Virus record (IMG/VR): IMGVR_UViG_3300047297_000194
Location: 1-38,650 of that record
Direction: 5' to 3' (one strand)
Source: a virus
Length of the DNA: 38,650 nucleotides
Below the pieces are notes generated by a model that was given only the letters and a program-made list of their open reading frames with translations, made no database searches and was not told the origin of the DNA. Below, one piece after another: positions 1 to 38,650 of this stretch (within the stretch, counting starts at the first letter, position 1; each line of letters opens with the position of its first letter). A program made the position numbers and the translations under genes.

Positions 1-1
1 A

Positions 2-640
2 TCAGAAGCACTGGCTTTGCTGGAAGCAGAAGGCCCAGTAAACGATTTGGGTGGACAAGATGCATTGTCAGGCGCGTTGGAGCAGGAAGTATCCAATCAG
101 CTTGCTACGGCACTGGAAGAAAGTGGGCAGCAATCCGCATTCTTCGAAGAGATGGCAGAAGTCAGCCAAGCATCTATATTCGAGAACAGTTCGCAAGCGT
201 CGCAAAATTTTGGCGGATTTCAAATGCGCGTCGATTTTGGGTCAAGTACTTCGGTTAGCAGCGGTGTTAGCGTTAGCTTTGGTTCATCGCCATTAGATGC
301 CGCTATCTCTGCTGGCAGCCCCATGTCAATGTCTACGACATTTGAAATACTGAACAATGTCGGCGGTCAGGGCAATGCCGCACCCGTAGCTGCGGCTGCG
401 TCATCTGAGAAATCAGAAAACGAAATGACCGAGGGTCAGTCCGAAACTATTGCTGAAATAGGTGCTGTGCCCGGCTTCGCGGCATACACACAGGCGTCTT
501 TGCAAGATAGGGCTGACTTTTACGCAATTCGTGATATATACCGCAGGCGCGTGCTGCGGGACGCAAACTTTGAAATGTATCGCATGATGCAGACAAACAA
601 CGCCCGTTGGCAACAGATGGTGGACGAGCAGTATGAGTGA
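2..640 (+). CDS. Hypothetical acidic virion-region protein, 5' truncated
   Basis: The frame is open to the left edge, so the true start lies outside the window; 212 residues are visible, and the first in-window start option is a TTG at 17. The visible part is rich in Ser, Gly, Ala and Gln with no cysteine or membrane segment, consistent with a flexible structural protein. The C-terminal 60 residues (from about VPGFAAYTQ to the end) are more ordered, with aromatic and arginine-rich helices (IYRRRVLRD, YRMMQTNNARWQQMVDEQY). I do not recognise the family. It precedes the lysis block and should follow the head genes outside the window, so a head or tail accessory role is likely but inferred. Its stop overlaps the next start by 8 bp, indicating translational coupling. 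Confidence 0.7.
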   Translation, partial: SEALALLEAEGPVNDLGGQDALSGALEQEVSNQLATALEESGQQSAFFEEMAEVSQASIFENSSQASQNFGGFQMRVDFGSSTSVSSGVSVSFGSSPLDAAISAGSPMSMSTTFEILNNVGGQGNAAPVAAAASSEKSENEMTEGQSETIAEIGAVPGFAAYTQASLQDRADFYAIRDIYRRRVLRDANFEMYRMMQTNNARWQQMVDEQYE

Positions 641-1154
641 CGAGAAAGAAGAATCGAAGGTTTCGTTCGACGAAGGTGGCTTCAGCTTTAACATTGGTGG
701 CCTGAGCAGCGGCAAGATAGCGATTATCTTTTCGGCCATAGCGACCATCATCGGTGGTCTGTGGGCTGGCTTCCAAGTGTATCAGCAGTTCCTGACTATG
801 AAGGAAGTCACAGCAGCCTATGTGCCGCCTGACTTATCGGGTATCGAGGGGCGCATCTCTGTGCTGGATGAGCGCGTCACAAGCGTCGAACGTCTGACCA
901 AGGGTAACAGCGAAGCGCTGAACTACCTGACCGGCTCGATCTCCAGCAGCGTGGGTGCAACACGCCAAACAGTTGACGCGGTGTCCAGCAGCGTTAGAAA
1001 CAGTGATGCACAGAACATGGCGATGCAGCGGGCCATCATCGACCAACTGCGTGAGCAAGACAAGGAACAACAGCGTCGGATCAAAGAACTTGAGGCCGAG
1101 ACCGCTGCCCGTATTCAAAAGACGCTGGCGAACCCGCTGGCCGGAAAGGAATGA
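633..1154 (+). CDS. Single-TM coiled-coil protein, possible holin or spanin-type lysis protein
   Basis: 173 aa. A charged, acidic N-terminus is followed by one membrane segment (about residues 29-47, IAIIFSAIATIIGGLWAG) and then a long hydrophilic region with heptad-like spacing. It ends in a strongly charged helix (about 140-165, QLREQDKEQQRRIKELEAE). One TM plus a long coiled coil resembles inner-membrane spanins and some membrane-anchored phage accessory proteins, but no spanin partner with a lipobox is visible. It sits two genes upstream of the endolysin and overlaps its neighbours on both sides (ATGA with the next gene), so membership of the lysis block is reasonable. Specific function is not established. 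Confidence 0.75.
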   Translation: MSDEKEESKVSFDEGGFSFNIGGLSSGKIAIIFSAIATIIGGLWAGFQVYQQFLTMKEVTAAYVPPDLSGIEGRISVLDERVTSVERLTKGNSEALNYLTGSISSSVGATRQTVDAVSSSVRNSDAQNMAMQRAIIDQLREQDKEQQRRIKELEAETAARIQKTLANPLAGKE

Positions 1155-1666
1155 ACATGGAAGATAAACTAATGGACGCCCGCATCAAGGCGCTCCTCAT
1201 GGCTGCACGCACGATGGCGTTCGTCATCTGCACAATTACCATCGCCATGATTGTTGGCTTGTTCGTATCGAACGAGATCATCGACAACAAAGATGTGTTC
1301 GGCTTGCTCTCCTACGTCATGACTTCGGTTGTCGGCGCTGTGGCTGGCTCCTACGCCACGCTGATGGGCATGAAAGGCGAACTGGTCCCGCCACCACCTG
1401 AAGACCGCAACGACCCTGAGCCGGAGCCTGCGCCCCCTGTCGCGCCTGCGCCGGATCCGCTGCCGCTTACACCTGACATGGTTGCCCCTGCGCCACGTTA
1501 TGACGACCCTCAAGGCACAGTCTTTATTGACGAGCCTGAAGAAGACGATGACGACGACGACATGGCTCCGTGGGAGAAGTATCGCAACGATCTGCGTTAC
1601 GACGCAAACGGCGATGGTGTAGTTGACGAAAATGACTTTCCAGATTGGCGGAGTGCTGGCAAATGA
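1151..1666 (+). CDS. Two-TM holin-like protein with proline-rich stalk and EF-hand-like C-terminus
   Basis: 171 aa. Two hydrophobic segments (about residues 21-42 and 52-73) joined by a short polar loop give a class II holin-like topology. They are followed by a Pro/Glu-rich linker (79-120), an acidic run (EEDDDDDD, 130-137) and a single calcium-loop-like motif, DANGDGVVDEND (151-162), matching the Dx[DN]xDG spacing of EF-hands and dockerins. The strong site GGAAAGGA lies directly before the ATG, and ATGA overlaps the preceding stop. Immediately downstream is the endolysin, so a holin role is the best inference. The 100-residue tail is far longer than in a typical holin, so a membrane-anchored structural or regulatory role is an alternative. 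Confidence 0.72.
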   Translation: MNMEDKLMDARIKALLMAARTMAFVICTITIAMIVGLFVSNEIIDNKDVFGLLSYVMTSVVGAVAGSYATLMGMKGELVPPPPEDRNDPEPEPAPPVAPAPDPLPLTPDMVAPAPRYDDPQGTVFIDEPEEDDDDDDMAPWEKYRNDLRYDANGDGVVDENDFPDWRSAGK

Positions 1667-2274
1667 GCTTGATTAACCTTCAACAGAAAATCGGGGTAAC
1701 GGCAGATGGTGCGTTCGGTCCGGGTACATTTAAGGCGGCTGCGGCTTACTATAAATTATCACCTAATCGGGCTGCGCATTTCTTTGCTCAGACGGCGCAT
1801 GAGTCGGGCAACTTCAAGGCGTTCAGCGAAAATCTGAATTACGGCGCGAAGGGTCTACGCGGCATCTTCGGTAAGTACTTCCCGACAGAAGGCATGGCGA
1901 AAAACTACGAGCGCCAGCCACAGCGGATTGCAAATCGCGTCTATGCCAACCGGATGGCAAACGGCGATGAGGCGTCAGGTGACGGCTGGAAGTTTCGTGG
2001 ACGCGGTGCGCTACAACTTACCGGAAGAGCCAATTATCAGGCGTTTGCCGACTACATCGGACGCCCTGACGTGATGACGAACCCAGACCTTGTGGCTGGC
2101 GAACTCTGCTTCGAGAGCGCATTGTGGTTCTTCGACAAGAACAAGCTGTGGGGTATCTGCGATCAAGGCATCAATGATGCTGCAATCCTCGCACTGACTA
2201 AGCGGATCAACGGAGGCACACATGGCCTCGAAGACCGCAAAATGAAAACCAAGAAATATGCTACTTGGCTCTAA
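1663..2274 (+). CDS. GH19 chitinase-like endolysin with short peptidoglycan-binding segment
   Basis: 203 aa from the ATG at 1663, whose ATGA overlaps the preceding stop; a TTG at 1645 would add six residues inside the upstream gene. The N-terminus (about residues 5-30, LQQKIGV then DGAFGPGTF) resembles a peptidoglycan-binding mini-repeat. The catalytic domain shows the glycoside hydrolase family 19 signature: FFAQTAHESGNF with the presumed general acid Glu47, then NGDEASGDGWKFRGRG with the second acidic residue, then ALQLTGRANY. Phage members of this family cut the glycan strand of peptidoglycan at lysis. No signal peptide or SAR segment is visible, so export should need a holin, consistent with the flanking membrane proteins. 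Confidence 0.93.
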   Translation: MSLINLQQKIGVTADGAFGPGTFKAAAAYYKLSPNRAAHFFAQTAHESGNFKAFSENLNYGAKGLRGIFGKYFPTEGMAKNYERQPQRIANRVYANRMANGDEASGDGWKFRGRGALQLTGRANYQAFADYIGRPDVMTNPDLVAGELCFESALWFFDKNKLWGICDQGINDAAILALTKRINGGTHGLEDRKMKTKKYATWL

Positions 2275-2285
2275 GGAGAACGATT

Positions 2286-2471
2286 ATGCTTAATCTGAAG
2301 AAACTCATCCAGAAGGAAGCCGAGAAGGCAATCCTCAAGAAGACTGTGGGCAAGATTATGCCGATGGAGAGCGCAGAGAAGCCCGCCCTTAGCGGCAAAG
2401 CTAAGTTTGCTGGCGCGCTGGCGGCTCTCGGAGCGTTTTTCGCTCTGCTTGCACAATTCCTTGGCGGGTAA
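2286..2471 (+). CDS. Small protein with C-terminal hydrophobic segment
   Basis: 61 aa from the ATG at 2286, chosen because AAGGAG at 2273-2278 is correctly spaced; a longer start at 2265 lies inside the endolysin gene. The N-terminal half is lysine-rich and helical (LKKLIQKEAEKAILKK). The C-terminus is one membrane-type helix (AKFAGALAALGAFFALLAQFLGG). It lies directly after the endolysin and before a hairpin that closes the block, so it could be a small holin or antiholin. A similar short basic-plus-TM layout also occurs in phage proteins of unknown function, so the role is uncertain. Confidence 0.7.
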   Translation: MLNLKKLIQKEAEKAILKKTVGKIMPMESAEKPALSGKAKFAGALAALGAFFALLAQFLGG

Positions 2472-2475
2472 ACAA

Positions 2476-2498
2476 TTCGCCGCGCTAGTCGCGGCGAA
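2476..2498 (+). terminator. 9-bp perfect hairpin closing the lysis block
   Basis: TTCGCCGCG (2476-2484) and CGCGGCGAA (2490-2498) form a perfect stem with a five-base loop, starting five bases after the stop at 2471. The sequence after it (GGCTGTTATTATG) is only weakly T-rich, so this is not a textbook intrinsic terminator. It may attenuate transcription or protect mRNA ends between the lysis and tail blocks. The 40 bases that follow are AT-rich and could hold a promoter, but I cannot place convincing -35 and -10 boxes. Confidence 0.5.
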
Positions 2499-2537
2499 GG
2501 CTGTTATTATGCGTTAAATCTGTTATAGGGGCACGTT

Positions 2538-3191
2538 ATGGCCACTGCGATGACATTCACAACGTTGAAACAAGACGTGCAGCGCTACCTTGAGCGCGGC
2601 AACACGCTTGCGTCCGACCCGATTGTCTTTGAGCAAATCCCTCGTCTAATCAACCTCGCCGAGCGTCGCATCGCCCGCGAGCTAAAGATTGAAGGCTTCA
2701 TCAACGTCGTGACTGGTACGCTCTCTGCGGGTCAGTCTGTCTACCCAAAGCCTGATCGCTGGCGCGATACGGTGTCGATGAGCATCGGCACTGGCGCGAC
2801 GTTGGAAAACCGCAAAGTCTTGTTCGCCCGTGTGTACGAGTATCTGCGCTCATACTGGCCGAACGCACTGGAGACGGACACGCCTCTGTTCTACAGCGAC
2901 TATGACTACAGCCACTGGCTGCTTGCGCCGACACCGGACGCAGAATATCCATTCGAAATCCTGTATTACGAACTGCCACCATTGCTCGACGAGAGCGTGC
3001 AGACGAACTGGATTACAGAATACGCCCCGCAGCTCTTGCTTTATGGCACGCTGGTTGAGGCAACGCCGTTCCTCAAGAACGACGAACGCATCCCAGTTTG
3101 GCAGAGCATGTATGATCGCGCGGCGGCAATGTTGAACGGCGAAGACCTCGCCAAAATCTTAGACCGATCCGCCGTGCGCAAGGAGGCGTAA
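2538..3191 (+). CDS. Head-completion adaptor, SU10-like
   Basis: 217 aa. It begins MTFTTLKQDVQRYLERG and contains IPRLINLAERRIARELK, a helix-rich start typical of podovirus adaptor proteins. A beta-rich middle follows (YPKPDRWRDTVSM) and then LYYELPPLLDESVQTNWITEYAPQ, where the YY.LPPL and TNW..YAP..LL.G.L.EA pattern is characteristic of the SU10-type adaptor family. Such proteins form the ring joining portal to tail. The start has a GGGG site ten bases upstream and follows the hairpin at 2476. Its stop is followed at once by the tail fibre gene, whose AAGGAGG site lies inside this gene's last codons. The family call is from recalled motif resemblance, not a search. Confidence 0.78.
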   Translation: MATAMTFTTLKQDVQRYLERGNTLASDPIVFEQIPRLINLAERRIARELKIEGFINVVTGTLSAGQSVYPKPDRWRDTVSMSIGTGATLENRKVLFARVYEYLRSYWPNALETDTPLFYSDYDYSHWLLAPTPDAEYPFEILYYELPPLLDESVQTNWITEYAPQLLLYGTLVEATPFLKNDERIPVWQSMYDRAAAMLNGEDLAKILDRSAVRKEA

Positions 3192-3193
3192 TA

Positions 3194-5905
3194 ATGTCCA
3201 CGTCATTCACTCAAGTCTTCGGCGGTACGACGATTTACCCCTCAGACGTATCGTATCTCGCCCTCGCGCTGACCACCGACATCGTCCTTGAGTGGCCGCT
3301 TGAGGCCACCACCGGCAATAATGTCGTCGCACGCATCATCGACATCACGCCAACTGGCCCGTACACGATAGCACTACCCGACGCGATGTCTGTCGGCCTC
3401 GGCCAGACAATCCTGTTCAACAACCTCGGCCCCGACACAATCACGGTCGATAACGCCGCCGGTAACGCAATCCTGAGCATCGGCGCGGGCGAGCAGTGGC
3501 AGGCGTATCTCATCAGCAACACCACTGTCGGTGGTGTCTGGCGCACGTTCCGTTACGGCGCGGCTACCGCACAGGCTCAAGCCGCAGCACTGGCTGGCGC
3601 TGGTTTGGTCGCAGACGGCTCGGAACTCGCGCAGAATTACGAGGTCATCGACTTCTCCATCACGCCCTACACCCTGACCGCGCCTGACCGCGCAAGGGTC
3701 TTTGTCTGGGGCGGCGGTCTCGGCACGTTGAACTTGCCGACTGCCGTTGCCGCTGGCGATGGCTGGTTCGTGCAAGTCCGCAACGGCGGACAGGGCGACT
3801 TGACTGTCGATCCGTCTGGCACCGAGCTTATCAACGCCGCGTCCACGCTGCGCTTGCAGCCGGGCGACAGCGCCGTGATCGTAAGCGACGGCGTGCAGTG
3901 GTACACCATCGGCCTCGGCCAGCAGGCGGTCTTCGCTTTCGACTATACGAGTATCGCCGTCACTGGTGGCACGTACACGCTCGCTGGTTCCGAGCTGAAC
4001 CGCATCGCGTACAAGTTCACAGGCACACTGGCGTCTAACGCCAACATCGTTGTGCCCGCAACGGTGCAGCAATACTGGGTGAACAACGCCACGACTGGCG
4101 CGTTTACGCTCGGCGTAAAAACGGCCAGTGGCACGGCCACTCTGGTCGCACAGGGCGAGACTGCTATCCTGTATTGCGACGGCACGGAAATCATCTCCGC
4201 GACCACATCGTCCCCGTTTGCGGGCGTCCTCTCGGTGTCGCAGGGCGGCACAGGCGCGAGTAACGCACCGTCGGCCCTGACCAACCTCGGCGGCACGGGC
4301 ATCGGCACCGCCGTCTTCACCGCATCCACAACGGCTGCTGCCCGCTCCGCCATCGCGGCGGCTGCCTCTGGCGCGAACAGCGACATCACCTCGCTGTCGG
4401 GTCTCACAACAGCTTTGAGTGTTGCTCAGGGCGGCACAGGCTCCACGACAGCCGCAGGCGCACGCTCTAACCTCAGCGCGGCCCAGTCGGGCAGCAACGC
4501 GGACATCACTGCGCTGACTGCCTCTGGCGGTGTGCAGGTCGGCGCACCGACAGGTGGCGCACAGGGTACGGGCACAATCAACGCGACGGGCCTCTTCATT
4601 AACGGCGTGGGCGTCGGCACGGGTTCAGGCTCGGTGACGAGCGTCGCGCTGACCGTCCCTTCGTTCCTGTCCGTGACCGGCTCTCCAATCACGACGTCAG
4701 GCACGCTGGCCGTGTCCCTGTCGGGCACTGCGCTTCCTGTCGCTAACGGCGGCACAGGCCAAACGACATATACCGATGGGCAGTTGCTCATCGGCAACAG
4801 CACAGGCAACACGCTCACGAAGGCGACCCTGACGGCGGGATCGGGCATTACCATCACGAACAGCGCGGGCGGCATCACCATCGCGTCTACCGCTGGCGGT
4901 GGTTCGGTTACGTCGGTCGCCGCGTCGGGAGGCACGACAGGTCTCTCCTTCACCGGCTCACCAATCACAACTTCGGGCACGCTGACACTCGGCGGAACGC
5001 TCGCGATAGCGTCCGGAGGCACCGGCGCGACTAGTGCCTCCGGCGCGAGGCTTAACCTCGGTGCGGCTGGCTCTGGCGCAAACTCCGACATCACATCGTT
5101 GGTTGGTCTCACCACCGCTCTGTCCATCGGACAAGGCGGCACCGGCGCGACTGACGCCGCAACGGCGCGCGCCAACCTCGGCGCGGGGACGGGCAACGGC
5201 ACTGTCACCTCTGTCAGTGGTACAGGCTCGGTAAACGGCATCACGCTCACCGGCACGGTCACATCGTCTGGCTCGCTCACCCTCGGTGGCACGCTGTCTG
5301 GCGTCAGCCTCACAACGCAAGTCAGCGGCACTCTGCCTGTCGCCAACGGCGGTACAGGCGCGACATCCGCAGCGGCGGCATTGTCGTCTCTCGGCGCTTA
5401 CCCCGCGAGCAACCCGTCAGGCTTTACGAGTAATACTGGCACCGTCACTTCGGTCTCTGGCTCAGGGGGCACAACGGGCCTCACCCTGACCGGTGGCGCA
5501 ATCACGACGTCGGGAACGCTGACGCTCGGCGGCACACTCGCCGTTGCCAACGGCGGTACAGGCGCAACCGATGCGGCAACTGCTCGATCTAACCTTAGCG
5601 TTCCGTCGGCTACTGGTTCCGGCGCGTCGGGCACTTGGAACATAAGCATCAGCGGCAACGCGGCGACTGCCACATCAGCAACGTCGGCTACAACAGCTAC
5701 CAGCGCCACGAACGCTACCAATGCGACGAATGCTACCAACGCGACGAATGCAACAAACGCAGCCAATCTCGTCACGACCAACTTCTCCATCGTGGAGAGC
5801 GGAGGCTATCTGTACGTTAAGTACGGCGCGGCCACCATCGTGCGGATTGACAGCACCGGAAACATCATCGCCGAAGGTGACGTCACAGCCTTTGGGAGCA
5901 TCTAA
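3194..5905 (+). CDS. Repetitive tail fibre protein
   Basis: 903 aa. The N-terminus (FGGTTIYPSDVSYLALALT) matches the virion-attachment region seen in many marine podovirus tail fibres. From about residue 345 the protein carries seven GGTG repeats of the form V(A/S)(Q/N)GGTGATxAAxARxNL, interspersed with TSVSGSGGTTGL and SGTLTLGGTL beta-repeats. These are typical of trimeric fibre shafts. Near the C-terminus is a low-complexity threonine-asparagine-alanine run (TATSATS then repeated NAT) followed by a small terminal domain (YLYVKYGAATIVRIDSTGN). It probably contacts the host surface. The gene overlaps the next start by one base. The repeats are prone to recombination and could mislead assembly. 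Confidence 0.9.
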   Translation: MSTSFTQVFGGTTIYPSDVSYLALALTTDIVLEWPLEATTGNNVVARIIDITPTGPYTIALPDAMSVGLGQTILFNNLGPDTITVDNAAGNAILSIGAGEQWQAYLISNTTVGGVWRTFRYGAATAQAQAAALAGAGLVADGSELAQNYEVIDFSITPYTLTAPDRARVFVWGGGLGTLNLPTAVAAGDGWFVQVRNGGQGDLTVDPSGTELINAASTLRLQPGDSAVIVSDGVQWYTIGLGQQAVFAFDYTSIAVTGGTYTLAGSELNRIAYKFTGTLASNANIVVPATVQQYWVNNATTGAFTLGVKTASGTATLVAQGETAILYCDGTEIISATTSSPFAGVLSVSQGGTGASNAPSALTNLGGTGIGTAVFTASTTAAARSAIAAAASGANSDITSLSGLTTALSVAQGGTGSTTAAGARSNLSAAQSGSNADITALTASGGVQVGAPTGGAQGTGTINATGLFINGVGVGTGSGSVTSVALTVPSFLSVTGSPITTSGTLAVSLSGTALPVANGGTGQTTYTDGQLLIGNSTGNTLTKATLTAGSGITITNSAGGITIASTAGGGSVTSVAASGGTTGLSFTGSPITTSGTLTLGGTLAIASGGTGATSASGARLNLGAAGSGANSDITSLVGLTTALSIGQGGTGATDAATARANLGAGTGNGTVTSVSGTGSVNGITLTGTVTSSGSLTLGGTLSGVSLTTQVSGTLPVANGGTGATSAAAALSSLGAYPASNPSGFTSNTGTVTSVSGSGGTTGLTLTGGAITTSGTLTLGGTLAVANGGTGATDAATARSNLSVPSATGSGASGTWNISISGNAATATSATSATTATSATNATNATNATNATNATNAANLVTTNFSIVESGGYLYVKYGAATIVRIDSTGNIIAEGDVTAFGSI

Positions 5906-6474
5906 TGACCCTACCATCCAGCGGCCCTCTTACCCTTGCTGACATCCAGACTGAGTTTGGCGGATCGAACCCCATCTCGTTGAGCGAGTATTACGCTGGC
6001 GGCGCTTACGTTCCGGCTGGGACAACCGGCACCTATGGTGCCGTGCCTTCATCTGGCACAATCAGCATCCAGAACTTTTACGGCACGAGCAACGTCCTTA
6101 TTACTTTTAGCGACTATTCTGTCTTCGCCGCCGCTGGTGGATATTCCGAGGCAGCGTATGCAATTTTCGGTGCTGGTGGCAGCATTGGTAAGGTATATGA
6201 GGCGCTTAACGGGGGCGGGTATACGTTTGTAGAACAGTGGTGCACGCCAACTAGCCAAGGCGGAAACTACGAAGTTTACGCTAGTGTATCGGCTGGCTCT
6301 GTTACTGGCACGCTTAACACTTGGATAGCGACGACTGGTAACCCGTTTTGGTATGTAGCTGTCTCTGGGTCAGGAAACTCTGCCTACGGCCAACTAACCT
6401 TGCAAGTTCGTCGCACTGGCACTGGTACGGTACTTGATACGTGGACGGTAGACCTCAACGCGGACGCTCTATAA
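5905..6474 (+). CDS. Tail-associated structural protein of the LPSSGPLTLADIQTEFGG family
   Basis: 189 aa. The N-terminal 65 residues (starting MTLPSSGPLTLADIQTEFGG, then ISLSEYYAGGAYVPAGT, SSGTISIQNFYGT) are a module that recurs at the start of tail or fibre-associated proteins in many environmental phages. The remainder is beta-rich, with many Gly, Ser and aromatic residues and one cysteine, and may be a receptor-binding or fibre-tip domain. The gene overlaps both neighbours by one base (TAATG), so it is co-translated with the fibre and the nozzle-like gene. Exact role is inferred from position. Confidence 0.75.
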   Translation: MTLPSSGPLTLADIQTEFGGSNPISLSEYYAGGAYVPAGTTGTYGAVPSSGTISIQNFYGTSNVLITFSDYSVFAAAGGYSEAAYAIFGAGGSIGKVYEALNGGGYTFVEQWCTPTSQGGNYEVYASVSAGSVTGTLNTWIATTGNPFWYVAVSGSGNSAYGQLTLQVRRTGTGTVLDTWTVDLNADAL

Positions 6475-8249
6475 TGGCCGAACAAATCGTACAGATAAAG
6501 TCGCTGCCCGGCATCAAGCGGGACGGCACACGCTTTGAGGGCGACCAGTATGTTGACGGACAGTGGGTGCGCTTCCAGCGTGGGCTGCCGCGTAAGATTG
6601 GCGGCTATCGCTCAATCAACAAGTTCCTGCGCGGCCTGCCGCGTGCGCTGCATGAGTACACGCAGGACTTGCTGACATATGTCCACGCCGGATCGGCTGA
6701 CCGCCTTGAGCGTTTCTTCATCGACGCCACATATAACACGAGTGTTATAACTGACCGCACACCCTCGTCGGGCTTCACCGCAGACGACGGCAATATGTGG
6801 CAGTTCGCCACGGCGTATGACACGACGAACGGCAACCAGATTGTCGCGCAAGTCGCGCCGAACCTCGGCTGCATCTGCAACAGTGACGGCGGCGCGCTCT
6901 TCGTTGGCGACCTACTCGGCACGTCGACCTTGACGGAAGTCACCACGGTGCCCGCCAACTTCAGCGTCACTGGCGGTGTTGTCTCGCTGCCGCCGTACAC
7001 GTTCGCCTTCGGCAACGACGGCTACGTGGCGTGGTCCGTGCCAAACGACCCCGCAGACTTTACCGGCTCTGGCGCGGGCAACGCCTACATCACAGGCCAA
7101 AAGATCGTCAAAGGCATGCCACTGCGCGGCGGCCCCGGCAACAGCCCGTCAGGCCTGTTCTGGTCGGCGGACAGCCTCATTCGCGGCACGTATGTCGGCG
7201 GCACGGCGGTGTTTCAGTTCGACACCATCAGCACGCAGTCGTCAATCTTGGCAGCCAACAGCGTCATCGAGTACGACGGCATCTTCTACTGGATTGGCAC
7301 CGACCGCTTCCTGACGTTCAACGGCGTTGTCCGTGAGGTCGAGAACAACCTGAACATCAACTTCTTCTTCGACAACCTGAACTATGCGCAGCGTCAGAAG
7401 GTGTTCGCCTACAAGGTTCCGCGCTTTGGCGAGATTTGGTGGTGCTTCCCGTTCGGCGACAGCATCGAGCCGAACCACGCCATCATCTACAACGTGCGGG
7501 AGAATACATGGTACGACACCACACTGCCCAACGGCGGACGCGGTGCAGGCCTATTCCCTGCCGTGTTCAGCAAGCCGCTCCTGTCTGGCGTTGAGCCGCA
7601 AGAGGCCGAGGCGGTTTCGGCTGCGGTGGTTGCGGGAGGCACAGGCTACGCGGTTGGCAATACGCTCACTGTCGTGGGCGGCATAGGCCAAATTGATACT
7701 GAGCTTACGGTTTCGACTGTCGGCGGCGGTGGTGTCATCACAGGCGTCACCATCAGCAACGCGGGCCAATACACCGAAATCCCGACAAACCCTGTCAGTG
7801 TGACTGGCGGAGCAGGTAGCGCCGCCACGTTCAATTTGACGTTCGATAATCCGTATAAGTTCTGGGTTCACGAGGTCGGCACGGACGAGGTCGACGGCCT
7901 GACGCTCAATCCGATACAGTCCTTCTTCGAGACGGCTGACTTGTCGCTGCCTGTCACGACGCAGACTAACAGGTCGCTTCAGGCCTTAATGATTGAGCCA
8001 GACTTCGTGCAGAGCGGCGACATGACTGTTCAGGTCATGGGCCGAGCCAACGCCCGCGCACCTGAAGTCAACGGCGTAATCATGACGTTCGTCGAGAACC
8101 CACAGACGCCGCAGGAGCAGGTCGTCTTCCTCAAGACACAGCGACGTGAGCTGCGCTTCCGCTTCGAGAGCAACACCCTCGGCGGCAACTATCAAATGGG
8201 TCTCGTACTCGCGCACGTCCAGCCCGGCGACGGGACGACACTGGGATGA
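6474..8249 (+). CDS. Tail nozzle / DNA-stabilisation-like structural protein
   Basis: 591 aa from the ATG at 6474, which overlaps the previous stop by one base; an upstream start at 6441 would lie inside that gene. The N-terminus IKSLPGIKRDGTRFEGDQYV then WVRFQRGLPRKIGGYRS is characteristic of the podovirus tail hub family related in role to P22 gp10 and T7 gp12. The body is beta-rich (SPSGLFWSADSLIRGTYVGG, IFYWIGTDRFLTFNGV), as in a beta-propeller-like nozzle. At about residues 382-460 sits an inserted domain (VAGGTGYAVGNTLTVVGG, then ISNAGQYTEIP) of a type found as an add-on in many phage structural proteins. It probably forms the tail tube end that closes the DNA channel. Confidence 0.78.
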   Translation: MAEQIVQIKSLPGIKRDGTRFEGDQYVDGQWVRFQRGLPRKIGGYRSINKFLRGLPRALHEYTQDLLTYVHAGSADRLERFFIDATYNTSVITDRTPSSGFTADDGNMWQFATAYDTTNGNQIVAQVAPNLGCICNSDGGALFVGDLLGTSTLTEVTTVPANFSVTGGVVSLPPYTFAFGNDGYVAWSVPNDPADFTGSGAGNAYITGQKIVKGMPLRGGPGNSPSGLFWSADSLIRGTYVGGTAVFQFDTISTQSSILAANSVIEYDGIFYWIGTDRFLTFNGVVREVENNLNINFFFDNLNYAQRQKVFAYKVPRFGEIWWCFPFGDSIEPNHAIIYNVRENTWYDTTLPNGGRGAGLFPAVFSKPLLSGVEPQEAEAVSAAVVAGGTGYAVGNTLTVVGGIGQIDTELTVSTVGGGGVITGVTISNAGQYTEIPTNPVSVTGGAGSAATFNLTFDNPYKFWVHEVGTDEVDGLTLNPIQSFFETADLSLPVTTQTNRSLQALMIEPDFVQSGDMTVQVMGRANARAPEVNGVIMTFVENPQTPQEQVVFLKTQRRELRFRFESNTLGGNYQMGLVLAHVQPGDGTTLG

Positions 8250-8482
8250 TCGACCCACGCGGCATGACTTGGCAAGACTGGGCCTCCTCGGTTATATTGT
8301 CCGTCAACGACGCGTGGTCGTTCGGGTCACCGCCCGAAGAGGCCGAGTGGCAGGGTTGGGCTATAGGGCTGTTGCGTGCCTCGCCATTTACGCAACAAAT
8401 TATTCCCGACCCATACCAGTTCTCGGATTGGCGTGAGTGGGGAATGCGTGTATATCCGATGCTCGAAGGTAAAAGCTCATGA
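8246..8482 (+). CDS. Small conserved tail-region protein (DPRxxTWQDWA type)
   Basis: 78 aa, rich in tryptophan. The MIDPRGMTWQDWASSV start and the DPYQFSDWREWGMRV motif near the end match a small protein that regularly follows the nozzle-like gene in environmental podoviruses. No enzyme motif or membrane segment is visible. The ATGA at 8246 overlaps the preceding stop, and its own stop overlaps the next ATG, so it is translationally coupled both ways. A small structural or assembly role is likely from position only. Confidence 0.75.
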   Translation: MIDPRGMTWQDWASSVILSVNDAWSFGSPPEEAEWQGWAIGLLRASPFTQQIIPDPYQFSDWREWGMRVYPMLEGKSS

Positions 8483-10938
8483 ACTACATCCCCGGCTTCA
8501 GTAATCATCTGCAAACGTCCGTGCCGCGCTACGCTATAGGCGGACGTGTAATGGATGACGAGCGCATGATGTACAGGAACGAGCCGATGTTCGGCGACGA
8601 ATACAACATGTTCGGCGGCGAGATGATGCTCCCGCCCATGGATCAGTACGCGCAGCCGATGATGTACGGTGACCCTATGGCGGCTGCCGCGCCGGTAATG
8701 GACACGTACCAGCAAGCGGCGGTTGAGCCGGTGACGCAAGAGGTTGCGCCTGCCGAAGTGCCGTTCGATCCGAGTACGTTTGACTTTAGCGGTTTGGATC
8801 TGAGCGGCCTCGACAGCCTGTATGGGATGAACTTCGGCTCGAACTTCGGTGGCGGCCCAATGGGTGGCATATACCAAGCCGATCCAAACATACAATATAT
8901 CGGCGCGCCGAAGTCTAACAAAGGCAACGCCACCTCGCAGACGGGCGGCAACACGTTCGCGGTGCGGGCTGACCAGCCCGTGCGCCTCGTTGACCATCGC
9001 ACCAACCAGATCGTGTTCGAAGGGACAGGCTTTGACGCCGCGCGCAAGGCAACTGAGTTGGGTCAAGGCCTGACGAACCAGTTTGGCCGCAAGGCGAACT
9101 ACAGCATCCAAACCGCAGACCCGACGGGCAACTATTCGACCGTCGCGTACGAGAAGAAGAACAAGAGCACGCTGGGCAAGATTGCTGGTGCGGTCGGGAC
9201 GGCGTTGCCATTGGCGACGATGTTCATACCGGGCTTGAACGTCCTTGGCACCATCGCCGCTGGGGCTGGTCTTGGCGGCGCAGGTGCGGCGCTTAGGGGT
9301 GACGATATCCTTAAAGGCGTAGCTATGGGTGGCCTGAGCGCTGCGGGCGGTCAAGTACTCGGCCCTGCACTGGAAGCTGGGGGTAAATTCGGCACCGCTT
9401 TAGCTCCAAAACTCGCCACTGCTGTAGGTACGGGCATCGGCTCAACCGCAGGCGGCTTGGTTACTGGGCAAGACCTAAAGAGTTCTCTTCTCAGCGGTGT
9501 GGCTTCTGGCGCGCTTAGTTACGTAGCGCCCACCATAGCCAACGAGCTAGGTATTAAACCGATAAACCTTAACGGCACCAAGGGTACGTCCGGTTCGAGT
9601 GGTATGACCGCCGACGGCGGTCTACAGGTGACTGCGTCTACTTTAGGTACGCCAAGCATAGGCTACACTCTTGGTGGCTCAAGCCCCTCGAAACTGAAGC
9701 TGCCTGAAACAACGGGGCCTGAAACCCCGTATGACGGTCTCTCCGTCACCGGCAGCAGGCTCGGCGGTTTGTCGGCTGTTAACCTTGGAGGCAACCAGTT
9801 CGGCGCGCCCGGAGAAGATGTATCCGCGTTCGACCGACTGACCGACACCGCTGACCCCAACGAGGTTGTTGTAGACGCCACTACGAGGACTACTCCCGTT
9901 TCCGGCGGTTTTACTCTATCGCCTGACGTACTCGCCGGAATAGCTGAATTTGAGAAGAACCCTATTATCTCTGAAGGCTCTAAAATTGAACAGCCTACCG
10001 GCGGTCTTACTCTATCGCCTGACGTACTCGCCGGAATAGCTGAATTTGAGAAGAACCCTATTATCTCTGAAGGCTCTAAAATTGAACAGCCTACCGGCGG
10101 TCTTACTGTAGCACAGAACCCAGTCGTAGATGGCGTCGATCAGGTAACCAAAGAAATCGTCGCAACAGCACCTAAAGTAGAACAGCCTACGACCGCAGTA
10201 CCTGCCGCTGGCGATGGCTTTAGGCTTGAGCCTGAAGTGCTTTCTGAAGTGGATAAGCTGTCTGAAGCTGAAAAAGAAGGTAAAAAGGATAGGAAGCTCG
10301 GCCTTGAAGAGTACCTGCGCATCGCGGGTCTTCTCTCCGGCTTAGTCGGCGGTGCTGCTGGCGGAGGCCAAGGCCAAACCGGCACATACGGCGGTGGCGG
10401 CACTGGCCGCTTGAACCCGATATTCTCGGCCAAGCTGCCAACCGCAGGCGGCCTCGGCTCGGTCGGCGTGAACCGCACCGTGCGTCCGATGGGCGACGTA
10501 GACTGGCTGACATACGGCCAGCGGCCTGAACTTAACTTCTACGACTATGCGGCGCGATCCAACCCCGCGCCTGTCACCACGCCCGTACCGAACAACCCCG
10601 CTGGCCCGTCAATGTACGTGCCTGACAACATGCGTTTTGCCGAAGGCGGCGCATTCGCTGCGAAGCGCGGAGGCCCGTCGCAGCGCACGGAATTTGCCGT
10701 CAACGGCCCCGGCACTGGACGCAGTGACGACATCCCTGCGGTGTTGTCCGACGGTGAATATGTCATCGACGCTGAGACTGTCGCTCTGCTGGGTGACGGG
10801 TCGAGCAAGGCTGGCGCAAAGAAATTAGATGAACTTCGCGTGAAAGTTCGTAAACACAAGGGTCAGAAGTTGGCAAAGGGCCGTTTTAGTGCTAATGCCA
10901 AGAAGCCCGAAGCATATCTGTCTGGAGGACGCATTTAA
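8479..10938 (+). CDS. Large putative internal virion / ejection protein
   Basis: 819 aa. The N-terminus is methionine-rich (IGGRVMDDERMMYRNEPMFG, then MMLPPMDQYAQPMMYGD). A long glycine/alanine hydrophobic stretch (about residues 233-330) could insert in membranes. The C-terminus carries GTGRSDDIPAVLSDGEYVID (about 745-764) and AETVALLGDGSSKAGAKKLD, a module shared by many phage virion proteins next to a basic tail. Two perfect 96-bp units lie at 9913-10104 (32 residues each, beginning LSPDVLAGIAEFEKNP). The segment around them is visibly more AT-rich in codon choice than its flanks, suggesting a recent insertion or duplication. Ejection into the host is inferred from size, composition and neighbours. 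Confidence 0.72.
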   Translation: MNYIPGFSNHLQTSVPRYAIGGRVMDDERMMYRNEPMFGDEYNMFGGEMMLPPMDQYAQPMMYGDPMAAAAPVMDTYQQAAVEPVTQEVAPAEVPFDPSTFDFSGLDLSGLDSLYGMNFGSNFGGGPMGGIYQADPNIQYIGAPKSNKGNATSQTGGNTFAVRADQPVRLVDHRTNQIVFEGTGFDAARKATELGQGLTNQFGRKANYSIQTADPTGNYSTVAYEKKNKSTLGKIAGAVGTALPLATMFIPGLNVLGTIAAGAGLGGAGAALRGDDILKGVAMGGLSAAGGQVLGPALEAGGKFGTALAPKLATAVGTGIGSTAGGLVTGQDLKSSLLSGVASGALSYVAPTIANELGIKPINLNGTKGTSGSSGMTADGGLQVTASTLGTPSIGYTLGGSSPSKLKLPETTGPETPYDGLSVTGSRLGGLSAVNLGGNQFGAPGEDVSAFDRLTDTADPNEVVVDATTRTTPVSGGFTLSPDVLAGIAEFEKNPIISEGSKIEQPTGGLTLSPDVLAGIAEFEKNPIISEGSKIEQPTGGLTVAQNPVVDGVDQVTKEIVATAPKVEQPTTAVPAAGDGFRLEPEVLSEVDKLSEAEKEGKKDRKLGLEEYLRIAGLLSGLVGGAAGGGQGQTGTYGGGGTGRLNPIFSAKLPTAGGLGSVGVNRTVRPMGDVDWLTYGQRPELNFYDYAARSNPAPVTTPVPNNPAGPSMYVPDNMRFAEGGAFAAKRGGPSQRTEFAVNGPGTGRSDDIPAVLSDGEYVIDAETVALLGDGSSKAGAKKLDELRVKVRKHKGQKLAKGRFSANAKKPEAYLSGGRI
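9913..10104 (+). repeat. Perfect 96-bp tandem duplication inside the 819-aa virion gene
   Basis: Units 9913-10008 and 10009-10104 are identical base for base and stay in frame, adding one 32-residue repeat. Each unit starts ACTCTATCGCCTGACGTACT and ends ACCGGCGGTCTT. The sequence before unit 1 (GGCGGTTTT) differs from the unit end by one base, and a third copy begins (ACT) but diverges at once. Absence of any silent difference implies a very recent event or ongoing slippage. Confidence 0.95.
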
Positions 10939-12044
10939 TGGCTTCAATACCTGTAATGGAAGATAGCCCCATGTATGGCGACGCGCCAAGGGGTGGCCGC
11001 AACGTGTCCTCGTTCATGGCCGAAGGGGCCGCGATCCCTCAAGGTTCCGCCCTCACGGACATGACCAAGCAGACGGTGATGCCTGAGTGGTACACCAACT
11101 ATGCGATGGACATCCTGTCGGGTCAGCAGGCTATAGCCAGCCGTCCGTACGAAACCGCGCCTATGCCGCGTATCGCGGGCTTCACGCCAACGCAGCAGCA
11201 AGCCTTCGGCATGACTGGCACTGCGGCCACCGCGTATCAGCCTCTCCTCGGACAGGCCACAGACGTTGCGCAGAGCGCCGCAAACGCACCGGGCGCTCTT
11301 AACACCGCGCAGCCGTTCTTGACGCAGGCGGGCCAGACATCCGTGTCGAACATCGGCCAGTACATGAACCCGTACAATGAGGCCGTCACCAATCGCATCG
11401 CCGAGTTGGGCACACGCAACCTCACCGAAAACATCATGCCTGAGATCGAGGGCCGTTACATTAAGGCCGGTCAGCTCGGCTTCGGTGGCCGTGGTGGTTT
11501 GGGCGGCACGCCTTCGGGCATGATGACCGACACATCACGCGCCGTTCGCGACGTCAGCGCCGACATCCTCGCCCAACAGGCGAAGGCTCTTCAGTCTGGC
11601 TACACCGAGGCCGCAGGGCTTGCGGGCACCGACCTGTCGCGCTTCGGCACCCTCGCAAACACGGCTGGTGGCTTGGCGCAGACGCAGCAGGAACAGCAGC
11701 TCGCCGCCTCCGGCGCTCTGTCGGGCCTCGGCGCAAAGGCGCAAGAACTTGGCCTCGCTGGCGCGGGTGCGCTGGGCAACGTCGGCGCATTGCAACAGCA
11801 ACAGGGCCAGAAGAACCTCGATATTGCCTACGGCGACTTCCTGCGTCAGCAAGGCTACCCGCAAGAGCAAATCAACAACATGATAAACACCTTCAAGGGT
11901 GTCGCCTCCGGCGTTCCGAGCGCAACGACAGAATATGGTATATCGCCGTCGGGCGTCCAACCGCAGTACTCATCGACTGCAAAGGACATCGGTAGCGCGC
12001 TAACCGCTGCGGCGGGCGTTGTTGGTGCCTTGAAGGGTAAGTGA
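10938..12044 (+). CDS. Helical putative internal virion protein
   Basis: 368 aa. Alanine, glutamine and glycine-rich with long predicted helices (for example SRAVRDVSADILAQQAKALQ and GGLAQTQQEQQLAASGALSG). The motif MNPYNEAVTNRIAELGTRNL near residue 135 and GQLGFGGRGGLGG near 180 resemble virion proteins found next to large ejection proteins in environmental podoviruses. There is no membrane anchor or enzymatic motif. It overlaps the previous stop by one base (TAATG), and its stop overlaps the next GTG. A core or ejectosome component is the most likely role, by position and composition only. Confidence 0.7.
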   Translation: MASIPVMEDSPMYGDAPRGGRNVSSFMAEGAAIPQGSALTDMTKQTVMPEWYTNYAMDILSGQQAIASRPYETAPMPRIAGFTPTQQQAFGMTGTAATAYQPLLGQATDVAQSAANAPGALNTAQPFLTQAGQTSVSNIGQYMNPYNEAVTNRIAELGTRNLTENIMPEIEGRYIKAGQLGFGGRGGLGGTPSGMMTDTSRAVRDVSADILAQQAKALQSGYTEAAGLAGTDLSRFGTLANTAGGLAQTQQEQQLAASGALSGLGAKAQELGLAGAGALGNVGALQQQQGQKNLDIAYGDFLRQQGYPQEQINNMINTFKGVASGVPSATTEYGISPSGVQPQYSSTAKDIGSALTAAAGVVGALKGK

Positions 12045-12772
12045 TCGTGGAAAATCCGCCCTTCGCGCAGTGGCAGATAGACCACCTTCGCAAAATGCGA
12101 GAAGAATTAGGCATGCTGCCAGCGGCATCCGACGCGGAGGAAGATACGATGGACGAAGAATTGGACGAAGACACGATGGGCGCTCTACCTTCAGAGGCAA
12201 ATGCCGCTGATGCGACGGCTGGCGGCCTGTCTGTGTACAAAGACCCCAATGTCCAGTCGGCCATGACTGCGTACAACAAGCTCGCGGCGGAGCAAACGGC
12301 CCGCTACAATGCGTTGGAGCGGGCGATTGCGGAGAAACGCTACGCCCCCTCGTTCAGCGAGCGTATGTTCCAGTTGTCGGCGGCATTAGCCGCGCCGACG
12401 ACGCGCCGTGGCTTTGGCGGCATCTTGGAGAATATTACACCCGTCTTGGCAGCGCAGCAGAAGGCCCAGCGTCAGGGCGAGATCAGCCGTCAAGAGGCGC
12501 TTGAGCAGTTGCAGACAAACCGTCTTGCCCAGCAGGTGGCCCTCGCCAAGCAGGGCTTGACAACGGCGACTGCTATGGCGCGGATTGACGCAGCGGCTAA
12601 CAAGCCAGTCAGAGGTGTCGCTGTTGGTGACACGTTGCGCCACCCGTATACTGGCGCAATCATAGAACCTCCTCCGCCTCCAGCCGGAACGACTAAGGTT
12701 TTTGAGGGGCGGCAATATATTTTTATTGGCGGTGACCAATACGACAAAAACAACTGGAAGGTAGTCAAGTAA
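12041..12772 (+). CDS. Putative internal virion protein, acidic N-terminus and helical middle
   Basis: 243 aa with a GTG start whose GTGA overlaps the preceding stop; a second in-frame GTG at 12047 is an alternative. An acidic segment (EEDTMDEELDEDTMG, about 29-45) is followed by a helical glutamine/alanine-rich middle (KAQRQGEISRQEALEQLQTN). A proline run (EPPPPPAG) then leads into a small beta-like tail (KVFEGRQYIFIGGDQYDKNN). The tail end resembles short beta domains that terminate other virion proteins. Function is unknown; neighbours imply a core or ejected protein. Confidence 0.68.
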   Translation: MIVENPPFAQWQIDHLRKMREELGMLPAASDAEEDTMDEELDEDTMGALPSEANAADATAGGLSVYKDPNVQSAMTAYNKLAAEQTARYNALERAIAEKRYAPSFSERMFQLSAALAAPTTRRGFGGILENITPVLAAQQKAQRQGEISRQEALEQLQTNRLAQQVALAKQGLTTATAMARIDAAANKPVRGVAVGDTLRHPYTGAIIEPPPPPAGTTKVFEGRQYIFIGGDQYDKNNWKVVK

Positions 12773-15700
12773 TGGCGGAACGTGCACCTTGGGAACGCCC
12801 CGGTCTTTCACCGAAGCAGCGTGAAGCGACTGGAAAAGCCCTCATCACTGAAGCTGAAGCCGATGTGGCTCCCGCAGCGGCTGCTGCTGATGTTAGGCAA
12901 AGCGCCGGATCTGCCGCGTCGTCAGAGGCCACAGCGGACCGCACACGCGCGCTCACGCCGCTTGAAGTGGAAAAGTTGCGCCAAGACGTTATTAAACTGG
13001 AACTCGATAACAAAGAGGCGATGCGGCTGGCGAAAGAAGGTCCGCGAAAGACTTTGGCCGAACGGAAAGAAGAACAAGTTCTACTCTCCAACATAACCGC
13101 CGCTCGAAATTCTATCAACTTTTTGATGCGGAATTTTAACAACGAGTTGTCTGGGCAGGGTCTTATCAAGTCCACGCTGGAGTACTTTCCGTCGTCGAAG
13201 AAGAAGGCCATAAACACAAAGTCTGACGGTCTTTCGGGCCTCGGTCTCTCCCTCTTCAGGGTGCCGGGCACTGGTACTGAAACCGACGCAGATGCTAGGC
13301 GTTTTGTAAAAGCAAACCAGCCCAGCACGTGGGACAACGACTACGAATTTCTCGGTAAGTTGTACAACCTTATCGGGCGTATCGACGCACGTGTGGCGCA
13401 GATGGGGCTGCCCCCGATCCAGTGGGAACAGCCAAAAGATGTGGTTATGCAGCAATTCTTCGCATTGCCCGAAGAAGACCGCGCCGCCATAGGTATGCCC
13501 GCTGAGGCACCAGCAACGCAGGCAGACGCCGCGACGCAGGCTGACGCCGCAACACAGGCTGACGCCTCTACCGCACTTCCAGACAACGCCGCGTTCGCTC
13601 AACCCATTCAAGCGGAAGCGGCCTCGTTTGGTGGGGATAAAACAAGCATGCCCATCCCGCCAGAGATGCAGCAGGAGATGAACGAGTGGTTTGCCGAAAA
13701 CCCTCGCGGCTCCGTAGGCTTGAAGGCTTACTCTAACTTCCGTCGCGCTCTCGACGCAAAGTACGGCTTCGGTCGGGACAAGCCGTACGAGGATGACCCC
13801 GGCACGGTTGAGTTCCTCAAGCAGTACAACGACCCTAAACAGCCCGTGAATGTCGCGATACCTCCGGTAACGGGGGAAGATAAGCGCAATATGATAGAGC
13901 GTGCCGCAGGCACGGCTGTGATGAACCCATTTGGCACCGCAGTTGCAACGGGCGTCTCTGGCTTGGGTATGAACTTCCTCGACGCCGCGCTCCCTGAGAT
14001 GGCGGCTCTCCGCGAGATGAACCCCAAGATGGCCATGCTTGGCGACGTCGTCGGCGCTATCGGCGGCAACGCGGCTTTGCGGAACGTGGGCAACTTTGGC
14101 TTGTCTAAGCTGCTCAGTCAGGCACCTGAACTGCAAAAGTATGTTGAGGGCGGCGGCAAGGTTGCCGATTACGCACGCGACTTTGCGGGCGACATGACGG
14201 GTGACGTCATTCAGGGCATAACCTACGGTGGTGCGGTTGAGGGCGACGCTGGCACAGGCGCGGTATCCGCCGCTGGGGGCAACCTTCTTGGGCGGGGCTT
14301 TGGCGGCGCTGGCAATTTCATCTTGGGTGGATCAAACCGGTCGCCCGTAGCTCAAAAGCTGATGGATGACTACGGCATAGAAGACCTCACTATTGGTCAA
14401 CAATACGGCGGCTTTCCAAAGGCAATCGAAGACACGGCCACCTCCATCCCCGGAATTGGGGACATAATTAACGCACGACGTGCCGAGAGCATTCTTGACC
14501 TTAACCGAGCCGCGTTCCGTGAAGTTGGTGGCGCGCCAGTCGGCTACGGTGACGAAGGCGTGCAAGCGTTAACAACGAAATCAGGACAGGCTTACGACAA
14601 AGCCCTCGCGGGTAAGACCTTCGACCTGAGCGACCCCGAATACACGCAGGCGATGGCCAACGCCCTCGCCAATCGCACTAAATTGACGGAGGCTTTTGGA
14701 AAAGATTTTGACGTTGCGATTAAGAACAGCATAACGGACACCCCCATCGGGCGGTCTCTTATTGTGCCGGGCGAAGACTATAAAGAAGCCCAACGCGCAA
14801 TCAGCGGATACAAAGGTGCAAAGGCGCGGACGGGTTTTGAGCAGGACTACAGGGACACCCTCGGCGGTGTCAGCGATGCCTTGCGCGAAATGGTAGAGCG
14901 GCAAGACCCAACCCTCGTGCCTCTCCTCCGCGACGCCGACAAAATGTATCGCGGCAAGAAGATATTGGAAAGCGCCGTAGAGAGGGCAGAGACAGACCCA
15001 ACGGGCCTCGGTGCGGGCATATTTTCTCCGGGCAATCTCACGCAAGCCGTGCGCCAAAGCGGCAGGAGGTACCCCGGAGATGTGCCGTTGCGGTCACTCT
15101 CTCGACTGGCGCAGAACGTCATCCCGTCAGATGTGCCAGACAGTGGCAGCGCCCGTCGTCTGGCTCTGACTGGGTTAGCTGCGGCTGGCCTTGGCGGCAT
15201 AACCGGCGGCGGTCTTGGATACGACACAGAAAACGGCTTTGGCGACTTCAGTGAGGATGCGGTCTACGGCGCAGGTTATACGCTGGCCCCTCTTGCGGCT
15301 CTCGGTATGTTTGGTTCGCGCTCCGGTCAGAAAATGTTGTCAAACTTATTTTTTGAGCGCCCTGAACTCATGAAGTCCGCCGCAAACCTCGCGGACTTGA
15401 CCGGCAAGTACAAGTATGTGCCTGACCGTTTAGTGGCACCTGCGCTTATGCCAGTCTTGATGCCGGAAGGGCAAGACGACCCCGTGGTTGCTACCCGCGC
15501 TGAAAGGGCCGCCGCCGAGAGGGCTGCCGCTGAAAAGGCAGCAGCCGCGCAGGCAGCAGCGGCAGCAGCGACAGAAGCGGCAGAAGCGGTGCCGTTAGAA
15601 GGCACGGTAACCGATCCGCGTACAGGCCGTCAGATGGTACTGCGCGGCGACCGTCTTTTCTATGTGGATACAGGCGAACCGGCTGACATTGACCTCGATC

Positions 15701-16344
15701 CCCTATTGGACCGCAGCGATCCGGCACTCGGTAAGTATCGTGGTGGCAGCGTGAAGGCGTTCCGCAAGGGCGGCACCGTGCAGGCGTTCAAGAATGGCGG
15801 CAACAAGGGCGAGACAAAGAAGCGCGGCTACGACTATGGCAACGCAGCCCGCACGTTTGGCCAAGGTGTCATGATGGGCGGGGCCGACGAGGCCGAGGGG
15901 TTCGTGCGTTCTTTGTTCAGCGGACGCCCTTACAAGACCGAGCGCGACGAGATCCGCAAGTTGCAAGAGCGTTATGCCTTAGCCAACCCGAACACGGCTA
16001 TGGCCCTTGAGGGTGCAGGCATGATTGGTGGGTCGATGCTCATGCCGAGCCTTGCAGGCGTCCGCGCTTTATCCAAGGCACCTGTCCTCACCCGCATCGC
16101 CGCAAACGGCGTTGACGACTTTGCGCAAGGCATTGTGTACACCGCTGGCAAGGCGAAAGAGCGCGAAAACATAGCCGGTGACATCCGCAAGGACGCCCTC
16201 GGTAATGCGCTTGCATTTGGTGCCGCAACCGGTGTTGAACACGGTGGCCGCGCTGGCAGTCGGTACGTCGCGGGCAAAGTCGCACGCACCAATCCGGGTT
16301 ACCAAGCTGCGTTGACGCTGAAGCGTTTGATGTCGAAATACTAA
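12772..16344 (+). CDS. Very large putative ejection / internal virion protein
   Basis: 1190 aa, the largest gene in the window. Charged helices fill the first 150 residues. A short repeat of ATQADA (three times, about 246-261) marks a linker. The middle contains glycine-rich hydrophobic stretches (for example AAGTAVMNPFGTAVATGVSG). A long alanine helix lies at about 909-939, followed by KAFRKGGTVQAFKNGG (about 996-1011). Near the C-terminus are GQGVMMGGADEAEGFVRSLF and ALEGAGMIGGSMLMP, segments that recur in giant virion proteins of marine phages. No transglycosylase or protease motif was recognised. The start is an ATG overlapping the previous stop. Injection with the DNA is an inference from size and hydrophobic segments. 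Confidence 0.72.
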   Translation: MAERAPWERPGLSPKQREATGKALITEAEADVAPAAAAADVRQSAGSAASSEATADRTRALTPLEVEKLRQDVIKLELDNKEAMRLAKEGPRKTLAERKEEQVLLSNITAARNSINFLMRNFNNELSGQGLIKSTLEYFPSSKKKAINTKSDGLSGLGLSLFRVPGTGTETDADARRFVKANQPSTWDNDYEFLGKLYNLIGRIDARVAQMGLPPIQWEQPKDVVMQQFFALPEEDRAAIGMPAEAPATQADAATQADAATQADASTALPDNAAFAQPIQAEAASFGGDKTSMPIPPEMQQEMNEWFAENPRGSVGLKAYSNFRRALDAKYGFGRDKPYEDDPGTVEFLKQYNDPKQPVNVAIPPVTGEDKRNMIERAAGTAVMNPFGTAVATGVSGLGMNFLDAALPEMAALREMNPKMAMLGDVVGAIGGNAALRNVGNFGLSKLLSQAPELQKYVEGGGKVADYARDFAGDMTGDVIQGITYGGAVEGDAGTGAVSAAGGNLLGRGFGGAGNFILGGSNRSPVAQKLMDDYGIEDLTIGQQYGGFPKAIEDTATSIPGIGDIINARRAESILDLNRAAFREVGGAPVGYGDEGVQALTTKSGQAYDKALAGKTFDLSDPEYTQAMANALANRTKLTEAFGKDFDVAIKNSITDTPIGRSLIVPGEDYKEAQRAISGYKGAKARTGFEQDYRDTLGGVSDALREMVERQDPTLVPLLRDADKMYRGKKILESAVERAETDPTGLGAGIFSPGNLTQAVRQSGRRYPGDVPLRSLSRLAQNVIPSDVPDSGSARRLALTGLAAAGLGGITGGGLGYDTENGFGDFSEDAVYGAGYTLAPLAALGMFGSRSGQKMLSNLFFERPELMKSAANLADLTGKYKYVPDRLVAPALMPVLMPEGQDDPVVATRAERAAAERAAAEKAAAAQAAAAAATEAAEAVPLEGTVTDPRTGRQMVLRGDRLFYVDTGEPADIDLDPLLDRSDPALGKYRGGSVKAFRKGGTVQAFKNGGNKGETKKRGYDYGNAARTFGQGVMMGGADEAEGFVRSLFSGRPYKTERDEIRKLQERYALANPNTAMALEGAGMIGGSMLMPSLAGVRALSKAPVLTRIAANGVDDFAQGIVYTAGKAKERENIAGDIRKDALGNALAFGAATGVEHGGRAGSRYVAGKVARTNPGYQAALTLKRLMSKY

Positions 16345-16355
16345 GGAAGTAAGCC

Positions 16356-18299
16356 GTGGCCAAAACACCGGTTCGCCGACTGATAGAAAAGGGCATCGAA
16401 GCTGGCGCGGATTACATTCCTGACGTCATCGAGACGCCATTGCGTAAGGCTTTTAGCATTGACGTGCCGAAGCCAAAGGCGCGTAAACCGAAGGCAAGTA
16501 TGGCGGTAACGCCAAAGGCGCTCCCCGCGCCGCCAAAGCCGCTTGCGCTCCCCGCACCGGGACCGGGGCTTCCGCCTTTTGCTGTCAAGACAAAAGGCGG
16601 CCAGTGGTTTGTCGACAAAAACATCGGGGGGCGGAAAGCGTCTGATCTTGGCGTAAAAGTCGTACAGATGCCGGGCGACGACGGCAGATGGATAGTGATG
16701 AACGATAAAACCCCGATGATATTTGACCGCGAGGACGAGGCGCGCGCACAGGCTCAAAGTTTCGTGGACCAAGCTAACCCGAACCGCTCGCCGGAAAACG
16801 CTGCGCGCCGTATCGCAGACAACAGTCTGCGCCTCGCCCGCGACGCTTCTGGCCCCCTAAGCCAATTACAAGACTGGTTCCTTCGCGCAGCACCGCGCTA
16901 TATCAAAAATGAAATGGGGACGCCGGACGATCCGATGCGCGCTCTGGCCGAGCGTGGGGGCTTACACATCGAGATGTCGCCGGACGAGTGGTCGGATACC
17001 GTGTCAAGCGTTATCAGCAGACAGCCGATTGGTAGCGCCCTCGGTATTGATCAGTTGTATACACCGGCTGGGTCAGACCCGAGGGCGGGATATGATTACG
17101 GCGCGGCCCTCGCGGTAAATATGCCGTGGCTTAAAAAAGCTCCGGTCACCGACGAACTATACGGCATCGGCGACACATACACCTTGCAGGACAAGATGGG
17201 CATGTCGCACTTGCTCGATGAAATGCGCAACGCTATGGACCCCCGCAGCGGCTTGCCAAGCGAGCTGGCCGTGCGCCCCGAAAGTCTCGGGCGCATGGGT
17301 CTGGCGCAGGCAGCCGAACGCGTCGGCCTGATCAACCAGTTCCGCGCCAAAGAGATGGAGCGCGCGGCGCTAAGTAACATGGACAACCCTGCCGTACAGA
17401 TTTTCAAAGAGTACGCCGACGACAACCCTATGGGGTTGCGTTGGACGGAGTTGCGGTCGCCCGGAAATAACGCACCGCTTCCAGAAGGTTGGATGCCTGA
17501 CGGTAAAGCCTTCTACAACGACTATACGGGCGAAAGCCAGCTTGCCCACCCCAGCTTACAAGACGCGCTCAAGTACGAAGGCGACACAATGGGCCACTGC
17601 GTCGGCGGATACTGCGACGATGTCGCCTCCGGTCAGTCTCGCATCTTCTCGTTGCGTGACGCCAAGGGCCGACCGCACGTGACGATTGAGACGCGGCCCG
17701 GTGGTGAACGCAAAGCGTTGAGCGAGATCCCGCGAGACGCACTTGATGAGATTACGGCAGACGCTATGGCTGAAACTAACGCAGTCACAGGCCCGATGGG
17801 TATCAGCATGGATGATCCGCGCTGGACTAGAACCTACCAAACCAACCTTGGGTTGAAGCAGCGGGAATGGATCGCCAGCAATCCACTTCCTGATGAGATC
17901 GTCCAAATCAAAGGCAAGCAGAACGCCAAACCAAAGGACGACTATCTCCCCTTCGTGCAGGACTTCGTGAAGAGCCAGAACTGGGCAAACATCGGCGATA
18001 TGCAAAACACGGGCCTCGTGCGCCTGCCTGATGGGCGTTACATCACGCCACAACAAGCCGAGGAAGTCATAAGCGTAATCCCTGAAACAACAGAAATGGT
18101 GCGTGCGTTTGCAAGCCGCGACATGGTCCCAATGCGCCGCGTTTACGACCCCACAGGCCTTGACCGCCTAGACCCAGAAGAGTGGCGGGCAATTTCGCAG
18201 TACTTTGAGGGCTACGCCATCGGCGGTCGCGTGTCCGCAGATCGCTGTTTCTCAAAAGGCAAATCTGCGGTATACGCTGTCAACAAATCAAGGAAGTAA
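16356..18299 (+). CDS. Putative virion-delivered protein with shared N-terminal module and PcfJ-like domain
   Basis: 647 aa with a GTG start preceded by AAGGAAG at 16343-16349. The N-terminus MAKTPVRRLIEKGIEAGADY is almost identical to that of the next gene. A proline/lysine linker (36-75) follows, then a small domain (KGGQWFVDKNIGGRKASDLG, 80-99). At 407-445 is a PcfJ-like signature (GHCVGGYC, then SRIFSLRDAKGRPHVTIE). PcfJ domains occur in conjugative elements and phage polyvalent proteins; their biochemical activity is not settled. It sits at the end of the virion genes, so packaging and delivery into the host are plausible but unproven. It ends in KGKSAVYAVNKSRK. Confidence 0.75.
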   Translation: MAKTPVRRLIEKGIEAGADYIPDVIETPLRKAFSIDVPKPKARKPKASMAVTPKALPAPPKPLALPAPGPGLPPFAVKTKGGQWFVDKNIGGRKASDLGVKVVQMPGDDGRWIVMNDKTPMIFDREDEARAQAQSFVDQANPNRSPENAARRIADNSLRLARDASGPLSQLQDWFLRAAPRYIKNEMGTPDDPMRALAERGGLHIEMSPDEWSDTVSSVISRQPIGSALGIDQLYTPAGSDPRAGYDYGAALAVNMPWLKKAPVTDELYGIGDTYTLQDKMGMSHLLDEMRNAMDPRSGLPSELAVRPESLGRMGLAQAAERVGLINQFRAKEMERAALSNMDNPAVQIFKEYADDNPMGLRWTELRSPGNNAPLPEGWMPDGKAFYNDYTGESQLAHPSLQDALKYEGDTMGHCVGGYCDDVASGQSRIFSLRDAKGRPHVTIETRPGGERKALSEIPRDALDEITADAMAETNAVTGPMGISMDDPRWTRTYQTNLGLKQREWIASNPLPDEIVQIKGKQNAKPKDDYLPFVQDFVKSQNWANIGDMQNTGLVRLPDGRYITPQQAEEVISVIPETTEMVRAFASRDMVPMRRVYDPTGLDRLDPEEWRAISQYFEGYAIGGRVSADRCFSKGKSAVYAVNKSRK

Positions 18300-18302
18300 G
18301 CC

Positions 18303-19574
18303 GTGGCCAAAACACCCGTACGCATACTCATCGAAAAGGGTATTGAAGCTGGCGCGGATTACATTCCCGACACCTTTGAAGTGCCGCTGCGTAGGGTGTT
18401 CAACATGGACGCACCAAGTATGGCGGTCACGCCCAAGAAGCGTGGGTCTAAAGCAAAAGTTGAGAAGCCGAAACAAAAGACCAAACCGGCAGAAAAGAAG
18501 GCAGCCGAACCTGCGCCAAAAATAAAGTTCGAGCGTCCGTCCGTCTCCCCTATCGCAACACAAGCCGGTGAGCGCGGTCTTCCGCTGCGCGGTCAGGCTC
18601 AGACGCAAGCACAGCACCCAAGCAAGTTTGGGGTTTTCTCCAGTTACAAGACGCCGACACCCGTTGAAGAAACGGTGGTGGTTGCCAAACCTTACGCTGT
18701 GTTGCCACGCGACCGTATGTTCGATACGAGCCGTCTGGAAAACGCAAAAATCGTTTCGTTGTACGGCGACAGGGAGCGTGCTGGCGACACCATTCTGCGC
18801 GTAAACGACCACCCGACAAACGTAGATACACAGGGCGGCGCGATGTTCCCTGCGCTCCAAGAAGCTCTTGAAAGCGAAGGCGCGTGGGCTTCTGAGTTCG
18901 GCGCTCTTGGCCCAGTCCGTCGCGCTATCGCGGAAGGTTTGGACGCAGGACAGCGGGTCTTTGGTGTTACCACGGCGATGGGACCGGGTGCTCTTAACCA
19001 AACTATCGACATGACAGACCTGCTGCACCAGATGGCGACTACAAGCCCCATCCGCAAAAGCGATCTGAGCGTGTTCAACAAACAGGCCCGTGACATTCTG
19101 CCCGGTTACGCAGGGCTGCTGCATGACGAGGCAGCGCAGCAACTGCACGGCATGACACAAGGCCAACGGAAAGCCTTCGTAGCGCTGCTCGACAACGCCA
19201 ACGCCCTTAAACAAGGGTTCCCCAGCGTTCCCGCAGCCCGTTACGCACTAACCGATGAAAACCTTTTGGATGTCCCCGCAGGGACTTCTGGTTACTCGTT
19301 CGTCGAATTTGGCCCAGAGAGCCTCAAATCGCTTGAAGGTGGCGTCGGCCACAGGTCGTACCCAGATCGTATGGCGGGTACGTATGAAGGGCGCGGGCCT
19401 TTAGTCCCGTTCACCACAATGTTCAGCGATTTTGCAAAAAGCCGTCGCGCCGCTAACGCTCTTCCGGGGTCTGATTTGCGCGCGTTTGAACTAGGTAAAC
19501 CATCGCAAAACATGACACCAGAAGCCTACGATCTTCTTATGAAATATCTTCAGGGGATTGAAGACCCATATTGA
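18303..19574 (+). CDS. Putative virion-delivered protein sharing the MAKTPVR N-terminal module
   Basis: 423 aa with a GTG start. The AAGGAAG site is formed by the last codons of the previous gene, whose stop lies three bases before this start. Residues 1-23 match the preceding protein at 22 positions, and the SMAVTPK motif (39-45) is also shared. A lysine-rich linker (46-76) follows. The body from about 150 (VSLYGDRERAGDTILRVN, GGAMFPALQEALESEGAWAS, GVTTAMGPGALNQTIDMTDL) resembles a domain I recall from large phage polyvalent-type proteins of environmental phages. No catalytic signature is evident. The gene ends the rightward virion operon and overlaps the convergent early gene by 38 bp. Confidence 0.72.
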   Translation: MAKTPVRILIEKGIEAGADYIPDTFEVPLRRVFNMDAPSMAVTPKKRGSKAKVEKPKQKTKPAEKKAAEPAPKIKFERPSVSPIATQAGERGLPLRGQAQTQAQHPSKFGVFSSYKTPTPVEETVVVAKPYAVLPRDRMFDTSRLENAKIVSLYGDRERAGDTILRVNDHPTNVDTQGGAMFPALQEALESEGAWASEFGALGPVRRAIAEGLDAGQRVFGVTTAMGPGALNQTIDMTDLLHQMATTSPIRKSDLSVFNKQARDILPGYAGLLHDEAAQQLHGMTQGQRKAFVALLDNANALKQGFPSVPAARYALTDENLLDVPAGTSGYSFVEFGPESLKSLEGGVGHRSYPDRMAGTYEGRGPLVPFTTMFSDFAKSRRAANALPGSDLRAFELGKPSQNMTPEAYDLLMKYLQGIEDPY

Positions 19575-19719
19575 GGATGGTTTGGATTTCGATAGCAAAG
19601 ACTTTGCTCAGTGCTTCGGCCCCTGCCTCATCGCCGTGTGTAGCCGCCACTATGATGTCGTGAGCTAAATTGTACGCCCTGTCTTGCGCGGCTTCGATCA
19701 TGTAGGTGTCTGGTGTCAA
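19537..19719 (-). CDS. Small hypothetical protein at the end of the early arm
   Basis: 60 aa from a TTG start whose TTGA overlaps the upstream stop; GGGAG lies six bases before it. An ATG at residue 7 (19701) is an alternative. Acidic and helical (AAQDRAYNLAHDIIVAATHG), with no cysteine or TM segment. The family is not recognised. Its 3' end overlaps the 3' end of the last late gene by 38 bp on the other strand, and no terminator hairpin separates the two convergent operons here. Confidence 0.6.
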   Translation of the reverse strand: MTPDTYMIEAAQDRAYNLAHDIIVAATHGDEAGAEALSKVFAIEIQTILNMGLQSPEDIS

Positions 19720-20048
19720 CGTCCGTCTCCCTTGGCTTCGGCCAGCAACGCGGCATAGGCGATATTATCCTCGGCGCTGTCGGCGTGATAGTCGCTGCGC
19801 GTAAACAGGCGCACCAGCTTGACCTGCTGCATGAACATCCAGCCCTCGCTCTCGGTCAGGTCGCGACCCGTGATGGCGTTGAAGGCCGTCACAATCTTGC
19901 CCATAGACCGCTCGCCCTCTGGCTCGTCGTAAGTCGCGGATCGGTCATGCATGTGCGCCGCAGCGCGGCCCAGCAGCTCGGCGGCCTTCGGCTCAGGCAC
20001 TTTAACCATTTCGTTAAGTTCCTCGTTGATGTCTTTGATAACTTTCAT
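19716..20048 (-). CDS. DUF6378 phage protein
   Basis: 110 aa. The pattern GRAAAHMHDRSATYDEPEGE then RSMGKIVTAFNAITG, ESEGWMFMQQVKLVR and HADSAEDNIAYAALLAEA matches the DUF6378 family, which is common in phages of Proteobacteria and of unknown function. The conserved histidine, aspartates and the SAEDxxAYAAL motif are intact. A possible relation to MazG-like helical folds is speculation. The start ATG overlaps the stop of the helicase gene, so the two are co-translated. Confidence 0.85.
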   Translation of the reverse strand: MKVIKDINEELNEMVKVPEPKAAELLGRAAAHMHDRSATYDEPEGERSMGKIVTAFNAITGRDLTESEGWMFMQQVKLVRLFTRSDYHADSAEDNIAYAALLAEAKGDGR

Positions 20049-21412
20049 TTCTTCTTCCTCCGCTTCATGGCCTCCAACAGCACCTCTTGGATGCTGCGCT
20101 TGCTGGACAGGCGCTCCATGACGACCTCATCCACGGTGTCACGCGCCAGTATCGGATACACCAGCACTGGGCGATCATGCCCCGCCTGCTTCTGACGCAT
20201 GGGGCCGATGCGCTCGATGATCTGCATGTGCTCTTCTAAGTTCCAGTTGACCCCGAAGAACGCGAGGATGTTGCCCCCGTCCGCGAGGTTAAGTCCGTGC
20301 CCCGCCGACGCAGGATGAGCGAATAGTAGCGGCACCCGTCCGGCGTTCCAGTCCCTGACCGTATCAGGGTTAGCGTCCAACACCCGACCGTGCTTGAAAC
20401 GCGCCTGTAGGCGCTGAAGGTCGTGCTTGAAATTGTAGGCCACCAGCACGGGCGCGCCGTTAGCCTCCTCAATAATGCTCTCCAGTGCATCCAGCTTGGC
20501 ATTGTGAATAGTCTCCCACTTACCCTCGTCGTCCACGTACATCGCGCCGTTGGTGATCTGCAACAGCTTCTGTGTCCGCACGGCCGCGTTGGCCGCCTCG
20601 ACCTCGTTCTCCGCAAGCTGCGCGAACAGGCTGTCCTCCATCGACTTATACAGTTGGCGCACGGACGGATAGAAGTCGACGTACACCGGAACCACGTTCG
20701 GCTCCTCGACGGACAGCGCGCGCACGGTCAGGCATACGTCGCGCAGCTTCTCCTCGATCTCGCGCTGCGTGTGCTCGTACGGCACGAGGCTGTAGCCGTC
20801 GTACCCCTTGCGGAACCAACGCTGCTCAAATGCGCTGAACGTGCGGCCCAGCCGCTCGCCCTTGTCGAGAAACCATATCTGCCCCCACAAGTCCTTTACG
20901 CCGTTCGGCGCTGGCGTCCCTGTGAGGCCGATAAAGCGGCTTCCCTCACCGTGAGCCACCTGACCCAGCAATCGCGCCCTAGAGCCTCCCTGACGCAGCC
21001 TGTAGGACTTCAGGCGCGTGAACTCGTCCGCAACGATTGTCTTGAACGGCCACGCGTCGCCCAACTGGTCGCGGAGCCATTTGATGTTGTCGTAGTTCAT
21101 GGTGTAGATGTCGGCGTCCTTGGCCAGCGCACGCTCGCGCTGCTTCGGCGTGCCGGTGATGACGCTGACGCGCAGGTGCGACAGGTGGTCCCACTTGCCG
21201 ACTTCCTCCGGCCACGTCGTCTTCGCGACGCGCAGCGGGGCCAGCACAAGCACGGGGTAGATGTCGTCCACGACGGACATGTTGTCCAGCGCCGTCAGCG
21301 TCGTGACGGTCTTCCCGCCGCCCATGGGCATCCACAGCGCACAGCGCGGCACGTCATAGAGGAAGCGCATGGCCTCCTCCTGATAGTCGTGTGGCTTAAA
21401 CGTCCGTGTCAC
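20045..21412 (-). CDS. SNF2-type superfamily 2 DNA helicase/ATPase
   Basis: 455 aa. Motif Q-like start (FKPHDYQEEAMRFL); Walker A MPMGGGKT (28-35); motif Ia VLAPLRVAKTTWPEEVGKW; Walker B variant ADEFTRLK (128-135), where DEFT replaces DEAH; motif III LTGTPAPN (163-170). The second RecA-like domain has LLFAHPASAGHGLNL (motif V) and HMQIIERIGPMRQKQAG, a slightly altered motif VI relative to the usual QxxxRxxRxGQ. This SNF2-like protein is the standard helicase of the DUF2800-DUF2815-PolA-VRR-NUC cassette and probably remodels replication or recombination intermediates. The length is typical. Its start overlaps the upstream gene by four bases (ATGA). Confidence 0.92.
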   Translation of the reverse strand: MTRTFKPHDYQEEAMRFLYDVPRCALWMPMGGGKTVTTLTALDNMSVVDDIYPVLVLAPLRVAKTTWPEEVGKWDHLSHLRVSVITGTPKQRERALAKDADIYTMNYDNIKWLRDQLGDAWPFKTIVADEFTRLKSYRLRQGGSRARLLGQVAHGEGSRFIGLTGTPAPNGVKDLWGQIWFLDKGERLGRTFSAFEQRWFRKGYDGYSLVPYEHTQREIEEKLRDVCLTVRALSVEEPNVVPVYVDFYPSVRQLYKSMEDSLFAQLAENEVEAANAAVRTQKLLQITNGAMYVDDEGKWETIHNAKLDALESIIEEANGAPVLVAYNFKHDLQRLQARFKHGRVLDANPDTVRDWNAGRVPLLFAHPASAGHGLNLADGGNILAFFGVNWNLEEHMQIIERIGPMRQKQAGHDRPVLVYPILARDTVDEVVMERLSSKRSIQEVLLEAMKRRKKK

Positions 21413-22110
21413 TCTGCCTCCTCAAACTTAGGTCGCGCTATGATGGTCTGCGGCACGCCTTCGCGCAAGTCATGCGCCTTGATGGTGGCCTTGCCGCGCA
21501 CCTTCTCGCCGCGCTCAAATGCGATGCTGCCCTTGTAGACAATGACGTTGTTGTCAGCGTCGCGGAAGATTGTGATGTAGACCGTGCCGAACTGGCTGTC
21601 GAAGCTATGCGTGCGCTCGGCGGTCAGGTCGAAGTCGCGACGCTCGCCGACCGTGCCGACGTGATTGGTGTTGGCGTCGGCGGCATTGGCTTCAGCGCGA
21701 GCAACCTCGCGACCGGCCAGCTTGTCCTTCGCGTTGGCGAACGCCTTAGCGACGGCGGCGTGCTGACCGTCAGTCAATCCGCCCCAGTTTTCGATGGCAT
21801 CGCGCATGTTGCTGAAGAACTCGCCGCGAGCATAGAACGACAGGGGGTGGGCAATACGCTTGCACTTGCAGCGATAGTCGCGCCCGTCCACCTCAAAGCG
21901 GTGCTCAGGGTAGCCGTCTTCCATGCGGCAAAGCGGGTCCAGCGCCCAGTTCTGAACGCCAAACTCGCCCTCGTTGAACAACCAGTCGTGCAGGGTCTGC
22001 GCGTCTTCATGCGCGGCAAACCACTTGGCGCGGCCTGTCTTGGCGCGGTTTATCTTGATGCGCGCCCTAATAGCGGCTTCGTAGCGGGCTTCGTTTTCGA
22101 TGTACGACAT
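21409..22110 (-). CDS. Hypothetical early protein with OB-like C-terminal domain
   Basis: 233 aa. The N-terminal half is helical and contains a CRMEDG motif and CKCKR, possibly metal or nucleic-acid binding. The C-terminal 85 residues (HVGTVGERRDFDLTAERTHS, then FGTVYITIFRDADNNVIVYK, VRGKATIKAHDLREG, QTIIARPKF) look like a small beta barrel found at the end of several phage replication-associated proteins. No catalytic motif is recognised. It is the first gene after promoter cassette A, with the leader ACCAACAACGGAGACACACC before the ATG. Confidence 0.75.
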   Translation of the reverse strand: MSYIENEARYEAAIRARIKINRAKTGRAKWFAAHEDAQTLHDWLFNEGEFGVQNWALDPLCRMEDGYPEHRFEVDGRDYRCKCKRIAHPLSFYARGEFFSNMRDAIENWGGLTDGQHAAVAKAFANAKDKLAGREVARAEANAADANTNHVGTVGERRDFDLTAERTHSFDSQFGTVYITIFRDADNNVIVYKGSIAFERGEKVRGKATIKAHDLREGVPQTIIARPKFEEAE

Positions 22111-22121
22111 GGTGTGTCTCC

Positions 22122-22169
22122 GTTGTTGGTACGCCTTATTGGCACATCAACTAAGTGGTTGCAACCCCC
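22122..22169 (-). promoter_or_regulatory. Promoter-leader cassette A
   Basis: On the minus strand: GGGGG-TTGCAA, then AATAAGGC, then GTACCAACAAC, with 34 nt from the TTG to ACC. The TTGCAA codes for part of the last codons of the VRR-NUC gene, whose TAG stop is within the element. It precedes the 22110-19537 gene set. The AAGGC at the -10 position is a weak match to a sigma70 box. Confidence 0.75.
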
Positions 22170-22447
22170 TTTTTCACTTTTTCTACAATCTCGTCGATTT
22201 CTTCATTTGTCCGTGCAACGTACACCGGCAAGCCGTAGCGCCGCATGCGCTCGATCTCTCGATCCTGCACCTTGCTGACGCGGTCACCGAAGGCCTTGAT
22301 CTCGACAAAGGCGGCACGGGGCCACGTCCACCAGATAAAGCAGTCTGGGCAGCCGTTACGGCCCTCCCAGCGCACCTTGCGGTATTGACCCCCACTTTTC
22401 TGCACAACGTGCTTCAGGTGATCCTGTAGGCGTCCTGCGGGCGTCAT
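22151..22447 (-). CDS. VRR-NUC domain nuclease
   Basis: 98 aa from the ATG at 22447, whose ATGA overlaps the upstream stop; longer starts run into that gene. The sequence shows the VRR-NUC order: KVRWEGRNGCPDCFIWW (with the PD motif), then AAFVEIKAFGDRVSKVQDRE (the ExK pair and the following Gln), then YGLPVYVARTNEEIDEI. This PD-(D/E)XK subgroup acts as a structure-specific nuclease and regularly sits between DNA polymerase and the SNF2 helicase in phage cassettes, as here. In some homologues it acts with the helicase on branched DNA. The gene's 3' end forms part of promoter cassette A. Confidence 0.9.
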   Translation of the reverse strand: MTPAGRLQDHLKHVVQKSGGQYRKVRWEGRNGCPDCFIWWTWPRAAFVEIKAFGDRVSKVQDREIERMRRYGLPVYVARTNEEIDEIVEKVKKGVATT

Positions 22448-22641
22448 TCGACCAGCCGTCCCGCCGACCAGTTCTTCTCCGCACGCACGTCGGCATTCGG
22501 CACGCACCAAATCTCCCCAGTAGCGTCCAGCGCAACGACCCAGAGCAGGCTGTGCTCAAGGCCGTAGTCAATGACGGCCAGCGCCAGACCCGCCCCCTTG
22601 GGCGTGTCCATCGGGATTGACGGGTTCAGTTGCGTGAACAT
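22444..22641 (-). CDS. Small hypothetical protein between PolA and VRR-NUC
   Basis: 65 aa. It starts three bases after the polymerase stop, with GGACTGAGGC before the ATG. A beta-rich pattern (LALAVIDYGLEHSLLWVVAL, then TGEIWCVPNADVRAEKNWS) suggests a compact small domain. It resembles small proteins that accompany phage polymerase genes, but I do not recognise the family. Position argues for a replication accessory role. Confidence 0.65.
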   Translation of the reverse strand: MFTQLNPSIPMDTPKGAGLALAVIDYGLEHSLLWVVALDATGEIWCVPNADVRAEKNWSAGRLVE

Positions 22642-22644
22642 GCC

Positions 22645-24606
22645 TCAGTCCTTCTTATATCTGTGGGTCTCAAACCCAGCCGCAGCCAGCGGCAGGCCGA
22701 CGGCCCACGACGGGTTGGTCGCCATGATTGAAGCCAACTCGGCCACGGTGTATTCGGGCGTGTCCGGCGTCTCGGTGATCAGTTCGTCATGCACGCGGAT
22801 GCAGACCTCGTAGCCGTGCTCCTCCGCGCCGACCATGCCAGTCATGAAGACGTCGCGGGCTACAGCCTGCGTGATATTCTCCACCAGCTTGCCGCCATAG
22901 GTCTCAAGGCGCTCCCACTTGCGGGTATACTGGTTCATCCCCTCGAACGTGATGCGCCCATCTTCGATCTTGGCGTTGCGGTACGACAGGTAGCGTCCGC
23001 TGGGCAGCTTGATGCGCAGCCAGTCGTCCTTCATGTCGAACTGGAGCTTGTCGTAAAACGTCACGTCTTCGGGTTTGCGTATCACCGCCTTGGCCGCCGC
23101 CTCAACGCCGTACCAAAGTTTGACCACATTGGCGTGCGAGTTGCGCCACGCAGTCACCAGCGGCTGGATTTCCTCGTCCGTCATGGCCGCAACCGCAGGG
23201 CCGCCCATCGTGCGGAACGCTCCAACGCCGCCCTGATAGCCGCACGCCAACTCCATGGTCTTGCCGTACTGGCGCATGGAGCCGTCGCCGCTCTTCTTGT
23301 TCTGGACGACGATTTCGGGGTCTACGTTGAAGCCCTTCGCGTAGGCCACGACGTACAGGTCATGCCCGACACCACGGTCGAAGTCGTAGAAGGCCTTAAT
23401 CTTCCAGTCCTCACCGGCCAGCCACGCAAGCACGCGGCCTTCGATGTTAGACAAGTCGGCGATGACCAGCTTGCGGCCCGCAGGGGCCACCAGACAGCCG
23501 CGCACGGCGGACGAGCACAGGTCGGTCACGTTGTCGAACAGCAGATCTTCGCAGTCCAGCTTCATGGCGGAGATGCCTGTCTCAATCACGTCGGCCTCCA
23601 TCGCGGGGCGCGGCAGGTTCTGCGGCTGGAATATCCGCCCCGCGTCACGGCCTGTGCGCGATGCGCCGCAGAACTGAAGTGTGCCGCGCAAGCGACCGTC
23701 GGACGACGTGGCGTCGAGCAGCACCTTGTATTTGGCGGGCGATGTGGCCGCAGCCTGTTGCCGTATCTCCAGCAGCTCGCGCACGAAGGGTGTCAGGCTG
23801 TCGCCGCGAAGCAAATCCGCGACCGTTGACTTGGTCAGGTTCTCCGGCTCAAAGTCGTGGTATTCTTTTAGATACTGCAAGAAGCGCGCGCCCTGCGTCA
23901 GCCTCGTTACGTGTCCGCCTGTCAGATCGGCTGCACGAGTGGCCAGAGTTCCTGAAGTTCTTCGAAAAGCTCGAAGGGCTGCGTGGGCGAGTTCAAGGTC
24001 GATGGCGATGCCACGGTCATTAACTCCTTGGTCAATTCGCCAAAGGTTCCGCTCACTCCGACTATTGTTCCAATTCGGCAGACGTCCATATACGTCTCGC
24101 ATCGCGTCCACATCGAGGCGGGCATATTCGATGAACTCGTTCCATTCGGTGGGGTGACTGACACTATCCGCTCTCCTCAACTTCATGTTCTTTGGTCGTG
24201 GCTTCGTGAACAAGTGTATCAGCTTCTTGCCCGCCTTGTCTTTAGCTTTATCGGTAGGCACGCCCAACACGTCACACAGCGTACCCAACGAGCCGGGGAG
24301 GCTGTGGGCGAGTGCCTGCACCATCGTGTCGCGGATCTTCTCAACGGGTATGTTCACGCCGCAGTGGCGCAACACGGTGCGGTCAAAGTGGCTGTTGTGG
24401 ATGACAACGGTGTCGGCTGCGTCGACCAGCGACTGCAACCGCTCACGCGGGTGGAAAGGCACTTGGGCGCAGTCCCAGACGTCCACAGGCGCATCGTCCA
24501 CGGCCAATGCGATTAGCAGTATCTCCGCCTCTTCGGCGTAGCGGTGCGTGCCATGCGTGATGGGCACTTCGCTGTACGTTTCGAGATCTAGGTAAAGTAC
24601 GGTCAC
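22645..24606 (-). CDS. Family A DNA polymerase with 3'-5' exonuclease domain
   Basis: 653 aa with a GTG start overlapping the upstream stop. Exonuclease motifs: LDLET with Asp7 and Glu9 (Exo I), VIHNSHFDRTVL (Exo II, 68-79), EYARLDVDAMRDVY (Exo III, 160-173). Polymerase motifs: FCGASRTGRDAGRIFQPQN (312-330); motif A VIADLSNIEGRVLAWL (381-396), with DLSNIEGR in place of the DYSQIELR of E. coli Pol I; motif B RQYGKTMELACGYQG (445-459); motif C RVHDEL (604-609). All catalytic acids are present, so it should be an active replicative polymerase with proofreading. No 5' nuclease domain is present, as is usual for phage Pol A. Confidence 0.95.
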   Translation of the reverse strand: MTVLYLDLETYSEVPITHGTHRYAEEAEILLIALAVDDAPVDVWDCAQVPFHPRERLQSLVDAADTVVIHNSHFDRTVLRHCGVNIPVEKIRDTMVQALAHSLPGSLGTLCDVLGVPTDKAKDKAGKKLIHLFTKPRPKNMKLRRADSVSHPTEWNEFIEYARLDVDAMRDVYGRLPNWNNSRSERNLWRIDQGVNDRGIAIDLELAHAALRAFRRTSGTLATRAADLTGGHVTRLTQGARFLQYLKEYHDFEPENLTKSTVADLLRGDSLTPFVRELLEIRQQAAATSPAKYKVLLDATSSDGRLRGTLQFCGASRTGRDAGRIFQPQNLPRPAMEADVIETGISAMKLDCEDLLFDNVTDLCSSAVRGCLVAPAGRKLVIADLSNIEGRVLAWLAGEDWKIKAFYDFDRGVGHDLYVVAYAKGFNVDPEIVVQNKKSGDGSMRQYGKTMELACGYQGGVGAFRTMGGPAVAAMTDEEIQPLVTAWRNSHANVVKLWYGVEAAAKAVIRKPEDVTFYDKLQFDMKDDWLRIKLPSGRYLSYRNAKIEDGRITFEGMNQYTRKWERLETYGGKLVENITQAVARDVFMTGMVGAEEHGYEVCIRVHDELITETPDTPEYTVAELASIMATNPSWAVGLPLAAAGFETHRYKKD

Positions 24607-25277
24607 GAAGCACCCGACTGGCCGTGCTCAAACCGTGCGCTGCGCGCCGCTTCGGCGGCGGCAACAATCTTGGGGTGGTTGCCGCTGTAGGCTTTATCGC
24701 CGTGATACAGGCTGCCCCAGAAACCCAAGGCATCCGCTTTTTCTCGCGTGCGCTTGGGTTTACACGTTTCTCCGCAAATGCGCTCACTGCGCCCGTCAAA
24801 CTCAATGCCAATCTTGTCGCACAGCGGGCACACGCAGAACAGGTATGGGCCGTCCATCTGGCCCGCACGGTTCATTTCGTCTCCCGCTTCGCGGGGATAC
24901 GTGTCTACCGTCCACCACTGGTCGCAAGCGCTTCCGGAGGCCATATATGCTTCAAAATTGCCCATCACCACATTGTGGTACGGCTCTCCGGCGACAAGCA
25001 AGCCCCGCGCTTCGGTGGCCGCACCAACGTAGGCCAGCTTCCGGTATGTGTCTTGGTCGCGGTGGTCGAAGTTGTCCGGCTTTACCTCAATCCAGTAGTT
25101 TTGGTCCGGCAGGAAGAAGTCTGGGAGATAATAACCGAGGCCGTAGGCGCTTAGGTCGAACCCTTCAGGCTCAAACTGCCAGCGGAGACCGAGATGGTCG
25201 AAGAAGACCGCCCAGCGAGCCTCAAGACGGCTGCGGAAGTTATATCCTTTGTAACGTGTTTCGATTGCTTTAACCAT
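24603..25277 (-). CDS. PD-(D/E)XK nuclease-like protein with C-terminal zinc finger
   Basis: 224 aa. The motif GYNFRSRLEARWAVFFDHLG then YYLPDFFLP and YWIEVKPDN gives the E...PD...ExK arrangement of a PD-(D/E)XK nuclease similar in layout to phage endonucleases that cut double-stranded DNA. After the nuclease core comes a four-cysteine element (CVCPLCDKI...ERICGETC), probably zinc-binding. The GGAGGG site lies eight bases before the ATG. It sits between the GapR-like gene and PolA, separated from the former by a long hairpin region. The substrate cannot be told from sequence. Confidence 0.78.
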   Translation of the reverse strand: MVKAIETRYKGYNFRSRLEARWAVFFDHLGLRWQFEPEGFDLSAYGLGYYLPDFFLPDQNYWIEVKPDNFDHRDQDTYRKLAYVGAATEARGLLVAGEPYHNVVMGNFEAYMASGSACDQWWTVDTYPREAGDEMNRAGQMDGPYLFCVCPLCDKIGIEFDGRSERICGETCKPKRTREKADALGFWGSLYHGDKAYSGNHPKIVAAAEAARSARFEHGQSGAS

Positions 25278-25293
25278 AATGTTGTCCCTCCAT

Positions 25294-25365
25294 TCTGGTG
25301 GACCGCGCCGCGCTAGTTACCAACAACGGGGAGGGAAATCCCGATGCGTGGCGCGGTCCGCCAGA
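25294..25365. repeat. Long inverted repeat enclosing a + strand copy of the ACCAACAAC leader
   Basis: Arms 25294-25309 (TCTGGTGGACCGCGCC) and 25350-25365 (GGCGCGGTCCGCCAGA) pair over 16 positions with one G-T wobble or mismatch. The 40-base interior holds ACCAACAAC (25319-25327) on the plus strand, opposite in direction to the six minus-strand cassettes, then GGGGAGGG and GGGAAATCCC. It lies between two minus-strand genes. It could be a structured leader for the nuclease gene or part of a separate RNA. Confidence 0.7.
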
Positions 25366-25370
25366 AAAGA

Positions 25371-25406
25371 GGGTGCGTTGACTAAAAGCACAAAGCCAAC
25401 GCACCC
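25371..25406 (-). terminator. Probable intrinsic terminator within the leftward arm
   Basis: GGGTGCGTTG (25371-25380) and CAACGCACCC (25397-25406) form a perfect 10-bp stem with a 16-base loop. Read leftward, the stem is followed by TCTTTTCT, an adequate T tract. It starts 12 bases after the stop of the GapR-like gene and should reduce read-through into the PolA region, so the downstream genes may need another start point. The loop is long for an intrinsic terminator. Confidence 0.6.
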
Positions 25407-25417
25407 ACCCTATAGCG

Positions 25418-25675
25418 TTAAATTAGGTCGAGGCCAATAGCTGACGCATAAGCATCGACAAGGTAGCGTTCTTCCTGCCGGTCTTTTCCGTCCATAGCCC
25501 GCAGGCGAAGGACTTGCCGCATGATCTTGACGTCATACCCGCGAGACTTGCCCTCGGCGAATACGTCTTTGATGTCCTCGGCGATGCCCTTCTTCTCTTC
25601 CTCTAGACGCTCAATGCGTTCAAAGAGCAGGTTCAGTTCGTCACCTGCGACGAGGTTGTGACCAACGTCGCCCAT
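25418..25675 (-). CDS. GapR-like (DUF2312) nucleoid protein
   Basis: 85 aa. The sequence LNLLFERIERLEEEKKGIAE then DIKDVFAEGKSRGYDVKIMR and QVLRLRAMDGKDRQEER matches the DUF2312/GapR family along its whole length. Cellular GapR of alphaproteobacteria forms a ring around overtwisted DNA and stimulates topoisomerases. The core helices and the basic KIMRQVLRLR helix are conserved here, so DNA binding is expected. A phage copy in the replication cassette could relieve torsion at phage forks or compete with host GapR. The gene overlaps the SSB-like gene by one base and is followed by the hairpin at 25371-25406. Confidence 0.9.
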   Translation of the reverse strand: MGDVGHNLVAGDELNLLFERIERLEEEKKGIAEDIKDVFAEGKSRGYDVKIMRQVLRLRAMDGKDRQEERYLVDAYASAIGLDLI

Positions 25676-26241
25676 CAGATCAGGTCTTCTGCGCTGGCGG
25701 CAAAGTCAGCGAACTCGCTGGCCGATGCCGTGGAGCCGCCACCGAAGTTCTCGCCGTCATTGGCGAACATGACGCCACGCAGGGTGCAGTTAATGCGCTG
25801 ACCCCACTTGTTGTCCTGCGGCCAGATGTCAACCGACGCGTGGACGTAGCAGCCTGAATAGATCAGACGCTCAATCTCTGCCTTGCTGGTGACTTCGTTG
25901 CCGAGGCGATCGACCACAGTCGGTTGCGTACCGGCGTTGCGTGCAGAGAGGTAGAACTTGCCCTCAAAGCCCGCATATGGCTGCCGCGTCTTCTTGTTGC
26001 GGTACTCCGCCTCAACGTAGCAGATCTTCTTGTCGTCGGTCAGGGCGTCGATTACGTCCTGCGCCTCGTCCTTCCACTTGTCCTTGGCTGCCTCCAAGAT
26101 GGCGTCCTTGATTTGCTTCACGTGCTCGCCCTTCGGGTCGACGATTAGCTTTGCACCGTAGGCTGGCTCGCCCTCGCCGAAGGATTGCGGCGCACCCAGA
26201 GCTGGGAAGGCGATACGGATATTTTTAAGCATTACTTGCAT
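25675..26241 (-). CDS. DUF2815 probable single-stranded DNA-binding protein
   Basis: 188 aa. The N-terminus MLKNIRIAFPALGAPQSFGE and the sections YGAKLIVDPKGEHVKQIKDA and YSGCYVHASVDIWPQDNKWG then INCTLRGVMFANDGENFGGG are those of the DUF2815 family, an OB-fold group regarded as phage SSB. The acidic C-terminus ending EFADFAASAEDLI resembles the partner-binding tail of SSBs. GAGGAAA lies upstream of the first ATG; a second ATG at residue 4 is also possible. It lies between the DUF2800 nuclease and the GapR-like gene, as in the known cassette. Confidence 0.88.
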   Translation of the reverse strand: MQVMLKNIRIAFPALGAPQSFGEGEPAYGAKLIVDPKGEHVKQIKDAILEAAKDKWKDEAQDVIDALTDDKKICYVEAEYRNKKTRQPYAGFEGKFYLSARNAGTQPTVVDRLGNEVTSKAEIERLIYSGCYVHASVDIWPQDNKWGQRINCTLRGVMFANDGENFGGGSTASASEFADFAASAEDLI

Positions 26242-26252
26242 TTTTCATTTCC

Positions 26253-27440
26253 TCAGTTTGCAGTTAAGTCACGGAAGTCGTCCATGACAGGTTTTACGAC
26301 CATCTCTGGCCGCTTATCGGTGGCGGGTGCCACTGATGGCTTGCCCTCGCTCCGAACGATCTGCTCTTGCAGGCTCGCCCAGCGCTTGGGTTGTCCTTTG
26401 AATGTCCTCTCAGCCGTGGTGGGGCTGATCAGCTTGAAGTCATAGACCTGATCGTCGCGCAGGCGGAAGGTCTTCTTCATCATCTCCTCAACGGCCTCTG
26501 GGTCTTTCCACGTGCGGTTGCCAGCGCGCCCTGCGACCAGTTTGTAGCCGGTGACGGGCTGACCCGCAAGCAGGCGACGCTCGGCCTCGGCACGAACAGC
26601 CTTACACCACTGCTCGACCAATTCAACTTTCGACAGGGCGACAGGCAGGTAATTGTCGCTGGTCTCCGACGTAATCTCCTGCGGCACCAGATCGGCGAAG
26701 TCGCTGATGTCCGCCGCGCCGCCGACCACTTCGGCCATCTCGGCGCGCAGGGCTGGGCATGTAGCCTTCGCCTTGCAGAACTTGCACTGCTTCTCGCCGG
26801 GCACAAGATCCGCGTCAGGTGACTGCACCTTGTCCGCCGCGCTGCGAACGTCGTCCCCGAAGGCGAGCAGTTGCTCGACGGGTATGCAATGTTCGCTGAC
26901 GTGGTTCAGACGCGGCTGGTGGATGACCATCGTGACGGTGTCGAAGTCGCCTATGAGGTCGTACTCGTTCAGCGCGCCGAGGGCGTACAGCATGAGCTGC
27001 GGGTTGTCGCCCGCGTCAACACGGACGCCCGTGCCGTACTTCAAGTCAATGATGATGATCTCACTGCCCTTGATGATGACAACGTCAGATGTGCCGCCCG
27101 CGCCGTCCTCGCCCGTCAGGTGACCGATGGCAACGCGCTTCTCGACCATAAGTTCGCCACCCTCGGCGTACTCGCGGACGAGCTTCATGTAGTCCTTGAC
27201 GTGGTCGATCATAGTCTGGTCGATGATGAAGTCGAACCCGTCAACGGACGCAGGCTTGTCGATCATGAGCGCAGGGTCTGCGTTGCTTATGAGGCACTCT
27301 GACGCAAGCTCATGCGCCACAGTCCCCTCGGCAGCAAACTTGCTGCTGCTGTCGGGGTACTCGGCCTCAAGCGCGACACTGCCGGGGCAGGCCATCCAGC
27401 GGTGCGCGCCGGACGGGCTTAGTTTGGCGTGGACGCTCAC
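26253..27440 (-). CDS. DUF2800 Cas4/RecB-like exonuclease
   Basis: 395 aa. It begins [20 protein letters not shown] with the first iron-sulphur-type cysteine. The region [14 protein letters not shown] follows, then [20 protein letters not shown] (the DxK of the PD-(D/E)XK core) and [12 protein letters not shown] with the conserved Gln. The C-terminal cysteines [16 protein letters not shown] complete a possible 4Fe-4S cluster as in Cas4 and AddB-type nucleases. The family is the standard first enzyme of the DUF2800-DUF2815-PolA cassette and probably degrades DNA ends during recombination-dependent replication. Length and motif order are normal. Confidence 0.9.
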
Positions 27441-27913
27441 TTGCCCAACGCCTCTTGGCAGCGGGCGACCAGTTCGTGCAGCCGCGCTGGCTCAACGTGC
27501 GACGCCTTTACCACACCGAAACTGGTCAGGATGCCTTCCATGAACGGCTTGCCGCGTGTCTCAACGACCTTGAGGACCAGCGCACGGAGGTCGATCTCGT
27601 CGGCAGGCGGGGCAATCGGCAGGTCGACTACCTCCAGCTCTTCGTCCTCAGAGGCCAATGCCGCAGGGGCAGAGGTGTCCGTAGACGCTTCCGCCTGTTT
27701 TGAAGATGACGCCGGTGTTGCCGCAGGCTCGGCAACCGGAGTAGGGTCCACGGGTGCGGCTTCGGCGACCTCCATGACTTCTTCCAGTGTTTGGGCACTT
27801 GTGCCCCCATTGGCGATGGGCACGACAGTCTGGCTATACAGGCTGTGCCCGATGGCCAACAGCTTGTCGGCGACTTCGGGGATGCTGTTGCCTGTTACTT
27901 CAATCTTAATCAT
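27437..27913 (-). CDS. Hypothetical early protein with acidic Ala/Pro-rich linker
   Basis: 158 aa. A short ordered N-terminus ([20 protein letters not shown]), a long low-complexity Ala/Pro/Ser/Glu linker (about 50-100) and a helical C-terminal domain ([14 protein letters not shown], then [20 protein letters not shown]). The layout of two small domains on a flexible acidic linker is common among phage accessory replication proteins. The family is not recognised. It overlaps the DUF2800 gene by four bases, so it belongs to the same operon. Confidence 0.7.
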
Positions 27914-27916
27914 CTG

Positions 27917-28204
27917 TCAGTTTCCTTTTTTCAGTTCGTCAATAATACGGTCGCGCTCGCCCAGCATCAGTTCGAGGTTCTCAATCTCCTGCTCCAGCAG
28001 ATAAATCTTGTCGTCGAGTTGGTTCATGTCGAGCCGCGCATCTTCGGCAGCCTCCTTCGCCTCTTCGAGCTGTTCGTCAAATTCGGCCTGCACCCCACGC
28101 AAGCGCTCGGCCAGCACGATGGCCAGCTCTGCGCTGGGGTTGTACTTCGCGTCTTCAAGAAGTTTGCTGTCCTCGCACATGCGGTATGTGTTACGGTCTG
28201 TCAT
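27917..28204 (-). CDS. Coiled-coil protein
   Basis: 95 aa from the ATG at 28204, chosen because it lies one base after the upstream stop; the longer frame has no site and enters that gene. Residues 25-90 form one long charged coiled coil (EFDEQLEEAKEAAEDARLDM, then DKIYLLEQEIENLELMLGE). There is no TM segment and one cysteine. It could be an oligomerisation or regulatory partner; function unknown. Confidence 0.68.
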   Translation of the reverse strand: MTDRNTYRMCEDSKLLEDAKYNPSAELAIVLAERLRGVQAEFDEQLEEAKEAAEDARLDMNQLDDKIYLLEQEIENLELMLGERDRIIDELKKGN

Positions 28205-28205
28205 A

Positions 28206-28376
28206 TCAAAAGTTCCATTCAATAGCGCCGCGCTCGGCGGCAATGCGGCGGGCGTCGCGTTTATCCGCGACGGCGATTGTCTCAACCTTAAAGGGCCGAC
28301 CGTCGCCACCGATGTGGTGGATGTCCAGTTCCTTGCGGCCCCTTGCGTTGTAGTAGTTGGCGCGAAGTTCGGTCAT
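28206..28376 (-). CDS. Small hypothetical early protein
   Basis: 56 aa from the ATG at 28376, with GAGGAAGG nine bases upstream inside the end of the previous gene. Sequence begins MTELRANYYNARGRKELDIH and includes ADKRDARRIAAERGAIEWNF. Basic, probably one beta hairpin plus a helix. The family is not recognised. It is tightly packed between two other small genes of the unit headed by promoter cassette B. Confidence 0.65.
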   Translation of the reverse strand: MTELRANYYNARGRKELDIHHIGGDGRPFKVETIAVADKRDARRIAAERGAIEWNF

Positions 28377-28378
28377 GA

Positions 28379-28693
28379 TTATGCCTTCCTCGCTACGACC
28401 TTTACGGTCGTGTAGCCCTTGGCTACTTTCTGGTTCTTGCTGAACCACCGACCGTCGACGCCCAGCTCGCGGAGCTTGGCTTCGGCTGCCTTGGCGTCGA
28501 GCGACGAACGCTCGGCGACAGTGGACACGGTGGCGCGGAATGTGTTGCCTTCGACAGCACCCTCGCCGCCATTGACAAGGATGCCAATGAGGTTGGCCTC
28601 GATCGCCTTCAGTTCGGCAATCTGAGCCTTGATGTCGCCCAGACGGTCAACGACCGAACCGGCGAGGTCGATAGTGTTAAATTGAGTAGCCAT
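28379..28693 (-). CDS. Small conserved early protein, helical with basic C-terminal domain
   Basis: 104 aa. A helical N-terminus (DLAGSVVDRLGDIKAQIAEL KAIEANLIG region, about 9-38) is followed by GNTFRATVSTVAERSSLDAK and a basic end (SKNQKVAKGYTTVKVVARKA). This helix plus TVxxxERxxLDxKxAE pattern recurs in small phage proteins and may bind DNA; function unknown. It is the first gene behind promoter cassette B, with AAAGGGAAAA as the binding site. Confidence 0.72.
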   Translation of the reverse strand: MATQFNTIDLAGSVVDRLGDIKAQIAELKAIEANLIGILVNGGEGAVEGNTFRATVSTVAERSSLDAKAAEAKLRELGVDGRWFSKNQKVAKGYTTVKVVARKA

Positions 28694-28711
28694 TTGTATT
28701 TTCCCTTTCGT

Positions 28712-28760
28712 GTTGTTGGTGACACGGTCTCTAAACTAGCTGGTTGCAGGGGTCAACCCC
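28712..28760 (-). promoter_or_regulatory. Promoter-leader cassette B
   Basis: On the minus strand: AGGGG-TTGACC, then a 36-nt distance to ACCAACAAC. A possible -10 (TAGAGA) lies 17 bases after TTGACC. Upstream is an AT-rich stretch (AATTTTTTGCATTT) belonging to the last codons of the primase-helicase gene, whose TAG stop (28762-28760) abuts the GGGG. It heads the unit with the nuclease, SSB, GapR, polymerase and VRR-NUC genes. Confidence 0.78.
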
Positions 28761-30844
28761 TAAATGCAAAAAATTACATGTCCGTTCTTTATTTCTATCG
28801 GCGGGTCTTTGCGCTTGGCCAGCGACTGTATCGCACGGTCCAAATCGCGGCGGCGCAGGTCGCGCTTCGGCGGCTCTGGCTTTGTCATGGCGGCCAAGCA
28901 CTTGTCGAACAGCTCGGACAGTGGCGCACGCTCAACGCCCTCATACTCGCTTTCGATGATTTCAAGCACGTGACGCTCCTTCGGACCAAAGCGCTGGGCC
29001 TTGGGGCCGATTTCTTGCGGCACTGCGACAGGCACGTCGGCCTCAACGGCAACGCAGCTCGTGACAGGATCGCCGTCGGCGTCCATACCCACGACAATAG
29101 TCTCCAAGCGGAAGCCCCACTTCAGGCCGTCATCGCCGTCCTTCATCTTCGCAATGCGAAGCTCGCGGGTGCCGTTCTCGTGCTTCAATACCTCAAGCAC
29201 GGCGTCCGCCGCTGCGAACTTACCCGACCAACCGCGCACGCCCTTCGACGCGTCCTTGCCGCTGTGGTCCACCGCCAAGATCGTTGCGCCTGTGGCCATC
29301 TCCAGCGCGCGGGCGTTGCCCAGCGCCAGACCGACATCCTCGGAGCTGTTCTCGTTCGCGCCGGGCGTCACCTGCGCAAAGGTATCCACGATGATGACGT
29401 CCGCGCCGCCCGATGCGGCGACAGCCGCAGCCAACTCGGTCACGTCCTCGGACAGCAGGAAGTTCGGCGGCACGGTCAGCAGACCGATGTCGGCGTCGTT
29501 CGGGTCAATCTTGTGATACTTCAAATAGGCTTTGAGACGCTTGCTCATGCCCTTGCCGCCCTCGGCGGCGATGATTAGCACGCGGCCCTTCTTTACGCGG
29601 TTGCCCCGCCACTGGACACCCATCGCGATGGCGTAGGCTAAGTCGATTGCGACAAAGGTCTTGCCTGAGCCTGACGCGCCGAACAGCACAATCAGGCCCG
29701 CGTCGGGCAGCACGTTCTTAACGAGCCAGCCGCCCGGCTCCATCATGATGCTGACGGCCAGCGATGTAATCGGGAAGCGGCCAGTATAGTCTTCGGGCGT
29801 GAACATGCCCAAGGCAGGCGTGGCGGCAACCGCGCTCATTGCTGTGCGCAAGTCGTCAACAGTTGCCGCCAAGGTGGGGCGCGGGGTGGATGGTGCGCCA
29901 GCCTCCTTTGCCATCTTGAGAACGGTCGCCATGGTCACCTGACGGTGGCCCGAACCCTTGCGGCGTTCGAAGCTCTCCCACTGCGTCCGTAAACCTTCTT
30001 CGCTCGGATACTTCGACCCTTCCGAAGACCAGTCATTCCAGATCTCGAAGCCGGTGTCGTCGCCGTCGCACTCGTGATGTAGCGCCATGCCGACCCTGAT
30101 CCAGTCTTCGCGCGGCATGTCCGCGTCGAGCACAGCAAGCAGCTCTTCCATTTGCGCCACGGACAGGCCAATCTTCGGCTCACGCCCGACCATGAAGTCG
30201 TCAGGGTCAACCTCGCGCTCCTGCGTTGCGGCAAAGCGGGCCGCGCATAGCGGCGCGACCAGCGCATCCAGATCTGCGATAGTGTCCTCAAGGCCGAGCA
30301 GGTCGGTGTACGGCATGGCGTTGCCGGTGAAAGTCACGAAGCCATTGCTGGTGAAGGTTTCTAAGCCGTAGGGGTTGCCCTCGCTCGGCGACTTACGATT
30401 GCCGTAGGAGCCACGCACGAAGGCACGGATACCCATGCCGCTGGGCGAGTACTCGGCGTAGGTCTGGCTGGCAATCTGCTCAATCTCTGGCGGCAGCTTG
30501 CCCTGCGCATCGACGCAGTTGTCGAAGTCAAGCGCAGTGATGCCGAACTCTGGCATGAGCGCCAGACCCACGCCGGTGAAGCCACGCCGCGCAGCCGCGT
30601 CACGCGCAGCGGCGAAGGTCGTCATGCGTCCACGGTCATCTATACCACCCTGCTTGCCGTAGCGCTTGCCGCCGTCGGCATAGTAGGGCACTTTAAGCGG
30701 CTTGCCGTTGGGATTGTCTGGGTCTTGCTCGAACCGCCAAATCAGCCAGCCCTGTAGCTCCCGCAGCTCGGCAGGTGCCATCACGGTCGTATTGTGTGGT
30801 GTAATTGGTTGCACATTGCCCACAGGCGGTCCCTCCTCGCTCAT
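28760..30844 (-). CDS. Primase-helicase: PrimPol-like, PriCT-2 and RecA-like ATPase domains
   Basis: 694 aa from the ATG at 30844; an upstream in-frame start at 30910 would overlap the repressor gene. No clear site precedes either. Order: PrimPol-like domain with GITALDFDNCVDA (about 101-113, the acidic pair) and SPSGMGIRAFVRG (133-145). Then a PriCT-2-like helical domain (228-313, EDWIRVGMALHHECDGDD, TMATVLKMAKEAG). Then a RecA-like domain with Walker A GASGSGKT (389-396), LIIAAEGGKGMSKRL, Walker B DVIIVDTF and AVDHSGKDASKGVRG. It ends in a helical wing. It should prime synthesis and unwind DNA for the phage Pol A. No zinc ribbon is seen. Confidence 0.88.
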   Translation of the reverse strand: MSEEGPPVGNVQPITPHNTTVMAPAELRELQGWLIWRFEQDPDNPNGKPLKVPYYADGGKRYGKQGGIDDRGRMTTFAAARDAAARRGFTGVGLALMPEFGITALDFDNCVDAQGKLPPEIEQIASQTYAEYSPSGMGIRAFVRGSYGNRKSPSEGNPYGLETFTSNGFVTFTGNAMPYTDLLGLEDTIADLDALVAPLCAARFAATQEREVDPDDFMVGREPKIGLSVAQMEELLAVLDADMPREDWIRVGMALHHECDGDDTGFEIWNDWSSEGSKYPSEEGLRTQWESFERRKGSGHRQVTMATVLKMAKEAGAPSTPRPTLAATVDDLRTAMSAVAATPALGMFTPEDYTGRFPITSLAVSIMMEPGGWLVKNVLPDAGLIVLFGASGSGKTFVAIDLAYAIAMGVQWRGNRVKKGRVLIIAAEGGKGMSKRLKAYLKYHKIDPNDADIGLLTVPPNFLLSEDVTELAAAVAASGGADVIIVDTFAQVTPGANENSSEDVGLALGNARALEMATGATILAVDHSGKDASKGVRGWSGKFAAADAVLEVLKHENGTRELRIAKMKDGDDGLKWGFRLETIVVGMDADGDPVTSCVAVEADVPVAVPQEIGPKAQRFGPKERHVLEIIESEYEGVERAPLSELFDKCLAAMTKPEPPKRDLRRRDLDRAIQSLAKRKDPPIEIKNGHVIFCI

Positions 30845-30848
30845 GGGT

Positions 30849-31067
30849 TTAGTTGGCTGCAAAGAGAGCGGCAAGCTCTGGTTTAAACAACTCTGCGCGT
30901 GGGATGTCAAACATCTTCTCTATCTCCAGTGCGCGTTGGGCTGGCACCCAACCCTTACGCAGCCAGACGTAAACCGCCTGATGCGTGACACCGAGCTTGT
31001 GGGCGAGCGGGTTCGCGCCGCCCGCCATGTCGATGGCTTTCTGAATGCCTGTCATTTCAATCTCCAT
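30849..31067 (-). CDS. Cro/YdaS-like helix-turn-helix regulator
   Basis: 72 aa. GIQKAIDMAGGANPLAHKLG then VTHQAVYVWLRKGWVPAQRA and LEIEKMFDIPRAELFKP match the YdaS/Cro-like HTH family: helix 2 and recognition helix VTHQAVYVWL, then the wing-side WVP.RA motif. Such proteins bind operators as small dimers. The gene overlaps the upstream stop (TAATG), with a second ATG at residue 5. No divergent CI-like partner or integrase is present, so it may control timing of early or primase expression rather than lysogeny. Confidence 0.87.
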   Translation of the reverse strand: MEIEMTGIQKAIDMAGGANPLAHKLGVTHQAVYVWLRKGWVPAQRALEIEKMFDIPRAELFKPELAALFAAN

Positions 31068-31273
31068 TATGCGGCGAGCTTCTTACCGATGCGCGCCTCA
31101 ACGGCGTGTCGCAGCATGAGCGGCGACGTAATCCAGACCTTGGCCTCAACGCGGTAGCGCTGCGTGAGGCCGCTTAGTTCCATATCGACCTGCCGCAGTT
31201 GCTCGGCCAGCTTGTCGCGCTTGACGAGTGCCTTGCGTGCGTCGGAGAGAATTTCGTCAACTGTGTTGGTCAT
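31067..31273 (-). CDS. Small helical hypothetical protein
   Basis: 68 aa. A helical charged N-terminus (VDEILSDARKALVKRDKLAE) leads into QVDMELSGLTQRYRVEAKVW and a basic end. No recognised family, cysteine or TM segment. ATGA overlaps the upstream gene's stop and its own stop overlaps the regulator's start, so the three are co-translated. Confidence 0.62.
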   Translation of the reverse strand: MTNTVDEILSDARKALVKRDKLAEQLRQVDMELSGLTQRYRVEAKVWITSPLMLRHAVEARIGKKLAA

Positions 31274-31452
31274 TGATATGTCTTTCCCTTGGGGCCGATG
31301 CGGCCAGTCTTCGGGTTTCGGAAGTGGCCTTGCGCGATTAGCGCGTGGGCAGCGTCAAGCTCTTCGTAAAGGTCGGTCACAAGATCCGCTTGGCGCTTCA
31401 TTATGACCTTTGCGCGGCGCAATGCACGCCACGGATTGATAATGTCCATCAT
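31270..31452 (-). CDS. Small basic hypothetical protein
   Basis: 60 aa. Two adjacent ATGs begin the frame (31452 and 31449). The N-terminal half is basic and helical (NPWRALRRAKVIMKRQADLV), followed by an acidic helix and a glycine/lysine tail (RNPKTGRIGPKGKTYQ). The tail pattern is common in small phage proteins of unknown function. The site is GGGATACTGAC, similar to the leader of other genes in this arm. Confidence 0.62.
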   Translation of the reverse strand: MMDIINPWRALRRAKVIMKRQADLVTDLYEELDAAHALIAQGHFRNPKTGRIGPKGKTYQ

Positions 31453-31453
31453 G

Positions 31454-31540
31454 TCAGTATCCCTTCAGTGTGTGGTAAATGGTCCAAATGGCGAATATGA
31501 GCACCGCAGAAAACGCGATGTTTACAAGTGTGTGTAGCAT
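31454..31540 (-). CDS. 28-aa single-TM protein behind promoter cassette C
   Basis: An ATG at 31540 follows GAAGGGATACAAATC, and the frame runs 28 codons to TGA at 31454. The product (MLHTLVNIAFSAVLIFAIWT then IYHTLKGY) is nearly all one membrane helix with a short basic end. It is the first gene of its transcription unit and ends two bases before the next start. A good site, a fixed position behind the promoter cassette and the clean TM profile support it. It could be a host-membrane effector or superinfection factor; that is inference. Confidence 0.6.
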   Translation of the reverse strand: MLHTLVNIAFSAVLIFAIWTIYHTLKGY

Positions 31541-31555
31541 GATTTGTATCCCTTC

Positions 31556-31603
31556 GTTGTTGGTCCGTATGCAATACACAAGTTGATTGCGGATACAACC
31601 CCC
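31556..31603 (-). promoter_or_regulatory. Promoter-leader cassette C
   Basis: On the minus strand: GGGGG-TTGTAT, a possible -10 TATTGC 16 bases on, then GGACCAACAAC, 34 nt from TTG to ACC. The TAG stop of the upstream gene (31605-31603) overlaps its 5' end. It heads the unit 31540 to 28760. Confidence 0.72.
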
Positions 31604-31830
31604 TACGGCAAAATAATTGATGACTTCGGCTGCGGGGCCGCTCCGCGATGCAGATTGTCCTCAAGGCTCTCGATGATGCCGCCCACGAAGCCGCTGGCGA
31701 AGCGCAGCGTGCCGATGTCCGCAGGTCCGGCGGTGCGTGCGGCGACGTCTATGCCAATCTGCATCGTTGTCAGCATGTCAATGACGGCGGCTTTTTCGGC
31801 CTCGACTGCGGCTGTTATCTTCTTGCTCAT
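31603..31830 (-). CDS. Small hypothetical early protein
   Basis: 75 aa from the ATG at 31830, preceded by AAGGGAG at five bases; the frame opens five codons earlier. Sequence MSKKITAAVEAEKAAVIDML then TTMQIGIDVAARTAGPADIG, LRFASGFVGGIIESLEDNLH. Mostly helical, with no TM segment or cysteine. The family is not recognised. It ends the transcription unit that includes the DNA methyltransferase. Confidence 0.62.
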   Translation of the reverse strand: MSKKITAAVEAEKAAVIDMLTTMQIGIDVAARTAGPADIGTLRFASGFVGGIIESLEDNLHRGAAPQPKSSIILP

Positions 31831-31841
31831 GGGTGCTCCCT

Positions 31842-33497
31842 TCAAATGATTGAGATGTAGTCGTCAACGACGCGGATGCGCTCGCCGATCCAGCGCATGA
31901 CCGGCACGGCCATGCTGTTTCCTAATGCCTTGTAGCGTGGGCCGTCTGGGCAATCTTCTGCGCCCTTCTTGCGCCACGGTATGGCGGTGAAGTTGTCGGG
32001 GAAGCCTTGCAGCCGCTCACACTCAACGGGCGTCAGACGGCGGACAGTTGACTGTTGCTGCGCAAACAGGCTGCCGTTCGTTGCACTGGCGTTGCCGTTC
32101 CACTTCGTGCCGTAGGCTGCGGTCAGGCAGTCTGCCGTTGGTTGGAAGGTTTGTGTAGGGACCATAACCCCGTCATGGCGACCGCCACTTCCGCCCCTTT
32201 GTATTGTGCCTGCTAGGTCCACGCTGGCAGTCAGTTCCTCTGACCAGCCAATCGCGGGTTCATACGCCACTGCATGGCTGTGGCCCGCTTGCAGCGTGTA
32301 CGCTGGGTCGTGCTCGCCACCGAGGCCCAACCCGTCACGGCTGGTGTTCGATACGTCGGGGCCGCGCAGACCGAGCTGCGTGTTTATGGGGTAAGCGGCC
32401 CCTTCGGAGAATATATGCTGGTCCTGATGGGTGCTTATGGTGAAGGCCACTTCGTCGGAACCCAAGTAGCCCTTGCCGCCACCCTCGCATCCGCCTCTGA
32501 CTTTAAACGCGTGTGCCGCGTCAATCGCCACTGCGGGTGGATTACCGCCGCCATGACCTCCCAGCTTCAATGTCGGTGTGCTTCCGTCTGTCTGGCAGTC
32601 CGGGGTGGACATATTGCTGCTGAACGCCACGATATGGTCGGTGTCGCTTTGAGTGCCAGCAGTGCCGGGGTGGTGGGCGCGTAGTGTGCCGACAACATCA
32701 GGTCCGCGGTCAATGCACGGGCTGCTGTCATAGCGCGCCGTCAGCGTCCGTGCAGTGCCGTCCTCGTTGAAGGTGCTGGTGACGACGTGGCCGCTCTCGA
32801 CAGCCTCCGTGCCGCGTGGCCCCTTGTGCATCCCCGCAGTCAGCGGCCCTGCTAAATCAGGTCGTGCCCCTCCGTTGCCGCCACTGCCTCCAGTGCCTGC
32901 TGCAACCGTTCCGGCAGCTTCTTGCCTCTTTTCTCGGCTCGGCGCAGGATGCCCTGACATGCTGTGGCGCTCAAAGAGAACCGCTGCGGCAGGACGCCAG
33001 TCTCCAAGGTATCCGACAACGAACACACGACGGCGTCTTTGGGCCACTCCGAAGTACTGAGCGTCAAGCACTCGGTAGGCGAGGCCATACCCGAGGTCTT
33101 CCAGCGCCCCGAGGATGGAACCAAAGTCCCGTCCTCCGTTCGATGACAGGACACCGGGGACATTTTCCCAGACAATCCAGCGAGGTTGCTCTCTTTGAGC
33201 AAGTCGGCAAAACTCAAGGGCGAGGTTACCACGGTCGTCGTCCAGACCGCCTCGCAATCCTGCGACACTGAATGACTGGCAGGGTGTTCCCCCGACGAGG
33301 AGGTCGATTTTTCCATATTCATTTTTCCTAATGGTCGTGAAGTCGCCGTGCAGCGGCACGTCGGGATAGTGGTGTTGAAGAACTGCGCAGGGAAACTTTT
33401 CAATCTCCGAAAAGAATGCAGCCTCCCAGCCCATATGATGCCATGCGGCGGTTGCAGCCTCGATGCCACTGCAAACTGATCCGTAGCGGAAAGTCAT
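31842..33497 (-). CDS. C5-cytosine DNA methyltransferase (Dcm type)
   Basis: 551 aa from the ATG at 33497, whose ATGA overlaps the upstream stop; the frame itself is open further upstream. Motif I FRYGSVCSGIEAATAAWH (3-20), motif IV GGTPCQSFSVAG (69-80) with catalytic Cys73, motif VI ENVPG (111-115), motif VIII QRRRRVFVVG (153-162), motif IX LTPVECERLQGFPDNF, motif X ALGNSMAVPVMRWIG. The span between VIII and IX is about 300 residues, longer than in small Dcm enzymes and rich in glycine and short GT..A segments; it includes the target-recognition region. All catalytic motifs are intact. No neighbouring restriction enzyme is seen, so it is probably a solitary methylase protecting phage DNA. 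Confidence 0.94.
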   Translation of the reverse strand: MTFRYGSVCSGIEAATAAWHHMGWEAAFFSEIEKFPCAVLQHHYPDVPLHGDFTTIRKNEYGKIDLLVGGTPCQSFSVAGLRGGLDDDRGNLALEFCRLAQREQPRWIVWENVPGVLSSNGGRDFGSILGALEDLGYGLAYRVLDAQYFGVAQRRRRVFVVGYLGDWRPAAAVLFERHSMSGHPAPSREKRQEAAGTVAAGTGGSGGNGGARPDLAGPLTAGMHKGPRGTEAVESGHVVTSTFNEDGTARTLTARYDSSPCIDRGPDVVGTLRAHHPGTAGTQSDTDHIVAFSSNMSTPDCQTDGSTPTLKLGGHGGGNPPAVAIDAAHAFKVRGGCEGGGKGYLGSDEVAFTISTHQDQHIFSEGAAYPINTQLGLRGPDVSNTSRDGLGLGGEHDPAYTLQAGHSHAVAYEPAIGWSEELTASVDLAGTIQRGGSGGRHDGVMVPTQTFQPTADCLTAAYGTKWNGNASATNGSLFAQQQSTVRRLTPVECERLQGFPDNFTAIPWRKKGAEDCPDGPRYKALGNSMAVPVMRWIGERIRVVDDYISII

Positions 33498-33802
33498 TTC
33501 GATAGGTTCCATTCTACTAAGCGCAACGTGCGCGGTGGCTCGCTGCGGACAGGCAGCGCAACGGTGTTCACGAACTTGATGCTGTGGGCGTACTCGATGG
33601 CGGCTGTCTGCTGTGCAGGCGTCATGGGGCCGTGCGTCCTGCCTGTGGCTAATATCGCGGCGCACAGGTTCTTAGACCCGAAGAAGGCGTCGGCGATGAT
33701 GTGGCGCATCTTCGGCTCAACGCCAATCGGCGATGTGTCTGGGCCGGTGGATGGCGTCTTGACCTTCTTGATGGTCGGCGAGATCTTGCGCTTCTTACGC
33801 AT
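33494..33802 (-). CDS. Basic hypothetical early protein
   Basis: 102 aa. The first 20 residues are strongly basic (MRKKRKISPTIKKVKT), suggesting nucleic-acid contact. The remainder includes IIADAFFGSKNLCAAILATG and PAQQTAAIEYAHSIKFVN. I do not recognise the family. The start overlaps the upstream stop and the gene overlaps the methyltransferase start by four bases. A role linked to the methyltransferase is possible only by position. Confidence 0.65.
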   Translation of the reverse strand: MRKKRKISPTIKKVKTPSTGPDTSPIGVEPKMRHIIADAFFGSKNLCAAILATGRTHGPMTPAQQTAAIEYAHSIKFVNTVALPVRSEPPRTLRLVEWNLSK

Positions 33803-34028
33803 CGAACAGCGCCACCACGAACTCTTCGACTGTAGGCTGGCCGTGCCACTCTTCGAAGCCGTCGGCGGTCTCGCCGCGATAGTCGTTCAGGCGGTCGGCC
33901 ATATACTCGTCGCGGATTGCCTCCATCTGCGCCTCGTGATCGAGCGAGAACTCGTCGTGCTCGTTTGCGTGTTCGATGACCTGCGGGAGCAGGGCTGCGA
34001 TGCGCTCGTCTTTGGTCCAGTTAATCAT
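33795..34028 (-). CDS. Hypothetical acidic protein behind promoter cassette D
   Basis: 77 aa from an internal ATG at 34028 with GAGG nine bases upstream in the cassette D leader. It begins MINWTKDERIAALLPQVIEH, continues ANEHDEFSLDHEAQMEAIRD and ends VEEFVVALFDA; acidic and helical. The sequence before the ATG is a copy of the ACCAACAAC leader, so this is probably a separate gene in the same frame as the DnaA-like domain. The family is not recognised. Translation as part of the longer 170-aa frame is the alternative. Confidence 0.65.
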   Translation of the reverse strand: MINWTKDERIAALLPQVIEHANEHDEFSLDHEAQMEAIRDEYMADRLNDYRGETADGFEEWHGQPTVEEFVVALFDA

Positions 34029-34307
34029 TTTGTCGTCCTCTTGTTGTTGGTCCAACGGCCTTACAAGCAGTTGGTTGCAGGTGTCAACAGGTTTATTTAA
34101 CGCGTGGACGATGGTCGTGTGGCAGCGGTTCATCAGCCTGCCGATCTCGGTGGTTGAGTAGCCTTTCTCCCTCAACATTATGATGCACAGGCGGCGCACA
34201 GCCACCAGACGCTTGAGCCGGGACGGGCCGAGGATGTCCTCAACGGTGTAGCCGTAGCGCTGTGCGATATTGTTGATGGCGGTGTGTATCTTCTGTCTCG
34301 GTGTCAC
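33795..34307 (-). CDS. DnaA domain-IV-like DNA-binding protein, open frame fused to downstream protein
   Basis: 170 aa from the GTG at 34307, whose GTGA overlaps the upstream stop. Residues 4-73 match the DnaA C-terminal domain: KIHTAINNIAQRYGYTVEDI, a basic loop LGPSRLKRLVAVRRLCII, GYSTTEIGRLMNRCHTTIVH. The last part corresponds to the DHTTV helix-turn-helix signature of DnaA, here CHTTI. The frame then continues without a stop through the promoter cassette D sequence (PVDTCNQLLVRPLDQQQEDD) into the 77-aa protein. The domain should bind DnaA-box-like DNA and could direct initiation or act as an anti-DnaA. Whether the cell makes the domain alone or the fusion cannot be told here. Confidence 0.72.
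   Translation of the reverse strand: MTPRQKIHTAINNIAQRYGYTVEDILGPSRLKRLVAVRRLCIIMLREKGYSTTEIGRLMNRCHTTIVHALNKPVDTCNQLLVRPLDQQQEDDKMINWTKDERIAALLPQVIEHANEHDEFSLDHEAQMEAIRDEYMADRLNDYRGETADGFEEWHGQPTVEEFVVALFDA
34043..34090 (-). promoter_or_regulatory. Promoter-leader cassette D, inside an open frame
   Basis: On the minus strand: TTGACA (34087-34082), the best -35 of the set, a possible -10 GTAAGG 17 bases on, then GGACCAACAAC, 36 nt from TTG to ACC. Unlike the other copies it has CCTG rather than GGGG before TTG. It lies within the DnaA-like reading frame. It heads the unit 34028 to 31603. Confidence 0.75.
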
Positions 34308-34372
34308 TGATCCCAATCCTTATTGTTTTTGAACATGTAGGCCAGAAGCCGGTCGATAGCGCGGCGTATCAA
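34304..34372 (-). CDS. Possible 22-aa peptide
   Basis: A TTG at 34372 overlaps the preceding stop (TTGA) and the frame runs 22 codons to TGA at 34304 (IRRAIDRLLAYMFKNNKDWD is most of it), overlapping the DnaA-like GTG by four bases. It fills the only gap in an otherwise end-to-end gene row. A non-ATG start and very short length make it uncertain. Confidence 0.3.
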   Translation of the reverse strand: MIRRAIDRLLAYMFKNNKDWDQ

Positions 34373-34494
34373 TCCCACCAGTCTTCCTCCATCTCTTTGC
34401 GATCCTCGGCGGTGAGCGGAGGTCGCGTTGCGAAGAGGTAGGCGGTGAGGGCCGCCAGCCCAAGGACCACAAAGAATAAAGGTGTGTCGCTCAT
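34369..34494 (-). CDS. 41-aa single-TM protein
   Basis: The ATG at 34494 overlaps the winged-helix gene's stop (ATGA). The product begins MSDTPLFFVVLGLAALTAYL, then FATRPPLTAEDRKEMEEDWW D: one membrane helix at the N-terminus, a basic-proline turn and an acidic helical tail. Tight coupling to its neighbours supports it. Likely a small inner-membrane protein acting early; function unknown. Confidence 0.6.
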   Translation of the reverse strand: MSDTPLFFVVLGLAALTAYLFATRPPLTAEDRKEMEEDWWD

Positions 34495-34808
34495 GTCGGT
34501 ACCACCTTGTGTTCACCCGCACGCATCACGCGTTGGCTGCGGCCAGATGGGCCGATGCGTTTGTCTGGGCCGCACGTGATGAAGCCCTTGCGCTCCAGTG
34601 CGGAAAAGCGGGCGGTCACGCTGGAATAGGGGAGGTGGGCGAACTTAGCCAACAAGTCGGCGGCTATGCAGCCTCCGGCTCCTGAAGCCGCGATGGCCTT
34701 GTGAACTATACGCTCTAAGTATGTGGTGTCCACGCTGTGCGCGGCCTCCGCGCTTGTGTCGGGATCTCCTGCCCGGTGCAGTTTGTGCGGGTCTGTTCCG
34801 TATGTCAT
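34491..34808 (-). CDS. Winged-helix DNA-binding protein
   Basis: 105 aa from the ATG at 34808, with TTGAGGT ten bases before it; the longer frame starts inside the upstream gene. The core RIVHKAIAASGAGGCIAADL then LAKFAHLPYSSVTARFSALE and RKGFITCGPDKRIGPSGRSQ is a winged helix: the SSVTARFSALERKG helix is the recognition helix and the G.S.R wing follows. Similar domains occur in phage replication and regulatory proteins. A role in early gene control or origin recognition is inferred. Confidence 0.75.
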   Translation of the reverse strand: MTYGTDPHKLHRAGDPDTSAEAAHSVDTTYLERIVHKAIAASGAGGCIAADLLAKFAHLPYSSVTARFSALERKGFITCGPDKRIGPSGRSQRVMRAGEHKVVPT

Positions 34809-34813
34809 GTCGT

Positions 34814-34999
34814 TTACCTCAATCTCGTGATGAATGTGACGCCGTCCACAGTGCGGCACTTGAATGCCTTGCCGTTGCGGATGCCGTACTGGCTGACGTT
34901 GCGCGACGTGCGCTTGGCTGCGCCCTTCTTGTCGGCTGGCATGGTTGCCACTTCGCCGATCTCAAGCGTGCCCATTGGGTAGATCATAGGTCTGGGCAT
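34814..34999 (-). CDS. Small basic hypothetical protein
   Basis: 61 aa. AAGGAG lies ten bases before the ATG, which overlaps the upstream stop (TAATG). A turn-rich start (MPRPMIYPMGTLEIGEVATM) leads to a basic segment (DKKGAAKRTSRNVSQYGIRN), then KAFKCRTVDGVTFITRLR. The basic helix followed by a beta hairpin resembles small phage DNA-binding proteins with an N-terminal beta start, but I cannot name a family. Confidence 0.62.
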   Translation of the reverse strand: MPRPMIYPMGTLEIGEVATMPADKKGAAKRTSRNVSQYGIRNGKAFKCRTVDGVTFITRLR

Positions 35000-35388
35000 T
35001 AGTTTTCTCCTTGTTGGACTTGGTAATCTTTGCGGTGCGCGCCAGCTTCAATGTCATCGGCGGCTTCCGCATAGATGTCGTCGTGGTGACCGCCTTGCGA
35101 CCGCAGCCACGCCACGATCGCGGCGCGCTCGGCCTCCACGCCGTCGTTATAGTGCACGGCAGACGTGCTGCCAGCGACGCGCGACTTCGCGCGCATCTTG
35201 GGCCTGTTCTTCTCATGCCATATCGGCCCGTACTTCTTTCTGTGGGCCTTCACGACATCAGGGTTCTGAGCCTTGTACCGTTGTGCTTTAATGCGTGAGC
35301 ATATGCGGCAGAATATCTGCCCTCGGTTGTTAACGGCGGTGTTCTCCGGCGTGTACTCGTGGCCGTGTACGCAGTGCGTCTTGGTCAT
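34999..35388 (-). CDS. Zinc-ribbon protein, HNH-associated type
   Basis: 129 aa. The N-terminus THCVHGHEYTPENTAVNNRG then FCRICSRI is a C-x2-GH...C-x2-C zinc-ribbon that usually precedes phage HNH nuclease domains. Here the following region (KAQRYKAQNPDVVKAHRKKY) lacks the HNH catalytic pattern and moves into a helical acidic tail (VAWLRSQGGHHDDIYAEAAD), so nuclease activity is doubtful. It may bind DNA or be a degenerate HNH derivative. GGTGGGAGC precedes the ATG and the gene overlaps its upstream neighbour by four bases. Confidence 0.7.
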   Translation of the reverse strand: MTKTHCVHGHEYTPENTAVNNRGQIFCRICSRIKAQRYKAQNPDVVKAHRKKYGPIWHEKNRPKMRAKSRVAGSTSAVHYNDGVEAERAAIVAWLRSQGGHHDDIYAEAADDIEAGAHRKDYQVQQGEN

Positions 35389-35657
35389 GCTCCCACCCTT
35401 TCCTGTTGCTGGGTGTACTGGATGGAGAGAGCCTCGTCGAGCAGCTCCTCGCGCAGCACGCGCAGCGCAGCCAGTCGACCGAAGTGGGTGATGCGGTCGG
35501 CGATGAGGCGCTCACGCTCGCACATGTAGTCGCGTCCGTTCGGCGTGACCTGCTTGAGCGCCTCAATGGCGTCCATCAGGTGGTCCATCGCCTCGCGGCG
35601 CGGATCGATGAGTTCGGCGGCGCTGGAGCCGTTGGGGTTGAGTGTTGGTCTGATCAT
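35385..35657 (-). CDS. Small helical hypothetical protein behind cassette E
   Basis: 90 aa, helical throughout (REAMDHLMDAIEALKQVTPN, then RERLIADRITHFGRLAALRV and LREELLDEALSIQYTQQQER). It follows the leader GAACTAAGGGATTACCGAC, which is identical to that of the 84-aa gene at 36401. No TM segment or recognised family. Confidence 0.68.
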   Translation of the reverse strand: MIRPTLNPNGSSAAELIDPRREAMDHLMDAIEALKQVTPNGRDYMCERERLIADRITHFGRLAALRVLREELLDEALSIQYTQQQERVGA

Positions 35658-35676
35658 GTCGGTAATCCCTTAGTTC

Positions 35677-35725
35677 GTTGTTGGTCCGATTATCCATAAA
35701 CACATTAGAGGGTATTGCAACCCCC
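35677..35725 (-). promoter_or_regulatory. Promoter-leader cassette E
   Basis: On the minus strand: GGGGG-TTGCAA (35720-35715), 35 nt to ACCAACAAC (35685-35677), with GGATAAT in between as the best -10 candidate. Upstream is AT-rich. The interior contains TTATCCATA on the plus strand (35690-35698), one base from a consensus DnaA box. Heads the unit 35657 to 33795. Confidence 0.75.
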
Positions 35726-35734
35726 TTATTGCAT

Positions 35735-35926
35735 TTATTTGATGCGCCACACGAGCAGCATGTTGTTCTCCCGCATGGTGCGCCAGCGCCATCCGTGGAC
35801 GTGGCTCTTGTTGAGCGAGTAGATGAGGCGGCGGGTGCGCATCATCTCCGGCGGTGACAGCTCGAACTCGCCGCAGCGGGCAAGCGGTATGGCTAAGATG
35901 CGGTCGTCAGTTGGTATGCGGATCAT
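35735..35926 (-). CDS. Small arginine/tryptophan-rich hypothetical protein
   Basis: 63 aa from the ATG at 35926, overlapping the upstream stop (ATGA) with AAAGG nine bases before. Begins MIRIPTDDRILAIPLARCGE and includes MRTRRLIYSLNKSHVHGWRW. The frame is open far upstream only because it shadows the neighbouring gene. The family is not recognised; it resembles other small basic early proteins of the window in size and charge. Confidence 0.6.
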   Translation of the reverse strand: MIRIPTDDRILAIPLARCGEFELSPPEMMRTRRLIYSLNKSHVHGWRWRTMRENNMLLVWRIK

Positions 35927-36123
35927 GCTGCTACCTTTCCGTTGATAATGGTGGTGACCTCGATGCCGTCGTCCACCCAGCGGTGGTCGAGGGTGCGGTA
36001 GGTGCCCTTGTCCATCTTGCTGAAGGCGATGGCCGCCTCGACAGCCATGTGCGCGTAACGGAAGGTGGCGACTAGCTCCCACTTGTGGGTGTCGGCGTCT
36101 CTTTGTTGGAGATCTATTTGCAT
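35923..36123 (-). CDS. Small hypothetical beta-rich protein
   Basis: 66 aa from the ATG at 36123 with AGGAG seven bases upstream; the longer frame runs into the upstream gene. Sequence MQIDLQQRDADTHKWELVAT, then RYAHMAVEAAIAFSKMDKGT and HRWVDDGIEVTTIINGKVAA. A beta-alpha-beta-beta layout is likely. No recognised family. Confidence 0.62.
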   Translation of the reverse strand: MQIDLQQRDADTHKWELVATFRYAHMAVEAAIAFSKMDKGTYRTLDHRWVDDGIEVTTIINGKVAA

Positions 36124-36146
36124 GATATGCTCCTGTGTTGCTGATA

Positions 36147-36401
36147 TTAAAAACGTACGCCGCGATTGCGGAACCAATCGGCGACAACCTTGTTGCCTTC
36201 GCCGCAAGCCAACAGATCACCAATGCTGGCCAGTGCCAGTGCGTTCCACTCTGCGCCGAAGTAATCATGGCCAGCGCGGCCTTGCTCGGCGAACGTATCG
36301 GAAGCGTTAGTCTCACCCGAACTGATCAGGCCTTCAACGGCCCAACGATTAGCGCGGCTCTTGATCTTGGCGGCTTGCTTGTAGAGGTCTGCAATGGTCA
36401 T
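36147..36401 (-). CDS. First gene of the leftward arm, hypothetical
   Basis: 84 aa. Helical basic start (MTIADLYKQAAKIKSRANRW), then VEGLISSGETNASDTFAEQG, and EWNALALASIGDLLACGEGN. No TM segment. It follows promoter cassette F with the site TAAGGGATTACCGAC, so it should be among the first phage genes expressed and could be a host-takeover protein. The family is not recognised. Confidence 0.68.
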   Translation of the reverse strand: MTIADLYKQAAKIKSRANRWAVEGLISSGETNASDTFAEQGRAGHDYFGAEWNALALASIGDLLACGEGNKVVADWFRNRGVRF

Positions 36402-36420
36402 GTCGGTAATCCCTTAGTTC

Positions 36421-36470
36421 GTTGTTGGTGTCACCAGCCTTAGACGATGTTTGAGGGTATGGTCAACCCC
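36421..36470 (-). promoter_or_regulatory. Promoter-leader cassette F
   Basis: On the minus strand: AGGGG-TTGACC (36466-36461), a possible -10 CTAAGG 17 bases on, then ACCAACAAC (36429-36421), 37 nt from TTG to ACC, preceded by an AT-rich block (AATTTTTTACGTGC) much like that of cassette B. This is the outermost copy and probably the first early promoter. Confidence 0.78.
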
Positions 36471-36605
36471 TGCACGTAAAAAATTACAAATAAATTTTTG
36501 GCGGTGTCTGCACCACGTGATTTGCCCTGCAATCAAAGCGTTTACACCATGTCCCACGAAGTCCCGTGGCGTCTAATGGTGCGCGGTGTATCCTGTACCA
36601 TCTGA

Positions 36606-36649
36606 CCCCAACCCACGGGGTATAGGTAGAACCTACCCGTGGTGTGGGG
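36606..36649. repeat. Long hairpin in the divergent region
   Basis: CCCCAACCCACGGG (36606-36619) pairs with CCCGTGGTGTGGGG (36636-36649) at 12 of 14 positions, and TAGGT (36623-36627) pairs with ACCTA (36631-36635) around a three-base loop. Together they form a nearly continuous 19-bp stem with a three-base bulge. It lacks a T tract on either side directly after the stem, so a terminator role is less likely than a structural or protein-binding one. Confidence 0.7.
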
Positions 36650-36768
36650 CAATGGGACACCCAAAAATTTTCGTGGGTGGTGCAGATCGAGATGGGTCAG
36701 TAAAAAGTCGAACACCACTCCGTACCATCACTCGCACCATCTGCTAATGGCGTGGTGCATATCGTATA

Positions 36769-36797
36769 TTGCGATCCGCATTGAACGTTGGTATTCC
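36769..36797 (+). promoter_or_regulatory. Candidate sigma70-type promoter for the terminase operon
   Basis: TTGCGA (36769-36774) and TATTCC (36792-36797) are spaced by exactly 17 bases and lie about 20 bases before the ATG at 36819. The -35 matches four of six consensus bases (TTGACA) and the -10 matches the first three (TATAAT). It is the best candidate upstream of the rightward genes. Confidence 0.4.
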
Positions 36798-36818
36798 TAA
36801 ATCACTAGGGGAATAGAA

Positions 36819-37109
36819 ATGACTGACAAAATGTACAAAGGAAAGAGACCTCGAACAGAGGGTTGGGTGCAAGTCGCCGTGATTGAGGGTGACGTGCGGT
36901 GGCTCATGTTCGTGAAGGACAACCCGAACAACGAATGGCTGACAGTGAAGCTCGCAGCGGATGGCCGGGTTCCGTTCAAGGCCAACTATTGGCTCGGCTG
37001 GAACGGGACGCGCTTTGCACAGCAGCAGGACGCGTTCGCGATCATGCAGCGCCGCCCTGAGTTACTTAGGGCAGTCGAGCGGCTGCTTGAAGGGTATAGT
37101 TTGCTGTAG
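36819..37109 (+). CDS. Hypothetical protein upstream of terminase
   Basis: 96 aa with AGGGGAA seven bases before the ATG. Beta-rich N-terminus (GWVQVAVIEGDVRWLMFVKD, then WLTVKLAADGRVPFKANYWL) and a helical end (AFAIMQRRPELLRAVERLLE). No enzyme motif. It is the first gene on the rightward side of the divergent region, 71 bp ahead of the terminase small subunit; that 71-bp gap shows no clear structure. The family is not recognised. Confidence 0.72.
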   Translation: MTDKMYKGKRPRTEGWVQVAVIEGDVRWLMFVKDNPNNEWLTVKLAADGRVPFKANYWLGWNGTRFAQQQDAFAIMQRRPELLRAVERLLEGYSLL

Positions 37110-37180
37110 CCACTTGCGCTACGCACTGGCCGGTGTTATTTGGGCGTCGTGACTGGTAGCACTGTGTAAACGAACGGAGC

Positions 37181-37639
37181 ATGCAGACGATGCCGTACCC
37201 GGCGAAGAAGACCGATAAGTTGGTGGCGGAGGTGCTTGAGCGCCTGTCGCTCGGTGAGACGTTGACGTCGATCAGCCGCGACTTGAAGTTCAGCACAGTG
37301 TCGTGGCAGCAGTGGGTCCGAGACGACAAAGCATTGTCGCTCGCACACGCAGAAGCCAGAGCCGCTGGCGGAGACGCCGTGGCCGACCACGTGCTTGAGA
37401 TTGTCGACGCAGAGCCTGAGCGCTTCGAAGGCAAAATCGACAGCGGCTCCATAGCATGGGCGCGCAACCGCGCAGAGTATCGCCTGAAGCTGCTCGGCTT
37501 CTGGCAGCCGTCGAAGTATGGCGCGAAGGACAACGAAAGCTCGAAGAAGGACGGCAAGGACGTTCCAGACATCGACACCGACGAGCTGATGCTGCGTCTC
37601 AGCGAGCGCCTGCTGGCAACGAAGCGCGACGCCGAATGA
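37181..37639 (+). CDS. terS: Terminase small subunit
   Basis: 152 aa from the ATG at 37181; an ATG at 37190 is better spaced from GGAG (37176-37179) and may be the true start. The N-terminal region VAEVLERLSLGETLTSISRD then FSTVSWQQWVRDDKALSLAH is the HTH of small terminases. RAAGGDAVADHVLEIVDAEP and GSIAWARNRAEYRLKLLGFW then PSKYG are typical of the oligomerisation domain in proteobacterial phages. It recognises the packaging site and recruits the large subunit. Two genes upstream of the large subunit, as expected. Confidence 0.9.
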   Translation: MQTMPYPAKKTDKLVAEVLERLSLGETLTSISRDLKFSTVSWQQWVRDDKALSLAHAEARAAGGDAVADHVLEIVDAEPERFEGKIDSGSIAWARNRAEYRLKLLGFWQPSKYGAKDNESSKKDGKDVPDIDTDELMLRLSERLLATKRDAE

Positions 37640-37821
37640 AGCTCGCCCTACTCGTCAACCCGTGGCGTCGCATCCGCGAGCTTGAGGCGGCCGCGCAGCA
37701 TCACGCGACGGAGAAGTACGCGCTCAACTATGCGCTGCATCAAGCCAATGAGCGTTACGACAAGATCCGCGCAGCCAACGCCGAACTGCGTAAGACACTG
37801 ACGCTCTACCGCAATGCTTGA
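37636..37821 (+). CDS. Small coiled-coil protein between terminase genes
   Basis: 61 aa from an ATG overlapping the small-subunit stop (ATGA). Begins MKLALLVNPWRRIRELEAAA and continues as one helix with heptad-like spacing (YALNYALHQANERYDKIRAA, then ELRKTLTLYRN). The N-terminus is weakly hydrophobic and basic, so peripheral membrane association is possible. Such small coiled-coil genes are common at this site in phages. It overlaps the large subunit by eight bases. Function unknown. Confidence 0.68.
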   Translation: MKLALLVNPWRRIRELEAAAQHHATEKYALNYALHQANERYDKIRAANAELRKTLTLYRNA

Positions 37822-38650
37822 CGATCTGACCATCGACCTGTCCCTCGTCCGGAAGCTCCCTCCGGAGAAGAAGGTGTACATCGACTGGCAGGCGCGCTGG
37901 TCGCAGACGGCGCGGCCGAACCAGATACCGCAGCCCGACTTCAGCGAGTACGGCTTCATGGCCGGTCGCGGCTTCGGCAAGACACGCATCGGTGCCGAGT
38001 GGCTCGGAGCTAAAGCCTTCGGCACGCGCAACACATACTGCGCCGTGATCGCGCCGACCTACGCCGACGTCAAGCACACGTGCTTCGAGGGTGAGAGCGG
38101 CCTGCTCAACGTCATACCCGAGGGGCTGATCAAGCGCTACAACAGCTCGGACCTTGTGCTCGAACTGAAGAGCGGCACGACGATACGCGGCTTCACGTCC
38201 GAGAAGCCTGCGCGTCTGCGCGGCCCGCAGCACGAGTTCATCTGGTGTGACGAGCTGGCCGCGTGGCAGAACGCCGAAGAGACATGGGACATGGCCATGA
38301 TGGGCCTGCGTCTGGGCCGCGCGCCGAAGGTGGTGTGGACGACAACGCCGCGCCCCGTCGAGCTGGTCCGCAAGCTCATCGTGCCGAAGGCTGGCCGCGT
38401 CGTGATCAGCGGCTCAACGTTCGACAACAAGGACAACCTGCCCGATCGCTTCTTCGAGCAGCTTGAGCAATACGAAGGCACGACCATTGGTCGGCAGGAA
38501 CTGTATGGCGAGCTGATTGACCCCGAAGAGAGCGGCGTCATCAAGCGGAGCTGGCTCAAGCTCTGGCCGTCAAAGAAACCGCTGCCCGCGTTCGACTGGA
38601 TCATCATGTCGCTCGACACCGCGTACACCGAGGCGACGCGCGACAAGAAG
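37814..38650 (+). CDS. terL: Terminase large subunit, 3' truncated by window edge
   Basis: 279 codons visible from the ATG at 37814, in frame to the last base. Motifs: EYGFMAGRGFGKTRIGAEWL (Walker A-like GRGFGKT, about residues 52-58), RLRGPQHEFIWCDELAAW (Walker B with the catalytic Glu), VVWTTTPRP (coupling motif) and IIMSLDTAYTEA (first acidic residue of the nuclease domain). This is a Terminase_6-type ATPase-nuclease that drives DNA packaging into the procapsid and cuts concatemers. The rest of the nuclease domain lies outside the window. It would normally be followed by portal and capsid genes. Confidence 0.95.
   Translation, partial: MLDDLTIDLSLVRKLPPEKKVYIDWQARWSQTARPNQIPQPDFSEYGFMAGRGFGKTRIGAEWLGAKAFGTRNTYCAVIAPTYADVKHTCFEGESGLLNVIPEGLIKRYNSSDLVLELKSGTTIRGFTSEKPARLRGPQHEFIWCDELAAWQNAEETWDMAMMGLRLGRAPKVVWTTTPRPVELVRKLIVPKAGRVVISGSTFDNKDNLPDRFFEQLEQYEGTTIGRQELYGELIDPEESGVIKRSWLKLWPSKKPLPAFDWIIMSLDTAYTEATRDKK

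Follow-up and report, generated by a model that had tools for sequence, protein, structure and literature searches.

A candidate phage replication origin whose short iteron word varies with the winged helix of the phage's own primase-helicase

What is the role of the gene-free stretch that separates the divergent operons of this virus, and which protein reads its repeats? The window analysed here is the whole linear virus contig of 38,650 bases. Its gap, bounded by a leftward ATG at 36401 and a rightward ATG at 36819 (Table 1), separates the early operon, which runs leftward, from the terminase side, which runs rightward. The early module on the minus strand encodes an SNF2-type helicase, a family A DNA polymerase, a DUF2815/Enc34-type ssDNA-binding protein, a DUF2800 nuclease-like protein, a primase-helicase, a YdaS protein, a methyltransferase and a DnaA-domain protein, while structural genes occupy the plus strand and terminase genes the right end of the window. 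The methyltransferase gene (31842-33665) is of the C5-cytosine type, and cytosine methylation could affect words that contain C.

A sequence-only reading had described this stretch as a divergent, gene-free region with an A/T-rich part and an array of direct and inverted repeats, and each of these features was located at defined coordinates. Direct repeats include GTACCATC at 36595 and 36722 and ACCATCTG at 36597 and 36736; inverted repeats include 36606-36619/36636-36649, TCTGCACCAC/GTGGTGCAGA and a pair with 82% identity, TGCACCACGTGATTTGC/GCTAATGGCGTGGTGCA. Repetition exceeded that of dinucleotide shuffles, with 206 repeated 6-mers against 102.6 and 80 repeated 7-mers against 29.6 (0 of 200 shuffles as high in either case). 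The CACCA/TGGTG building block named in that reading belongs to real repeats, but the true word is broader and is best described, as a single word, by TGNMCCA. Eight copies of TG[ACT][AC]CCA fall in the region where 0.59 would be expected (0 of 300 simulated sequences), and elsewhere in the window the density is 0.18 per 347 bp. The three left copies face right and the five right copies face left, with a strong hairpin between them. The array is degenerate, and by raw score it does not rank first among the repeat clusters of the window; on sequence comparison, what makes it notable is that it is kept in relatives. The strongest direct 7-mer repetition of the window, at 9901-10300, is not intergenic and lies inside an 819-aa structural ORF (8479-10938).

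Table 1. Coordinates of the proposed origin, its elements and the proposed initiator gene in the window.
Feature	Position	Strand	Basis
Divergent region without genes, proposed replication origin	36402..36818		gene map, repeat statistics
Promoter-like element of the leftward early operon, TTGACC - 17 nt - weak -10	36438..36466	-	inferred from sequence
A/T tract, candidate duplex-unwinding element	36477..36499		composition, conservation
Iteron word TGCACCA, facing hairpin	36509..36515	+	word scan
Iteron word TGTCCCA	36550..36556	+	word scan
Iteron word TGTACCA	36594..36600	+	word scan
Central hairpin CCCCAACCCACGGG.../...CCCGTGGTGTGGGG	36606..36649		inverted repeat and fold
Iteron word TGCCCCA, overlaps hairpin arm	36645..36651	-	word scan
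Iteron word TGTCCCA	36653..36659	-	word scan
Iteron word TGCACCA	36678..36684	-	word scan
Iteron word TGACCCA	36693..36699	-	word scan
Iteron word TGCACCA	36753..36759	-	word scan
Primase-helicase, proposed initiator: PrimPol, PriCT_2, AAA_25 and C-terminal winged helix	28760..30844	-	profiles, AlphaFold2
C-terminal 100 residues, predicted winged helix (helices 27-39, 48-57, 70-82; wing 89-98)	28763..29062	-	AlphaFold2
Recognition helix LRRRDLDRAIQSLA, containing residues 662 (L) and 666 (D)	28817..28858	-	structure model, column ranking

Folding of 36585-36700 as single-stranded DNA gave -26.9 kcal/mol (z -3.56). The hairpin is kept, with changes on both sides in 4 of 11 pairs among seven sequences, which provides modest support for a conserved structure. 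To its left, GTAAAAAATTAC (36476-36487), in the A/T tract, is invariant in nine aligned sequences, comprising the window and eight relatives. The promoter-like element overlaps the left edge of the proposed origin, and relatives retain TTGAC/TTTAC and CCTCAAA. A 71-bp leader occurs twice with 80% identity, at 35656-35724 and 36400-36470, upstream of two early genes; it comprises a promoter-like sequence kept in relatives, a CCCTC spacer and the ribosome-binding region ACCAACAACGAACTAAGGGATTACCGACATG. In a scan for promoters and terminators, sites were no more numerous than in shuffles, and searches of the region against phage records and against Rfam returned no match. The cumulative GC-skew minimum falls at about 31-33 kb, a position that is confounded with gene direction; GC skew thus speaks neither for nor against an origin in this region.

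Relatives, fetched with the 96-aa protein encoded right of the region, share a common plan: promoter-like leader, A/T tract, words, GC-rich hairpin, words and gene. The sequence-only reading had staked its claim on conservation of the repeats in relatives, and it stood up to that check. What is conserved is the layout, with the word swapped as a set: TGCACCA and TG[AT]CCCA in the window's group, and TGCAGCA, TGCAACA or CGTAAC elsewhere. Replacement of a short word in every copy suggests that a partner protein changed along with it. The words converge on the hairpin (324 forward and 136 reverse on the left, 70 and 179 on the right), and same-strand spacing is 7-12 bp with a peak at 9 bp, near one helical turn. 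Overall, this comparison lends good support to the proposal of an origin at which an initiator would bind.

A larger set of loci, assembled by searching for the primase-helicase protein in viral contigs and bacterial genomes, linked the array to the helicase gene. Loci whose strongest array lay between -150 and +450 bp relative to the stop codon of the helicase gene made up 33 of the 71 genome loci, against about 3.5 expected, and 27 of the 37 viral loci, against an expectation of about 1.9. At the helicase start codon, used as a 5' control, the same test identified one genome locus and no viral locus. About half of the genome loci had no array behind the helicase gene at the threshold used. 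In longer loci, other words (TGTTCCA, TCCCACA) form arrays directly behind the primase-helicase gene. Distant relatives with an array directly behind a RepA-type (AAA_25) primase-helicase gene include prophages, phage-plasmids and cultured phages, with the words TGTATAA in Roseobacter CRP-821, CGGTACA in Idiomarinaceae 1N2-2, TGGTTCA in Alteromonas PB15, GGGGACA in Salicola CGphi29, AAAATAA in BcepGomr and GGTTCC in Curvibacter PCA1. Three plasmids, pMRAD08, Caenibius p1 and M. currus unnamed4, have the same layout. Unlike in many of these relatives, the window array lies about 5.5 kb from the helicase gene, and in window-like phages generally the proposed origin is 5-10 kb away from it.

Several further loci bear on how such arrays vary. 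A second repeat cluster (AATTGGC/AAATTGG, about 17 copies) lies at 2651-3050 of locus L082, some 800 bp from its TGCAGCA origin array. In Desulfovibrio piger (L201, ~9776-10400), 11 copies of CGGTACA and 9 of CGGGACA form neighbouring clusters behind one helicase gene, possibly reflecting two readers or a word in transition. A second helicase branch with the helix type PKRxxERA (L184, L191-L193, L195, L197-L200, L203, L204, L207, L208, L211 and L212) has arrays of GGGAA words (GCGGGAA, GTGGGAA, TCGGGAA, TGGGAAA), in which the flanking bases appear to vary along with the residues that follow PKR. No array was found behind the helicase gene in Microcystis Mae-JY30 or Mycobacterium Baka. Caulobacter phage RW (L324/L325, MK929790), the closest cultured relative by protein, encodes a full-length homologue with 49% identity, and an array was predicted for it from its helix (QN, hence TGCAAC). 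The prediction failed, as its 62-kb genome contained no detectable array; a divergent gap lies at 2720-3218. Either this phage has a different origin or the array was missed by the method.

Position also bears on the proposal that the array is a packaging site (cos or pac), with the repeats serving as sites for the terminase small subunit (TerS) and the hairpin marking the cut region. The gene terS is encoded just to the right, with the array about 360 bp upstream of it in window-like phages, and inverted repeats close to terS are a usual feature of cos regions. Against this, the arrays of most distant relatives sit directly behind the helicase gene, unlinked to terS, and across a common set of 64 rows helicase residue 662 was a better predictor of the word (adjusted mutual information, AMI, of 0.56) than the best TerS column (0.40). 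Repeats linked to and covarying with TerS were not found, TerS is an unlikely reader on this comparison, and we regard a packaging site as very improbable.

The link to the helicase gene directed attention to its product. The PrimPol part of the window protein is similar to PDB 7ola (DNA primase) and 6a9w (Primase), and the helicase part to REPA of RSF1010 (PDB 1g8y; profile match over 380-535, E 7e-8). Only AAA_25 and PriCT_2 were matched in Pfam, and a Pfam search with the last 100 residues gave no match. AlphaFold2 predicted a winged helix there (mean pLDDT 81.7; a full-length model was also made), for which Foldseek against the PDB returned generic winged-helix matches only, none at E <= 0.001.

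We examined covariation between protein and word at 82 loci, using 617 alignment columns of the whole primase-helicase and AMI with the word. The two columns that best predicted the word were residues 662 (AMI 0.55) and 666 (0.49), above the 99th percentile of 0.38, and both map to the beginning of the recognition helix. KRDTR[KR]QH occurs with TGCACC, KRDTR[KR]Q[RKLNV] with TGCAAC, KRDIRRQ[ST] with TGCAGC, and RDQR with TGCTAC, TGCTTC or TGTTCC. On a tree of the helicase core, from which the winged helix was left out, the word changed at least 21 times. Pairs on independent branches favoured H with TGCACC by 5:0 (two pairs undecided), I with TGCAGC by 4:0, and Q with T at base 4 by 2:0 (one undecided). 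Each pattern alone is too small for significance, and the pooled count of 11:0 comes from our own pooling of three pair tests on patterns seen in the data beforehand; the column ranking and the independent pairs served as guards against picking what fits. A raw count of columns changing more in different-word than in same-word pairs was uninformative because different-word pairs are more distant.

Individual loci illustrate both the rule and its exceptions. L285 and L266, from different parts of the tree, share an identical helix segment and an identical word. L107 and L120 approximate a natural swap, in that the 500 residues before the domain are 97.0% identical and the last 100 residues 81%, with the words TGCAAC and TGCAGC. 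L081 has TGCAGC with T rather than I at 662, L157 and L299 have I with TGCAAC, and L167 and L124 are exceptions to the H rule. In the window's clade, words drift while the recognition helix stays KRDLRRRDL. Across many related phages, word and reading domain change together like lock and key.

Covariation was also informative about whether the array is an operator, read by a YdaS/Cro-like or DnaA-domain regulator of the divergent early and late promoters. The setting suits an operator, as the region is a divergent promoter region and the array abuts the promoter-like leader. YdaS, moreover, is encoded beside the helicase, has a DNA-binding fold and has also diverged between L107 and L120 (66% identity), so that this pair, taken by itself, leaves both proteins as candidates. 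However, YdaS homologues were found at 46 of the 82 array-bearing loci, the best YdaS column (AMI 0.49) falls slightly below helicase residue 662 (0.55) in the same rows, and many arrays follow a gene instead of occupying a divergent promoter region. The DnaA-domain protein was found at 10 of the 82 loci, and no TTATNCACA-type DnaA box is present in 36402-36818; neither boxes in the region nor a DnaA-like protein conserved with the array, as a DnaA-dependent origin would have, was found. By these comparisons YdaS is an unlikely reader, though still conceivable in window-like phages, and the DnaA-like protein is not one. The 96-aa neighbour protein, considered as reader and rejected, was found at 10 of the 82 loci.

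The initiators named in the sequence-only reading, DnaA-like and YdaS-like proteins among them, were therefore mostly wrong. It is the primase-helicase that varies with the word, apparently through its C-terminal winged helix. As a main reading an operator array has little likelihood; a secondary regulatory role is possible given the adjoining early leader.

The array, its symmetry, its conservation, its link to the helicase gene family and the covariation of residues with the word were computed here. Considering these features, we judge that the region is very probably the replication origin of the phage, with the phage's own primase-helicase as initiator. Binding, melting, loading, priming and origin activity are steps that we infer, and they could proceed as follows. 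The C-terminal winged helix of each primase-helicase subunit would read one 7-bp TGNMCCA word. Iterons about one helical turn apart, facing the central hairpin from both sides, would assemble two opposed RepA-type hexamers; the facing words and their 7-12 bp spacing fit an arrangement in which each word takes one subunit and two rings oppose each other. The adjacent A/T tract would open, and loading of the rings would need no separate loader, so that two forks form. The fused PrimPol would then prime, possibly at the extruded hairpin, as the RSF1010 primase does at ssi hairpins.

Covariation speaks to recognition rather than to replication, and plasmid iterons often have a second, regulatory role. 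For the helicase, the chief purpose of reading the array might be repression of its own operon, or marking of the genome for partition or incompatibility, with replication starting elsewhere. The A/T tract, symmetric iterons and hairpin are instead features of origins, and in many loci the array lies downstream of the gene, where it cannot be a promoter operator for that gene. Related self-loading helicases also use such arrays as origins (PMC7581432). We consider repression or marking as the main function highly unlikely.

Turning to generality, self-loading initiator helicases with iterons are already known; the variant described here combines a RecA-type RepA helicase with PrimPol, an uncatalogued winged helix and a rapidly rewritten word. 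No description of this RepA/PrimPol/winged-helix variant was found in the literature, within open-licence papers. On balance we lean, with some reserve, toward an undescribed large class of phage, prophage and phage-plasmid replicons whose RepA-type helicases carry their own origin reader, in which residues 662 and 666 set mainly bases 4-5 of TGxxxCA, and in which repeated rewriting of this code makes related phages different 'replication compatibility' types.

These results suggest a simple rule for locating replication origins in many phages and prophages that lack annotated ones; they also name a likely initiator and predict the residues that set origin specificity. Most replicative helicases require a separate origin protein and a loader. 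If the proposal is true, a helicase of the RecA type that recognises its origin by itself would make initiation both minimal and portable. Given how often the word has been rewritten, whether co-infecting phages show replicon incompatibility also becomes a question open to experiment, and cultured phages such as Alteromonas phage PB15 and Roseobacter phage CRP-821 open the system to direct testing.

Four known systems offer points of comparison. Like the window protein, pRN1 ORF904 combines PrimPol, a helicase and a C-terminal winged helix, and its stem-loop origin lies just downstream of its gene (PMC4234260). ORF904 has an SF3 helicase and a large stem-loop without iterons, whereas in the window iterons flank the hairpin. 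The alpha protein of phage/satellite P4 has a Toprim primase and acts with ori iterons (PMC4234260). It resembles the window protein as proposed here in that a single polypeptide serves as primase, helicase and origin reader, and in its short iterons. P4 alpha differs in pairing its Toprim primase with an SF3 helicase, where the window protein has PrimPol and a RepA helicase.

RSF1010 (IncQ) has a RepA helicase, a RepB' primase and the iteron binder RepC, and its RepA works with iterons and with ssi hairpins as primer starts (PMC4234260). The window shares a homologous RepA-type helicase, assigned by its profile match to 1g8y and predicted to be a hexamer, together with iterons, hairpins and a primase. 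In RSF1010 these functions are divided among three proteins, of which RepC reads the iterons, whereas the window would have primase, helicase and proposed iteron reader in one polypeptide; no separate RepC iteron-binding protein was found among the early genes scanned.

Finally, an eLife 2020 paper citing Ubeda 2007 (PMC7581432) describes SaPI Rep and SCCmec Cch2 as using their C-terminal domains to bind iterons immediately downstream of the genes that encode them. These proteins show that an origin located behind a helicase gene can be used by the encoded helicase when it has a C-terminal iteron reader. The window protein similarly pairs a helicase (AAA_25) and a predicted C-terminal DNA-reading domain (the AlphaFold2 winged helix) with short iterons, matched to that domain here by covariation in the column ranking and independent pairs; the primase is fused or adjacent in these systems. 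An origin directly behind the gene is shared by many relatives, whereas the window array is some 5.5 kb away. The SaPI Rep and Cch2 helicases belong to DUF927 or D5/Primase_Cterm, while the window protein has a RecA-type RepA helicase and a winged helix not in Pfam. Because only AAA_25 and PriCT_2 were recognised and the helicase matches RepA, the window protein falls outside the SaPI Rep protein family, yet by these comparisons it appears to work like SaPI Rep.
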